Source: Candidatus Endomicrobiellum cryptotermitis (GTDB taxonomy: Bacteria; Elusimicrobiota; Endomicrobiia; Endomicrobiales; Endomicrobiaceae). From it: DNA of 56,259 bases. The position numbers and the translations under genes were made by a program. The notes under the pieces were generated by a model that was given only the letters and a program-made list of their open reading frames with translations, ran no database searches and had not been told where the DNA came from. Positions 1 to 56,259 of this stretch are shown here, piece after piece (position 1 is the first letter of the stretch; each line of letters begins with the position of its first letter). The stretch covers positions 1 through 56,259 of the forward strand of contig JAIRNY010000006.1 of NCBI GenBank assembly GCA_031257835.1, in the 5' to 3' direction.

Positions 1-916
1 GCTATATGCGGATACACACAAGAAGAGTTAGAGAGAGACTTTAAAGAGCACATAGAGTATACAGCAAAAGAGCTAAAGATGACAGAAGAGAAACTGTTGT
101 CAGAGATAAAGAGATGGTATAACGGGTACTCGTGGGATGGGGAAGTACTTGTATACAACCCATTTTCAACGTTACTGTTTTTTGACAACAAAAGGTTTGC
201 AGGGCATTGGTTTGAAACAGAGATGCCAACATTTTTGATAGAAGAGATAAAGAAGAAAGAAGATGTAGAAAAGTTTGTAGAAGAACAAAGAGTAATGGAC
301 AGTACACTCAGAGATAGTAGTAGAGAAATAGAGACAGTGTCATTACTATTTCAGACTGGATATTTGACAATAAAGAAAGAAGAATATGTAGAAAGAACGA
401 TATGGTATACATTGGATTTCCCAAATTATGAGGTGAAGGAAGCATTTCTAAGTAGTTTGATGAAGGAGTATACGTTAAAGAAAGCAGAAGAGATAAAGGG
501 GATAAATAAGAAGATAGAAGAATCGTTGGTAGAGAAAGACGGGGAAAGATTAGGAAGAAGTTTAGAAGAACTATTAGCAAACATACCGTACGATTTGCAC
601 ACAAAGAGGGAGTCATATTATCATTCATTATTTTTACTAGCTAATGAGGATGAGTGGATATGAAGTAGAAGGAGAGGTGCATACAGACAAAGGAAGGATA
701 GATGTAGTGATAAAGGGAAAAGGAAGAGTAGTAGTGGTAGAGATCAAGTATGCAAAAGGAAAAGAGGCAGAGGTAGAAAGTAAGATAGAAGAAGCAATGA
801 GGCAGATAAGAGAAACTAAGTACTATGAGAAGTCCAAGAGTAAGGAGGTTAGTTTGTTAGCGATAGTGTTTGGCGACAATAAAGAGATAAGATGTAAGTT
901 TGAAAGAGTTAATTAG
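1..916 (+). pseudogene. Frameshifted AAA-ATPase-like / PD-(D/E)XK nuclease family protein, 5' end outside window
   Basis: The frame is open from base 1 and runs to a TGA at 661-663. It encodes sequence typical of the AAA-ATPase-like family (KRWYNGYSWDG, then YNPFSTLLFF). A second frame from about 644 to 916 continues the same protein with a C-terminal PD-(D/E)XK fold: GRIDVVIKGKG followed by VVVVEIKYAKG supplies the Asp and the Glu-x-Lys of the active site. A single frameshift at about 630-660 separates the ATPase-side region from the nuclease. These proteins are usually multicopy, with an N-terminal P-loop that lies upstream of the window. Codon choice (aga, gta, ata, gag) is strikingly purine-rich and unlike the T-rich codons of pheT downstream, which may mean recent acquisition or a different expression class. 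Function in this family is not established. Confidence 0.8.
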
Positions 917-1041
917 AGCATGAGAGTATGTTAGGGGAAAGAGAGGTATAAAGATAGGAAATAGGAAAATTGAAAGAGAAGAAGTGAAATTACAAGTCAA
1001 AAATTAAAGTAGCAGAGTTTATTGAAAAACAAATCTGATAA

Positions 1042-1251
1042 GGCAAAACCACCCTTAAAGTTAATACTAGAGATGCAAAAGTTAAAGAGTTGGCGATGAA
1101 AGAAGCGATAACATTTATGTCCAAGATACAGGATTTACGTTCAGTAGACGGATCAATAAGGTTTGCAATAAATGATTCAATAAGAGATAGAATGGTGTTA
1201 AGTGTATTAAGAGAAGTAGTAGCAGCATTTGAAGTTGATTTAGTGTTCTAG
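1042..1251 (+). pseudogene. C-terminal remnant of an unrecognised protein
   Basis: A frame open from 1042 to the TAG at 1249-1251 encodes about 69 residues with coherent protein-like composition (AITFMSKIQDLRSVDGSIRF, ending AAFEVDLVF). It follows tandem TGA and TAA codons at 1036-1041. In-frame codons before those stops (KIKVAEFIEKQI) look like the same protein, so this is probably the tail of a decayed gene. I do not recognise the family. It shares the purine-rich codon style of the broken ATPase/nuclease gene just upstream. The rest of 917-1316 shows nothing else I can name. Confidence 0.4.
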
Positions 1252-1316
1252 CTCTCTTGGAAATAAATTTCCTTAAGAAGTGTTAAAGAAGTGTTAGTTA
1301 AAAGCAGAGGCATAAA

Positions 1317-3677
1317 ATGAAGGTATCATACAATTTGCTTAAAAGTTTTGTGAGTTTTGATTTAGGCCCTAAAGAACTTGCTTCAATTTTCACTTCAATA
1401 GGTATTGAAACATCTGTTGTTTCAAATACATGTAACTGGACAAATGTGGTTACTGCTAAGATTTTAGATATACAAAAGCATCCTGAAGCCGATAAACTTT
1501 TTTTGTGTAAAGTAAGCGACGGTGCAAAAGAATATAGTATAGTATGTGGAGCAAAAAATATATCTGTAGGACAAGTTGTTCCTCTTGCAAAAAAAGGAGC
1601 GTTATTGTCTGATAATTTTCAGATAAAAAAATCTAAAATTAGAGGCATAGAATCTGAAGGAATGTTATGCTCCAAAAAGGATCTTGGTCTTGCTGAAGAG
1701 TCAGAAGGTATTTATATTCTTGATGACAAAATCAAGCTAGGTGTTGCTTTAGAGAATGTTTTAGATGATGTAGATTCTGTACTCGAGATAGAAATAACTA
1801 CAAATCGTGGAGATGTTTTAAGTTATTTAGGCTTAGCAAGAGAAATTGGCGCCAAACTTAAAAAAAATGTTACATACCCTAAAACAAAAACATACAATGT
1901 TTCAGGTTTAAATTGTATTCAAATAAAGTCTAGCTTATGTGCACGTTACATAGGTGGTATAATTTCTGGCATTAAAGTTGGAGAGTCCCCTAAATGGATT
2001 AAAGATTCTTTAGAGAAAAGTGGTGTACGGTCTATCAATAGTATTGTTGACATAACAAATTACGTTATGCTTGAGTTAGGTCAACCTCTGCACGCTTTTG
2101 ATTTAAAAAAGTTGTCTTCAAAAAATGTTGTTGTAAGAACTGCAAACGAGTTTGAAAAGATTATTGCTTTAGATGGTAAAGAATATGAACTTTCTTCTGA
2201 CATGCTTGTTATAGCAGATGATAATCAACCTATTGCAATTGCTGGAGTAATGGGTGGGCAATATTCTGGGATTGACGACAGTACAGAGACAGTATTTTTG
2301 GAAAGTGCTATTTTTGACGGTGTGTCTGTAAGAAAAACTTCAAAAAAATTAAACTTGGCAAGCGATTCTTCTTATAGGTTTGAAAGAGGTGTAAGTTGGG
2401 ACATTGCAGAAGTTGCTTTTTGGAGAGCTCTAAACCTCATATCTGACATTGCTGGCGGCAAAATAAAAGCAAAAGAAGATTTGCAAAATATTAAATACGA
2501 GAAAACAAGTATAGTTTTAAGAGTTGAACGAGTTTTTAAGGTTTTAGGTTACAAAATAAGTAAAGATGAGATAATAGAAATTTTAAGATATTTAGGCATG
2601 GATTTGCAGTCAAAAGGTGAAGTTATACTTTGTACAGTTCCGTCATGGCGTAACGATATAAAAGAAGAAGTAGATCTTATTGAAGAAATTGTAAGAATTA
2701 AAGGTTATGAAACTATACCTTTGCAAAAAAAACATAAAGCTTATTTGTCATCTTCAAAAGATTTGTTTCTTTGTGAAACTGCAGAGGATTTTAGAGTTAA
2801 GTTAAATAGTCTTGGTTTTAGTGAAGCTTTAAATTGTAGTTTCTGTGAGATTAACGAACTTAAAAAGTTTGGTTTAAAGTATTCTTATAAGATTGCAAAT
2901 CCTGTGTCTAAGGAAAACGAAGTTTTAAGACCATCTTTAATTTGTGGCCTTTACAAAAATTTGGTGTTAAACATCAGTCAAGGATTAGAGTCAGTTACTT
3001 TGTTTGAGAATGGTAAAATTTTTAATGAGTTAGGCGAAAGAAAAACTTTTGCGTTAATTGCATGTGCAAGGGTGTGGCAAGAATGGTGGAAATGGGAAGA
3101 GCAAAAAATTAGCCCTAAATATGATTTTTATTTTGGAGGAGGCATAATAAAAAACATTTTGCCGCAAGATTTTATGATTACTCAAAACCTAACTCCCAAA
3201 AAGTATTATCATGTTGGTAAAACAGCAAGTATAATGCATAAAGGTAAAATTGTTGGGCAGTTTGGTATTTTAAGTCCCTATATAACTGGAGGTATAAAAG
3301 ATGAAGTTTTCTATTGTGAAATAGATTTAAGTTCTGTAGAAAAGGATAAAAATTTCGAAGTAACACAATATAAAACCTTTTCAAAACTTCCTTTAGTAAA
3401 AAGAGATATTTCTGTAATTGCAGATAAAACTTTACCTTTTGTTAAAATTGAAAAAGTTATAAAAAATATTATGAAGCTGGGTGGTATTTTAAAAGGCTAT
3501 TCTTTGTTTTCTGTTTATAGAGACGAAACTAAAATAGGAGAAGGTAAAATAGGTTATTCGTTTAGATTATCATATAAAGATGAAAATAAAACTTTAACTG
3601 ATACAGAAGTTAATAACGACTTGAACAGTCTTTTACAAAAATTGGAGTTGCAGTTGCAGGTTAAACTTAGGCAGTGA
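1317..3677 (+). CDS. pheT: Phenylalanine-tRNA ligase beta subunit
   Basis: PheT pairs with PheS in an alpha2-beta2 enzyme that charges tRNA-Phe. The 786 residues are normal for a bacterial beta subunit. The N-terminal EMAP-type tRNA-binding domain is visible at about residues 40-150 (HPEADKLFLCKV, then GAKNISVGQVVPLAKKGA). It is followed by the B3/B4 editing region with SINSIVDITNYVMLE and GQPLHAFD, the B5 region, and a C-terminal FDX-ACB domain (FSKLPLVKRDISVI). The start is the ATG after a weak GAGG. pheS, normally directly upstream, is not in the window: its place is taken by decayed genes. The gene itself looks intact. Confidence 0.96.
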   Translation: MKVSYNLLKSFVSFDLGPKELASIFTSIGIETSVVSNTCNWTNVVTAKILDIQKHPEADKLFLCKVSDGAKEYSIVCGAKNISVGQVVPLAKKGALLSDNFQIKKSKIRGIESEGMLCSKKDLGLAEESEGIYILDDKIKLGVALENVLDDVDSVLEIEITTNRGDVLSYLGLAREIGAKLKKNVTYPKTKTYNVSGLNCIQIKSSLCARYIGGIISGIKVGESPKWIKDSLEKSGVRSINSIVDITNYVMLELGQPLHAFDLKKLSSKNVVVRTANEFEKIIALDGKEYELSSDMLVIADDNQPIAIAGVMGGQYSGIDDSTETVFLESAIFDGVSVRKTSKKLNLASDSSYRFERGVSWDIAEVAFWRALNLISDIAGGKIKAKEDLQNIKYEKTSIVLRVERVFKVLGYKISKDEIIEILRYLGMDLQSKGEVILCTVPSWRNDIKEEVDLIEEIVRIKGYETIPLQKKHKAYLSSSKDLFLCETAEDFRVKLNSLGFSEALNCSFCEINELKKFGLKYSYKIANPVSKENEVLRPSLICGLYKNLVLNISQGLESVTLFENGKIFNELGERKTFALIACARVWQEWWKWEEQKISPKYDFYFGGGIIKNILPQDFMITQNLTPKKYYHVGKTASIMHKGKIVGQFGILSPYITGGIKDEVFYCEIDLSSVEKDKNFEVTQYKTFSKLPLVKRDISVIADKTLPFVKIEKVIKNIMKLGGILKGYSLFSVYRDETKIGEGKIGYSFRLSYKDENKTLTDTEVNNDLNSLLQKLELQLQVKLRQ

Positions 3678-3785
3678 CAAACTGTGTCTGCAAGTGGCTT
3701 AGATATTATGTTACAGGAATATAGGACGTGTATATAAGGTATAAACTTTTAAAATTTACAGTTTGCTTAAAACTTTAGTAAACCA

Positions 3786-5321
3786 ATGCTCGTTACTGCA
3801 AGCAAAGTAAGTGGAACAATTTTTATGATAATTAAAAAAGACAAGAGTACTATACAAAATTATTTTCAAGACAATTCGGGTGTTTGTGGCGCACATGCTG
3901 ATTTTGTTGCTATAGCAGAGCATGAAAACGATATTCCTCCATTTTTAGTTGAAATGTCTAAAAATAAAATACCAACAACTATCGCTGGGGCGCTTACAGG
4001 AAACACGGCTTCGGGGTTAGCTTTTGGTGGGGCTGTATTATCTTTAGAAAAGCTAAATAATATAGGACAGATAAAAAAAGTTAGTGATAACATAGCCTTT
4101 ATTACTGTACAAGCTGGCGCACGTGTTAGTGATATAAAATTAGAAGCTTATAAAAGTGGCTGGATGTACCCTCCTGACCCTACAGAAAAAAGTGCTTTTA
4201 TAGGTGGCAATATTGCTACAAACTCTTCTGGTGCTAGAAGTTTTAAGTTTGGCTCAACAAGAGATTATGTGCAAGCTTTAAAAGTTGTTTTTGCAGATGG
4301 ATCAAAAAGTTTTATTGAAAGGGGTAAACTGTTTTCTGATAAAGAAGGAAACATAATGTTTGATACAGACCAAGGTATAAAACACATACAACTTCCTCAT
4401 TATAAGTTGCCTTATATTAAAAATGCTGCTGGATATTATAATTACCCTAATTCAGATTTAATAGATGTTTTTATAGGTTCAGAAGGAACTCTTTGTGTTA
4501 TTGTTGAAGCTGTTTTAAAGCTTCTTCCACATTTTAAAAATATTTTTGGAGGTATAATCTTTTTTGAGCGTCGCAACGATGCATACATGTTTGTGGAAAA
4601 AATAAAATCTATTTCTAAAAAAGCAAAAGAAGCAAAATTAAAAAATAGTGTTAATGCAATGTCTTTGGAATATTTTGATAAAAACGCTTTAAATCTTATT
4701 AGAGACGTTTACCCTATTATTCCTATACAAGCAGAATCTGGTGTAATGTTTGAGCAAGATGTTTACGATAATGATGTAGATTTGCTAATTGATAAATGGT
4801 ATGAAATTATACAGGAGTGTAGTGTGGATGTTGATAAAGTATGGTTTGCATCAAACTTAACAGAACTAGAAAAATTTAGAGCTTTTAGGCACTCAATTCC
4901 TGAACATGTTAATGCAATAATAAAAAAGAACAAAGTGCCTAAAGTAGGTACAGATTTTGCTGTTCCTGAAGGGAAGCTTTCCGATATAGTAAACTTTTGT
5001 GAAAAAGAATTTAAATCTTTGGGCGTTTTTAACTTAGCTTTTGGACATATCGGCCAAAATCATCTTCATGTAAATATTTTGCCTGCAAACAAGCAAGACT
5101 ACGAAAAATGTAGAAAGTCTTACATTGATATTGCTTGTAAAGTGGTAGAACTTAAAGGAACAGTCTCTGCCGAACATGGTATTGGCAAACTTAGGCACAT
5201 TTTTTTAGAGAAAATGCTTCAAAAAGGAGGAATTAAAGAAATGGCAAGATTTAAGAAAAGTCTTGATAATAATGCTATTTTAGGTCAAGATAATATATTC
5301 CCAAAGGAATATCTAATATAA
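3786..5321 (+). CDS. FAD-linked oxidase (GlcD / D-lactate dehydrogenase type)
   Basis: This is a flavoprotein of the FAD-binding-4 plus FAD-oxidase C-terminal family, which oxidises 2-hydroxy acids such as D-lactate or glycolate. FAD-binding motifs are visible: IPTTIAGALTGNTASGLAFG near residues 60-80, and FIGGNIATNSSGARSFKFGS near 138-157. The C-terminal domain carries FGHIGQNHLHVNILP and SAEHGIGK, the metal- and substrate-side motifs of the family. At 511 residues it is somewhat longer than typical GlcD. An internal ATG at 3825 (MIIKKDKST) is an alternative start, since neither start has a strong ribosome site. The substrate cannot be read from the sequence. The M16 peptidase gene follows after 19 bases. 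Confidence 0.85.
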   Translation: MLVTASKVSGTIFMIIKKDKSTIQNYFQDNSGVCGAHADFVAIAEHENDIPPFLVEMSKNKIPTTIAGALTGNTASGLAFGGAVLSLEKLNNIGQIKKVSDNIAFITVQAGARVSDIKLEAYKSGWMYPPDPTEKSAFIGGNIATNSSGARSFKFGSTRDYVQALKVVFADGSKSFIERGKLFSDKEGNIMFDTDQGIKHIQLPHYKLPYIKNAAGYYNYPNSDLIDVFIGSEGTLCVIVEAVLKLLPHFKNIFGGIIFFERRNDAYMFVEKIKSISKKAKEAKLKNSVNAMSLEYFDKNALNLIRDVYPIIPIQAESGVMFEQDVYDNDVDLLIDKWYEIIQECSVDVDKVWFASNLTELEKFRAFRHSIPEHVNAIIKKNKVPKVGTDFAVPEGKLSDIVNFCEKEFKSLGVFNLAFGHIGQNHLHVNILPANKQDYEKCRKSYIDIACKVVELKGTVSAEHGIGKLRHIFLEKMLQKGGIKEMARFKKSLDNNAILGQDNIFPKEYLI

Positions 5322-5340
5322 AAAAACATGTTAGCAAATT

Positions 5341-8217
5341 ATGAAAAAGTATGCTTTGTTTTTTGTGCTATTAGTTATTGCTATATTCACATTTTCTTGT
5401 TCTTGTGACAGTTCTTTAAAAAGGGAAGTTTATGCGGGTTTAGGTTCTCCGGATAGCCAAGTTCCGTTTTTAACAAAAGTTCGAAAAGGAGTTCTTCCTA
5501 ATGGTCTTACTTATTATGTTTTAAAAAATTCTAAGCCTGAAAATTATGCGATGTTAGCCCTGGTGGTAAATGCAGGCTCTGTTCTTGAAAAAGATGACCA
5601 GAGAGGGTTAGCTCATTTTGTAGAGCACATGGTTTTTGATGGCACAAAACATTTTCCTAAAAACGAAATTATAAACTACTTGCGTTCTCTTGGGATGCGT
5701 TTTGGGGCAGAAGTTAACGCATATACAAATTTTGACAATACAGTTTATTATATAGAAGTCCCTATTAAAACAGACGAGCGAAACGTTAAAGTTGTTCCAA
5801 ACAAAGCTTTAAATATCCTCAATGATTGGATGCAGTACGTTTTGTTTAATCAAAAAGATGTAGACAACGAAAAAAAAGTGATTCTTGAAGAAAAAAGACT
5901 TACAATGACTAATGCAGGTACAAGAATATGGCTGGATAGAGTATTGCCAATACTTTATAGAGGTTCTATTTATGCAGATAGATGGCCTATAGGGTTGCCT
6001 GAAGTTGTAAAAAATGTAACTGTCTGGCAGTTAAAAGATTTTTATAAAACGTGGTATCGTCCTGATAATATGTCTATTGTAATAGTTGGCGATTTTGATG
6101 ACGTGGTTTTAGAAAATTCTTTAAAATCTATTTTTAATATGCCCAAAGTTGACATGCCTTTAAACCATCCTAAATACGATTTACCTGGCCCTAAAAAGGG
6201 TAATCTGTATATAGAAATTTTAACAGATAATGAACAGACTTATTATGGAGCGTACTTTTATTATAAAAGAACTCCTAAAAAGTTAGAAAACAATTTATAT
6301 AATGTTAGAGAAGTATTTATTGATATGCTAGTTAACGAAATGACAAATATGCGTTTTAGCGATAAATCAAGAGAGTTAGACTGTCCATATATAAATGCTT
6401 TTGCTAGGTTTTATGGTGTGGGAGAATCTTCTAGGTTTTATTCATTCGAGTCAGTTGCAAAAGAAAACGGTTTGCAAGACACAATTAAAGCTGTTTTAGA
6501 AGAGAAGGAACGTATTTTGCAATATGGTTGGACACAAGAGGAAATAAATAGAGCAAAAACGTCACATATTGCTTATTTTGAGTCAAAAGTGTCTGAAAAA
6601 CGTATTGAATCTTCTTTGTATTTAAATAATTTTATTGGTAATTTTCTTGGGACAAGGCCTATAGTTGTAGATGATGAGTGGATATTTAACGCAGCAGTAA
6701 AAATGTTTCCTTTAATTACAGCTAAAGAATTAAACGCTGCATTTAAAGAGTACTTTAAAGATGACGACCTTACAGTGTTTGCCATTTGTCCAGAAACTGA
6801 AAATTTAATTTCAAAAGGAGAAATTGAGAAAATTATAAAAGATGTTAAAAATTCAAAAATTGTTCCGCCACTGAGTAATAATATTCAAGGTGATCTTGTA
6901 GACAACATTCCAAAACCGGGCGCTATTTTAAGACAGGTAAGTAAGAAAGAAACAGACACACTTGAGTTGGATCTAGAAAATGGTGCAAGAGTAATTTTAA
7001 AGCAAACAGCAAATAAAGATGATCAAATAGTTTTGTATGCGTTAGCTAAAGGTGGAATTTTTAATTGTGGTTACCCCTACAAAGATTTAGAGCAGTATAT
7101 AGTATCTGCTAGACTTTCTGCTCTGATGTGTATTAATTCTGGCCTTGGCAAATATTCTTATCAAGAAATTCGAAAAAAACTTTCTGATAAAAATGTAAAT
7201 TTTTATTTTGGAATAAGTAATTTTGATCGTTATTTTTTTTGTAACACTTCCGTAAAAGATACAAAAACCCTTTTTGAAGTTGTATATCTTTCATTTAGTC
7301 AACCTAAAATAGAGTCTGATGCTGTAAAATATGTGCTAGATCAATTTAAGACAGATTTGTTAAATGTCGACAAATCTCCAGAAAGAGTTCTCTCTAAAGA
7401 AATTGTCAAAGTTATATATGGAAATAATCCGTATTTTACACAAATTGAAATTTCTGATTTAGATAAAGTAAACGAATCTGTAGCTTTAGACTTTATAAAA
7501 AAATCTTTAAATCCTAAAGACTACACTTTTGTTTTTGCTGGAAACATTGATATTGAATTATTTAAAGAGTACATCAAAACTTACTTGGCTTCCATTAAAC
7601 AAGTTCCATCTTATGATATTGTAGAAAAAGAATTTGTACGTCCTAAACCTGAAAAAAAAGAAATAAATATGGGAAATGCTGACAAAAGTTCTGTAAGTTT
7701 AGGGTGGTATGTAAAATATGTAAAAGAGGACTACTCTCAAACATTAAGTGCACAAGCTAGGGTTTTTAATAAATATATGGATATAATTTTAATAGAACAT
7801 ATGCGCATGAAATTAGGACAGATATATTATATCGCTCCAGTTTGTTATACTGACTTGTACTTGAGAGAACTATCTATGGGAGGAAACTTTTCATGTGCAC
7901 CTAAAAAGGCTAAGAGTCTTATTAATATTGTAATTAGCGATATTAGAGATATCGCACGAGGAAATGTTGATAAAGATGTTCTTGTTAAGGCCAAAAAGGC
8001 TTGTAAAACTCAATGGGAAAAAAGTGTTCAAAACAATTTTGCTGTAGCCGAAGCTTATGCTTATATGTCAGTTTTTAACAAAACTAATTTTAGTGCATGG
8101 CCTTCTTTTTATGACGCAGTGACGTCTAGCGATTTAAAAAATATTGCAAAAAAACTTTTAAGTGTAGACTATTTTCAAGTTATTTTAAGTCCAGTAGAGG
8201 CAAAGTCTAAAAAGTAA
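5341..8217 (+). CDS. Secreted M16 family zinc peptidase, probable lipoprotein
   Basis: This 958-residue protein belongs to the pitrilysin/insulinase family, with two tandem M16 halves. Residues 1-20 form a hydrophobic signal ending FTFSC, which resembles a lipobox, so it is probably anchored in the envelope on the periplasmic side. The inverted zinc motif HFVEH is intact (His92, Glu95, His96), and Glu177 in DNEKKVILEE is the likely third ligand. The C-terminal half is the usual non-catalytic partner that helps enclose peptide substrates. The start is the ATG after the FAD-oxidase stop. The role is probably degradation of periplasmic peptides, inferred from the family. A composite repeat begins at the stop codon. 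Confidence 0.9.
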   Translation: MKKYALFFVLLVIAIFTFSCSCDSSLKREVYAGLGSPDSQVPFLTKVRKGVLPNGLTYYVLKNSKPENYAMLALVVNAGSVLEKDDQRGLAHFVEHMVFDGTKHFPKNEIINYLRSLGMRFGAEVNAYTNFDNTVYYIEVPIKTDERNVKVVPNKALNILNDWMQYVLFNQKDVDNEKKVILEEKRLTMTNAGTRIWLDRVLPILYRGSIYADRWPIGLPEVVKNVTVWQLKDFYKTWYRPDNMSIVIVGDFDDVVLENSLKSIFNMPKVDMPLNHPKYDLPGPKKGNLYIEILTDNEQTYYGAYFYYKRTPKKLENNLYNVREVFIDMLVNEMTNMRFSDKSRELDCPYINAFARFYGVGESSRFYSFESVAKENGLQDTIKAVLEEKERILQYGWTQEEINRAKTSHIAYFESKVSEKRIESSLYLNNFIGNFLGTRPIVVDDEWIFNAAVKMFPLITAKELNAAFKEYFKDDDLTVFAICPETENLISKGEIEKIIKDVKNSKIVPPLSNNIQGDLVDNIPKPGAILRQVSKKETDTLELDLENGARVILKQTANKDDQIVLYALAKGGIFNCGYPYKDLEQYIVSARLSALMCINSGLGKYSYQEIRKKLSDKNVNFYFGISNFDRYFFCNTSVKDTKTLFEVVYLSFSQPKIESDAVKYVLDQFKTDLLNVDKSPERVLSKEIVKVIYGNNPYFTQIEISDLDKVNESVALDFIKKSLNPKDYTFVFAGNIDIELFKEYIKTYLASIKQVPSYDIVEKEFVRPKPEKKEINMGNADKSSVSLGWYVKYVKEDYSQTLSAQARVFNKYMDIILIEHMRMKLGQIYYIAPVCYTDLYLRELSMGGNFSCAPKKAKSLINIVISDIRDIARGNVDKDVLVKAKKACKTQWEKSVQNNFAVAEAYAYMSVFNKTNFSAWPSFYDAVTSSDLKNIAKKLLSVDYFQVILSPVEAKSKK

Positions 8218-8656
8218 ATGTAAAAGTTCAAAGACATATGGGGCTTTTAGAGTCAGTTGACACAAAAACAGTTGGTTCGGCCTAGTTTATAACCTTATCG
8301 GAGTTACCTTAAAGAGCGGCTTATGAGCAATAAATATTTAATATTGCAAAGGGGGTCTGTCTAAAAACCATAATGCCTATAATTGCTGTGAATTTTTTTG
8401 ACAATGCAAGGCAAAAAACGCAAGGTTTATCGTGTCATAAAGATAAGTTTTTTAATGCAGCAGTATAGAAAAAGGCATAGTAAGGATATGCTTTAAGGTT
8501 TTTAGACAGACCCTATTCACTGTTTGAAGCAAAATACATATAAGTCTTTCTTGTCTTATCATTTTGCAAGTTTGATTAAATGTTTATTTGCGATTGCTCT
8601 CCGAGTCAGACACTCTAGTAACGTAGATAAGGTTATAGACTAAGCCGGCATCAGGC
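8216..8656 (+). repeat. Composite intergenic repeat, copy 1 (outer unit carrying an inner inverted-repeat element)
   Basis: This stretch between the M16 peptidase gene and purC is closely similar to 12507-12890, and in part to 52373-52575, 49738-49814 and 15992-16055. The outer unit has imperfect inverted ends: 8279-8299 pairs with 8626-8646 with two mismatches out of 21. It contains the complete 161-bp element at 8353-8513. No protein-coding frame is evident. Homology with copy 2 continues left of the inverted ends to the stop codon, and a few bases past them on the right. Confidence 0.85.
8353..8513. mobile_element. MITE-like element with perfect 17-bp terminal inverted repeats (copy 1)
   Basis: The left end GGGTCTGTCTAAAAACC (8353-8369) is the exact reverse complement of the right end GGTTTTTAGACAGACCC (8497-8513). 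The 161-bp element has no coding capacity, as expected of a miniature inverted-repeat transposable element moved in trans by a transposase. The copy of the outer repeat at 52373-52575 lacks this element. I see no clean target-site duplication. The transposase family cannot be assigned without a search. Confidence 0.8.
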
Positions 8657-8728
8657 AGTTTATGTGTTTAGAGTAAAATAAAATGCTATAATCTTGAATA
8701 TAAATTTGCAGGAGGCGAAGTTTATAAA

Positions 8729-9607
8729 ATGAAATTTAGTGAAGAAAGTATAGATTTGCCATTAGTGCATAAAGGTAAAGTTAGAAATGTTTATGATTTA
8801 GGAGAGAGCTATTTAATAGTTGCTACAGACAGAATTTCTGCTTTTGATCATGTCATTCCAACAAGTATTCCTGGCAAAGGTAAAATTTTACATAAATTGT
8901 CTATGTTCTGGTTTAATTTTATTCTAGATATAGTCCCAAATCACATTATTACAGGGGACTTTAACAATTTCCCGGCAGCACTGCAACGATACGGATATTT
9001 AAAAGATAGATCTATGATTGTAAAAAAAGTAAAAAGAATAGATGTGGAATGTATAGTGCGAGGTTATCTTGCAGGTTCAGGCTGGAAAGAGTATAAAGAG
9101 TCACAAACTGTTTGTGGTATAAAGTTGCCATACGGGTTGAAAGAATCTTCTAAAATTTCAGAACCTATATTTACGCCTTCTAGCAAAGAAGAGGGTGGTA
9201 AACATGACGAAAATATTTCTTTTGAAGAGACAGTAAAAAGATTGGGCAGTCAAACTGCTAAAGAGTTAAAAGATATTTCTTTAGCACTTTATAAAAAGGT
9301 AAGTGGATATGCACTTACAAAAGGGATAATTCTTGCAGATACAAAACTTGAATTTGGTTTTTATGATGACAAATTAATTTTGATAGATGAAGTTTTTACA
9401 CCTGACTCTTCAAGGTTTTGGGAAGCAAACGTTTATAAAGAAGGGAAACCTCAAGATAGTTTAGATAAACAATATGTTAGGGACTATCTTGAAAGTATAA
9501 ATTGGGATAAGTCTTCTCTTGCGCCAACACTTCCAGAAGATGTTGTGGATAAAACTCTTGTTAAATATATCAGCGCTTATGAAAAGTTGACAGGGAGACC
9601 TTTTTAA
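8729..9607 (+). CDS. purC: Phosphoribosylaminoimidazole-succinocarboxamide synthase (SAICAR synthetase)
   Basis: PurC joins aspartate to CAIR with ATP in de novo purine synthesis. The 292 residues are intact and include the N-terminal KGKVRNVYDLGE, the ATDRISAFD motif and the C-terminal signature IDEVFTPDSSRFW. The long form resembles the yeast/Bacteroidetes-like type of about 300 residues. The start ATG follows a strong AGGAGG at 8711-8716, and a TATAAT box at about 8685 gives a plausible promoter just downstream of repeat copy 1. The purS-like gene starts on the stop codon, so the two are probably translationally coupled. Confidence 0.96.
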   Translation: MKFSEESIDLPLVHKGKVRNVYDLGESYLIVATDRISAFDHVIPTSIPGKGKILHKLSMFWFNFILDIVPNHIITGDFNNFPAALQRYGYLKDRSMIVKKVKRIDVECIVRGYLAGSGWKEYKESQTVCGIKLPYGLKESSKISEPIFTPSSKEEGGKHDENISFEETVKRLGSQTAKELKDISLALYKKVSGYALTKGIILADTKLEFGFYDDKLILIDEVFTPDSSRFWEANVYKEGKPQDSLDKQYVRDYLESINWDKSSLAPTLPEDVVDKTLVKYISAYEKLTGRPF

Positions 9608-10098
9608 TGTTTGGTATAGAAATTTTTACAAAAACTAATTATAGAGATTCTCGAGGAGAGCATATACTGTCTGATATAAATTCATCAGGTGTTAGTAAAA
9701 AAGTAAAAAAAGTAAAATATTGTGGTTTGTATATTGTAGACGGCAACTTACCCTTAAACGAAATTAGAATGATAGCTTCTTGTTTGTTAAGCGACAATAT
9801 AACAGAAGGTTATAAAATAACAAAATATGATAGTGAAAATTCCAAGTGTTACTTAGATAACATTTTTGTTTCTAAAGCCATGATAGAAGTTGTATATAAA
9901 AAAGGTATTACAGACACAGTTTCAAGTAGTGTTGTTAAAGCAGTTAAAGATTTAGGAATAAACAAAGATATAAAAATTAAAACAGGCCATAGGTATTACT
10001 TAAGTGGAGAACTTTCAAAGACGGTTTTAGATAATATAGCTTGTAAGTTACTTTCGAATACTTTAATTCAAGAATATAAAATAAAGAGTGTAAAATGA
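9607..10098 (+). CDS. purS: FGAM synthase PurS-like subunit with two PurS domains
   Basis: The 163 residues contain two tandem PurS-type domains. The first is at about 1-75 (IEIFTKTNYRDSRGEHILSD, ending ITEGYKI). The second is at about 85-158 (MIEVVYKKGITDTVSSSVVK, then KIKTGHRYYLSGELS). PurS is a small bridging subunit of the PurS-PurL-PurQ complex that makes FGAM from FGAR, ATP and glutamine. Free-standing PurS normally has one domain of about 80 residues. The duplicated form resembles the N-terminus of fused PurL proteins, here split into its own gene. The ATG at 9607 overlaps the last base of purC, and the stop overlaps purL by four bases. Confidence 0.85.
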   Translation: MFGIEIFTKTNYRDSRGEHILSDINSSGVSKKVKKVKYCGLYIVDGNLPLNEIRMIASCLLSDNITEGYKITKYDSENSKCYLDNIFVSKAMIEVVYKKGITDTVSSSVVKAVKDLGINKDIKIKTGHRYYLSGELSKTVLDNIACKLLSNTLIQEYKIKSVK

Positions 10099-12506
10099 AA
10101 TCTGTGGCAAATTGTAATGTTGTGGAAATTTTGAATTTATCAGATAAACAGTTGGTAAGTTTAAGTAAAAAAAATGTTTTATCTTTATCTCTTGCAGAAA
10201 TGAAAGCAGTACAAGAATATTTTAAAAAACTTAAACGTAATCCGACCGACGTTGAAATGGAAACGATAGCCCAAACTTGGAGTGAGCATTGTAAACATAA
10301 AACGCTCACAGGTATAATAGAGTACACTCAAATTAAAAACGGTAAAAAGACAAAAAAAACGTACAACAATTTATTAAAAGAAACCATTTTTAAAGCTACT
10401 GTGGAATTAAACAAAAAATGGTGTTTGTCTGTTTTTAAGGATAATGCAGGGATTATAGACTTTGATTTGAAAAATGGTGTAGCGTTTAAAGTAGAAACAC
10501 ACAACCATCCTTCAGCTTTAGAGCCTTACGGTGGATCTGCAACAGGTATTGGTGGTGTTATAAGAGACATTTTAGGTGTTGGTCTTGGCGCAAGACCTTT
10601 AGCCAATACAGACGTTTTTTGTTTTGGGGATCCGACTACAAAACCTTCAAAAGTACCAAAAGGTGTGCATCATCCTAAAAGAATAATTAAAGGTGTTGTG
10701 TCTGGCGTTAGAGATTATGGTAATAGAATGGGGATTCCAACTGTAAATGGGTCTGTGTATTTTGACCATGATTATATGGCAAACCCTCTTGTTTTTTGTG
10801 GAACAATGGGCGTAATACCTAAAAATAAGATAGAAAAAAAAGTAAGTCCTGGCGACTTAATTTTAGTTGTTGGTGGCAGAACTGGCAGAGATGGCATACA
10901 TGGGGCTACGTTTTCTTCTGTACAATTAGACCAGGCTTCTGATGTTAGTGCTGTGCAGATAGGTAACCCTATAGTAGAAAAGAAAGTTTTGGATACAATG
11001 TTAAGCGCTAGAGATTTAAATTTGTATAGAGCTGTTACAGACTGTGGGGCAGGTGGGCTGTCTAGCGCTATAGGTGAACTTGGCCAAAACACAGGAGCTA
11101 TTGTTTATTTAGATAAAGTGCCTTTAAAGTATGATGGTCTTTATCCGTGGGAAGTTTGGATTTCTGAAGCTCAAGAGAGGATGGTTTTTGCTGTACCGCC
11201 AAAAAACAAGAAAAAGATAATAGAAATATTAAAAAAAGAAAATGTTGAAGCTGTTTTTATTGGTCAATTTACAAAAGACAAAAAACTTATACTTAAATAT
11301 GCCAACAATACAGTTGCAAATATAGATATGCCTTTTTTACATGATGGTATTCCAAAACCTACAAGGAAAGCAGAATATGAAATAAAAGAAGAAAAGTTAC
11401 AAAAAACTGCTAAGTTGACATCTTCTGAACTTTTAATGGTTTTAAAAAAGTCGCTTGCTGACTTAAATGTTTGTTCTAAAGAATGGGTTATAAGACAATA
11501 CGACCACGAGGTTTTAGGACAAACTGTTGTAAAACCTTTACAAGGCAGTAATGTTGAAATTTCTGGGCCTGGCGATGCTGCAGTCATTTTCCCTTACGCT
11601 GTAATTAAAGGGACAAAAAAAGGAATAGTTTTATCTAATGGTGTAAACCCGAACTTCGGCAAAATAAATACTTACAAAATGGCGTCTTCAGCTATAGAGG
11701 AAGCTTTAAGAAATGCTGTTTGTGTTGGTGGCAATATAGAGAAACTGGCAATTTTAGACAATTTTTGTTGGGGAAACCCAAACAATACAAAAATTTTGGG
11801 CAGTTTAGTTTGCAGTGCAAATGCGTGTTATGAAATGTCTAAAGCGTTTAGTGTCCCTTTTATATCTGGCAAAGATAGTTTACATAACGAGTATTCTATA
11901 GGTGACAAAAAATTTTCCATATCCCCCGTTTTACTTATTTCTGCAGTTGGTGTTATAGAGAATGTAGTAAATACTATTACAATGCCTTTTAAAAATAGTG
12001 GGAATAAAGTTTACGTTTTAGGAGCCACAAGGAACGAGTTAGGAGGGTCTGTTATTTCTAAAATAAAAAATATAAAAGATGGAATAGTCCCTAATGTTTA
12101 TCCAAAAGAATCTATTCCAATAATGAAAGGCATATATAAAGCTATAGGTAAGGGTTTAATAGAGTCTTGTCATGACGCTTCTGAGGGTGGTCTTGCAGTT
12201 GCTGTAAGTGAGATGTCTTTTGCTTCCGGCAAGGGAACAAATATTGATATTGACGCTGTTAAAACCGTAGATACTATGTCGCCAGCTGAAACTTTGTTTT
12301 CAGAATCTAATGGCAGGTTTGTGGTTGAAGTAAGCCCAAAAAACGAAACTAAATTTAAAGAAATTTTTAAAGGACTGAATGTTTCAGAAGTTGGTTATAT
12401 AAGTGACAATGATTTTATATTGTTTGAAAGTCAAAAATGGAAAATAAAATTTAAAGAAAAGTTGACAAATCTTATAAATAGCTGGAAAAGTACAATCAAC
12501 TGGTAA
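10095..12506 (+). CDS. purL: FGAM synthase large subunit
   Basis: PurL is the ATP-dependent synthetase subunit that aminates FGAR using ammonia delivered by PurQ. The 803 residues carry the family motifs EHCKHK near 55-60, VETHNHPSALEPYGG near 130-145 with the catalytic histidine, TDCGAGGLSSA, and the second half FISGKDSLHNE and CHDASEGGLAVA. The length fits the three-subunit type rather than the 1300-residue single-chain enzyme. The start overlaps the purS-like stop by ATGA, so translation is coupled. Repeat copy 2 follows immediately and separates it from purQ. Confidence 0.96.
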   Translation: MKSVANCNVVEILNLSDKQLVSLSKKNVLSLSLAEMKAVQEYFKKLKRNPTDVEMETIAQTWSEHCKHKTLTGIIEYTQIKNGKKTKKTYNNLLKETIFKATVELNKKWCLSVFKDNAGIIDFDLKNGVAFKVETHNHPSALEPYGGSATGIGGVIRDILGVGLGARPLANTDVFCFGDPTTKPSKVPKGVHHPKRIIKGVVSGVRDYGNRMGIPTVNGSVYFDHDYMANPLVFCGTMGVIPKNKIEKKVSPGDLILVVGGRTGRDGIHGATFSSVQLDQASDVSAVQIGNPIVEKKVLDTMLSARDLNLYRAVTDCGAGGLSSAIGELGQNTGAIVYLDKVPLKYDGLYPWEVWISEAQERMVFAVPPKNKKKIIEILKKENVEAVFIGQFTKDKKLILKYANNTVANIDMPFLHDGIPKPTRKAEYEIKEEKLQKTAKLTSSELLMVLKKSLADLNVCSKEWVIRQYDHEVLGQTVVKPLQGSNVEISGPGDAAVIFPYAVIKGTKKGIVLSNGVNPNFGKINTYKMASSAIEEALRNAVCVGGNIEKLAILDNFCWGNPNNTKILGSLVCSANACYEMSKAFSVPFISGKDSLHNEYSIGDKKFSISPVLLISAVGVIENVVNTITMPFKNSGNKVYVLGATRNELGGSVISKIKNIKDGIVPNVYPKESIPIMKGIYKAIGKGLIESCHDASEGGLAVAVSEMSFASGKGTNIDIDAVKTVDTMSPAETLFSESNGRFVVEVSPKNETKFKEIFKGLNVSEVGYISDNDFILFESQKWKIKFKEKLTNLINSWKSTINW

Positions 12507-12890
12507 GTAAATGTAAAAGTTTAAAGACATATTAGACTTTTAGAGTCGCTTGTGACACAAAAACATTTAGTTTTGTCTAGTTTAAACCTTATTGGAGTTA
12601 CTTTAAAGAGCGTTCTATGAAGCAATAAACATTTAACATTGCAAAAGGGGTCTGTCAAAAACCTCTAATGCCTATAATTGCTGTGAATTTTTTGGCAATG
12701 CAAGGCAAAAAATGCAGGGTTATTGTGTGATAAACACAAGTTTTTTAACGCAGCAGTGTCTAAAAAGGCATAGTAAGGACATGCGCTAAGGTTTTTAGAC
12801 AGACCCAGTTCAATGTTTATTTGCGATTAGTCTCCGAGTGAGACAGTCTAGTAACGTAGATAAGGTTTTAAACTAGACCGACATCAAGCA
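12507..12890 (+). repeat. Composite intergenic repeat, copy 2
   Basis: This is the second long copy of the unit seen at 8216-8656, lying between purL and purQ. The inverted outer ends are at about 12575-12591 and 12862-12878. The inner element is at 12648-12806. Relative to copy 1 it lacks roughly 60 bases to the right of the inner element. Both long copies start at the stop codon of the gene before them. Confidence 0.85.
12648..12806. mobile_element. MITE-like element, copy 2
   Basis: Left end GGGTCTGTCAAAAACC (one base shorter than copy 1) at 12648-12663, right end GGTTTTTAGACAGACCC at 12790-12806. The internal sequence is close to copy 1 throughout, and there is no reading frame. It sits at the same place inside the outer repeat as copy 1, which suggests that the composite was copied as a unit rather than by two independent insertions. 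Confidence 0.8.
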
Positions 12891-12964
12891 TATATAAATG
12901 TTAATATGTTTAAGTTTATGGTATTATTTAGAGTTGTTAATAGTAAATTGTTTAGGACATAAAT

Positions 12965-13738
12965 ATGAAAAAGGTAAAAGTACTTATTTTAAGAACAGCA
13001 GGTACAAATTGCGATTTTGAAACTCAACGTGCGTTTGAACTTTGTGGAGCGTTTGTAGAACGGCTGCACGTAAATTTTTTAGCAAACAATAAAGATAAAA
13101 TTTTAAATTATGATATTCTGGCTTTCCCTGGTGGTTTTTCTTATGGAGATGATATAGCTTCAGGGAAAATACTTGCTAATGAAATTAAAAACAAGTTTGG
13201 GAATCAAGTTAAAAAATTTGCTTTAAGTGGCAGACCAATTATTGGTATATGTAACGGATTTCAGGTGTTAGTTAAAATGGGACTTTTGCCTGAACCTGAG
13301 CTTTGTGATCAAAAGTCTACACTTTCTTACAACGACTCAAACAAATTTGAATGTCGTTGGGTTTATTTAAAAACAGAGCAAAAATCAAACTGTATTTGGA
13401 CAAAGAACCTTCCTTTGGTTATAAGTTTGCCTGTAGCGCACGGTGAAGGCAAATTTATTCCAAAAGATAAAGAACTTCTTGCAAAATTGAATAAAGATAA
13501 TCAAGTTGTGTTTAGGTATTCTACAAAAGATGGTAAAGAACCAGAGTACCCTTTATGTCCAAACGGGTCAACTGAAAATATAGCTGGTATTTGTAATAAA
13601 AAGGGAAACATTTTTGGCCTTATGCCACATCCTGAAAGATACATTTTTCCGTTACAACATCCTTGTAGAGAAAATTCTGGTAGTGAATATGGTTGGGGTA
13701 AAAAAATATTTCAAAATGCTGTTAACGCTGTAAAATAA
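12965..13738 (+). CDS. purQ: FGAM synthase glutaminase subunit
   Basis: PurQ is a class I glutamine amidotransferase that hydrolyses glutamine to feed ammonia to PurL. The 257 residues contain the nucleophile motif GICNGFQVLVKMG, the oxyanion region FPGGFSYGDDIASG, and the C-terminal His-Glu pair in LMPHPERYIFP. It is longer than the usual 225-230-residue PurQ. It completes the purC-purS-purL-purQ set but is separated from purL by repeat copy 2. Transcription from purL would have to cross that repeat, or use a promoter at its right end. Confidence 0.95.
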   Translation: MKKVKVLILRTAGTNCDFETQRAFELCGAFVERLHVNFLANNKDKILNYDILAFPGGFSYGDDIASGKILANEIKNKFGNQVKKFALSGRPIIGICNGFQVLVKMGLLPEPELCDQKSTLSYNDSNKFECRWVYLKTEQKSNCIWTKNLPLVISLPVAHGEGKFIPKDKELLAKLNKDNQVVFRYSTKDGKEPEYPLCPNGSTENIAGICNKKGNIFGLMPHPERYIFPLQHPCRENSGSEYGWGKKIFQNAVNAVK

Positions 13739-13838
13739 TAAGGATTAGTGTACAGTTTTAATATATAAAACATTAACTCTTACATGCATAAACTTCTAAA
13801 AGAACTTGCTTTATAAAAGAAATTTAGAATATATTTGG

Positions 13839-13868
13839 TTGACATAAAAATGTAGTGTATGATAAAAT
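13839..13868 (+). promoter_or_regulatory. Sigma-70-type promoter for the M23 peptidase operon
   Basis: TTGACA at 13839-13844 and TAAAAT at 13863-13868 are separated by 18 bases. The expected transcription start, about seven bases after the -10 box, falls on or next to the ATG at 13875, so the mRNA would be leaderless. No ribosome-binding site is visible, which agrees with that. Confidence 0.65.
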
Positions 13869-13874
13869 CGTTCT

Positions 13875-14828
13875 ATGAATATATTAAACTATATTAAGCA
13901 AAAAACAAAGAAAAGGTTTACTATACTTTTTGTTTCTTATGATAACAAGTCGCCTTTTAAGATTAATATTTCATTTGCGTTTGTGTGTATATGCATTTTT
14001 TTGTGGACAGTTACAACAACATTTGCAGGATATGTAGTAGTTAAACATTTTGACTATATAAAAGCAAAAACTGAAATTAAAGTAATGCAAGTAAAACTTC
14101 TCATGTTTACAAATCAGCTAAACAAAACCAAAAGAATATTAGAAAAATTGCAATCAAATGATGAAAAAATCCGTTCGCTTCTTTCTCTAAACACAAGGAA
14201 ATCTGTAATGGAAGAAGGTCTTGCCCCAATGCTTGGTAAAGGTGGTCCTGCTTTTACACAAATAAACATGTTTTCGTCAATTTTGTCTGGAAGTTTAGAT
14301 AAGATTGATTATGCAGACTTGATGTTGCAGAGTAATGTCTTGTATGAACAGCATAGGTTTATGTCTCAAAGTCAAGATGAAGTAATTTCTCATATTTATA
14401 AACAAAAATCTCTTTTTTTAGCAACGCCATGTGGTTGGCCTTGTGAAGGCAGAATATCTTCTCCTTATGGTTTCAGGGCACATCCTATTTTTGGTACGAG
14501 AGATTTTCATTCAGGTATAGATATAGGTAACGTTGCTTTGACACCTATAATGTGTACTGCTGATGGTAAAATCGTTTTTTTAGGAAAACGATCTGGTTAT
14601 GGCAATGTTATAGTTATAGACCATGGGCATGGTTATAGAACCGTTTATGCTCACCTAGCTAAAAAGCTTGTGAAAATTGGCGAATATGTTGTAAGAGGTC
14701 AGCTTATTGCAAAAATGGGTAGTACGGGTTCTTCAACTGGCCCTCACTTGCATTATGAAGTTCATTTTAAGGGTAAAAGTGTAAACCCAAAACCATATTT
14801 AACAGATTATTTTTCTAATAATTATTGA
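13875..14828 (+). CDS. M23 family peptidoglycan endopeptidase, membrane-anchored
   Basis: This 317-residue protein has a short cytoplasmic N-terminus, one membrane segment at about residues 29-54, a helical and probably coiled-coil stretch at about 65-110, and a C-terminal LytM/M23 domain. The zinc motifs are intact: FHSGIDIGN supplies His and Asp, and GPHLHYEVH supplies the HxH ligand. HGYRTVYAHL is also conserved. M23 enzymes cut peptide cross-links in the cell wall during growth and division. Bactofilin follows within 20 bases, a pairing seen in many bacteria and linked to control of cell shape. Confidence 0.93.
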   Translation: MNILNYIKQKTKKRFTILFVSYDNKSPFKINISFAFVCICIFLWTVTTTFAGYVVVKHFDYIKAKTEIKVMQVKLLMFTNQLNKTKRILEKLQSNDEKIRSLLSLNTRKSVMEEGLAPMLGKGGPAFTQINMFSSILSGSLDKIDYADLMLQSNVLYEQHRFMSQSQDEVISHIYKQKSLFLATPCGWPCEGRISSPYGFRAHPIFGTRDFHSGIDIGNVALTPIMCTADGKIVFLGKRSGYGNVIVIDHGHGYRTVYAHLAKKLVKIGEYVVRGQLIAKMGSTGSSTGPHLHYEVHFKGKSVNPKPYLTDYFSNNY

Positions 14829-14845
14829 AAAAAAAGGTAAATAAC

Positions 14846-15220
14846 ATGTCTAAAAAACAATCCAAGAATTTACTGGAATCTGTTGAGACTCTTATAGGTG
14901 AAAATGCTATTGTTGAAGGTACAGTAACTACGGACAAAGTTATTAGGATTGACGGCAAAATTACAGGTAATATTAATGCTTTCGGCGTTGTTGTGGGCCA
15001 AAAAGCAGAGATTGTTGGCGATATCGAAACTAAGAATATAATAATTAGCGGGCTTGTAAAAGGCAACATAAACGCATCTGAGACAATAGATCTTTTGCCT
15101 CAAGCAAATATATTTGGCGATATTAAGACAAATATATTGTCTATTGCGCAAGGTGCATGTTTTTATGGCAAGTCTGCAATGACAATAAAAGAGAACAGTA
15201 ATGGAGATCAAAAAGAATGA
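14846..15220 (+). CDS. bacA: Bactofilin
   Basis: Bactofilins are small cytoskeletal proteins that polymerise without nucleotide through a right-handed beta-helix. The 124 residues show the repeating short-strand pattern from IRIDGKITGNI through NIIISGLVKGNI, with flexible ends. I chose the ATG at 14846 because an AAGG lies just upstream; a TTG at 14825 would add seven residues and overlap the previous stop. Its place after an M23 endopeptidase suggests that it positions that enzyme for shape control, as described for bactofilin-M23 pairs elsewhere. The stop overlaps the next ATG. Confidence 0.9.
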   Translation: MSKKQSKNLLESVETLIGENAIVEGTVTTDKVIRIDGKITGNINAFGVVVGQKAEIVGDIETKNIIISGLVKGNINASETIDLLPQANIFGDIKTNILSIAQGACFYGKSAMTIKENSNGDQKE

Positions 15221-15870
15221 TGAATTTCTTTAGAAAGCATGTGCGTGCAATTTTTGTTATAACAATTGTTGCTTTTGTTGGGGTAATTGTTTTTGGTGCT
15301 ATAGTGAACTTTTTTGGTTCAAATGACTATGCCGTGAAAGTAAATGGAAAGAAAGTCCCTTTACGTGTATATATGTTTGTTTATGAAAATGCTGTAGAGT
15401 CTTATCAAAGGGCATCAGGCAACTATCTTTCAGATAATGAAAAACAACAAGTAAAAAGGAATATATTACAAGCTTTAATTCAGGATGAAATATTTTATCA
15501 ACAGTCAAAACTTTATTGTATTTCTGTCACAGACGAAGAGCTAACCTTAGCCTTGCAAAATTCTTTGCAGTTTAAAGAAAATGGAGTTTTTAGTTCTGTA
15601 AAATATATATCTTTTTTAAAAGCTTTAAGTATGAGGTCTAAAGAGTACGAATCTTTGAGAAAAAAACAGATTGCAGGTGTTAAATTGAACATGTTGCTTG
15701 CGTCTTCTGTTAAACTCTGGAATTATGAGATAGACTCTATTGCTAAAGAGAATATTAAAACCACAAAAGAAGAACTGTTCAATGCAAAAATTAATGTAAT
15801 GTTGAATGAGTGGTACCAACAAGTAATAAAGAATTCTAAACTAGTAAGCAATGATATTGTTTTTAAATAA
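15217..15870 (+). CDS. SurA/PpiD N-terminal-domain-like membrane-anchored chaperone
   Basis: The 217 residues start with a short basic stretch and one membrane segment (about 11-33). A SurA-N type chaperone domain follows (VKVNGKKVPLRVYMFVYENA, then QVKRNILQALIQDEIFYQQS). The architecture matches the N-terminus of PpiD, but no parvulin prolyl-isomerase domain follows. It may be a natural short form or a C-terminally shortened PpiD. It overlaps the bactofilin stop by four bases and is probably cotranscribed with the M23 peptidase and bactofilin. It is likely to act on envelope proteins at the outer face of the inner membrane. Confidence 0.7.
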   Translation: MMNFFRKHVRAIFVITIVAFVGVIVFGAIVNFFGSNDYAVKVNGKKVPLRVYMFVYENAVESYQRASGNYLSDNEKQQVKRNILQALIQDEIFYQQSKLYCISVTDEELTLALQNSLQFKENGVFSSVKYISFLKALSMRSKEYESLRKKQIAGVKLNMLLASSVKLWNYEIDSIAKENIKTTKEELFNAKINVMLNEWYQQVIKNSKLVSNDIVFK

Positions 15871-15991
15871 AAAACTTTTTATAAATACTATTGTTTGTTA
15901 TAGAAAACCTTCTTACGCAATCATTAATATTCTCACAAACTGATAATATTTGTGAATAACTTTTCTCTTTTTGTTTAAAGCCGTCAATTTA

Positions 15992-16055
15992 GCAATGTTT
16001 AAAGTAAAATATATATTAAGTCTTTGTCGTGTCTTATCGTTTTGCTAGTTTGATT
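15992..16055 (+). repeat. Partial copy of the outer intergenic repeat
   Basis: About 64 bases align well with 8516-8578 in copy 1 (shared stretches include GTCTTATC and AGTTTGATT). The flanking parts of the unit, including both inverted ends and the inner element, are absent. The right end runs into the -35 box of the argF promoter. The rest of 15871-16119 shows no gene. Confidence 0.65.
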
Positions 16056-16083
16056 TGACGTATATTTTTTTGTAGAATTATAT
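16055..16083 (+). promoter_or_regulatory. argF: Probable argF promoter
   Basis: TTGACG at 16055-16060 and TTATAT at 16078-16083 have a 17-base spacer. The start of transcription would be near 16090, giving a leader of about 30 bases before the chosen ATG. The -35 box lies at the right edge of a remnant of the intergenic repeat. Confidence 0.55.
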
Positions 16084-16119
16084 ACATGTAGCGCCTAAAC
16101 AAAAATGTTGGAACATATA

Positions 16120-17049
16120 ATGGCAAACAAAGATTTATTATCAATTTACGATTTATCAAATAAAGAAGAAATAAAAAATTTACTTAAAAAAGCGTTTGAG
16201 TTAAAAAGTAAAAAGAAATACTTAGATATTTTTAGAGGTAAATGTTTAGGAATTATGCTTGAAAAGCCATCAACAAGGACTATGGTGTCTTTTGCTGTGG
16301 CTATGGCGCAACTTGGCGGCACACCAATATTTTTAACTGCAGAAAAGATGCAGTGCTCCAGGGGCGAATCTATATACGACACTTCAAAAGTTTTGTCTAA
16401 GTATTTAAACGGTCTTATGATAAGAGCATTTAAGCATGAAGATGTTCTAGAATTTTCTAAGCATTGCTCTATACCTGTAATAAATGGCTTAACAGATTAC
16501 GAACATCCTTGCCAAGTTTTAGCTGACATAATGACCGTCATGGAACTTTTTAAGACAAAAACCGTAGAAGCTTTAAAAAAGATTAAAATTGTTTATATTG
16601 GGGATAGTAACAATATTGCAAATTCTTTAATTGCAATTTCTGCAATTTTAGGGTTGGACTTAACTGTAATTTCTCCTCTAGAATATCAAGTTAAAAATGA
16701 AATTTTAAAGCAAACTTTACAATATACACCTAAAACAAGAGCCGAAATTAAAGTAACAAGCGATGTAAATTATGCCAAAAATGCAGATGTAATATATACT
16801 GATGTTTGGACTTCTATGGGTTTTGACTCCGAAAAAGTCAAAAGAAAAAAAATGTTTGCACCATATCAAGTAAATTCTGAATTGCTTAAAATAGCTTCTT
16901 CAAATTGTATAGTTCTGCACTGTTTGCCAGCCTTAAGAGGTGAAGAGATAACTTCAGATATTATGAAAAAGTGCGAAAATTCTATATTTACTCAAGCGGA
17001 AAATAGGCTTTATGCCCAAAAAGCGGTACTACTGCACTTTATCAAGTAA
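16120..17049 (+). CDS. argF: Ornithine carbamoyltransferase
   Basis: OTC makes citrulline from ornithine and carbamoyl phosphate in arginine synthesis. From the ATG at 16120 it has 309 residues; this start is preferred over 16105 because TGGAA lies six bases upstream. The family motifs are present: KPSTRT near 49-54, EHPCQVLAD, DVWTSMG and LHCLPALRGEE. Two positions differ from the usual form: STRTM in place of STRTR, and CLPAL in place of CLPAH. The fold and the remaining motifs look intact, so I call it functional with reserve. No other arginine gene is nearby. Confidence 0.9.
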   Translation: MANKDLLSIYDLSNKEEIKNLLKKAFELKSKKKYLDIFRGKCLGIMLEKPSTRTMVSFAVAMAQLGGTPIFLTAEKMQCSRGESIYDTSKVLSKYLNGLMIRAFKHEDVLEFSKHCSIPVINGLTDYEHPCQVLADIMTVMELFKTKTVEALKKIKIVYIGDSNNIANSLIAISAILGLDLTVISPLEYQVKNEILKQTLQYTPKTRAEIKVTSDVNYAKNADVIYTDVWTSMGFDSEKVKRKKMFAPYQVNSELLKIASSNCIVLHCLPALRGEEITSDIMKKCENSIFTQAENRLYAQKAVLLHFIK

Positions 17050-17629
17050 AAGAATCATTCTTGGTTCTTGTTCTCCTAGAAGGATTTCATTGTTAAAACA
17101 GTGAGGTCTTTCTTTTTTAGTTATACCTAACAATATAAACGAAATTTCTTACTTTAAAAGACCGTCTTTTATAGTAAAAGAACTTGCTTTAAGAAAAGCA
17201 AATTCTATTGCAAAACAATATAAAAATAGTGTTGTTTTAGCTGCAGATACCGTCGTTGTTTTAAATGGGCAAGTTATTGGAAAACCTAAAAATAAAAAAG
17301 AATCTAAAAAAATAATAAAAGAATTAAATGGAAGTATTCATAAAGTTTATACTGGTGTTGCTATAGTTGAAGGAAACAGAAAAGATGTGTTTTATGATGT
17401 GTCCAAGGTTAAAATGCAAAAGTTGACACAAAAAAATTTAAAAAAACTTTTTGGAAAACATATGGACAAAGCAGGTTCTTATGCAGTACAAGAGACTCAA
17501 GATGATTTTGTAGAAAAAATTTATGGTGACTATTACACAGTAGTAGGATTGCCTTATATAAAGCTTACACAAGAACTAAAAAAATTTAACATATATTTAA
17601 AACCTGCTAACATACCTAAAAGACTATAA
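17045..17629 (+). pseudogene. maf: Broken Maf family nucleotide pyrophosphatase
   Basis: Maf proteins hydrolyse dTTP, UTP or modified nucleotides. The frame starting just inside the argF end reads RIILGSCSPRRISLLKQ, then a TGA at 17102-17104, then continues in the same frame to 17629. The downstream part keeps LAADTVVVLNGQVIGKPKNK, VYTGVAIVEG and AGSYAVQE, all Maf hallmarks. The expected ATG position reads AGT, so the start codon is gone as well. The rest of the frame is open with high coding quality, so inactivation looks recent. Translation of a shortened product from an internal start cannot be ruled out, but it would lack the SSSPRR nucleotide-binding loop. Confidence 0.88.
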
Positions 17630-17676
17630 TCCAATCAAATGACATTGCTTATAAAGTTTTTTAAGCAAATTTTGTA

Positions 17677-17700
17677 AAACTTGAACTGTCAAGTTTTTTT
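17677..17700 (+). terminator. Rho-independent terminator after maf remnant
   Basis: The hairpin AAACTTGA / TCAAGTTT at 17677-17684 and 17689-17696 has a four-base loop and ends in an uninterrupted T run. A second weaker hairpin (TTGCTTA / TAAGCAA) lies just upstream at about 17645-17668. It would end transcripts coming from argF and maf. Confidence 0.6.
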
Positions 17701-17832
17701 AAACCGAAAGAAAATTAAATTATGAAAAAACAAAAGGTTATCATCTAAATGGTTAGGCTAAGTTTTAAAGTTGTTGTGGATAACTTGATTTTAAGTGTAA
17801 AATTTATGTAAATTTGTAGAGTATTTGTTTAA

Positions 17833-17861
17833 TTGACAACAGTACGTGTAAATTATAAAAT
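17833..17861 (+). promoter_or_regulatory. Strong sigma-70-type promoter for the zapB-like/zapA genes
   Basis: TTGACA at 17833-17838 is followed after exactly 17 bases by TAAAAT at 17856-17861. The predicted start of transcription, about 17868, is next to the ATG at 17869, so this transcript also appears to be leaderless. Confidence 0.65.
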
Positions 17862-17868
17862 AAAATAT

Positions 17869-18087
17869 ATGGGAGATTTTGAAATTTTATCTTTAAAAGT
17901 TAAAAAAGCTGTAGAGAAGTTAAAAAAACTTGACAGTGAAAACCGTAGATTAAGGGTAGAACTTGAGTATCTAAAAAAAGAAAACGAGGCAAATAAAAGG
18001 AAAATAAGTCAATATATTGTATTGAAAAGAAATTCGCAAGAAGTAATTTCTAGAGTTGAACGTATTATAAAAAAATTGACACAGTAA
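17869..18087 (+). CDS. Small coiled-coil protein, ZapB-like
   Basis: The 72-residue protein is almost entirely heptad-like helix (KVKKAVEKLKKLDSENRRLR, then LEYLKKENEANKRK). Size, composition and position directly before zapA match the small coiled-coil division proteins often found there, with ZapB the best-known analogue. I start at the ATG at 17869 because the promoter -35 box overlaps the upstream alternative TTG at 17833. Function as a Z-ring-associated factor is inferred from context only. Confidence 0.6.
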   Translation: MGDFEILSLKVKKAVEKLKKLDSENRRLRVELEYLKKENEANKRKISQYIVLKRNSQEVISRVERIIKKLTQ

Positions 18088-18100
18088 AGGTTTTGTAGCT

Positions 18101-18391
18101 ATGGCAACAACCCGCGAAAGAATTATGGGTAGAGATATAGAGCTGAGTCTAGATGATATAGATGAATTAAGTTTTAATAGAATAGTTAATTTTGTAAATG
18201 AACAGTGGATGCAAGTGAGAAACGAAAATATTAAAGTTCCCGACACTCAGAAAATTGCAGCGCTAACTGCTGTAAAAATTGCAGCAGAGTTGCTTAAATT
18301 AAAAGATTTACAAGAAAGTATTTCAAATAATTATGAAAAGAAAATCAAAGATATTATCAAACAGTTAGACGAACACGATTATACTAATTGA
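18101..18391 (+). CDS. zapA: Cell division protein ZapA
   Basis: ZapA binds FtsZ and bundles protofilaments at the division ring. The 96 residues show the ZapA pattern: a short beta-rich N-terminal head, the central helix with NRIVNFVNEQWMQV and PDTQKIAALTAVKIAAELL, and a C-terminal coiled coil. The start is the ATG 14 bases after the coiled-coil gene. The neighbourhood zapA, 6S RNA, 5-formyl-THF cyclo-ligase is an old bacterial arrangement also found in Escherichia coli, and it supports both the zapA and the 6S calls. Confidence 0.85.
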   Translation: MATTRERIMGRDIELSLDDIDELSFNRIVNFVNEQWMQVRNENIKVPDTQKIAALTAVKIAAELLKLKDLQESISNNYEKKIKDIIKQLDEHDYTN

Positions 18392-18407
18392 AATATTTTG
18401 CATTTAA

Positions 18408-18562
18408 TCTGCAGTGTTGGTGATGTTTTACTTTTGTTTATTCCTACAAGTCTCTTTAGGAGAACAACAGTCGAGCGTATGCTCGTGGGCTTATGCCGCT
18501 GTAGCTCACTTAAAAAAAGAAGGCTTTAAACAGATTAAAACTAACGGCTCTGCGGGTTTTTT
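18408..18562 (+). ncRNA. ssrS: Probable 6S RNA
   Basis: The 155 bases between zapA and rarA can fold into one long rod, the 6S architecture. The closing stem pairs CTGCAG at 18409-18414 with CTGCGG at 18550-18555. Internal stems pair GTTTTA (18425-18430) with TAAAAC (18536-18541) and GTTTA (18436-18440) with TAAAC (18527-18531). An apical hairpin CGAGC/GCTCG lies near 18472-18485. The 5' CTGCAGTGTTGGTGAT resembles the CTGCGGTGTTCGTGAT-like 5' end I recall from 6S RNAs. The 3' end is followed by a T run. The zapA neighbour fits the conserved location. 6S RNA binds sigma-70 RNA polymerase as a promoter mimic in slow growth. No covariance search was possible. Confidence 0.62.
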
Positions 18563-18566
18563 ATTT

Positions 18567-19886
18567 ATGGAACAAACAGATTTTTTAAAAGACGATGCCA
18601 AAAGTAAGCATAAACCTTTAGCTTTAAGGATGGCTCCAAAAGATTTAGAAAGCTTTATGGGGCAAAATGGTATTGTTGGCGAAGGTAAATTGCTTAGACG
18701 TTTAATAGAATCTGATAGTTTAAGATCTGTGATCTTTTTTGGTCCCCCTGGCAGTGGTAAAAGTGCTTTAACTAGAATTATAGCTTCAAAAACTAAAGCG
18801 TATTTTCAAGAAGCAAATGCGGTGACAATAGGCATTGCAGATATTAGAAAAATAATAGATTCTGCAAAGGTGCGATTAGAAACTACTGGCAAAAAAACTA
18901 TATTGATGTTAGATGAAATCCACCACTTTAATCGTTCTCAGCAGGATGCTTTGCTGCCGGATGTGGAAAGGGGGAGTCTAATATTAATAGGCATAACAAC
19001 GGAAAACCCGTTTTTTTATATAAATGCAGCTATTATTTCAAGAAGTACAGTTTTTGAGTTTTTTACTTTAAATGATGAAGCTCTTTTAAAAATAATGGAA
19101 TCTGCTTTAACAGATAAAGAGAATGGACTTGGTAATTATAATATTAAAATATCAGATGAAGCCAAAAAACACTTAATTACAAACTCTAACGGCGATGCAA
19201 GAAAGTTGTTAAATGCTTTAGAGATAGGAGTGCTTTCTACAAAGGTAGATGCTAATGGGGTTAGAATTTTTGATATTTTTGTAGCTCAAGAATCTTTACA
19301 AAAAAGAGCTATAGTTTATGACAAAAGTTCTGATGCTCATTATGATCATGTTTCTGCATTTATAAAGTCTATGCGAGGCAGTGATCCAGATGCTAGTGTT
19401 TATTGGTTAGCAAAAATGCTTTTGGCTGGTGAAGACCCACGTTTTATAGCAAGAAGAATAATCATTTGTGCTTCAGAAGATGTAGGTATGGCAGACCCAA
19501 GAGCGCTAATGTTTGCTGTTTCTGCTTTAGAGGCTGTTAAATTTGTTGGCATGCCAGAGGCAAGGATTATTTTGTCTCAGGCAGCAATTTATATAGCGAC
19601 AGCACCTAAATCTAACTCTGCTTATCTTGCTATAGAAACAGCTTTAAGTGAAGTTAAAAATGGCAAAAGTAGGCAAGTGCCAGACCATTTAAAAGATGCA
19701 ACTCTTGACGGAGAAAAATTAAGGCACGGTAAAGGATATAAATATCCTCACGATTTTAAAAATCATTATGTGGAACAGAACTATTTCCCAAATCCTGTAG
19801 AGCTTTATGTTCCGTCAAAAGAAGGGTATGAGAGCAAACTTCGTGAACGTTTGTTTAAACTTAAGAAAAAAACAAATGAGAGTTAA
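18567..19886 (+). CDS. rarA: Replication-associated recombination protein A (RarA/MgsA AAA+ ATPase)
   Basis: RarA is a clamp-loader-like AAA+ ATPase that acts at stalled replication forks. From the ATG at 18567 it has 439 residues, the usual length. It shows LALRMAPKDLESFMGQ at the N-terminus, Walker A GPPGSGKS at 59-66, Walker B LMLDEIHHF around 114-121, a sensor-type ITTENPFF, and the MgsA C-terminal block SMRGSDPDASVYWLAKMLL and ASEDVGMADP. The frame is open upstream to a GTG at 18414, but that stretch overlaps the 6S candidate and has no RarA similarity, so I reject it. The end overlaps the next gene by 11 bases. Confidence 0.93.
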   Translation: MEQTDFLKDDAKSKHKPLALRMAPKDLESFMGQNGIVGEGKLLRRLIESDSLRSVIFFGPPGSGKSALTRIIASKTKAYFQEANAVTIGIADIRKIIDSAKVRLETTGKKTILMLDEIHHFNRSQQDALLPDVERGSLILIGITTENPFFYINAAIISRSTVFEFFTLNDEALLKIMESALTDKENGLGNYNIKISDEAKKHLITNSNGDARKLLNALEIGVLSTKVDANGVRIFDIFVAQESLQKRAIVYDKSSDAHYDHVSAFIKSMRGSDPDASVYWLAKMLLAGEDPRFIARRIIICASEDVGMADPRALMFAVSALEAVKFVGMPEARIILSQAAIYIATAPKSNSAYLAIETALSEVKNGKSRQVPDHLKDATLDGEKLRHGKGYKYPHDFKNHYVEQNYFPNPVELYVPSKEGYESKLRERLFKLKKKTNES

Positions 19887-20436
19887 GTTTTTAGCTTTAA
19901 GAGATAACCAAGATTTTAAAGATTTACAAGGTTATAGTATGGAAATAGCTTGCAAGGCTAGAAAGCTTTCCTTATATAAAAAAGCAAAAACTGTCATGGC
20001 TTATTTGTCTTGCGGGAGCGAAGTGTCAACAGATTGTTTAGTAAATTTTGCTTTTGAAGATAAAAAAGAAGTATCTGTCCCTGCTATAACAGACGTTAAA
20101 AATTCAAAGATGCAAGCTGTAAGACTTTTAAAACTTGAAAATGCAAACCAACTTGTTTGTGCTATAAGACAACCTAAAGCAGACAAGAGTGATTTTGTAG
20201 GTAAAGATTCTATAGATTTAATTTTTGTGCCAGGCATTGTTTTTAGTAGGCAAGGTTACAGAATCGGTTATGGAAAAGGGTTTTATGATAGCTGGTTGCA
20301 AGATGTCGACTCTGCAAAAACTGTAGGTCTTGCATACGATTTCCAAATTGTCAAAGAAATTCCCAGTCTAGAATATGATTTGCCTGTTGGGTGTATAGTT
20401 ACAGAAAAAAGAGTTATAAAAGTTTTAGATAATTGA
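19876..20436 (+). CDS. ygfA: 5-formyltetrahydrofolate cyclo-ligase
   Basis: This enzyme converts 5-formyl-THF to 5,10-methenyl-THF with ATP, salvaging a storage or by-product folate. The 186 residues include the C-terminal signature [15 protein letters not shown], the [11 protein letters not shown] segment before it, and the LALRD N-terminal motif. I use the ATG at 19876, which overlaps rarA by 11 bases; an in-frame ATG further upstream at 19807 would add residues foreign to the family. It lies near the 6S candidate, as in the classical ssrS-ygfA arrangement, here with rarA in between. Confidence 0.88.
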
Positions 20437-20446
20437 GGAGTTTTAT

Positions 20447-21991
20447 ATGGGGGTGGTTATTATTGCGTTAGTTGCCTTACTGTTAGGCTATGTTTTACGT
20501 TTAATATATGCCAAAGTTAATGCAAGATCTGCAGAACAGGTTTCAGAAAGAATTATAAAAGAAGCTAAAATGATAGCTGAAACAAAAACTAAAGAGGCTC
20601 TTTTAGAAGCTAAAGTTATTGTTGATAAGGAAAGGAAAGACTTTGATCAAGAGATAAAGGAAAGGAAACACTCTATCCAACATATGGAAAATAGGATTGG
20701 CCAGCGTGAGGAAAGCTTATATAAAAAAATTGACACAGTTGAGAGAAGAGAAAGGGAACTGCTCGGTAAAGAAAAAGATATTTTTTCAAAAGAACAATCT
20801 TTAACTTCAAAGTTTGCAGAATTAGAAAAAATAAAAGAAGAAGAAAAAGCAGTTATAGAAAAAATTTCCGGATTTACAAGAGAAGAAGCCAAAAAGTTGC
20901 TTATGAGTAAGATGGAACAAGAAGCCAAGCAAGATGCTGCCATTTTGGCACAAAGACTGGAACAAGAAGTTAGAGAAAATGCAGATAAAAAGTCTAAAGA
21001 AATTTTATCTGTGGCAATACAGCGTGTAGCTGCAGATCATGCTGCAGATATTACCACGTCTACAGTGCAAATTTCAAACGATGAGATAAAAGGAAGAGTT
21101 ATTGGTAGAGAAGGGAGAAATATTAGAGCTTTTGAGCAAGCTACAGGTGTAGATTTAATAGTAGACGACACTCCAGAGGCTATAACAGTTTCTGCTTTTG
21201 ATGGAGTTAGAAGGCAAATAGCAAAAATAGCTTTAGAAAGGCTTATCGCAGATGGTAGAATTCACCCTGCAAGAATAGAAGAAGTTGTTGATAAAGTTAG
21301 AAGAGAAATGGACCAACACTTAAAAGAAGTTGGAGAACAAGTTGCAATTGACGTTGGTGTTCCGGGCTTAAATATAGAAATTGTTAAACTTCTTGGCAAA
21401 CTAAAATATAGAACGTCTTATGGTCAAAACCAGCTTCAACATACTTTAGAGGTTACATGGCTTGCAGGTGCTATAGCTGGAGAGTTATGTCTTGATGTAA
21501 TGTTTTGCAAAAAGGCTGCTCTTCTTCACGATTTAGGCAAAGCTGTAGATCATGAGGTTGAAGGTACTCATCACCAAATTTCAGCAGATATAGCTAAAAA
21601 ATATGGCGAATCGTCAAAAATGGTAAACGCAATTTTATCTCATCATGAAGGTATAGAAGCCCCTGCAAGCCCTGAAGCTTTTGTAATAGCTGCAGCTGAC
21701 GCAATTTCTGCTGCAAGACCAGGTGCAAGAAGGGAATCTGTAGAACATTATTTAAAGCGTCTTGAAAGACTTGAAAAAGTTGCAAAGGGATTTCAGGGAG
21801 TTTCTTTGGCTTATGCCATACAAGCTGGAAGAGAAGTTAGAATACTTGTAGAACCAGAAAATGTAAACGATGCTCAAGCTCAAGTGTTAGCTCACGATAT
21901 AGCTAAAAAAGTTGAGCTAGAATTAGAATATCCGGGACAAATTAAAATAACAGTAATAAGAGAAACACGTGCACAAGATATAGCCAAGTAA
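20447..21991 (+). CDS. rny: Ribonuclease Y
   Basis: RNase Y is a membrane-anchored endoribonuclease that starts mRNA decay. The 514 residues are the normal length: an N-terminal membrane segment at about 3-21, a long charged coiled coil to about 200, a KH domain with [12 protein letters not shown] at 217-228, and an HD domain with His361-Asp362 in [12 protein letters not shown]. The ATG follows AGGAG at a good distance and lies 10 bases after the cyclo-ligase stop, so the two are probably one operon. The usual neighbour ymdB is not present downstream. Confidence 0.96.
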
Positions 21992-22352
21992 ATTTTGAAA
22001 TGTTTAAAGGTTTCCTATTTCAACAAAAGACGCCTTTAATATATTTGTACTTATAATTAAGAATTTAAAAAGACCACCAAGACATCTACAATCACAATCT
22101 GCATCAAACTTTATATCAGTTTTTCCATTTGATTTGTCATGCGAAAGTTCAAAATGTACAGCTCTGCCTGTGATTCCCACGATTTCGCACGGAACTGCCT
22201 CCATTGTAGGTTGTTCTATAGTAGTCGTCTCATGATCCAAAGATTTTTTAGATGTCGACTATTCTTTAGGATCACTAGCATAAGCAAAGTCGCACTAGTT
22301 TCCCTGTTTAAATTTGATATAATATTTACGGTAAATTTATAGATAAACATGT
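21992..22352. other. Intergenic region between rny and xseA with no recognisable gene
   Basis: The 361 bases hold a minus-strand frame (22240 to 22004, TTG start, 78 codons) with Cys-Asp-rich sequence that I cannot assign. It may be the rest of a decayed gene or chance. Near the right end, TATAAT at 22318-22323 is a plausible -10 box for xseA, with no convincing -35. Confidence 0.4.
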
Positions 22353-23585
22353 ATGAAACTAGAACTAAATAAAAGTTTTAATAACAGTCAAAATCGTTTA
22401 ATATACACAGTTTCTCAAATAAGCAACGAAATTAAGCTTATTTTAGAAGATTCGTATCCTGCAGTTTGGGTAAAGGGAGAAGTATCTAATTTTAAGCTTT
22501 ATAGTTCTGGGCACACGTACTTTAATATAAAAGACTCAAACAGTCAGATAAGAGCTGTAATGTTTAAAAATGCAAGCGCAGGTTTAGGTTTCGAGCCGAA
22601 AAATGGTGATGAAGTTTTAATTTTTGGCAGGATAAGTACTTATTTGAAAAGTGGTGATTATCAAATAATTGTAAATCGTATGGAACAGTATGGGCAAGGC
22701 TTGTTGTATAATGAATACGAAAAGCTAAAAAACAAGCTAGCAAAAGAAGGTTTTTTTGATCAAGAACATAAGAAGAAAATCCCAGACATTGTTAATAAAA
22801 TAGGCATTGTAACTTCTAAAGACGGTGCAGCTTTGTACGATATTTTAAAAGTAATAAATAGTTTAAATGTTAACGTTGATGTGTTAATATATCCTGCAAG
22901 GGTGCAAGGAGAGCAAGCAGAAAAAGAAATTGTCACAGCTATAGAATATTTAAATATTCATCATAAGGATTTAGATGTCTTGTTTGTAGGTAGAGGTGGT
23001 GGACAGCTAGAAGATTTGTTAGCGTTTAATAGCGAGGATGTTGTAAGGTCTATTTTTAGATCTAAAATACCAACAGTTTCTTGTGTAGGACATGAAATAG
23101 ACTTTACTATAGCAGATTTTGTTGCAGACTTAAGAGCTCCAACTCCATCTGCAGCTGCAGAAATTGTTTTAAGGGAAAAAATAGAACTTCAAAAACGATT
23201 AGCATTTTTAAAAACAGATCTGCACAGTTGTATAGATAATACTTTGTCAAACTGTAGGCAATATTTAACTAAACTCAAAAATTTAAAAGCTTTGACTAGA
23301 CCTCAAGATTTGTACAAAGAAAAAATAGACTATGTTAATGAACTGTCTAGTAAACTTTTAAGAAATATCGGAAGGGTTGTCCATTACAAAACAGAAAAAT
23401 TAGAAAACGTTAGTCATAACTTGCAAATTTTGTCTCCGTACAATATTTTTAAAAGAGGTTTTGCTATTTGTTTTGACGGAAAAAATAAAATTATTAAGAG
23501 CTCAAAAAATGTCTATATCGGGCAACAAATAAAAGTGCAGCTAGATATTGGCAACTTGTATGCAGAGGTGAAAAAGTATGACTAA
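22353..23585 (+). CDS. xseA: Exodeoxyribonuclease VII large subunit
   Basis: XseA is the catalytic subunit of ExoVII, which degrades single-stranded DNA from both ends. The 410 residues have an N-terminal OB fold (VSQISNEIKLILEDSYPAVW, then WVKGEVSNFKLYSSGHTYFN), the catalytic core with DVLFVGRGGGQLEDLLAFN and PTVSCVGHEIDFTIADFVAD plus APTPSAAAE, and a C-terminal helical part. The start ATG at 22353 lacks a Shine-Dalgarno. The end overlaps xseB by eight bases. It opens the operon xseA-xseB-ispA-dxs-tlyA, an order found in many bacteria. Confidence 0.95.
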   Translation: MKLELNKSFNNSQNRLIYTVSQISNEIKLILEDSYPAVWVKGEVSNFKLYSSGHTYFNIKDSNSQIRAVMFKNASAGLGFEPKNGDEVLIFGRISTYLKSGDYQIIVNRMEQYGQGLLYNEYEKLKNKLAKEGFFDQEHKKKIPDIVNKIGIVTSKDGAALYDILKVINSLNVNVDVLIYPARVQGEQAEKEIVTAIEYLNIHHKDLDVLFVGRGGGQLEDLLAFNSEDVVRSIFRSKIPTVSCVGHEIDFTIADFVADLRAPTPSAAAEIVLREKIELQKRLAFLKTDLHSCIDNTLSNCRQYLTKLKNLKALTRPQDLYKEKIDYVNELSSKLLRNIGRVVHYKTEKLENVSHNLQILSPYNIFKRGFAICFDGKNKIIKSSKNVYIGQQIKVQLDIGNLYAEVKKYD

Positions 23586-23796
23586 AAAACAGCCTCGTTT
23601 AGACTTTGAAAAATCTTTAAACAGACTTGAGGAGATAATTTCTGAAATAGAAAACACTTCTTTGGATTTAGATAAGGCTTTAGAATTATTTAAAGAAGGT
23701 GATACTCTTGTAAAAATGTGTTCTTTAAAACTTGATGAAGCAAAGAAAAAAGTTGAAATTATAACTTCTTTGGGAGTGGAGGAGTTTAAGGAGTAA
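23578..23796 (+). CDS. xseB: Exodeoxyribonuclease VII small subunit
   Basis: The 72-residue XseB helical hairpin shows the family pattern FEKSLNRLEEIISEIENTSL then LDKALELFKEG. Several XseB copies wrap one XseA. It overlaps the xseA end by eight bases, and its 3' end carries the AAGGAG ribosome site of ispA. Confidence 0.93.
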   Translation: MTKKQPRLDFEKSLNRLEEIISEIENTSLDLDKALELFKEGDTLVKMCSLKLDEAKKKVEIITSLGVEEFKE

Positions 23797-23800
23797 AATT

Positions 23801-24694
23801 TTGAAAAATATAGATCTAAAAACATATTTATTTAAAAAGGTAGAATACGTAAATATGTCTTTAAAAAAGTTTTTACCTAAAGAAAAGTCTATTATTTCTC
23901 AAAGTATGCGTTATAGTGTTTTAGCTGGTGGTAAAAGACTTCGCCCAATTTTTGTTATTTTAACAGCAGAACTTTTTGGAGTTAAAGCTAAAGATGTAAT
24001 GCCAGCTGCTTGTGCAGTTGAGTATTTACATACATATTCTTTAGTGCACGACGACTTGCCAGCTATGGATAATGATGACTTGCGTAGAGGGATAGCTACA
24101 AACCATAAAAAGTTTGGAGAAGCGTCTGCAATTTTATGTGGTGATGCTCTCCTTACAGAAGCTTTTAACTTAATAACGAAATCTAAAAGTAAAGCAGAAT
24201 ATATTGTACAGGCTGTACAAATCCTTTCGACTTATAGTGGTTATAAAGGTATGATTGCCGGTCAAGTCGAAGACACTTTGGAAACAGGTAAGTGGAACGA
24301 GCAAAACAAGGGTTTCTTAGATAAAAAATTAAAATTTATACAAACACAAAAAACAGCAGGTTTGATAATAGCGAGCTTAAAAATAGGAGCGGTTTTAGCT
24401 GGGGGAGATAAGAAGACTATAAAAGCGCTTGAGTCTTACGGTTTAAATATAGGTATTGCTTTTCAAATAGTAGATGATCTTTTAGATGTGTACGCTGCCA
24501 AACAGCTTTTAGGTAAAAAAGGGAGCGATGTGGATAATGATAAGCTTACCGCATTGTCTTTGTATGGTAAAGATTTAGCACAAAAGAAGGCCGATTGGCA
24601 TATCAAAAAGGCAAAAAAAGCAGTGTCAATATTTGGCAAAAAAGCAGAAATATTTAACTTGCTTGCTGACTATATTACAAACAGGTCTTACTAG
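23801..24694 (+). CDS. ispA: Farnesyl/geranyl diphosphate synthase (polyprenyl synthetase)
   Basis: IspA condenses IPP with allylic diphosphates to make short isoprenoid chains, probably FPP. The 297 residues contain the first aspartate-rich motif HDDLPAMDNDD, the substrate region GGKRLRP, and the second motif QIVDDLLDV. The start is a TTG at 23801 seven bases after AAGGAG; there is no ATG in a sensible place. It lies between xseB and dxs, so substrate supply and chain building are coexpressed. Chain length cannot be set firmly by eye. Confidence 0.92.
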   Translation: MKNIDLKTYLFKKVEYVNMSLKKFLPKEKSIISQSMRYSVLAGGKRLRPIFVILTAELFGVKAKDVMPAACAVEYLHTYSLVHDDLPAMDNDDLRRGIATNHKKFGEASAILCGDALLTEAFNLITKSKSKAEYIVQAVQILSTYSGYKGMIAGQVEDTLETGKWNEQNKGFLDKKLKFIQTQKTAGLIIASLKIGAVLAGGDKKTIKALESYGLNIGIAFQIVDDLLDVYAAKQLLGKKGSDVDNDKLTALSLYGKDLAQKKADWHIKKAKKAVSIFGKKAEIFNLLADYITNRSY

Positions 24695-24742
24695 TTAACA
24701 AACTTATTGTTTTTGTTGTTATGGAAGTGAATTGGAGATAGA

Positions 24743-26584
24743 GTGAAAATATTAGAAACTATAAACAGTCCGCAAGATTTAAAAAAAGTAAAGAAGGAAA
24801 ACCTTCCTACTTTAGTCTTGGAAATTAGAGAAGAAATAATAAACACTATTTCAAAAAATGGTGGTCATTTAGCTTCAAGTTTAGGCGTTGTAGATTTAAC
24901 AGTAGCAATACACTATGTTTTTGATTCTCCTAAAGACAAAATAATTTGGGATGTTGGCCATCAAGCTTATGCTCATAAAATTATTACAGGAAGAAGAGAG
25001 AAATTTAAAACTATAAGGACACATAATGGGTTAAGTGGGTTTCCAAAAATGGAAGAATCTTGCCATGATGCTTTTGGCGTTGGTCATGCTTCAACTTCAA
25101 TTTCGGCAGCTTTAGGTTTTGCTGTGTCAAGAGATTTGAAAAATGAGGCAAACAAAATTGTTGCAATTATTGGTGACGGTTCTATGACAGGGGGACTTGC
25201 TTTTGAAGGCTTACAAAATGCAGGGGATTTAAAAAAGGACATGCTTGTAATATTAAACGATAACGAAATGTTTATTTCTCAAAAAGTTGGTGCTGTGGCA
25301 GGCTATTTTGTAAAACTTTTAACAGCTGGAATGGCTAGGAAGTTTGAGGAAAAAGTTGTAAAGACAGTAAGCAGATTTCATGGTGTTGGAGCATCTTTTA
25401 GAAAGTTAATAAAAAGGGTAAAAGTAATGCTTTTCCCAGGTATGCTTTTTGAAGAAATGGGCTTTACGTACGTAGGTCCAGTGCAAGGGCATAATATAGA
25501 TAATTTGATAGTTGTTTTGGAAAATATAAAGGATATGAAAGGCCCTGTGCTTTTGCACGTGGTAACAAAAAAAGGTAAAGGTTATTTTCCTGCAGAAAAT
25601 AATCCTATAAAATTTCATGGTGTTGGGAACTTTAATGTTCAAACAGGGACAACTGAAAAAGAACAAACGGTTACGTATACAAAAGTTTTTTCAGACACTT
25701 TAGTTAAATTGGCACAAAATAACGGAAAAGTTGTAGCGATAACTGCTGCTATGCCTGAAGGTACTGGTTTAGATAATTTTGCACAGAAGTTTCCTGAAAG
25801 ATATTTTGATGTTGGTATTGCAGAAGGTCATGCTGTGACATTTGCAGCTGCAATGGCTGCAGACGGGTTAAAGCCTGTATGTGCAATATATTCAACTTTT
25901 ATGCAAAGAGCAATAGATAATATAATACACGATGTTGCTTTACAAAAGTTGCCAGTAGTTTTTGCTTTAGATCGTGCTGGTCTTGTTGGCGAAGATGGAG
26001 GCACGCATCATGGAGCTTTTGACTTATCGTATCTAAACTATATACCAAACCTTATAATAATGTCGCCTTCAGATGAAAATGAATTGCAGCATATGTTAAA
26101 GACATCTTTAAATTCACGTAAACCATGCGTGATAAGATATCCAAGGGGTGAAGGTCTTGGCGTAAAGCTAGATAAATCTCCGCATGTGCTTCAAATAGGT
26201 GAAGGTGTTACTTTAAGAGAGGGAGAAGATATTTGTTTTCTTGCTATAGGCAACCATGTAGCAACTTGTATGCAAGCAGCAGAACTTCTAGCAATTAAAA
26301 ATATAAAAGCTACTGTTGTCAATATGAGATTTTTAAAACCTTTAGATGTGCAACTTATAAAAAAAATTCTCTTAAAAGTGAAAAAATTTATTACTGTTGA
26401 AGAAAATTCGTTAATAGGTGGGTTTGGGGAAGTTGTTAAATCTATTCTTTGCGGTAGTGGAGCAATTGTGGAATGTTTAGGCCTTCCTGACAAATTTATA
26501 GAACACGGCAATTTAAAAATTTTAAGAAACAAGTATGGGCTTACTGAAGAAAATATAGCTCAAAAAGCTTTACAGATGTTTTAA
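24743..26584 (+). CDS. dxs: 1-deoxy-D-xylulose-5-phosphate synthase
   Basis: Dxs is the thiamine-diphosphate enzyme that joins pyruvate and glyceraldehyde-3-phosphate, the entry step of the MEP isoprenoid pathway. The 613 residues are near the normal 620. Motifs: WDVGHQAYAHKIITGR, GVGHASTSISAALG, the thiamine-binding GDGSMTGGLAFEGLQNAG, and DRAGLVGEDGGTHHG in the pyrimidine-binding half. The start is a GTG at 24743 with GGAG a few bases upstream. tlyA follows after one base. Its presence shows that the organism makes isoprenoids itself. Confidence 0.96.
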   Translation: MKILETINSPQDLKKVKKENLPTLVLEIREEIINTISKNGGHLASSLGVVDLTVAIHYVFDSPKDKIIWDVGHQAYAHKIITGRREKFKTIRTHNGLSGFPKMEESCHDAFGVGHASTSISAALGFAVSRDLKNEANKIVAIIGDGSMTGGLAFEGLQNAGDLKKDMLVILNDNEMFISQKVGAVAGYFVKLLTAGMARKFEEKVVKTVSRFHGVGASFRKLIKRVKVMLFPGMLFEEMGFTYVGPVQGHNIDNLIVVLENIKDMKGPVLLHVVTKKGKGYFPAENNPIKFHGVGNFNVQTGTTEKEQTVTYTKVFSDTLVKLAQNNGKVVAITAAMPEGTGLDNFAQKFPERYFDVGIAEGHAVTFAAAMAADGLKPVCAIYSTFMQRAIDNIIHDVALQKLPVVFALDRAGLVGEDGGTHHGAFDLSYLNYIPNLIIMSPSDENELQHMLKTSLNSRKPCVIRYPRGEGLGVKLDKSPHVLQIGEGVTLREGEDICFLAIGNHVATCMQAAELLAIKNIKATVVNMRFLKPLDVQLIKKILLKVKKFITVEENSLIGGFGEVVKSILCGSGAIVECLGLPDKFIEHGNLKILRNKYGLTEENIAQKALQMF

Positions 26585-26585
26585 A

Positions 26586-27341
26586 ATGAAAAAGAGTAAA
26601 AACAAAGAACGTTTAGACGTTGTTATGCTTAAAAAAGGCATGTCTGAAACTCGCACTAAAGCTCAGAGCTTTATAATGGCAGGGAATGTTTTTGTTAATG
26701 GGAAAGTTGAATATAAGCCAGGCGCTTTAGTTGATGAAAATGTTTTAATAGAAGTGAAGAATATAAACCCATACGTTTCTAGGGGTGGTTTAAAACTAGA
26801 GTCTGCTTTGGATACTTTAAGTATTTCTGTAAAAGGATATATTTGTTTAGATATAGGTGCTTCAACAGGCGGTTTTATAGATTGTATGCTTCAAAAAGGA
26901 GCAAGTAAGGTTTATGCGGTAGATGTTGGGTCTGGGCAGCTGCACTACAAATTGAGAAGTGACAATCGTGTTATAAATATAGAAAATGTTAATTTTAGAT
27001 ATTTTGATGTTTCAGTTTTGAAAGATCAAATAGATTTTGTAACAATAGATGTTTCTTTTATATCTTTAGATAAAATTTTGCCTATAGCTTATAAAAGTGT
27101 TAAGAAAAACGGGTTTGTTTTGGCTATGATAAAACCTCAATTTGAGTTAACTAGTATAGAAGTAAAGAAAGGTGTTGTAAGAGACGAAAATTTAAGACAA
27201 AAAGCGATAAGTAAAATTAAACAAGTTGCATTGGATTTAAATTTTAAAATTATTTCTGAAGCAGATTCTGGCCTTAAAGGACCAAAAGGAAACTTAGAGC
27301 ATTTTGTGTTGTTGCAAAAAAGGAGTGCTAAATTACTATGA
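26586..27341 (+). CDS. tlyA: TlyA family rRNA 2'-O-methyltransferase (S4 plus FtsJ domains)
   Basis: This 251-residue protein has an N-terminal S4 RNA-binding domain (RLDVVMLKKGMSETRTKAQS), a linker SRGGLKLESAL, and a Rossmann methyltransferase with DIGASTGGFIDCMLQKGA and TIDVSFISLDKILP. In characterised members it methylates ribose in 16S and 23S rRNA; the hemolysin name is historical. It ends the xseA operon. In relatives of this gene order NAD kinase and recN often follow; here 27342-27486 holds only a short unassigned frame. Confidence 0.9.
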   Translation: MKKSKNKERLDVVMLKKGMSETRTKAQSFIMAGNVFVNGKVEYKPGALVDENVLIEVKNINPYVSRGGLKLESALDTLSISVKGYICLDIGASTGGFIDCMLQKGASKVYAVDVGSGQLHYKLRSDNRVINIENVNFRYFDVSVLKDQIDFVTIDVSFISLDKILPIAYKSVKKNGFVLAMIKPQFELTSIEVKKGVVRDENLRQKAISKIKQVALDLNFKIISEADSGLKGPKGNLEHFVLLQKRSAKLL

Positions 27342-27486
27342 AAGAACTTAATATACTTTGATTATTCTGGCGTTGATGTTGAAGGTTTTGTGGAAAACTG
27401 CTAAATATGATGTTGTTTATATTAAGTTTGAATTTGAAAAAAATTTAAAAGATAATAAAAAAATATAAGATTTGAAAGGGGAAAAA

Positions 27487-29931
27487 ATGTCAGACTATAA
27501 TCATTGCCAAATAGAGAAAAAATGGCAAAAAATATGGGCAAAAAATAAAATTTTTGAAAGTAAAGAAAATTCAAGTCAAGAAAAATATTATTGTTTAGAA
27601 ATGCTTCCTTATCCGTCTGGTAAGTTGCATATGGGCCATGTTAGAAATTATAGTATTGGTGATGTTTGTGCACGATTTAATAGAATGAAAGGAAAAAATG
27701 TTTTATATCCTATGGGCTGGGACGCTTTTGGGTTACCTGCAGAAAATGCTGCTATAAAGAATAAAATTCATCCTGCAAAATGGACTAAACAAAATATTTC
27801 ATGTATGAAAGAGCAATTAAAAGCTTTAGGGTTTTCTTATGATTGGAGCAGGGAAATTGCAACGTGTGATGCAGAGTACTATAGATGGACTCAATGGCTT
27901 TTTATAAAAATGTGGGAAAAGGGTTTAGTTTTTAGAAAAAGTGCTAATGTTAATTGGTGCCCGTCTTGCAAAACTGTGCTCGCAAACGAGCAAGTTTCAA
28001 ACGGTTTGTGTTGGAGATGTAATAGCCAGACAGAACATAAAGATTTAGAACAGTGGTTTATAAAAATTACATCTTATGCTCAGGAGCTTTTAGAGAGACA
28101 TAAACATCTTGAAGGTTGGCCAGAGCAAGTTTTGTTAATGCAGAAGAACTGGATAGGTAAATCTTGTGGGGCAGAGATAGGCTTTTTGGTAACTGACACA
28201 GATAAAAAGCTAAAAATATTTACAACAAGGCCAGACACTATTTTCGGTGTAACTTTTATGGTTATTGCTCCGGAACATGAACTTATTAATGAGATGAAAT
28301 CTCAAATTGTAAATTATGATAAAGTATCAGAATATGTGCTTGTTAGTAGCAGAAAGTCAAATATAGAGAGGTCTTCAAGTAAAGAAAAGACAGGTGTAAG
28401 GCTAGAAGGTGTTAATGCAATAAATCCAGCTACAGAAAAAGAAATTCCTATTTTTACAGCAGACTATGTTTTAACTGGATACGGTACTGGAGCGATTATG
28501 GCTGTTCCTGCTCATGATCAGAGAGATTGGGACTTTGCTAGAAAATACAATATTCCCATTATAGAAGTCATTAAGGGCAACAATTCTGATGTTAATAATT
28601 GCGCTTATGAAGGTGAAGGTAATCTTGTAAACTCAGGCCAATTTAATGGTATAAGTTCTACAAAAGCTTTTAATGTAATTGTAGAGTGGATTCAAAAACA
28701 AGGGTTTGGCAAACAAGCAGTTAACTTCAAGTTAAAAGATTGGCTTATATCCAGGCAAAGATATTGGGGAACACCCATACCTATGATTTATTGTAAAGAT
28801 TGTGGGATTGTTACTGTACCTGAAAAAGATTTGCCTGTATTGTTGCCAGAAGATGTTGAATTTACAGGTGAAGGAGAGTCCCCGTTAAAAACCAGCAAAA
28901 CTTTTATGCATGTAAAATGCCCAAAATGTGGTAAAGATGCACAAAGAGAAACAGATACTATGGACACTTTTGTTGACTCTTCGTGGTACTATGCAAGGTA
29001 CTGCGATGTCCACAACAACGACGCTGTTTTTGATAGTTGGAAGTTAAATTATTGGATGCCTGTAAATCAGTATATAGGCGGTATAGACCATGCGTGCATG
29101 CATTTAATATATGCAAGGTTTTGGTATAAGTTTATGAGAGATTTGGGTATTGTAAAATATGACGAACCGTTTACAAATCTTTTAACTCAAGGAATGGTTA
29201 CATTAGGTGGAAGTGCAATGTCTAAATCAAAAGGTAATATTGTAAGTCCTGACGAAATAATTCCAAAATATGGAGCAGATACTTTAAGAGTTTTTATTCT
29301 TTTTGCTGCGCCTGTTGAAAAACAACTTGATTGGTCTTCACATTGCATTGAAGGGTGTTGGAGATTTGTAAACAGAGTGTGGCGTCTTTTTGATATTGTA
29401 ACTACTAAATCTGTTGAAGTTGCTTGTCAAAAAGATAAAGACAGTTTATTAAAATTAATGAATCAAACTATTAAGAAAGTTACTTGCGATATTGAAGAAA
29501 AACTTCAACTTAACACCGCAATTTCTTTTATTATGGAACTTGTAAATGCCTTATATGTTTATAAATACCATTCAAATGATGAAGGCTTATCTTTGAAAGT
29601 ATATGAAACTGTAATTCTTTTAATGGCACCTTTTACTCCGCACCTTTGTGAGGAAGTATGGCAAAAGTTAGGGCACAGCGACTCTGTATCAACACATGCA
29701 TGGCCTATTTTTGATGAAAAAACGATAAAAGAGTTTTATGTAGAGATTCCTGTACAAGTAAACGGAAAACTAAAAGGAAAAATAACAGTACCAATAGATG
29801 CACAAGAAGTTGAAGTTAAAAACATTATAAACACAGACAACAAAATTAGGTTGCATTTAAAAGGCAAGCAATTGTTAAAATTTTTATATATTAAAAATAA
29901 GATAGTCACAATAGTAGTTAAAAATTTATAA
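27487..29931 (+). CDS. leuS: Leucine-tRNA ligase
   Basis: LeuS charges tRNA-Leu. From the ATG at 27487 it has 814 residues; GAAAGGGGA lies just upstream, so I prefer it to the TTG at 27472. The class I motifs are present as PYPSGKLHMGHVRN near the N-terminus and MSKSKGN later. The CP1 editing domain (TTRPDTIFGVTFMVIAPEHE, GTGAIMAVPAHDQRDWDFA) and zinc-type Cys pairs (CPSC, CWRC, CKDCG, CPKCG) are visible. Downstream are lptE and holA, a conserved order in many bacteria. Confidence 0.97.
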   Translation: MSDYNHCQIEKKWQKIWAKNKIFESKENSSQEKYYCLEMLPYPSGKLHMGHVRNYSIGDVCARFNRMKGKNVLYPMGWDAFGLPAENAAIKNKIHPAKWTKQNISCMKEQLKALGFSYDWSREIATCDAEYYRWTQWLFIKMWEKGLVFRKSANVNWCPSCKTVLANEQVSNGLCWRCNSQTEHKDLEQWFIKITSYAQELLERHKHLEGWPEQVLLMQKNWIGKSCGAEIGFLVTDTDKKLKIFTTRPDTIFGVTFMVIAPEHELINEMKSQIVNYDKVSEYVLVSSRKSNIERSSSKEKTGVRLEGVNAINPATEKEIPIFTADYVLTGYGTGAIMAVPAHDQRDWDFARKYNIPIIEVIKGNNSDVNNCAYEGEGNLVNSGQFNGISSTKAFNVIVEWIQKQGFGKQAVNFKLKDWLISRQRYWGTPIPMIYCKDCGIVTVPEKDLPVLLPEDVEFTGEGESPLKTSKTFMHVKCPKCGKDAQRETDTMDTFVDSSWYYARYCDVHNNDAVFDSWKLNYWMPVNQYIGGIDHACMHLIYARFWYKFMRDLGIVKYDEPFTNLLTQGMVTLGGSAMSKSKGNIVSPDEIIPKYGADTLRVFILFAAPVEKQLDWSSHCIEGCWRFVNRVWRLFDIVTTKSVEVACQKDKDSLLKLMNQTIKKVTCDIEEKLQLNTAISFIMELVNALYVYKYHSNDEGLSLKVYETVILLMAPFTPHLCEEVWQKLGHSDSVSTHAWPIFDEKTIKEFYVEIPVQVNGKLKGKITVPIDAQEVEVKNIINTDNKIRLHLKGKQLLKFLYIKNKIVTIVVKNL

Positions 29932-29971
29932 GTTTTATATCAAGACGTATAAAAGTAATCTTGGAGGTAGT

Positions 29972-30550
29972 GTGAAAAAAGTTATATTAAGTGTTTGTGT
30001 GCTTTTTATGTATTGTGTATTTTTTACATCTTGTGCGTCTCTGTATACTCCTGCAGATCAAATAATTCCAGAACATATTAAAAATATATACGTTCAACCG
30101 GTTATTAATGCTACAAATCGGTTTGGTTTAGAAGGTAGTTTTACAAACTATATAACAGACGAATTTATGATGGACGGTCGTTTGTCTGTAGTAAACTCTT
30201 CTAAAGAAGCTGATGCAGTTATTATAGTTACAGTAAAAAGATATATTTTAGAACCGTTAACATACGATGTAAATGGTGTGGTAGAACAATATAAGCTTTG
30301 GGTGATAGTTAGCGCGTCTTTAGTGGATAAAGATAATAATATAAGTCTTTGGACAGAACCAAATTTAGAAGGTATACAAATTTATAGAGACACAACAAGA
30401 AAACAATCTGGTGACTCCTTTGGTGATGGGATGACAGAAGAAGAAGCAAGGCAGATTATATGGACAAGAGTGTCTAGAAATATTGTAAGACGTGTTGTCA
30501 AAGGATTCGGTTCGGTTACAAGTATTTCATCAAAAAAGGTCCCTGTTTAA
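29972..30550 (+). CDS. lptE: LPS-assembly lipoprotein LptE
   Basis: LptE plugs the LptD barrel that inserts lipopolysaccharide in the outer membrane. The 192 residues begin with a lipoprotein signal ending FFTSC (Cys21). LptE-like sequence follows: IKNIYVQPVINATNRFGLEG, a pattern of strands, and LWVIVSASLVDK. The start is a GTG at 29972 with GGAGG seven to eight bases before. The leuS-lptE-holA order, which is widespread, makes the call stronger than the weakly conserved sequence alone. It implies that the cell keeps an LPS-type outer membrane. Confidence 0.82.
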   Translation: MKKVILSVCVLFMYCVFFTSCASLYTPADQIIPEHIKNIYVQPVINATNRFGLEGSFTNYITDEFMMDGRLSVVNSSKEADAVIIVTVKRYILEPLTYDVNGVVEQYKLWVIVSASLVDKDNNISLWTEPNLEGIQIYRDTTRKQSGDSFGDGMTEEEARQIIWTRVSRNIVRRVVKGFGSVTSISSKKVPV

Positions 30551-31584
30551 TGGCTATTTTAAAAGTAGCAGACTTTAATAAAATAATATCTTCACAAAAA
30601 ATAGCTTCTGTATATTTGTTTACTGGTGAAGAAACTTATCTTGTAGATGCTTGCCTTAAATCAGTAGAGAAAATTGTCAACGCAGATAGTTTAAATAGAG
30701 AGATCTTTTACGCATCAGAAAGTTCTGCGCAAGATATTTTAAATGTACTTCAAACATTACCTTTTTTAGGTGAAAAAAGGTTGATTATTGTTAAAGGGGC
30801 AAATAAAATGAAAGCTTCTGATGCTGAGCAACTTTCAGATTATTTGTTAAACATTACAGAAACTTCAATATTAGTTTTGCTTTACACTGATAATTATAAA
30901 AAAGAGACGATTACTAAAAGAAAAGAGTTAATCAATAATTGCTTGTCTTCAAAAAACTGTGTGTCAGTAGATTGTAGAAAACTTTACGAAAATGAAGTTA
31001 AAGAGTTTATAAAAAAAGAGTTTAATTTTAGAAAAAAAAGTATTTCTCATGACACTATTTTAAAAATACTTGATAATAATGGTACAGATTTATTAAGCAT
31101 TACAAGCGAAATAGAAAAAATATGTTTATTTGTTGGCGAAAATAAAAAAGAAGTTAACCAAGAAGATTTAGATTTAATTAGCGGTTATACAAAGGAATTA
31201 AATATATATTCTCTTTCATCTTGTATAGAGTCAAAGGATTTAAAAAAGGCTTTATTTATATTAGATAAACTTCTAACTAGGGGAGAAGAACCTGTTATGG
31301 TTTTGTCTGCTATTTCTTCTTCTATAAGAAAAATGCTTAATGCAAAAAGTATGCTAGAAGAATATTCAATGTCAATGCCACAAGTAGCATTAAATCTTAA
31401 AATTCACAGTTTTTATAGTAGTGCTTTTTTTGCAAATTTAAAAAAACATAGTGTTGATAAACTAAAAGAAACATTAAAGAAAATTTTAGAGGCTGATATT
31501 GCAATTAAAACAGGTTCACTAGACACATCTTTTGCTTTAGAAAAAACTGTTATATATATATGTGCGCAAAATCAAGAAATTTAA
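30550..31584 (+). CDS. holA: DNA polymerase III delta subunit
   Basis: HolA is the clamp-loader subunit that opens the beta clamp. The 344 residues fit the family: VYLFTGEETYLVDACLKSVE at the N-terminus, the LPFLGEKRLIIVKGANKMK segment, and the C-terminal helical domain (GEEPVMVLSAISSSIRKMLN). The start overlaps the last base of the lptE stop, so translation is coupled. rpsT, common downstream, is absent; a decayed autotransporter gene overlaps the end instead. Confidence 0.9.
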   Translation: MAILKVADFNKIISSQKIASVYLFTGEETYLVDACLKSVEKIVNADSLNREIFYASESSAQDILNVLQTLPFLGEKRLIIVKGANKMKASDAEQLSDYLLNITETSILVLLYTDNYKKETITKRKELINNCLSSKNCVSVDCRKLYENEVKEFIKKEFNFRKKSISHDTILKILDNNGTDLLSITSEIEKICLFVGENKKEVNQEDLDLISGYTKELNIYSLSSCIESKDLKKALFILDKLLTRGEEPVMVLSAISSSIRKMLNAKSMLEEYSMSMPQVALNLKIHSFYSSAFFANLKKHSVDKLKETLKKILEADIAIKTGSLDTSFALEKTVIYICAQNQEI

Positions 31585-33426
31585 AAAGGAGTTAAAAAAT
31601 ATAAAGATTTTAAATTTAACTAGACTACTGTGTTTATGTGTTTTGGTCGGTTTGTTTTATGATGTGCAATGTTTTACAGCACAAAATATTGACGTTACTG
31701 TTAATATTAATGCTGATGTTGCTGGTAATGGTGATGCAAATAATAATGGAATTGCTCCTTTTAATCAAAGTCCAATTGGCAATACTATAACTATAAATAG
31801 TTTTGTAACAGGGAATGTATATGGCAGCTATGGTCAGGGAACAAATATAGAAGTTAGTAGTAACTGTGTAAATGTAACTCAATTGGGAAATGTTAACTTG
31901 TCTATTTATGGAGCATTGGTTAGCGCCGCTAGTGACCAAACTATAATAGCTAGCAATAAAGTTATAATTAAAATTAGTAACGGCAATTGCGGAGGATGGG
32001 AAAATCACAGGCGCGCATATAGAAAATGTTAGTACTGGAAAGTGTAAAATTGAGAACAACCAAGTAATTGTTGACATAATGGGAGGAGTTGGAAATGACA
32101 TTTTTGGCGCAGATATTGAAAGTCAGGGTAACGCGCCGATGCTTATAACAACAGTAGTTTAATTATAAGCAATGGAAATTTTGGTGATATAATAAGGGTT
32201 TATGGCGTAAGTATAGATGGCAATGGAGATGTGGTAAATAATAGCATAACAATAAATAACGGCACATTTAAAAGTTCTATTACTGGTGGTATTACCTGTA
32301 GACGTTTGTATAGAAGTAGGACGGGAAACGCTGTTGGCAACACTGTTACAATCAATGGCGGAACAGTTACTCATGGTTTAGATGGCGGTTATAATATTTT
32401 GGGTGGAAGTTCAAGAGGAGGAAATTCCATAAACAATTAAGATTATAATTAATGGCGGCACTATTAATGCTGACAGAATATTTGCGGCAGAATCAGATGC
32501 AGGGAACGTTACAAATAATACAGTTACAATTCAAAAAGATGCAAATGTTGACTCAGCCCTTCTTTGCGGGGGATTTGTTTGGAACAATCCTGATGCGGAT
32601 ATATTTACAGGAAACACTTTAAATTTAAAAAAACCGGTATAATGGTCAACGGTTTAGATCATTTTGGAAACTATAATTTTTGGCTCAAAAAAAATGAAGA
32701 TGCTACACCTATGATTACTGTTAGAACAGGTGGTCAAGTGGTAGTGTCTGGGGGTATGCAGTAGCTACAGGCGGAGCGATAAATTTAGATAACACTAATA
32801 TTGACGTGACGTATATGTGTCTTCCGATGTAACTTTGCGCCCAGGTGAGGAGTTTGTTCTTATTAAAAGCACTAACGGAATTACTGGTAACCCTAAAAGC
32901 AAAGGATAGGACAAACAAAAGCAGACTATAACAGTGCTGACTTAAAAGATGTTGTTACTGACTTAGAAGCAAAATATGATTATTCTACATTATAGCTTGG
33001 ATCGCATTTAGGGTGTGGATATATACATAAATTTAACAATAAACTAAACGCAGACTTGTACGGGAAGTATATGTTTTTAAAGCAAGGTGCAAAAGAAGTT
33101 GTACTTCCGACCGAAGAGAAATTGAAATTTTCTGGAGCTAATTCCCACAGAGTTCAGTTGGGTGCCAGATTTAATTATCTAATGAGTAAACACATAGATC
33201 CTTTAGCTTTTGCTGGTGCTGCTTTAGAGCATGAGTTTGATGGTCAGGTTAAAGCAGTTGTAGATAATGTAATGTAGAGAGCATAAATTCTAATCTAAAA
33301 GGAAGTAATATAGTAGGGAGATAGGATTGAGGAAAGATTTTGGACAATTAAATGTGGGCTTAGGCGTACAAGGATATAGTGGCAATAAAAATGTTCTCTA
33401 TGGCGAATTAAAAGCATCTTATACAA
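31562..33426 (+). pseudogene. Decayed autotransporter / beta-helix surface protein
   Basis: The first frame (GTG at 31562) has an N-terminal hydrophobic signal and then Asn-, Thr- and Ile-rich repeats typical of secreted beta-helices (ITINSFVTGNVYGSYGQGTN). The frame then shifts repeatedly at about 31995, 32160, 32440 and later. Pieces such as NNSITINNGTFKSS, NTVTINGGTV and NNTVTIQKDANVDSA continue the same repeat. The last 450 bases resemble an autotransporter barrel (GSHLGCGYIHKFNNKLNADL, then HRVQLGARFNYLMS). It would have been a surface adhesin or similar. At least five frame changes and stops make it non-functional. It runs into the fic remnant. Confidence 0.8.
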
Positions 33427-33428
33427 TC

Positions 33429-34362
33429 TTATACATTATATTTTACTATCTCCAATGACCACACAGGAAGCAGTTTTGTCTTCTAAAATAGAAGGGACTC
33501 AGGCAAGCCTTACTGATGTTTTGGAATATGACGCAGGGTTTGTAAAACCAAATGAGACTGATATTAAAGAAATTCTTAATTATAGAAATACTATCTTTGA
33601 AACAACTAATAATTTAAAAAAGAAACCATTAAGTCTTAATATTATTTTGAATATACAACATACTCTTTTGAAAGATGTAAGAGGTGCAAAAGTTCTTATA
33701 GGCCAATTTCGTACAGTGCAAAATTGGATAGGTAAGCCTGGATGTAAAATAGAAGATGCTGCATATATTCCTCCAGATCCTAGTATTTTAATGGAGTATA
33801 TATATAATTTTGAAAAATACTTAATTTTGTCAGAAATGGAAGAACAAGATATTATTGTTTAAGCCGCCATAATGCATGCCCAGTTTGAACTTTTGCATCC
33901 ATTTATTGACGGAAACGGAAGAGTTGGCAGATTGTTAATTCCATTATTTTTATATGAAAAGAGAGTTATATCAAAGCCAGTGTTTTATATCAGTAGTTAT
34001 TTTGAGCGAAACAGGCAAGAATATTACAGCAATCTAAATATTATATCAAAAGACTCTAACTGGCTTAAATGGATAGAGTTTTTCCTAAAATAGAAGATAT
34101 TTTAGCTCTAAATAAAGTCACTAGAGAAAAAATATTATCGCTAATGACTACAAAATATATACATAAGATAGTAGATGCTATATTTAATGTCCCAAATTTT
34201 TAAAGTAGAAAATTTATTTCAGTTTCTAAAATACCAGCGCCAGCAGCAAAAGTAATAATAAAAAAAATGATAGAAAAAAATATTTTAAAACAAACTAAAA
34301 AAACATAGGAAGTAGTCTTGCTCATTATATATTTAAAGACTTGCTGAAAATTACAGAAAGAT
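33429..34362 (+). pseudogene. Fic family protein, truncated and interrupted
   Basis: Fic proteins attach AMP or other groups to proteins. This remnant keeps LLSPMTTQEAVLSSKIEG, including the S-x-x-x-E-G inhibitory-helix motif of class II Fic proteins, and the complete active site HPFIDGNGRVGRLL. A single TAA at 33860-33862 lies eight codons before the active-site block, in the same frame. The first 50-60 residues are missing, replaced by the end of the autotransporter remnant. After 34093 the C-terminal winged-helix part continues in broken frames (KYIHKIVDAIFNVP, then AHYIFKDLLKITER). Inactive as encoded. Confidence 0.88.
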
Positions 34363-34627
34363 AATTTATGGATAAAAAAATATCCACAAATTGTTTTAAT
34401 AGAGTTAAATTATAACTTGGTTTGGTTAATTTTAACAAAAAGATGGGCAAGGAATTTATTCGTAAAATTTTCAGTTTATGCGAAGCTTTAACATTGTTAT
34501 TATGAATTTTATATGCTATTAATAAAAATCGTTAACTTATTATTACAGTTTTTTGTGTCGTTTAGCTTTAAATATAATTATCCAAACAAGGAAAGATTTT
34601 ATATTTGATTAGTGAGAGGTAAATAAA

Positions 34628-36057
34628 TTGCTTTTTAACTCGTATAGTTTTTTGTTGTTTTTTCCAATAGTTGTGTTACCGCATAAACTTCGTTGGGTAT
34701 GGCTTTTATAGTGACAAGTTATTACTTTTATATGTCATGTATATGTCATGGAATGCTAAATATGTCATTTTGTTAAGTATATCGATAATAATAACATGGG
34801 TAAGCGGACTTTTGATAGGTTGGTCAAACAAAAGGGGCGGGAAATATAGTATTTTAGAGAAAAAGATGTGGGTAGGCCTAAGTGTTATATTGAATCTAGC
34901 TATTCTGTGCTTTTTTAAATACATGATTTTTTTTACCGGAAGTATTGCCAAAATAGTGAATAGTGTGTCTGCGTGGGGAGGGGGAGGAGGAGGGAGGTAT
35001 ACTCTTCCCACATTTCGATATTATTCTTCCAGTTGGAATTTCGTTTTACACATTCCAAGCTCTCAGTTACACGATAGATATTTATCGTGGTGAAGTGACA
35101 GTTGAGAAAAATCTTGCCAAATATGCCTATTTGTTTCTTTTTTCCCACAATTAGTAGCAGGTCCAATTGAACGATCAAAAGGCTTAGTACCTCAAATACA
35201 TCAAAAACATTATTTTAATTTCAGTCGTATAAAAGATGGTCTCTTACTTATGCTATGGGGCTACTTTGAAAAAGTAGTCATAGCAGACAGAGTAGCTATT
35301 TTAGTGAATACGGTATACGGTGATTGGAAGAATTATGTTGGATTTCAAATTGTAATTGCAACTTTCTTTTTTGCAGTACAAATATATTGTGATTTTGCTG
35401 GTTATTCACATATAGCCAAAGGAGCTGCTCAAGTACTGGATTTTAAGCTATTAGATAATTTTGCTGAACCATATTTGGCAACTTCAATACATGATTTTTG
35501 GAGGCGTTGGCATAATTCTTTAAGTACTTGGTTAAAAGATTATGTTTACATACCACTCGGTGGAAACCGTTGCTCTAATATTAAAAAATATCGAAATATT
35601 ATGATTACATTTTTGATAAGAGGGTTATGGCACGGAGCAAACTGGCATTTTGTTGTATGGGGAGGGTTACATGGGATATATAATGTTATAGGAGATATAT
35701 TAAAACCTGTCAGGATAAAACTTTTAAAATTGTTTCGTGTGCGCCCTGAGCCGACTTCATTAAAATTGGTAAAATATTAATGACTTTTGCTTTTGTGAAT
35801 TTGGCGTGGATATTTTTTAGAGCAGATAGTTGTCAAGTAGCGATTAGTATAATAAAACAAATGTTCAAAGAGTTTAATGTATGGATTTTCTTTGTATAGA
35901 ACATCACTTTATCAGATGGGACTAGATGAAATTGAATTTAAAATAGCTGCGGTTTCCGTAATACTTCTATATATTTCTAATATAGTTTCTTATGTAAAAC
36001 CAAAAATAACAATTAGGGCTATGATTGAGAATCAAAATTTGGCGTTTAAATATAAAA
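34628..36057 (+). pseudogene. MBOAT family membrane O-acyltransferase (AlgI-like), multiply frameshifted
   Basis: It starts at a TTG after GAGAGG (LFNSYSFLLFFPIVVL, the typical N-terminus). The frame breaks after LRWVWLL, again at an 11-bp tandem duplication at 34731-34750, and again at the purine tract 34975-34997. It then reads on through [34 protein letters not shown], and the long fragment 35250-35780 containing FAGYSHIAKGAAQVL, HDFWRRWHNSLSTWLKDYVY and the catalytic-histidine region WHGANWHFVVWGGLHG. A further stop and shift precede the C-terminal part. It once O-acetylated a surface polysaccharide, together with the SGNH gene downstream. Confidence 0.88.
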
Positions 36058-36745
36058 GTTATAGTTTTAGAAGGGTTTACATCTGCTGTTGACGTGGAGC
36101 TGGATTGGAGTAGAATCGTAAAAAATAATATAGGATTGAAAATGAGTAAAAATAAAATAGAATCTATTATGGTATCTGCTCCAAAGATTAATTGGTTAGA
36201 GTTGATTATAGGTGATTATAGGGCTTCCAGTTTATCATATGAGATATAAAGAACTTACAAAGCGTGACTTTGTTGATCCATATATATAATAAGAGGAGAG
36301 AAAGCATACAACAATGGTTTTTATACTTATGGTAAAATAGTAGCTCAACTTCGTCCAGATGTTACAGGTATTACTTCCCTTTGTGATATACCAGAGAAAC
36401 AATTTAAATATCTTAATAAAATTATTGATCTTGCAAAGTCAAAAAATATAGAATTGCTGTTTGTAATAGCCCCCCTACGTGCTTCCCTCACGACAACAGG
36501 AAAGATTTAATTGTCTACACAAACTTGCAAAGGAAAATAATATTAAGTTTATAAATTACAATTTATTATATGAATATGAAGAAGTTGGTCTTGATTTCAG
36601 TTCAGACTTTGTAGACTCAGACCATTTAAATATTAATGGTAGCAGAAAAATATCAAAACACTTAGCCAGTATTTTGTCCACCGAATATAGGTTAGAAGAT
36701 AAACGTCAAAATCCAGATTATGCAAAATGGAATTTAATGGTTTAA
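36058..36745 (+). pseudogene. SGNH-hydrolase-like partner of the MBOAT acyltransferase, decayed
   Basis: Broken frames encode pieces of a GDSL/SGNH-type protein: KMSKNKIESIMVSAPKINW, then NGFYTYGKIVAQLRP, ITSLCDIPEKQFKYLNKIID, and a last open frame ending with DFVDSDHLNINGSRKISKHL, where D-x-x-H is the usual catalytic Asp-His pair. Such proteins sit next to MBOAT genes and transfer acetyl groups on the extracytoplasmic side. At least four interruptions and a missing N-terminal part make it inactive. The family call is by pattern and context. Confidence 0.65.
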
Positions 36746-36803
36746 GTTTTCGTTTTAATGTTTTTTTATCCCTGACAGTTTGAGCGACTTGAAAATATTG
36801 CGT

Positions 36804-37225
36804 CTAGCCGTCTTTTATAGCAACAAAATCAACTTCTTTATCATCAATTTTACCTACATATAATTCGTATCCTCTTCTTAATAATTCAAGATATACTATA
36901 TTCTCTAATTTCCGTCCTTTGTCAGCATTTGCTTTTGTACCAAGTAATGTGTATCTTAAACCCATATCAACAAGATAATATTTTTCGTTTGTCTTTAAAT
37001 GTTGTTTTCCTTTCTTTCGTATCAAATCTGCCAACTTTATATAAAATAAAAGCGTTTATTAAACTTTGCAAGTAATTCTCAACCGTAGGGGTTGATATTT
37101 TTCGTCCGTCAGCTGTCATCGTGTCGCTTATTTTTTAATAGAAGACAAATTTCCTATATTGTCAGCCATAAAACGGATAACACCTTCTAACGTTGTTATG
37201 TCGGATATATTCTTTCGCTTCACTC
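36804..37225 (-). pseudogene. DUF4143 AAA-family ATPase, C-terminal remnant
   Basis: Read on the minus strand, the sequence gives ITTLEGVIRFMADNIGNLSS, then after a frame change [20 protein letters not shown], then after another [19 protein letters not shown] and [20 protein letters not shown], ending [15 protein letters not shown]. This is the C-terminal half of the ATP-binding/DUF4143 family. The N-terminal P-loop half and the last residues are missing. These ATPases are often multicopy and mobile in host-associated bacteria; their role is unknown. Confidence 0.82.
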
Positions 37226-37568
37226 ACAAAAAGTTGAAAAAGTGGTCACCAAAAGGACAAAATTAAGTATTATTTCGCTTATTTCTTTAAAGTTAATCCT
37301 TTCATTTTCTTCTCTTTTATTCACTTTGGCCTTTTTTATTATACTTTAAAAATGGTCTTATCTGTTTTGACATTAACAAAATTGTTTAACAAATGCTGAA
37401 AATATGGTAATATTTTATTGTAGTCTTTATGCTATATATAGTTGCTTTAAGTATAACTTTATATTTGTGTTTGTGTTGAATCTCAAAAGTTTAAGTTAAG
37501 CAGAAAAGCTATACTAAAGTTTAATAAAAATAGTATTAAATTTTAATAAAGTAATATGTGGGGGTTAG
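37226..37568. other. Leader region of the moxR-bat operon, no gene seen
   Basis: The 343 bases are very AT-rich. On the minus strand, 37226-37300 may still contain a little of the DUF4143 remnant. TATACT at about 37511 is a possible -10 box before moxR, without a convincing -35. A purine-rich GTGGGGG at 37558-37564 serves as ribosome site for the ATG at 37569. Confidence 0.4.
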
Positions 37569-38552
37569 ATGACAGATATTAATGCATTAAACAGCAAAAT
37601 TGCACAAGAAAGTGTGCTTGTTTCAAAACTTTTAAATGAAATTTCCAATGTTGTGGTAGGGCAAAGATGTGTTTTAGAAAAAATGTTAATAGGATTACTT
37701 TCTGGAGGGCACATTTTGCTTGAGGGATTGCCTGGTCTTGCAAAAACGCTTGCAGTAAGAAGCCTTGCTCAGACGGTGCATGCAGACTATAAAAGAATAC
37801 AGTTTACTCCAGACTTATTACCATCAGATATAGTTGGTACTTTAATATATAATCCTCAAAATGGGAATTTTTCTGTAAAAAAGGGTCCTGTATTTACAAA
37901 TATAGTTCTTGCTGACGAAATAAACCGTGCCCCTGCAAAAGTGCAAAGCGCTTTGCTGGAAGCTATGCAAGAGAAACAAGTTACTATTGGGGAAAACACT
38001 TATTTTCTTCCAAAACCATTTTTAGTTATGGCTACACAAAATCCTATAGAACAGGAAGGTACCTATCCTTTGCCTGAAGCTCAGGTTGACAGGTTTATGC
38101 TTAAACTAAAAGTTTCATATCCTACAAAAGAAGAAGAAAAAATTATATTGGAAAGAATGACTCACACAATACCGCAATTAACTGCAGTTTTAAGTTTAGC
38201 AGATGTAGAGAGAATAAGAGGTTTAATAGAACAAATTTATGTCGATGAGAAAGTTAAAAGTTATATAGTAGACATTGTTTTTGCCTCTAGGCAGCCCGAA
38301 GAATACGGACTTAAAGAATTAAAAAATTATATATCTTTTGGTGCTTCTCCTAGAGCGACTATAAACTTAACACTTGCAGCAAAAGTGTATGCATTTTTGC
38401 AAGGTAGAGGATATGTAATTCCGGAAGATATAAAGGAAATAGGTCATGATGTTTTAAGGCATAGAGTTCTTACTACATATGAAGCAGAAGCCGACTCTGT
38501 TACTTCAGATGACATAATTACAAAAATCTTTTCAACTGTAGTAGTTCCTTGA
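37569..38552 (+). CDS. moxR: MoxR family AAA+ ATPase
   Basis: MoxR ATPases are chaperone-like proteins that work with von Willebrand A-domain partners. The 327 residues show Walker A GLPGLAKT at 53-60, Walker B VLADEINRAP around 113-122, EAMQEKQVTIG, and MATQNPIEQEGTYPLPEAQ with the sensor and arginine-finger region. The ATG has a G-rich ribosome site. It heads a tight run of genes (DUF58, BatA, BatB, BatC, BatD), the classical bat aerotolerance order known from Bacteroides. Confidence 0.95.
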   Translation: MTDINALNSKIAQESVLVSKLLNEISNVVVGQRCVLEKMLIGLLSGGHILLEGLPGLAKTLAVRSLAQTVHADYKRIQFTPDLLPSDIVGTLIYNPQNGNFSVKKGPVFTNIVLADEINRAPAKVQSALLEAMQEKQVTIGENTYFLPKPFLVMATQNPIEQEGTYPLPEAQVDRFMLKLKVSYPTKEEEKIILERMTHTIPQLTAVLSLADVERIRGLIEQIYVDEKVKSYIVDIVFASRQPEEYGLKELKNYISFGASPRATINLTLAAKVYAFLQGRGYVIPEDIKEIGHDVLRHRVLTTYEAEADSVTSDDIITKIFSTVVVP

Positions 38553-38605
38553 TCAAAGATCAAAGTTGGTTTTAAAACTTATCAAATTAACAGGGTACTG
38601 CCATT

Positions 38606-39493
38606 ATGTTAGATAATATATTAGAAAAACAAATACGGCAACTTGAAATCAAGTCAAACAAACTTGTAAATGAGATTTTTGCAGGGCAATATCAAAGTAT
38701 TTTCAAAGGGCAAGGTATAGAATTTGCCGAAGTTAGAGAATACCAATTAGGTGATGATTTTAGAACTATTGATCACAATGTTACAGCTAGACAGGGCAAA
38801 CCTTATATAAAACTTTTTTCTGAAGAAAGAGAACTTACAGTAATTTTTCTTATAGATGTATCTGCATCACAAAATTTCGGTAGTTTTAGTAAACTAAAAT
38901 CTGAAATTGCGGCTGAAGTCGCAGCCCTTCTTGCGTTTTCTGCTTTAAAAAATAATGACAGAGCAGGAATGTTATCTTTTACAGACAAAATAGAAAAAAT
39001 TATTACACCTAAAAAAGGTAAAAATAATATTTTAAGAATCATAAACGAGATACTAAACTCTAAACCTAACGGGACAAAAACGTCCATATCTAAAGCGCTT
39101 AAAGTGCTTAATGGAATATGGTGTAAAAAAGCTGTTGTGTTTTTGATTTCAGATTTTCAAGATAAAGATTACAAAAGAGATTTAGCGATAACTTCTAAAA
39201 GGCACGATTTAATATGTGTAAAGATAGAAGATCCAAAAGAAATTTCTCTCCCTAAATTGGGGCTCATAGAGATGGAAGATCCAGAAACTAAAGAAATTAT
39301 AATGATAAATAGCAATGCAGTTTCTGAAAGTTTTAAGCAAAAAAATAAAGATTTTAACGAAGCAACAGATGAAATATTTAAAGAAGCTAATGTTGGCATA
39401 ATAAGTTTAAACACACATCAGTATTATGTAAAACCCTTGATAAAATTTTTTAAGGATAGACATTTCCGTAATCTATCGCTTAATGTTATATAA
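38606..39493 (+). CDS. DUF58 domain protein
   Basis: The 295 residues carry the DUF58 signature FAEVREYQLGDDFRTIDHNV followed by a VWA-like fold (VIFLIDVSASQNFGS, a D-x-S-x-S MIDAS-type site). DUF58 proteins are the regular second gene of moxR-bat operons, and probably link MoxR to the membrane VWA proteins. It lies 53 bases after moxR. Cytoplasmic, no signal or membrane segment seen. Molecular role unknown. Confidence 0.9.
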   Translation: MLDNILEKQIRQLEIKSNKLVNEIFAGQYQSIFKGQGIEFAEVREYQLGDDFRTIDHNVTARQGKPYIKLFSEERELTVIFLIDVSASQNFGSFSKLKSEIAAEVAALLAFSALKNNDRAGMLSFTDKIEKIITPKKGKNNILRIINEILNSKPNGTKTSISKALKVLNGIWCKKAVVFLISDFQDKDYKRDLAITSKRHDLICVKIEDPKEISLPKLGLIEMEDPETKEIIMINSNAVSESFKQKNKDFNEATDEIFKEANVGIISLNTHQYYVKPLIKFFKDRHFRNLSLNVI

Positions 39494-39517
39494 TGTTATA
39501 TAAAGATAAAGGCAAAA

Positions 39518-40390
39518 ATGAGAATACATATAAAAATTGTTGGTTTAATTATATTTTCCTTTGTTTTTTGCGCAAATGTGTGTGCAAGAGAAGAAGTAAG
39601 TGCTAGTTTAAGTAAAGATGAAATTTTTGTTGGCGATATTATAGATTTTACAGTAAAAGCAAAACTAGAACAAAATGCACAAATAAGCGCAAATCAAAAT
39701 TTTAGTTTTGAGGGTTTTGATATTTTACATTTAGAGATTGAGCATATTCTAGGCAAAGAAAATGTTTATGAGCTAAAGTTTAAGCTTTTAGCTGACAAGG
39801 TAGGAGAGGTTATTATAAATCCAAATACAGTGTTTTTTATAAGTGCTGATGGGACTAATAATTTGTTTTTTACTCCTAAAAAAAGTGTTGTGGTTAAAAG
39901 TATTTTAGGCAAGGGCAGTAATTTTGATATAAGAGATATTAAAAAACTAAAAAAAATTAGATTAGGAACAATGTGTGTAGTATTAATTTCTATGTTGATA
40001 ATTCTGATTGGTTTAATTTTTTATTTACTTATTTGTAGCTATATAAACCGACCAAAAAACATAGTAGAGGATCCACAGTTGGAAGCATTAAGAGAGTTAA
40101 GTTTATTGTACGACACTAGAGGAAGTATTGATGTAAAAGACTTTTACTATAAAATGTCAAAAATTTTGAGGACTTATATTTTAAAAAAGTATAAGTTTTA
40201 TGCTTTAGAAATGACAACTTCAGAATTTTTTAAAAAAATGAAACCATTACTACCTAGTACTATAAACGCGTTAGAATTTAAAAAATATTTATCAGTGTTT
40301 AACTTAGCAAGGTATGCTTCGTCTACTCCAAGCCAAACAGAAATAAAAAACAGTTATGATTTTACAAAGAACCTTTTGGAGATTTTATGA
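39518..40390 (+). CDS. Bat-operon membrane protein with periplasmic domain (short BatD-like)
   Basis: The 290-residue protein has a signal peptide (about 1-23, ending VCA), a beta-rich periplasmic domain with SASLSKDEIFVGDIIDFTVK, one membrane segment at about 152-173, and a helical cytoplasmic tail (LEALRELSLLYDTRG, then FYYKMSKILRTYILKKYKF). The tail resembles the C-terminal part of BatD and of DUF4381-like proteins found at this position in other bat operons. It overlaps batA by four bases. I do not have a firmer family name. Confidence 0.65.
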   Translation: MRIHIKIVGLIIFSFVFCANVCAREEVSASLSKDEIFVGDIIDFTVKAKLEQNAQISANQNFSFEGFDILHLEIEHILGKENVYELKFKLLADKVGEVIINPNTVFFISADGTNNLFFTPKKSVVVKSILGKGSNFDIRDIKKLKKIRLGTMCVVLISMLIILIGLIFYLLICSYINRPKNIVEDPQLEALRELSLLYDTRGSIDVKDFYYKMSKILRTYILKKYKFYALEMTTSEFFKKMKPLLPSTINALEFKKYLSVFNLARYASSTPSQTEIKNSYDFTKNLLEIL

Positions 40391-41391
40391 GATTTGCAAA
40401 TCCAATATTTTTTGTGATTTTTTTGCCTTTATTAATATTGGCATACTTTTACGTTAATGTTTTTAAAACAAAATTGTTTAGAACACATATAGATTTTTCG
40501 CGAGTAAAATTTTTAAAAGAACTTTCAGTTTTTAATCTAAAAGCACGTCTTTATAAATTGTTGCAAGTTTTTAAGTATATAGCTTTAAGTTTTGCCGTTA
40601 TAGCTTTAGCTAGACCTCAAGAAGGCAAGGTGTTTGAAGAAAGTAATGATCAGGGGATAGATATTGTTATGGCGTTAGACACTTCTTCTAGCATGAGTTC
40701 TTTAGACTTTAAACCTTTTAATAGGATGGAAGCAGCAAAAAAAGTGACTTGCGATTTTATAAAAGAACGTAAATACGATAGGATTGGGCTTGTAATTTTT
40801 TCAGGACTTGCTTTTACTCAATGCCCTTTAACTACAGATAAAACTTCATTAATAGAATTTGTAAAGAATATTAATATAGGTGATACTGGTTTGGATGGCA
40901 CGGCAGTAGGGTCAGCTATAATGACATCAGTTAATAGGTTAAAAGACTCTAAAGTTAAAAGTAAAATTGTAATTGTTGTTACAGACGGTAACAACAATGC
41001 GGGAGAAATTGATCCTATAACCGCTTCAAAAATAGCTCAAAGCTATAATATTAAAATTTATACTATTGGAGTTGGCAGTTTGGAAGGTGCCATTTATCAA
41101 ATAAAAGATCCATTTTTTGGGATAAGGGAAGTTAGATTGTCACAAGATGCAATAAATGAAGATGTTTTAAAAGATATAGCAGGAAGTACTGGTGGAAAGT
41201 ACTTTAGAGCCCAAGACACAAAATCTTTTGAAGAGATTATGCAACAAATAAACAAACTTGAAAAATCTGAAATTAAAGTTACTCAGCATACAGCCTACAA
41301 CGAATTGTACAAGAGTTTTTTGGTAATATCTTTGTGTTTATTGTTAATTACAGTTGTTTTAGAAAACACTTATTTACGAAAACTCCCGTAA
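40387..41391 (+). CDS. batA: Bat protein A: membrane VWA domain protein
   Basis: The 334 residues have membrane segments at about 6-24 and 60-77 near the N-terminus and about 312-328 at the end, around a VWA domain. The metal site is intact: Asp98, Ser100 and Ser102 in MALDTSSSM, plus TVGSAIMTS-type threonine and VTDGNNNAG. BatA proteins form a membrane complex with BatB and influence tolerance to oxygen and other stresses in Bacteroides and spirochaetes, by a mechanism not settled. The four-base overlap with the gene before it suggests coupled translation. Confidence 0.92.
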   Translation: MRFANPIFFVIFLPLLILAYFYVNVFKTKLFRTHIDFSRVKFLKELSVFNLKARLYKLLQVFKYIALSFAVIALARPQEGKVFEESNDQGIDIVMALDTSSSMSSLDFKPFNRMEAAKKVTCDFIKERKYDRIGLVIFSGLAFTQCPLTTDKTSLIEFVKNINIGDTGLDGTAVGSAIMTSVNRLKDSKVKSKIVIVVTDGNNNAGEIDPITASKIAQSYNIKIYTIGVGSLEGAIYQIKDPFFGIREVRLSQDAINEDVLKDIAGSTGGKYFRAQDTKSFEEIMQQINKLEKSEIKVTQHTAYNELYKSFLVISLCLLLITVVLENTYLRKLP

Positions 41392-41425
41392 GATGATTGA
41401 ATTGAAATTTTAAATTGAGGGAAAA

Positions 41426-42418
41426 ATGTTTGCAGACAAAAGTTATTTGCTATTGCTAATACTGATTCCATTGTTTACACTATTTTTTTATATTGCATTT
41501 AAAAAGAGAAAAGACTCACTTAACATGCTTCTAACAGATGTTAATTTGCTTTCACTGTCTGAAGTTAACTTAATTGCGTATAAAGTAAAAAATATTTTGC
41601 TCTTATTTGGTTTTTTTTTAATAGTTCTTGCTCTTGCTAGGCCGCAATATGGAACTAAAAAGCATACAGTGGTAAAAGAATCATGTGAGATAGTGCTAGC
41701 TTTAGATGTTTCAAAAAGTATGCTTGCTCAAGATTTTAAGCCTAACAGATTAGAAAAAGCAAAATCTATTATTGTAGATATTGTTAGGGCAAATCCAGGC
41801 GAAAAAATGGGAGTTATAGTTTTTTCTGGCGATGCTATGTGGCAGTGCCCAATGACTTATGACTTACAAGCTTTAAAAATATTTTTAGAAGATGTGGAAA
41901 CAGATGTTTTGCCAAATGGTGGTACGCAAATCGGGGATGCTATTATTCTTGCGTGCAAAGCGTTAAATGGCAGAGTTTCTAAAAGTAAAGTGATGCTTTT
42001 AGTTTCAGATGGTGAAGATCATGATTCTAAGATAGACGATGCCATAAGTATTGCTAAAAAGAACAATTTAAAAGTTATTTGTGTAGCAATAGGTACCAAA
42101 GAAGGTTCTCCTATTCCGGTTCTTGATAAAGCAGGAAAACTTAAAGATTACGTTAAAGACAGTTCCGGGCAAGTGGTTGTAAGTAAAGTAAATTTTGATT
42201 TGTTACAAAAAGTATCTGAAGAGACTGGCGGTAAATTTTTTGATGCTTCAAATAAAAGTATTTCTTACGATTTAATAAAAACAGTAAAAACTTTAGATAA
42301 AGACAATAACGAAATTGACCAAATAAATAACAAAATAGACAGATTCCAAATATTTGTTTTGTTGGGTTTGATTTGTTTTATTGTTGCTTTTGTTTATCCT
42401 ATGAGGCGTAAAAGATGA
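41426..42418 (+). CDS. batB: Bat protein B: membrane VWA domain protein
   Basis: This 330-residue paralogue of BatA has N-terminal membrane segments (about 7-25 and 55-71), a VWA domain with Asp94, Ser96 and Ser98 in ALDVSKSM and LVSDGEDHD, and a C-terminal membrane segment near 308-324. A good GAGGGAAA ribosome site precedes the ATG. It overlaps batC by four bases. It is likely to form the membrane core of the Bat complex with BatA. Confidence 0.92.
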   Translation: MFADKSYLLLLILIPLFTLFFYIAFKKRKDSLNMLLTDVNLLSLSEVNLIAYKVKNILLLFGFFLIVLALARPQYGTKKHTVVKESCEIVLALDVSKSMLAQDFKPNRLEKAKSIIVDIVRANPGEKMGVIVFSGDAMWQCPMTYDLQALKIFLEDVETDVLPNGGTQIGDAIILACKALNGRVSKSKVMLLVSDGEDHDSKIDDAISIAKKNNLKVICVAIGTKEGSPIPVLDKAGKLKDYVKDSSGQVVVSKVNFDLLQKVSEETGGKFFDASNKSISYDLIKTVKTLDKDNNEIDQINNKIDRFQIFVLLGLICFIVAFVYPMRRKR

Positions 42419-43344
42419 AAAAAATATTTATTTTAAGCGGCGTGCTACTTTTTTTGATTATGCTTTTAGTTTTTCTCTTAATATTTACCACTAAAAGTTT
42501 AAGGTACAATAACAAAGCTTTAAAATATTTTAATAAAGGTGATTTTAAAACAGCGTCTGAAATTTTAAACAAACAAATTCGAGATAATCCTAACAATAAT
42601 GATATTTTAATAAATTCTTCAGGTGTAGATTATAAACTTAACAAATTTGACGAATCTAAATTAAAATATAATAAAGTTTTAAGTTCTTCAGTATCTGCTC
42701 CAGCTGACAAGTTTGTTTCTTATTACAATTTAGGCAATACTGAATTTAAACAAGGGAACATTAGCGAAGCCATTAATTTTTATAAAGAAGCGATAAAAAT
42801 TAATCCAGATGACAAAGATTCAAAATACAATTTAGAAGTTGCTTTAAAAAAGTTAAATGAAAAAGGTTCCTCCCAAAACCAAAATAAACAGCAGGATAAA
42901 AACAAAGATCAGCAAAACAAAAAAGAACAAGATTTAAAAAAACAAATGGAACAAAATGAGAAAGGACAAGAAGACAATAAAAAGCAACAGCAAGACTTAA
43001 AAGACAAAAAAGATAAGGAAAATAATAAAAATGAGGGGCAAAATTCTAAAAAAGAAAAAGAGCTGGACAAAGAAAAGCAAAATCTTGATAAACAAAAACA
43101 AGAAATAAGTGAGAAAATCAAAAATTTACAAAGTAATAAATCACAAAAAAATCAAAAGGATCAAAGTGCAAAAAACAAACAAGAAAAAGGGGATGAGCCT
43201 AAAGAGTCAAATAGAGACAAAAAGGATACGCCAGGCTCAATACTTTTAAATTATTATAACGAGTCAGAGTCAGACAAAAATACAAACAGACCTAAAAAGA
43301 AACTTAAAGGTTATCAAATGACTCAACCGCAAAAGGATTGGTAA
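42415..43344 (+). CDS. batC: Bat protein C: TPR protein with long charged tail
   Basis: The 309 residues have a membrane anchor (about 5-24), TPR repeats at about 30-145 (FNKGDFKTASEILNKQI, then YYNLGNTEFKQGNISEAINF), a Lys-, Gln-, Glu- and Asn-rich low-complexity stretch at about 145-265, and a short tail with GYQMTQPQKDW. This matches BatC in other bat operons. The TPRs probably bind partner proteins on the periplasmic side. The charged tract is a simple-sequence region and may vary in length between strains. Confidence 0.85.
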   Translation: MKKIFILSGVLLFLIMLLVFLLIFTTKSLRYNNKALKYFNKGDFKTASEILNKQIRDNPNNNDILINSSGVDYKLNKFDESKLKYNKVLSSSVSAPADKFVSYYNLGNTEFKQGNISEAINFYKEAIKINPDDKDSKYNLEVALKKLNEKGSSQNQNKQQDKNKDQQNKKEQDLKKQMEQNEKGQEDNKKQQQDLKDKKDKENNKNEGQNSKKEKELDKEKQNLDKQKQEISEKIKNLQSNKSQKNQKDQSAKNKQEKGDEPKESNRDKKDTPGSILLNYYNESESDKNTNRPKKKLKGYQMTQPQKDW

Positions 43345-43345
43345 C

Positions 43346-45148
43346 ATGTTTAAAAAAATAACTTGTTTTATTTTATTGATATTTGCCACAGTCGTTGCTT
43401 ATTCAGACACTATTTCTTATAAAGCTTTTGTAGATAGGAACACAGTCCCATTAAACGAATTTTTTGTATATTCGATTACTTTAAGTGGAGATGGGGGCAA
43501 TCTTCCTGAACATCAAGTGTCAAATTTAACAGATTTTGCAAAATTTGGCACATCCACTTCTCAGAATATGTCTGTAATAAATGGAAAAACTAGTGTGAGC
43601 GTTACATATAAATATACTTTAGGTCCAAAAAGAATAGGCAAATTTACTATACCTCCTGCAAGAATAACTTATAATGGTAAAACGTATCTTACTGAAACTG
43701 TAGATATTGAAGTTACTCCATCTCAAAGTGCGCAGAGCTTACCTTATGCAAGGACTAATAATGCTAGTAGTACACATCAAAGTAAAAGGCAAACTCAATC
43801 TAACCCACCAGGCAAAGCTTTTGTAAAAGCTACTGTAAATAAAAAGACAGTTTATGAAAATGAAAAATTAATTTATAAGTTTAGTTTTTATACAAATGTG
43901 GACTTGATATCCAATCCAGAATATTTTCCGCCCAGTTTTGTTGGTTTTTGGAATGATGGTTCTAAGCCGAAAAGTCGTTTTGAAGTTGTTGATGGAATAA
44001 ATTATCGCGTTGATGAAATAGAAACCGTATTGTATCCAATAGAAGTAGGCTTAAAAACTATTCAGCCAGCAAAAATAAAGATAGCTGTTATGGACTTTTC
44101 TTCTCCAGATGATGCGGATGATTTTTTTAGTTTGTTTTCAAATATGGGGCGTGGGCAAATTAAAACATTAGAGACAAAGCCAGTTAATATAGATGTAATT
44201 TCTTTGCCAAAAACTGGGAAGCCTGTTGATTTTTCTGGTGCAATAGGGGACTTTAAAATATCTGCCACTTTAGATAAAAAGCAAGCTCAAACAAATGAAC
44301 CTGTAACTTTGGCAGTTATTGTTAAAGGTAATGGAAATATGAAAAGCATTAGCGGTATAAAATTTGCTTCTTATGAAGGCTTTAAAAAATATGAAACGAT
44401 AATTTCAAACGATTCAGAAAATATAAAAGAGTTTAAAACAATATTTATTCCCTTAGTTGCAGGCGTTCAGGAAATTCCATCGGCAAGTATTGCATTTTTT
44501 AATCCAATAAAGAAAAAGTATGAAACTATAAAAAGTGCTGCACAAAAAGTTGAGATAACAGGAGAAACTGTTAATTATGGCAATTTTGAAGATATCAGGG
44601 CTACTGGCAATGTTGTACGTCAAGATATAAATTACAATAAACAAATTAAAAATATAAACTTCCATAAAGGGTATTTGCTAAATAGTCCAAAGTTTTATTT
44701 GATATTTGTACCTTTTTTTCTTTTGCTCATTTGCAGTATTTGTTATAAAGTGTACAAAAACAAACGTTACGATGGTAGATTAAGCTTTAAAAAAGTCAAC
44801 TTGCGCGATGTTGAGAGATTAATTAAGGAAACGGAAATAGAAATTTCGAAAGATAATTATAAAAAATCTTTAGATTTATTAAATAGTGCATTTATTAAGT
44901 TTTTAGATACTCAACTATGCAAGGAAAGCCAACTTTTGTCTAAAAATGCAATAATAGAAGAGCTAAAAAAGCTAGAATTGAACGGTGAGATGATTGACAA
45001 AATACTAAAAATTTTTGAAGAATTTAATTTTTATAAATATTCTTCACTAAACTTAAATAGAGACTATGTTTATAAGTTGTTAAACGATGTCAAATATGTT
45101 GTGACAAATATGCAAAAATATGTTATAAGAAGTTGTAATACAGATTAG
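43346..45148 (+). CDS. batD: BatD-like oxygen-tolerance protein
   Basis: The 600 residues start with a signal peptide (about 1-18). Several beta-sandwich domains follow (RNTVPLNEFFVYSITLSGDG, KAFVKATVNKKTVYENEKLI), then one membrane segment near 448-467 and a helical cytoplasmic tail that resembles the tail of the small membrane protein earlier in this operon. This is the BatD family layout. Start one base after the batC stop. Rubredoxin follows after 33 bases, so the bat operon may continue into the oxidative-stress genes. Confidence 0.88.
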   Translation: MFKKITCFILLIFATVVAYSDTISYKAFVDRNTVPLNEFFVYSITLSGDGGNLPEHQVSNLTDFAKFGTSTSQNMSVINGKTSVSVTYKYTLGPKRIGKFTIPPARITYNGKTYLTETVDIEVTPSQSAQSLPYARTNNASSTHQSKRQTQSNPPGKAFVKATVNKKTVYENEKLIYKFSFYTNVDLISNPEYFPPSFVGFWNDGSKPKSRFEVVDGINYRVDEIETVLYPIEVGLKTIQPAKIKIAVMDFSSPDDADDFFSLFSNMGRGQIKTLETKPVNIDVISLPKTGKPVDFSGAIGDFKISATLDKKQAQTNEPVTLAVIVKGNGNMKSISGIKFASYEGFKKYETIISNDSENIKEFKTIFIPLVAGVQEIPSASIAFFNPIKKKYETIKSAAQKVEITGETVNYGNFEDIRATGNVVRQDINYNKQIKNINFHKGYLLNSPKFYLIFVPFFLLLICSICYKVYKNKRYDGRLSFKKVNLRDVERLIKETEIEISKDNYKKSLDLLNSAFIKFLDTQLCKESQLLSKNAIIEELKKLELNGEMIDKILKIFEEFNFYKYSSLNLNRDYVYKLLNDVKYVVTNMQKYVIRSCNTD

Positions 45149-45181
45149 TTAATTGTTAAGTTGAAAAAAAGGGAAGATTTT

Positions 45182-45349
45182 ATGGAAAAGATGAAATGCA
45201 CTGTTTGTGGGTATATTTATGATCCGAATCTAGGCGTTGACGATAGTATTATAACTAAAGGGACATCTTTTGAGCAGTTACCTCAAGACTGGGTGTGTCC
45301 TGTATGTGGGGCCCCAAAAGATGCTTTTGAAGTAGAGAAACAGGCTTAA
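45182..45349 (+). CDS. Rubredoxin
   Basis: The 55 residues carry the two iron-binding loops CTVCGYIYD and CPVCGAPKD of a one-iron rubredoxin, and the typical [10 protein letters not shown]. It shuttles electrons at low potential, and here is the natural partner of the flavodiiron protein, superoxide reductase and rubrerythrin encoded downstream. The ATG at 45182 is preferred to a TTG at 45161 because GGGAAG lies just before it. It is followed by the desulfurase-like gene after three bases. Confidence 0.96.
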
Positions 45350-45352
45350 GCT

Positions 45353-46609
45353 ATGAAGCCTATATATTTGGACAATCAGTCTAATACGAAGTTAGATAAT
45401 AATGTGTTTAATGCAATGATGCCTTTTTTTGTTGATTGTTATGGCAATCCTCAAAGTATTTATTCTTTAGGTACTATTTCTAAAGATGCTCTAGATATCG
45501 CAAGGTTTCAAGTTGCAAGTTTTATAAATGCAGACGCTAAAGAAATAACTTTTACTTCTTGTGCTACAGAGTCAAACAATTTAGTAGTTAAAGGTATAGT
45601 AGAATCGTTAAAGACTAAAGGTAAACATATTATTGTTTCTTCTATAGAACACTTTTCCATCTTAAACCCTTTAAAAAAACTACAAAATGAGGGTTTTGAA
45701 ATTACTTATTTGCCTGTGGATACAAAAGGAAACGTAAGTGCTAAAGAACTTGAAAAGTCTTTAAGAAAGGAAACTATTTTAGTGTCTATCCAACATTCTA
45801 ACCCTGAGATTGGAACTATACAAAATATTAAAGAATTAGTAGCTATAGTTAAGAATAACAAAATCAACGATTTTGTTGTTTTTCATACAGACGCTGTAAG
45901 TTCTTGCGGTTTTGTACCTGTAGATGTTAAAAACTTAAATGTAGATGCTTTGACGTTTTCTTCGTCTGTAATGTATGGTCCAAAAGGCGCTGCTGCTCTT
46001 TATGTTAAAAAAGGTATAAAAATAATTCCTCAAATTGAAGGTGGTGTTCAAGAAAATTCTAAACGGTCAGGCACAGAAAATATACCTGCCATAGTGGGTT
46101 TTGGTAAAGCTTGCCAAATTGCTAAAACAGAGCTTATTTCAAATGCACAAAAAATAAAAGAGTTAAGAGACATCCTTGTCAGAGAACTACCAAAAAGAAT
46201 AGAATATATCTATTTAAACGGTGCAGCAGAAAATCGTTTGCCTGGCAATGTAAATTTCTCAATTGAGTTTGTTGAGGGTGAATCTTTGTTTTTGCTTTTA
46301 GATGCTAAAGGGATAATGGCTGCAAGTGGTTCTGCTTGCGCAAATAAGAGCCTAAAACTTTCTCATGTGTTAAGTGCGATAAACGTAGATGTAGCTGTTG
46401 GGCAAGGGTCTATAGTTTTTACATTATCAAAATACAATACAAAAGAAGAAATTGACTTTGTTTTAGAAGAGTTTCCTAAAATAGTTAACAGGCTTAGAGA
46501 AATGTCACCCCTGTACTCGTATTTTTTAGAGACAGGCAAAAGAAAACAGGCTGGTCCTGGAACAAGTTTTGCTCACGACCATGACCATTGCCACATATGC
46601 GAAGAATGA
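45353..46609 (+). CDS. Cysteine-desulfurase-like protein (NifS/IscS family) lacking the PLP lysine
   Basis: The 418 residues align with NifS/IscS along the whole length (YLDNQSNTK, FTSCATESNN, SSIEHFSIL, KRSGTEN, ASGSACANKS). These enzymes use PLP to take sulfur from cysteine for Fe-S clusters. The catalytic cysteine is present (Cys329 in GSAC). However, the segment that normally reads S-x-H-K-x-Y-G-P-K-G reads SSSVMYGPKG, so the PLP Schiff-base lysine is Val206 and the histidine before it is Ser205. The usual DA-x-Q-S is DAVSS (Gln to Ser183), and NNEIG is NPEIG. The C-terminus ends HDHDHCHICEE, a likely metal site. The frame has no stops and normal codons, so it is an expressed divergent protein, probably without classical activity. 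iscU follows. Confidence 0.85.
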   Translation: MKPIYLDNQSNTKLDNNVFNAMMPFFVDCYGNPQSIYSLGTISKDALDIARFQVASFINADAKEITFTSCATESNNLVVKGIVESLKTKGKHIIVSSIEHFSILNPLKKLQNEGFEITYLPVDTKGNVSAKELEKSLRKETILVSIQHSNPEIGTIQNIKELVAIVKNNKINDFVVFHTDAVSSCGFVPVDVKNLNVDALTFSSSVMYGPKGAAALYVKKGIKIIPQIEGGVQENSKRSGTENIPAIVGFGKACQIAKTELISNAQKIKELRDILVRELPKRIEYIYLNGAAENRLPGNVNFSIEFVEGESLFLLLDAKGIMAASGSACANKSLKLSHVLSAINVDVAVGQGSIVFTLSKYNTKEEIDFVLEEFPKIVNRLREMSPLYSYFLETGKRKQAGPGTSFAHDHDHCHICEE

Positions 46610-46688
46610 TTGTTATATTGTAGATTGTTAAAAAATGTTAATTTTATAGAGTCTTTGTAAGTTGAAGTAAAATTGGAGGATATGTAGT

Positions 46689-47075
46689 ATGGCATTTTAT
46701 TCAGAAAAAGTTATGGATCATTTTGCAAATCCAAGAAATGTTGGACAAATAGAGAATGCAGATGGCGTAGGCGAGGTAGGGAATCCTGTGTGTGGCGATA
46801 TGATGACTTTTTACATAAAAGTTAAAGATGATAAGATAGAGGACGTAAAATTTAAAACTTTTGGGTGTGGAGCAGCTATAGCCGTTTCTTCAATGGTTTC
46901 AGAAATGGCTAAAGGTAAAAGTGTAGAAGAGGTTATGAATATTACAAATGATGATGTTGCAAAAGAGCTTGGAGGATTGCCTCCAAACAAAATGCATTGT
47001 TCTAATCTTGGAGCAGACGCATTACATAAAGCTGTAGAAAATTATAAATCAAAACAGGGTAAAAAGTATGTGTAA
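46689..47075 (+). CDS. iscU: Fe-S cluster assembly scaffold IscU/NifU N-terminal type
   Basis: IscU builds [2Fe-2S] and [4Fe-4S] clusters from sulfur delivered by a desulfurase. The 128 residues have the three ligand cysteines: NPVCGD (about 36), FGCGAAIA (about 62) and MHCSNLG (about 105). The assembly region GGLPPNKMHCS replaces LPPVK-type motifs and lacks the second cysteine typical of SufU. GGAGG precedes the ATG by about ten bases. It overlaps the next small gene by eight bases. Its usual sulfur donor would be the gene upstream, which lacks its PLP lysine. Confidence 0.94.
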   Translation: MAFYSEKVMDHFANPRNVGQIENADGVGEVGNPVCGDMMTFYIKVKDDKIEDVKFKTFGCGAAIAVSSMVSEMAKGKSVEEVMNITNDDVAKELGGLPPNKMHCSNLGADALHKAVENYKSKQGKKYV

Positions 47076-47265
47076 AGATAATTGTTCTTGTCCGTATTGC
47101 CAAACTGAGCTAAAAAACAGATGTTTAAATCCAGAATTTTGTGAGCCTTGCTGTAAAACTGAAAATGTCCATATAAAAATATGTGGTGTTTGTAAATCAG
47201 AATATTCTAACGAATATGAAAAATGTCCGATGTGTCAAGCAGAACCAGGTGTTAAGATGGTCTAA
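47068..47265 (+). CDS. Small 12-cysteine metal-binding-like protein
   Basis: The 65-residue protein has 12 cysteines (2, 6, 8, 11, 19, 25, 28, 29, 39, 42, 53, 56). The C-terminal half CGVC...CPMC is a zinc-ribbon or rubredoxin-like pair; the N-terminal half (CSCPYC, CEPCC) is a denser cluster. It starts inside the iscU end (eight-base overlap), so translation is coupled. I do not recognise a named family. Carrying a metal or Fe-S cluster, or sulfur, for the IscU system is a reasonable guess from position and cysteine content, but nothing more. Confidence 0.7.
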   Translation: MCKDNCSCPYCQTELKNRCLNPEFCEPCCKTENVHIKICGVCKSEYSNEYEKCPMCQAEPGVKMV

Positions 47266-47297
47266 AGTCTTTATTTGTTAAAATAAAAGGTTGATTT

Positions 47298-48485
47298 ATG
47301 ATGACAAAATTAATAAAAGAAGGTATATATTCGGTTGGTGTAGTAGATTGGAATGAAAGGCGTTTCCATGGGCACACATATGTGACTAAAAGAGGTGTTA
47401 CATATAACTCTTATTTAGTTATAGATGAAAAGATAACGTTGATTGATACTGTTAGAGAAGGGTTTCAAAAAGAGTTAATAGAGAATATCAAAAATGTTGT
47501 TGATCCTTCAAAGATAGACGTTATAATAATAAATCATATAGAACCAGACCATTCTGGCGCATTTGCAGAAATATTAAAAATTTGTCCTAATGCTAAGGTT
47601 TACGGTACAGAAAAAGCAAGACAAGGTCTTTTAAAATATTATGGAGTATGTGGAGACTGGGTTGGAGTAAAATCAGGTCAAAACTTAAATATAGGAAAAA
47701 GAACGTTAGATTTTATAGATGTACCCATGATACATTGGCCTGATAGTATGTTTACGTACTCAGCTTATGATAAGATTTTATTTTCAAATGACGGGTTTGG
47801 GCAACATTACGCGACTAACAAAATTTTTGACGATGAAGTTAATTTTGATGTTTTAATGGACGAAGCTCAAAAATATTATGCAAATATACTTTGGCCATTT
47901 AATATGCTTGTCTCCTCAAAACTTGCAGCAATAGACAAATTGAGTCTAGATGTTGAGCTTATAGCTCCCAGTCATGGACTCATATGGCGTAAATATATAT
48001 CAGAAATTATGCAAAAATATTTGTATTGGTCTTCACATTCGTGCAAGAATAGGGTTGCAGTTGTATATGAAACGATGTGGAACTCTACAGAGAAGATGGC
48101 AAGAAAGATTGTAGAAGGAATAACTTCAGAAGGTGTGGAAACTATATTATTTGATGTGACAAAAAATGATAGGCCAGACATTGCTTCATATATGTTAGAG
48201 GCTAAAGGGTGGGTGTTTGGTTCATCTACTCATGACGGGGAAATGTTGCCTGTAATTGCGGGCTTCTTACACTTTCTTAAAGGATCTAAAGCTAAAGGAC
48301 GTAAATCTTTTGCGTTTGGTTCTTATGGGTGGAGTGGGGAGGCTGTAAAAGATATTGAAGATACAATTTCTAATGTTACATCTTTTGAACCTTCTTTAAG
48401 AGTGGTCTATAATCCTACTCAGGAAGAGCTGGATAAATGTTTCCAAGCAGGTAAATCTTTTGCTTTAAAAATAAAAAATGAATAA
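47298..48485 (+). CDS. fprA: Flavodiiron protein (FprA type, rubredoxin-oxygen/NO oxidoreductase)
   Basis: This enzyme reduces O2 to water (and often NO) with electrons from rubredoxin. The 395 residues have an N-terminal beta-lactamase-like domain with the diiron motif NHIEPDHSG (His80, Glu82, Asp84, His85), IHWPDSMF (His146), SNDGFGQH (Asp165) and APSHGLIW. A flavodoxin domain follows (VVYETMWNSTEKMARKI, FGSSTHDGEM, FGSYGWSGEAV). All diiron ligands are present. The start is the first ATG at 47298 or the next at 47301. Rubredoxin is encoded 2 kb upstream in the same run. Confidence 0.96.
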   Translation: MMTKLIKEGIYSVGVVDWNERRFHGHTYVTKRGVTYNSYLVIDEKITLIDTVREGFQKELIENIKNVVDPSKIDVIIINHIEPDHSGAFAEILKICPNAKVYGTEKARQGLLKYYGVCGDWVGVKSGQNLNIGKRTLDFIDVPMIHWPDSMFTYSAYDKILFSNDGFGQHYATNKIFDDEVNFDVLMDEAQKYYANILWPFNMLVSSKLAAIDKLSLDVELIAPSHGLIWRKYISEIMQKYLYWSSHSCKNRVAVVYETMWNSTEKMARKIVEGITSEGVETILFDVTKNDRPDIASYMLEAKGWVFGSSTHDGEMLPVIAGFLHFLKGSKAKGRKSFAFGSYGWSGEAVKDIEDTISNVTSFEPSLRVVYNPTQEELDKCFQAGKSFALKIKNE

Positions 48486-48543
48486 TAAGCGATTTCTTAT
48501 GCTTATTACATTTGCTATAGAATTGTAATAACAAGGAGGGTAT

Positions 48544-48987
48544 ATGAAAGGACTAGTTTGTAAAGTTTGTGGTTACGTAGCTTTAGACGGCAACAAAGAG
48601 ATATGCCCTATTTGTCATGCAAAAAATGTATTTGAGGAAAGACAGGACGCTTATAAAATGCCTGACTTTAAGGCAACCTCAGGAGAGACTGAAAAAAAGC
48701 ATATTCCTAATTTTACAGTTGTAGAAAAGTGTGGTTTAATTCCTGGGGCTGGTTGTGTTGATATCCATGTAAAAGTTGGGGAGGTGTTACATTCTGCTTT
48801 GCCTGAACATCATATACAGGAAATAACTTTTTATCTTGACAATAAATTTGTCTCAAACGTTATACTCACGTCTAGCATTAACCCAGCTGCAGTTATCCAT
48901 TTAAAAGGTGGGACAAAAGGGGAAGTTCAAGTTATAGAAACATGCAATCTTCATGGTAAATGGTTTAATGCGATAGAAATAAAATAA
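48544..48987 (+). CDS. dfx: Superoxide reductase (desulfoferrodoxin-like)
   Basis: This enzyme reduces superoxide to peroxide without making oxygen. The 147 residues have an N-terminal domain with CKVC and CPIC (Cys6, 9, 21, 24), a zinc-ribbon or rubredoxin-like iron site rather than the classical desulforedoxin pattern. The catalytic domain keeps the centre II ligands His53 (KHIPN), His83 and His89 (HSALPEHHI), and Cys134 and His137 (CNLHG). AAGGAGGG precedes the ATG. It is placed between the flavodiiron protein and rubrerythrin, which together dispose of O2, superoxide and peroxide. Confidence 0.94.
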   Translation: MKGLVCKVCGYVALDGNKEICPICHAKNVFEERQDAYKMPDFKATSGETEKKHIPNFTVVEKCGLIPGAGCVDIHVKVGEVLHSALPEHHIQEITFYLDNKFVSNVILTSSINPAAVIHLKGGTKGEVQVIETCNLHGKWFNAIEIK

Positions 48988-49030
48988 CATTGTATAAGGA
49001 CTTGATTATAATATGGAGGTAGTAAAGGTT

Positions 49031-49609
49031 ATGTCAAAATCAGTTAAAGGTACAAAGACCGAAAAACATTTATTAGAATCATTTGCAGGAGAATCACAAG
49101 CAAGGATGAGGTATACATACTTTGCTTCAAAAGCAAAAAAAGAAGGTTTTGAACAAATTGCTGCAATTTTTACAGAAACAGCAGACAACGAAAAAGAGCA
49201 TGCAGAAAGATTTTTTAAATTTTTAGAAGGTGGCCCACTTGAAATTACTGGAACTTTTCCAGCGGGCATTATTAGCAATACAGTTGAAAATTTAAGGCTT
49301 GCAGCTTCTGGAGAAAACAAAGAACATACAAAACTTTATCCTGATGCGGCCAAAGTTGCTGACGAAGAAGGATTCCTTGAAATTGCAGAATGTTTTAGAA
49401 GAATTTCTGTTGCTGAGAAGCATCATGAGGTAAGGTACTTAGAACTTCTTGACAATCTTGAAAACGATAGAGTGTTTAAAAAAGATATGCCTATAAAATG
49501 GAAATGTCGTAACTGTGGTTATGTTTACGAAAGCAAAGAGGCTTTAGAAAAATGTCCAGCATGCTTGCATCCTAAAGCATATATGGAAGAATTGGCTGAT
49601 AATTTTTAG
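49031..49609 (+). CDS. rbr: Rubrerythrin
   Basis: Rubrerythrin reduces hydrogen peroxide to water with electrons from rubredoxin. From the ATG at 49031 it has 192 residues; GGAGG lies 11 bases upstream, so I do not use the ATG at 49013. Diiron ligands: Glu21 in GESQAR, Glu54 and His57 in NEKEH, Glu94 in SGENKEH, and Glu129 with His132 in VAEKHHE. The C-terminal rubredoxin domain has CRNCGYVYE and CPACLHPKA. A long perfect palindrome follows the stop and may end the transcript. Confidence 0.97.
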   Translation: MSKSVKGTKTEKHLLESFAGESQARMRYTYFASKAKKEGFEQIAAIFTETADNEKEHAERFFKFLEGGPLEITGTFPAGIISNTVENLRLAASGENKEHTKLYPDAAKVADEEGFLEIAECFRRISVAEKHHEVRYLELLDNLENDRVFKKDMPIKWKCRNCGYVYESKEALEKCPACLHPKAYMEELADNF

Positions 49610-49636
49610 GTATTATGTACTAATTTTGTGTTTGAT

Positions 49637-49680
49637 ATCTAAAGAGTCAGTGTAAATAAATTTACACTGACTCTTTAGAT
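49637..49680. terminator. Perfect 21-bp palindrome, possible bidirectional terminator
   Basis: Arms 49637-49657 and 49660-49680 are exact reverse complements with only two bases between them (in practice a 17-19-bp stem). No T run follows, so ordinary Rho-independent termination is uncertain. The arm sequence AAAGAGTCAGTG resembles TTAGAGTCAGTTG at the left of repeat copy 1, so it may belong to the intergenic repeat family. Confidence 0.5.
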
Positions 49681-49737
49681 CGTGACTTGCCCGTCAGGAT
49701 TTGTGTGGGCGTCAGGTGGTATTTTGCAAAGTGACCT

Positions 49738-49814
49738 ATTTGCGAGTTTGCTAATTTGGTTAAATGTTTGTTGCGATTGCTCTTAGTAACTTCGATAAAA
49801 TTATAAATTAGGTC
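49738..49814 (+). repeat. Partial copy of the outer intergenic repeat (right part)
   Basis: The segment shares AGTTTGCTAATTTG, TTAAATGTTTG, TTGCGATTGCTC and the AGTAAC...GATAA...TTATA right end with the copies at 8570-8646 and 52505-52575. The left half is not recognisable. Nothing else is seen in 49681-49915 apart from GCCCGTCAGG / GGGCGTCAGG direct repeats. Confidence 0.65.
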
Positions 49815-49915
49815 AATATCAATTTATAACACTTTCTTCTCTCTGCAGACTTAACCATTTACCTCCATAAACTAAAAAAATCAATTAGTCAGGTGCCAAG
49901 ACTTATTTACAGATT

Positions 49916-50371
49916 TCAAGGCTGGTTTATTTATTGCAACCTTATTTTAGAAATATTACAAAGAGACTTACCAAAACTCCAAAATTGTATTTTATGGATA
50001 CTGGTCTTGCTGCATATTTAGCAGGTTGGACTACTCCGGAATCTTTAGAAACAGGTATTTCTTCAGGTGCTTTTTTTGAAACATTTGTAATAAGCGAAAT
50101 TATTAAATCTTATCATCACAATGGACTTAATCCTAACTTGTATTATTATAGAGATAATAACAAAAATGAAATAGATTTGCTTATACATCAAGACGGTAAA
50201 TTTTATCCAACAGAAATAAAAAAAACATCCACTCCCAAAGAAGTAGATGTAAAATCGATTAAAACGTTTGCCAAAATAGAAAATGTTGCATTTGGTAGCC
50301 TTGTTTGTTTAACAGATAACCCCAAACTATTAAACGAAAATGTTTTTGCCATTTCAGTATGGGATATTTAA
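49916..50371 (+). pseudogene. DUF4143 AAA-family ATPase, C-terminal remnant
   Basis: A frame open to 50371 encodes LVYLLQPYFRNITKRLTKTP, KLYFMDTGLAAYLAGW, GAFFETFVISEIIKSYHHNG, YYYRDNNKNEIDLLIHQDGK and FYPTEIKKT. This is the C-terminal DUF4143 half, including the PD-(D/E)XK-like EIDLLI...EIKKT. The P-loop half that should come before it is missing; upstream sequence is unrelated repeat. The remaining codons are undamaged, so a short product is possible but unlikely to be active. It is of another subfamily than the minus-strand remnant at 36804-37225. Confidence 0.82.
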
Positions 50372-50559
50372 AGCTTTTCTGTATTTAGCGCAATTGCAAA
50401 TTTTAAGTTGTTGTTAATTTTTAGGTAAAATAATGGTGAACTGCTTTATTTTATTTGTGTTAATTTTCAAGCTCTAAACCTTAAAAAATAATTTTGTATA
50501 ACTTAATTTCTTATTACCGCTATTTATAATAATTTTAATGGAATTAAAAGTTTATATTC

Positions 50560-50919
50560 TTAAATGTCAAACTTATATCCAGCATAAAGTGTTATTGTTT
50601 GAAAATTGCAATCCTTTTTCTCGTTTCCTGAGGCAGAAAGGGAGAAATTATTTCTTGCGTAAATTGCTTCTATAACAAGGGACTCTATGCTAAACCCTAT
50701 GCCAGCACCATAATAAAGACCTACTTTTTGTGATACTGAACAGGTAATCAGATATTATAGGCACGCTGCACTCTATTCTGCCAGAACAAAATATAAATGT
50801 GTTGTCTAGACCAGAAAGAGGTGTACACAATTTTAAAGCAGCAAAAAAGTGTAATAAAGAAAAAGTATAGATGCTATTACTACTAGTAATTTGTAATTGA
50901 ATTTCTATGCCAATAACAT
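50560..50919 (-). pseudogene. Remnant of an outer-membrane beta-barrel protein
   Basis: Read on the minus strand, an ATG at 50919 behind a good AAGGAG runs into TAG at codon five. After that stop a hydrophobic signal-like stretch (LLVVIASILFLYY) follows. After further stops and shifts, a clean C-terminal piece reads VGLYYGAGIGFSIESLVIEA and TITLYAGYKFDI, ending in the aromatic/hydrophobic pattern of outer-membrane barrels. The total length is too short for a whole porin, so internal deletion is likely. The rest of 50372-51066 shows nothing else. Confidence 0.55.
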
Positions 50920-51066
50920 AACTCCTTATTTCTTTTTTTAATATTTATTTTAGTATGTATAAATTGGAATTGCATTTTGTAATGTAAAAAAATGTTTTAT
51001 AAGTGAAACAGTAATTTTAGTAATTATTATGTGTTAAATAAAAAATCAAGTTTTAAGGACCAGTTG

Positions 51067-51822
51067 CTATAAATCTTTTGTTGTTTCATACATTATTATA
51101 GACGCAGCAATTGCAGCATTTAGGGATTGACAACTTCCATGCATATGTATTTTTATAAGTTCATTAGCTAAGTTTTCAGTTTCGTTTTTTATACCGTTAG
51201 CTTCATTCCCTACTATAAAAACACTTTTTTTTGGTATTTTAACAGTATTTAAATGTTTTTTCCCTTTTAATGATGCAGCAAAAATAGTAAAGTTTTCTTT
51301 TTTCAGTAATTTTACAAGGTTTTGTATGTCTATATTGTCTAATACAGGCAAATGAAATATTGATCCCATTGTTGCGCTTAAAGTTTTGTTAGAATAGATA
51401 TCTGTGCTCCCTTTTGACACAAACACTGCTTTTAAAGCAAACGCATCTGCAGAACGTATAATTGTGCCAAGATTGCCGGGATCTTGAATATTTTCTAAGA
51501 TTATAAACATTCCCGTATTGTTTATAATATCTTCAATTTTATAATGTTTTTTTTCTACAACAGCTATTATTCCTTGAGGAGACTTTGTTGTAGACAGCTT
51601 ATTAAATAGATGGACTGAAAAAACTGTTGCGTTTTTAACGGTGTTTACATTATTTTTATATTTTTCTGATATAAAGATTTGCTTTATGTTCCAATCTTTA
51701 GGAATTTCTTCAACTTGTTTTTTACCTTCAATAAAAAAGCACTTATTTTTATCACGAAATTTTTTATCTTGCAATTTAAACGCTTCTTTAAATATGGAAT
51801 TTTGTGCGCTGGTAATTATCAT
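51067..51822 (-). CDS. TrmH/SpoU family RNA 2'-O-methyltransferase
   Basis: This SPOUT-fold enzyme methylates ribose in rRNA or tRNA. The 251 residues start with the substrate-binding part (ITSAQNSIFKEAFKLQDKKF, then FFIEGKKQVEEI). The three SpoU motifs follow: DPGNLGTIIRSADAF, VFIVGNEANGI, and CQSLNAAIAASI. It is intact and the only apparently functional minus-strand gene in the window. It lies alone between remnants. The exact target nucleotide cannot be told from the sequence; RlmB- and TsnR-like enzymes are nearest in layout. Confidence 0.9.
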   Translation of the reverse strand: MIITSAQNSIFKEAFKLQDKKFRDKNKCFFIEGKKQVEEIPKDWNIKQIFISEKYKNNVNTVKNATVFSVHLFNKLSTTKSPQGIIAVVEKKHYKIEDIINNTGMFIILENIQDPGNLGTIIRSADAFALKAVFVSKGSTDIYSNKTLSATMGSIFHLPVLDNIDIQNLVKLLKKENFTIFAASLKGKKHLNTVKIPKKSVFIVGNEANGIKNETENLANELIKIHMHGSCQSLNAAIAASIIMYETTKDL

Positions 51823-51858
51823 GATTTTAACGTATTAAGTAGTTGCACGGAGGTTATA

Positions 51859-52310
51859 TCAAGGTTTTGAAAATGCAAAACATTTTAACCCTAAATCTTT
51901 TAATGATGCCCTTATATGATATATATCTGTATAATCTAAAATTATAAATCTGTCATGAAATATTTTTCTTTAACTTCTATTTTGGTATATTGAGTATTGT
52001 GCTTTTGTAAATCAACAGCAAAAGTATTACTTATAGTTTTTGTAAAAATTGTGGTATGTACAGTTTTTTTCTTTTAGTTAAAATTTTTAAAACTCTATCG
52101 TCAATATAATTGTCAATTATTACAATAGCCTTCTTTGCTTTTCTTATTAAATCACAGACAAAGGAATAAGCGTCAAAAATTTGTCCATCAAAGAAAATAC
52201 CTTGTTTGTTCTCAATTTGATTTTGTTCCATTGTTTTAAAAACTTTATTTAATTTTTCGTCACTATTAAACTTGATAATGTTAAAATCTAAGCTGTAAAT
52301 ATTTACTAAG
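51859..52310 (-). pseudogene. ORF6N/RhuM-type protein, C-terminal remnant
   Basis: On the minus strand the frame reads SDEKLNKVFKTMEQNQIENK, QGIFFDGQIFDAYSFVCDLI, KKAIVIIDNYIDDRVLKIL. After frame changes it continues TKTISNTFAVDLQKHNTQ and HDRFIILDYTDIYHIRASLK, DLGLKCFAFSKP. This is the PLD-like C-terminal part common in ORF6N/RhuM-type proteins of phage and defence islands. The N-terminal DNA-binding domain is missing and at least two frameshifts are present. Confidence 0.7.
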
Positions 52311-52372
52311 AATAATTATACCAGAATAGAAATAATGTGTAAAACGTTCATTCACTAAATACAGCAGATATT

Positions 52373-52575
52373 GGTCTAGTATAGAACCTTCCCGGAGTTA
52401 CCTCAAAGAGCAGTTTATGAGCAATAAAATAAACATTTAATATTTCAAATTAGCACTGTTTGAAGCGAAATTCGTTTAAGTCTTTTTTGTCTTTTCATTT
52501 TGCAAGTTTGCTAATTTGATTAAATGTTTGTTGCGATTGCTCTAGTAACGTAGATAAGATTCTATAACTAGAGCA
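52373..52575 (+). repeat. Outer intergenic repeat without the inner element (copy 3)
   Basis: The unit matches copy 1 on both sides of the inner element: CGGAGTTACCT, AAAGAGC, TTATGAGCAATAAA on the left, and CACTGTTTGAAGC, TTTTGCAAGTTTG, GCGATTGCTC, TAGTAACGTAGATAAG on the right. It reads straight across the point where copies 1 and 2 carry about 160 extra bases, so it represents the empty state. The outer inverted ends (GGTCTAGTATAGAACC / TTCTATAACTAGAGC) are kept. Confidence 0.82.
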
Positions 52576-52635
52576 ATCAAACTATTTATATATCAACTGG
52601 CTCTAATGTATAACCAAATATCTTAAAATGAAATT

Positions 52636-52663
52636 TCGACAATAAAAAAGAAAATGTTATACT
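52636..52663 (+). promoter_or_regulatory. pgi: Probable pgi promoter
   Basis: TCGACA at 52636-52641 and TATACT at 52658-52663 have a 16-base spacer. Transcription would start near 52670 and give a leader of about 49 bases containing the GAGGGAG ribosome site. Confidence 0.5.
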
Positions 52664-52718
52664 TTAAACATCTTAAACAATTTGGTTATTGGTTTACTTT
52701 ATCTGCAAGAGGGAGATT

Positions 52719-54362
52719 ATGTGCAAATTTGAACTTAAAAGCACATCTTGTTGGCAAAATCTACAGAAACATTATAATGAAGAAATGAAAACTATTCATT
52801 TGCGAGATTTGTTTAAAAACGGAAATAGATTTAATGAATTTTCTGTAAGTGATAACAGTATAGGCATAACTTTTGACTATTCAAAAAATATTATCAACTC
52901 TAAAACCTTTAAACTTTTAATGGATTTTGCAAAAGAAGCAAAAATAAGTGAGTATGCAAGGAAAATGTTTTCAGGTGAAAAGATAAACTGGACAGAAAAA
53001 AGAGCGGTACTACATACAGCACTTAGGAACAGAAGTAACAGGCCTGTCTATGTTGATGGCAAAGATGTTATGCCGCAAATTAATGCTGTACTTTCTAAAA
53101 TGGAAAAACTTAGTAACGATTTAAGAACTGGTAAATGGATTGGTTTTACTGGCAAAAGAATTACTGATGTTGTAAATATAGGTATTGGCGGGTCGGATTT
53201 AGGACCTAAAATGGTTTGTGAAGCATTAAAATATTATGCTGATGTAATAAATGTTCATTTTGTCTCTAATATTGATGGCGCAGATATTTACGAAGTGTTA
53301 AAAAAATTAAACCCCCAAACAACACTTTTTATAATAGCTTCTAAAACTTTTACAACTCTTGAAACAATAACAAACGCTTTAACTGCTAGAGAGTGGCTTA
53401 TAGATCAGTTGGGAGGGAAAGCTGTTGTAAACCATTTTGTTGCTCTTTCAACAAATGTAAAAAAAGTTAAAGAGTTTGGTATTGATGAAAACAATATATT
53501 TGAATTTTGGAATTTTGTAGGTGGTAGGTACTCTCTTTGGTCTGCAATAGGCCTTTCTATTTGTTGTTATATTGGCTTTGAAAAGTTTGCAGAGCTTTTA
53601 GAAGGTGCTTATTACATCGATCAACACTTTTTAAATACGCCTTATGAGAAGAATATTCCCATAATAATGGCTGTGTTAGGGTTTTGGTACAATAACTTTT
53701 TTAATTCTTCAACATGTGCAGTTTTGCCATATAGCCAATACTTACATACATTTGCTGCATATTTACAGCAAAGCGACATGGAAAGTAATGGCAAAACCAT
53801 AGATTTTGAAAATAATAGGGTTAATTATCAAACAGGTCCTATAATATGGGGCCAACCTGGCACTAACGGACAACATTCATTTTACCAGCTTTTACATCAA
53901 GGTACAAAGTTTATCCCTTGCGATTTTATAGGCTATATAAATCCTGTAAAAAAAGTTGGAGATCATCATGAAAAACTGATGGCAAATTATTTTGCTCAGA
54001 CACAAGCTCTTGCTTTTGGTCTTACAAGAGAACAAGTAATAGCAAAGCTTAACCAAGCAGGGTTTTCTCAAGAGGACATAAAAGTTTTAACTAACCATAA
54101 AATATTTGATGGTAACAGGCCCACAAACAGCATGCTAATTAGTAGTCTTACTGCTAAAACGTTAGGGGCTTTAATTGCACTGTATGAACACAAAATATTT
54201 GCTCAAGGTATAATATGGCGTATAAATAGTTTTGACCAATGGGGTGTAGAGCTGGGGAAAGTTTTAGCAAATGTGATTTTGCCTGAACTTAAAAATGGAT
54301 CAAAGAATACCCATGATTCTTCAACAGAAAATTTAATAAAAATTTTTAATTCAAATAAATAG
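52719..54362 (+). CDS. pgi: Glucose-6-phosphate isomerase
   Basis: Pgi interconverts glucose-6-phosphate and fructose-6-phosphate. From the ATG at 52719 it has 547 residues, as in the long bacterial form; GAGGGAG just upstream decides this start over a TTG at 52689. Motifs: [18 protein letters not shown], the phosphate-binding [15 protein letters not shown], the signature [25 protein letters not shown] with the catalytic-base glutamate region, [14 protein letters not shown], and [14 protein letters not shown]. Intact. In a symbiont fed with sugar phosphates this would be an entry point to glycolysis (inference). Confidence 0.97.
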
Positions 54363-54371
54363 TAGAGGTTT

Positions 54372-55403
54372 ATGAAAAAGTATATACTGGATTTAACAGA
54401 TTCTCAATTAAAAGCTTACTCAAAAGCGTTTATAAAGCAAGCCTATAGAATTAACCAAATTCTTGATTGGATTTATTTAAAGAAAGCTGCTACTTTTGAA
54501 GAATTTACTTCTATTCCAAAAGATCTTAGACAAGAGCTTGACAGAAAATTTTTGCTTAGATCTTTAAAAATAGTGAAAAAAGAACAATCTGTAATTGATG
54601 GAACAGTTAGATATACTTTTCAAAGCGTAGATAAAAAGTATTTTTTTGCTGTTTTTCTTCCTGCAAAAGAAAAAAATTCTGTTTGTATATCGTCGCAAAT
54701 AGGTTGCCCTATAATGTGTGCTTTTTGTTTTTCAGGAAAAGTAAAATATACAAGAAATTTAACTAGAAGCGAGATAATAGAGCAAATTTTACAAATAGAA
54801 AATGACACCAAAGAAAAAGTGTCAGGCATTTTGTTTATGGGTATGGGAGAACCTACTCTTAACTATAACAGTGTTTCATCAGCTCTTACTTCTCTTTTAT
54901 CTAAAAAAGAGTTTGCGTTGGGGAAAAGACATATAACTTTATCAACTGTAGGCAATGTAGCTGCAATTAAAAAACTGGCAGATGATAACTTTGGTATTCG
55001 TCTTGCTGTTTCTTTACACGCTACCACTGAAAAACAAAGAAAAAAGATAATCCCAAATAGTTTTAATTTTTCTATAGAAGAAATATTAAGTGCGAGTAAA
55101 TATTATCTTAAAAAAACAAAATCTAGGTTGACAATTGAATATATTTTAATTAGAGAAATTAACGATTCTCCTGCAGAAGCTCACAGGCTTGCAAGACTTT
55201 TAAAACAACACGATTTATTAAACCAAAATGTACAAATAAACTTAATACCGTATAACACTATAAAGGGTGCTAATTTTAACGTTCCTACACAAGAATCTAT
55301 TCTTAAATTTAAAAATTTATTAAAGTTAAGTGGAATTGTTGCCAATATAAGGCAAGCAAAAGGCTCAGACATTGATGCAGCTTGTGGACAATTAGGTTAT
55401 TGA
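54372..55403 (+). CDS. rlmN: Dual-specificity RNA methyltransferase RlmN
   Basis: RlmN is a radical SAM enzyme that methylates C2 of A2503 in 23S rRNA and A37 in some tRNAs. The 343 residues have the radical-SAM cysteines at 112, 116 and 119 (GCPIMCAFC), the conserved Cys105 before it, GILFMGMGEPTLNYNSV, RLAVSLHATTEKQR, and the C-terminal methyl-carrying Cys338 in DAACGQLGY. A GAGG ribosome site precedes the ATG, nine bases after the pgi stop. Confidence 0.96.
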   Translation: MKKYILDLTDSQLKAYSKAFIKQAYRINQILDWIYLKKAATFEEFTSIPKDLRQELDRKFLLRSLKIVKKEQSVIDGTVRYTFQSVDKKYFFAVFLPAKEKNSVCISSQIGCPIMCAFCFSGKVKYTRNLTRSEIIEQILQIENDTKEKVSGILFMGMGEPTLNYNSVSSALTSLLSKKEFALGKRHITLSTVGNVAAIKKLADDNFGIRLAVSLHATTEKQRKKIIPNSFNFSIEEILSASKYYLKKTKSRLTIEYILIREINDSPAEAHRLARLLKQHDLLNQNVQINLIPYNTIKGANFNVPTQESILKFKNLLKLSGIVANIRQAKGSDIDAACGQLGY

Positions 55404-55821
55404 GCAAAATTTTACATGCAAAGGGTAGGGGTAACATTTTTTTTCAACAGAATCGGTCAAGTCAGGTATTTGACAAAAATAACTTAATTATTGTGGTAAA
55501 ACTTAAGTAAAAAAAAGAAGGTGTCTTATGCAGAATTTTTGGTTTAAAAATTGACGAAATACAAAAATTTATAACTATGAATCTAAGTGCGCGATATATG
55601 ATATATATTGTAATCTTTAAAGTTCTTTAGTACTTAACCTATACTTAGTGGCGCCTTACTGTGTTTTGTTTTGTAGCTTGTTGTTTCAATATGGAATTTT
55701 ATGCTATTGCTATGTTGACAACATATATATCTTTGTTATATAGTTTAGTTATATAATCAAAAAATATAAGTAACATTAAAACCTAACATAAAATCGTTTT
55801 TTTTTGTTTGACAAACAATGT
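55404..55821. other. Intergenic region before the tRNA cluster, no gene seen
   Basis: The 418 bases are AT-rich. A TTGACA at 55470-55475 could be a -35 box, but no good -10 lies at the right distance. A GAAGG followed by ATG at 55528 gives only an eight-codon frame. No repeat of the intergenic family is recognisable. The promoter of the tRNA-tuf operon should lie here, but I cannot place it. Confidence 0.4.
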
Positions 55822-55904
55822 GGGGGTGTGGCAGAGTGGTCTAATGCACCAGACTGTAAATCTGGCGGGATTTCCCTTCGGTGGTTCAAATCCATCCGCC
55901 CCCA
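55822..55904 (+). tRNA. tRNA-Tyr (GTA anticodon)
   Basis: The acceptor stem GGGGGTG (55822-55828) pairs with CGCCCCC (55897-55903), and the discriminator is A. The anticodon stem CCAGA / TCTGG encloses the loop CTGTAAA with anticodon GTA. A long class II variable arm and a GGTTCAAATCC T arm are present. CCA is not encoded. It is the first gene of a Tyr-Gly-Thr-tuf cluster. Confidence 0.96.
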
Positions 55905-55925
55905 TGTTTAAATAGTTTATAATTT

Positions 55926-55996
55926 GCGGGAGTAGCACAATGGTAGTGCTCCAGCCTTCCAAGCTGGCCATGCGGGTTCGATTCCCGTCTCTCGCT
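55926..55996 (+). tRNA. tRNA-Gly (TCC anticodon)
   Basis: The acceptor stem GCGGGAG (55926-55932) pairs with CTCTCGC (55989-55995) with one G-T pair. The anticodon stem CCAGC / GCTGG encloses CTTCCAA with anticodon TCC. The T arm GGGTTCGATTCCC is canonical. CCA is not encoded. Confidence 0.96.
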
Positions 55997-56024
55997 TTTT
56001 GGGTTTTGTGTGATTTACGAGGAT

Positions 56025-56096
56025 GCCGGGGTGGCTCAGTGGTAGAGCACCTCCTTGGTAAGGAGGTGGCCGCGGGTTCAATTCCCGCCCTCGGCT
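56025..56096 (+). tRNA. tRNA-Thr (GGT anticodon)
   Basis: The acceptor stem GCCGGGG (56025-56031) pairs with CCTCGGC (56089-56095). The anticodon stem CCTCC / GGAGG encloses TTGGTAA with anticodon GGT. The T arm GGGTTCAATTCCC is canonical. CCA is not encoded. tuf follows 48 bases downstream, as in the E. coli thrU-tyrU-glyT-thrT-tufB operon. Confidence 0.96.
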
Positions 56097-56144
56097 TATT
56101 TTTGTAAAAAAAGATCATAATAAAAATAGGAGCGAACCAAAAAA

Positions 56145-56259
56145 ATGGCAAAGAAGAAATTTGACAGGAGCAAGCCACATGTAAACATAGGGACGATAGG
56201 GCACGTAGACCACGGAAAGACGACGTTAACAGCAGCGATCACGAAGGTACAGGGAGAAA
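56145..56259 (+). CDS. tuf: Elongation factor Tu, 5' part (runs off the window)
   Basis: EF-Tu brings aminoacyl-tRNA to the ribosome. The visible 38 residues begin [20 protein letters not shown] and include the P-loop GHVDHGKTT. The ATG at 56145 follows AGGAG by 12 bases. Codon use (acg, gta, ata, agg) differs clearly from most genes in the window, as expected for a very highly expressed gene. The frame is open to the window end. Confidence 0.97.

Follow-up and report, generated by a model that had tools for sequence, protein, structure and literature searches.

Here, we report that NifS*, a NifS/IscS paralogue from a termite-gut symbiont of the phylum Elusimicrobiota, lacks the PLP lysine and is maintained in this form by strong purifying selection. 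The explanation that best fits our analysis, to which we assign a probability of about 0.6, is that NifS* is a dead desulfurase that would act as a docking partner for IscU and as a cysteine ligand, with sulfur fed either as sulfide or by another NifS.

The window, i.e., the whole 56,259-nucleotide stretch of DNA that was analyzed, is contig C2 of a 1.05-Mb assembly in 28 contigs, which is 87% complete. NifS* is encoded on its + strand (45353..46609) by an uninterrupted ORF that is open across 418 codons, as the initial annotation had recognized, and AlphaFold and profile searches assign the 418-aa product to the class V aminotransferase fold. Alignment to E. coli IscS bears out what was first said of its active site: the PLP lysine is replaced by valine (K206 to V206; codon GTA, 45968-45970), the preceding histidine by serine (H205 to S205), and Gln183 by serine (Q183 to S183), while the catalytic Cys in GSAC (C328 to C329; 46337..46339, +) and the active-site His (H104 to H100) are retained. 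The altered PLP-lysine motif DALTFSSSVMYGPKG (residues 198-212) is present as described, but ORF translation and alignment place it at 45944..45988 (+), the original position of 45941-45985 being one codon early. Two losses add to those already named, N155 (P151 in NifS*) and R354, which binds the substrate carboxylate (V355). Asp180, Ser203, Thr76 (Thr72 in NifS*), and Thr243 (in RSGT) are also kept, and much of the PLP pocket is retained (His100, Asp180, Ser203, Thr72, and Thr241), including phosphate-binding residues, so that NifS* may still have some cofactor role. Cys329 lies on a flexible loop, and Lys332 and Lys335 downstream of it are gains when compared to canonical NifS.

In E. coli IscS, His104, Asp180, Gln183, Lys206, and Cys328 are each indispensable for activity, Arg354 binds the substrate carboxylate, and the K206A and Q183E mutants have zero desulfurase activity, although inactive K206A still holds some PLP (PMC9978102). 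Loss of the lysine does away with the internal aldimine, but cofactor binding need not go with it. Since several catalytic residues are gone, the catalytic machinery of NifS* is deficient beyond the lysine alone. NifS* has the fold and the flexible GSAC Cys loop of a cysteine desulfurase, but it has Val206, Ser183, and Val355 in place of K206, Gln183, and Arg354 and, judged by these residues, it fails the defining features of such an enzyme. It also scores below the NCBIfam cut-offs for the NifS equivalog (TIGR03402, 464.1 vs. 530.75 bits) and for IscS (TIGR02006, 383.3 vs. 643.2; PRK14012, 401.7 vs. 548).

The AlphaFold model of NifS* (alignment A1) has a mean pLDDT of 88 and a pTM of 0.87 and is uncertain in the C-terminal tail and over residues 328-334, which form the Cys loop. 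Foldseek searches with this model return IscS/NFS1 structures, with the highest identity (45%) to Archaeoglobus fulgidus IscS (AfIscS; TM 0.96, target-normalized; rmsd 1.7). Ranked by sequence score instead, the closest chain of known structure is that of the lysine-bearing cysteine desulfurase PDB 9wep. Variants of the latter (PDB 9wer, 9wew, 9wfe, 9wf8, 9wfb, and 9wfy) are altered at pocket positions that are naturally lost in lysine-less proteins, 9wfy for example carrying Asn to Arg, Gln to Pro, Lys to Leu, and Arg to Val changes.

NifS* lies in a gene cluster, all on the + strand, between a rubredoxin gene directly upstream (45182..45349) and a gene for an IscU/NifU-type Fe-S scaffold (46689..47075). 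This IscU, which is MisU-like and matches TIGR03419, has its three Cys and Asp39 intact and is the sole NifU_N match in the genome. Its end is overlapped by the gene for a small Cys-rich Zn-ribbon-like protein (47068..47265), followed by genes for a flavodiiron protein (oxygen/NO reductase; 47298..48485), a desulfoferrodoxin-like superoxide reductase (48544..48987), and a rubrerythrin (49013..49609). The order rubredoxin, NifS*, IscU, Cys-rich ORF, flavodiiron protein, desulfoferrodoxin, and rubrerythrin is found in the genus; in the wider phylum it is NifS*, IscU, and Cys-rich ORF, often with desulfoferrodoxin. The 65-aa Cys-rich protein has two knuckles, is without a match in Pfam or NCBIfam, and recurs next to NifS*-IscU at about 40 loci; it is a candidate new accessory factor for Fe-S assembly.

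Linkage to IscU distinguishes NifS* from its lysine-bearing paralogue. A same-strand IscU gene within 700 bp was found at 43/51 NifS* loci vs. 6/31 lysine-bearing loci in Elusimicrobiota, with NifS* lying apart from IscU in a few genomes, and all 44 NifS*-linked IscU copies have C37, D39, C63, and C106. NifU_N is present in 60/60 genomes, usually as one true copy, a SUF core in 1/60, and A-type carriers in 0/60. Alternative routes via SUF, an A-type carrier, rhodanese, or TusA were rejected for the window genome, none of them being found in this 87%-complete assembly. Within the limits of the assembly, NifS*-IscU is therefore the only system for Fe-S scaffolding, no other having been detected.

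How a dead desulfurase might serve IscU is suggested by an archaeal precedent. Passages in PMC7585200 and PMC9769115 describe AfIscS as having Asp in place of the Lys and as inactive as a desulfurase, and they report that a [2Fe-2S] cluster is held by three IscU Cys and one IscS Cys when the two proteins are in complex. AfIscS (PDB 4eb5, 4hvk, and 4r5f) shares with NifS* the absence of K206, Q183, and Arg354, the presence of the loop Cys, of Asp180, and of a Lys at Cys+3, and the partnership with IscU. It differs from the Elusimicrobiota form by its Asp (SSND vs. Val/Gln in SSSV and SGSQ), and it keeps Asn155, which NifS* does not. Descent of NifS* and AfIscS from one lysine-less ancestor was not supported; since they fall in separate clades, their losses look independent. 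NifS* thus probably works like AfIscS while standing outside that lysine-less clade, and the mechanism is transferred by analogy because AfIscS belongs to a separate lysine-less lineage. According to this mechanism, NifS* would have abandoned PLP chemistry on cysteine for good, and its homodimer would be a platform on which IscU docks. Cys329, on its mobile loop, would provide a temporary ligand or a sulfur-carrying thiol, with a [2Fe-2S] cluster meanwhile being built on the three IscU cysteines. The sulfur would come from outside NifS*, either as free sulfide in the anoxic gut or from a separate lysine-bearing NifS. We propose docking and ligation by Cys329 because of the analogy with AfIscS combined with conservation: the two proteins have lost and kept the same combination of residues, both pair with IscU, and their loops are comparable.

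Other known systems resemble this one in part. Methanosarcina acetivorans IscS1 is likewise reported to be without the catalytic Lys and to adjoin its own iscU (PMC7585200), but its host also encodes SUF proteins and two more iscSU pairs, whereas no scaffold pair other than NifS*-IscU was found here. The canonical proteins E. coli IscS (1p3w), human NFS1, and PDB 9wep share with NifS* the fold, Cys loop, His104, Asp180, and IscU partnership, but canonical NifS/IscS have the Schiff-base Lys, Gln183, His205, Asn155, and Arg354, all five of which are missing in NifS*. The minimal iron-sulfur system MIS (MisS-MisU) is, like NifS*-IscU, a two-gene S/U pair with neither carriers nor SUF, and the IscU studied here matches TIGR03419. 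However, MIS is described as including a cysteine desulfurase (PMC12192291), and NifS* is without the residues for such activity, which an unlinked lysine-bearing NifS could supply.

Such a protein is encoded in the window genome, apart from NifS* (G000:C4:12671-13771, locus L001), which upholds one half of a suggestion in the initial annotation, that another desulfurase exists elsewhere. Compared with close relatives, this lysine-bearing NifS has a dN/dS of 0.43-0.55, indicating faster protein evolution than for the lysine-less copy. A lysine-bearing NifS is found in every Elusimicrobiota genome with NifS* that is at least 90% complete, and given this the whole system may still draw sulfur from cysteine. 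The gene for MnmA, the tRNA 2-thiouridylase, lies within 3 kb of 7/31 lysine-bearing copies vs. 1/51 NifS* copies. We infer a division of labor in which the lysine-bearing NifS would serve tRNA thiolation, and perhaps as a sulfur source, and NifS* would partner the scaffold. The main rival to our preferred reading gives the two paralogues a closer bond: NifS* would be a persulfide relay, from lysine-bearing NifS via Cys329 to IscU, or the partner in a mixed dimer with one catalytic site. The presence of a lysine-bearing NifS in all the near-complete NifS* genomes argues for this, as do the invariance of Cys329, the failure to find, in the window genome, a rhodanese or TusA that could act as the relay instead, and one locus that groups NifS*, IscU, and lysine-bearing NifS (L080 of genome G054). 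But in nearly all genomes the genes for the two paralogues lie apart, and in the 0.2-Mb genome G022 (66% complete), which has NifS* and IscU, a lysine-bearing NifS was not found. Moreover, a lysine-less protein is the single homologue detected in several archaeal or other genomes of unstated completeness (G060, G065, G069, G079, G080, and G092). We therefore consider a relay or mixed dimer unlikely, albeit the strongest of the alternatives. At L080 (about 4204-7254, - strand), the three genes are adjacent, which is the sole such case seen and makes this cluster a good system for questions about sulfur relay or mixed dimers.

Conservation was assessed in a set of 60 relatives, all of which have NifS/IscS homologues. 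Lys is absent from the site in 52/52 Elusimicrobiota orthologues that cover it, drawn from the genus of the window as well as from further orders and classes, with Val in most of the genus and Gln in most others. Lys is present in 56/56 canonical control homologues, a set defined by that very column, and these controls have H205 (56/56), R354 (56/56), and Q183 (96%). In alignment A1, which holds 45 of the orthologues, the invariant positions include Cys329, His100, Asp180, Arg238, and the GTEN segment. Pairwise dN/dS between close relatives is 0.10-0.19 for the lysine-less gene vs. 0.22-0.55 for the lysine-bearing paralogue of the same species. NifS* has survived genome reduction to 0.2-0.6 Mb (G022, G018, G029, G032, and G035) and is absent from four near-complete genomes (G038, G056, G058, and G059), which have the lysine-bearing form only.

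These data bear on the remaining alternatives. It is improbable that NifS* keeps a PLP/PMP reaction without an internal aldimine, using another residue as base. It is true that NifS* retains His100, Asp180, Ser203, and the residues that bind phosphate and that E. coli K206A holds some PLP, but that mutant is inactive (PMC9978102), and Gln183, Asn155, His205, and Arg354 are lost as well. A substitute Schiff-base lysine, for which the initial annotation had left room, was rejected since none of the alignment columns holds Lys in all 52 orthologues, Lys211 of GPKG being R, V, Q, or L in some.

Pseudoenzyme regulators have typically lost catalysis and retained fold and linkage. NifS* follows this pattern, and its operon contains oxygen-defense genes, both of which would suit a regulator or chaperone of IscU (a competitive decoy or holdase) standing outside cluster chemistry. 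We rate this about as improbable as residual PLP chemistry: a mere decoy would need neither the catalytic Cys and loop that NifS* has retained nor the newly gained basic residues that flank them.

A recent loss of function, a pseudogene, or a sequencing error, for which the missing residues alone and an in-frame TAG in the relative G016 might speak, is very improbable and was rejected because 52/52 orthologues across the phylum are without Lys, dN/dS is lower than for the canonical paralogue, and NifS* persists in reduced genomes. The other half of the suggestion mentioned above, that the loss was recent, thus falls, as does the idea that corrected sequence would restore His-Lys. In the G016 orthologue (locus L057 2978-4234, - strand), the TAG may reflect a decaying gene or an assembly error. 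The other role originally envisaged, a non-PLP sulfur or scaffold function beside IscU, is supported by the phylum-wide lack of Lys, purifying selection, the kept Cys, the IscU operon, and the AfIscS precedent. Our search of the literature available to us found no earlier report of a lysine-less IscS in Elusimicrobiota or Endomicrobium.

We wondered how widespread lysine-less homologues might be. Genome contigs were scanned with a degenerate pattern barring a lysine codon (non-AAR by design), which measures breadth and not frequency. At least 117 stretches matched and encode NifS/IscS homologues without Lys, many beside IscU; one match, L188, is interrupted at the lysine position by an in-frame stop. 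We tabulated 91 full-length proteins, which derive from archaea (Bathyarchaeota, Methanobacteriota/Halobacteriota, Thermoplasmatota, and Asgard lineages) and from Nitrospirota, Rokuibacteriota, Actinomycetota, Thermodesulfobacteriota, and others. Three replacement types were seen: 1) SSND, the AfIscS type, mostly in archaea, 2) S-x-x-Q/V/E in Elusimicrobiota, Nitrospirota, and kin, and 3) S/T-x-H-L in Rokuibacteriota and some archaea. Trees were built with four of the trait columns removed. In these, E. coli IscS has the Rokuibacteriota type as its sister (100/99), the AfIscS type falls among archaeal proteins that bear the lysine, and the Elusimicrobiota-Nitrospirota type is recovered as a group (support 100/99) that includes or adjoins the lysine-bearing PDB 9wep. 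The trees give no support to one ancient clade uniting the lysine-less proteins with AfIscS: 0/200 bootstrap trees show one origin of the lysine-less proteins, and an AU test of the AfIscS and Elusimicrobiota types as one clade gave p = 0.027, a moderate value, for groups that were chosen after a first tree had been seen. Supported branches force at least three changes of lysine state. Since trees count changes and not their direction, regain of the lysine is formally possible, but it is chemically unlikely.

The AfIscS and Elusimicrobiota types have both lost Gln183 and Arg354, and about 96% of the proteins in each have Lys/Arg at Cys+3, where 70% of lysine-bearing proteins have Gly. The H-L type, which keeps Gln183 and Arg354, may work differently. 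Rokuibacteriota IscS with His-Leu for His-Lys were found at nine loci (L119, L126, L150, L179, L182, L190, L205, L208, and L233), most of which adjoin IscU, and this form represents a separate loss of the lysine near E. coli IscS.

Textbooks present IscS as the enzyme that feeds sulfur to IscU. That a bacterial phylum pairs its only detected scaffold with a presumably dead IscS, which evolved independently of the archaeal one, points to a role of IscS-IscU beyond making persulfide. Our observation is more significant than one odd gene. We tentatively propose, at less than even odds, that desulfurase-free scaffold assembly evolved repeatedly, with the IscS partner of IscU having lost its PLP lysine in at least three lineages, the two main ones having also lost Gln183 and the substrate Arg and gained a basic residue beside the Cys. 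The outcome would be a sulfide-fed cysteine-ligand platform, serving as the sole scaffold system in most Elusimicrobiota. The annotation of such genes as cysteine desulfurases is probably wrong in many anaerobe genomes. These findings make it testable whether IscU needs a protein partner rather than the chemistry of that partner and, if our proposal is true, sulfide-fed assembly, which has been proposed for archaea and early life, may operate in bacteria.
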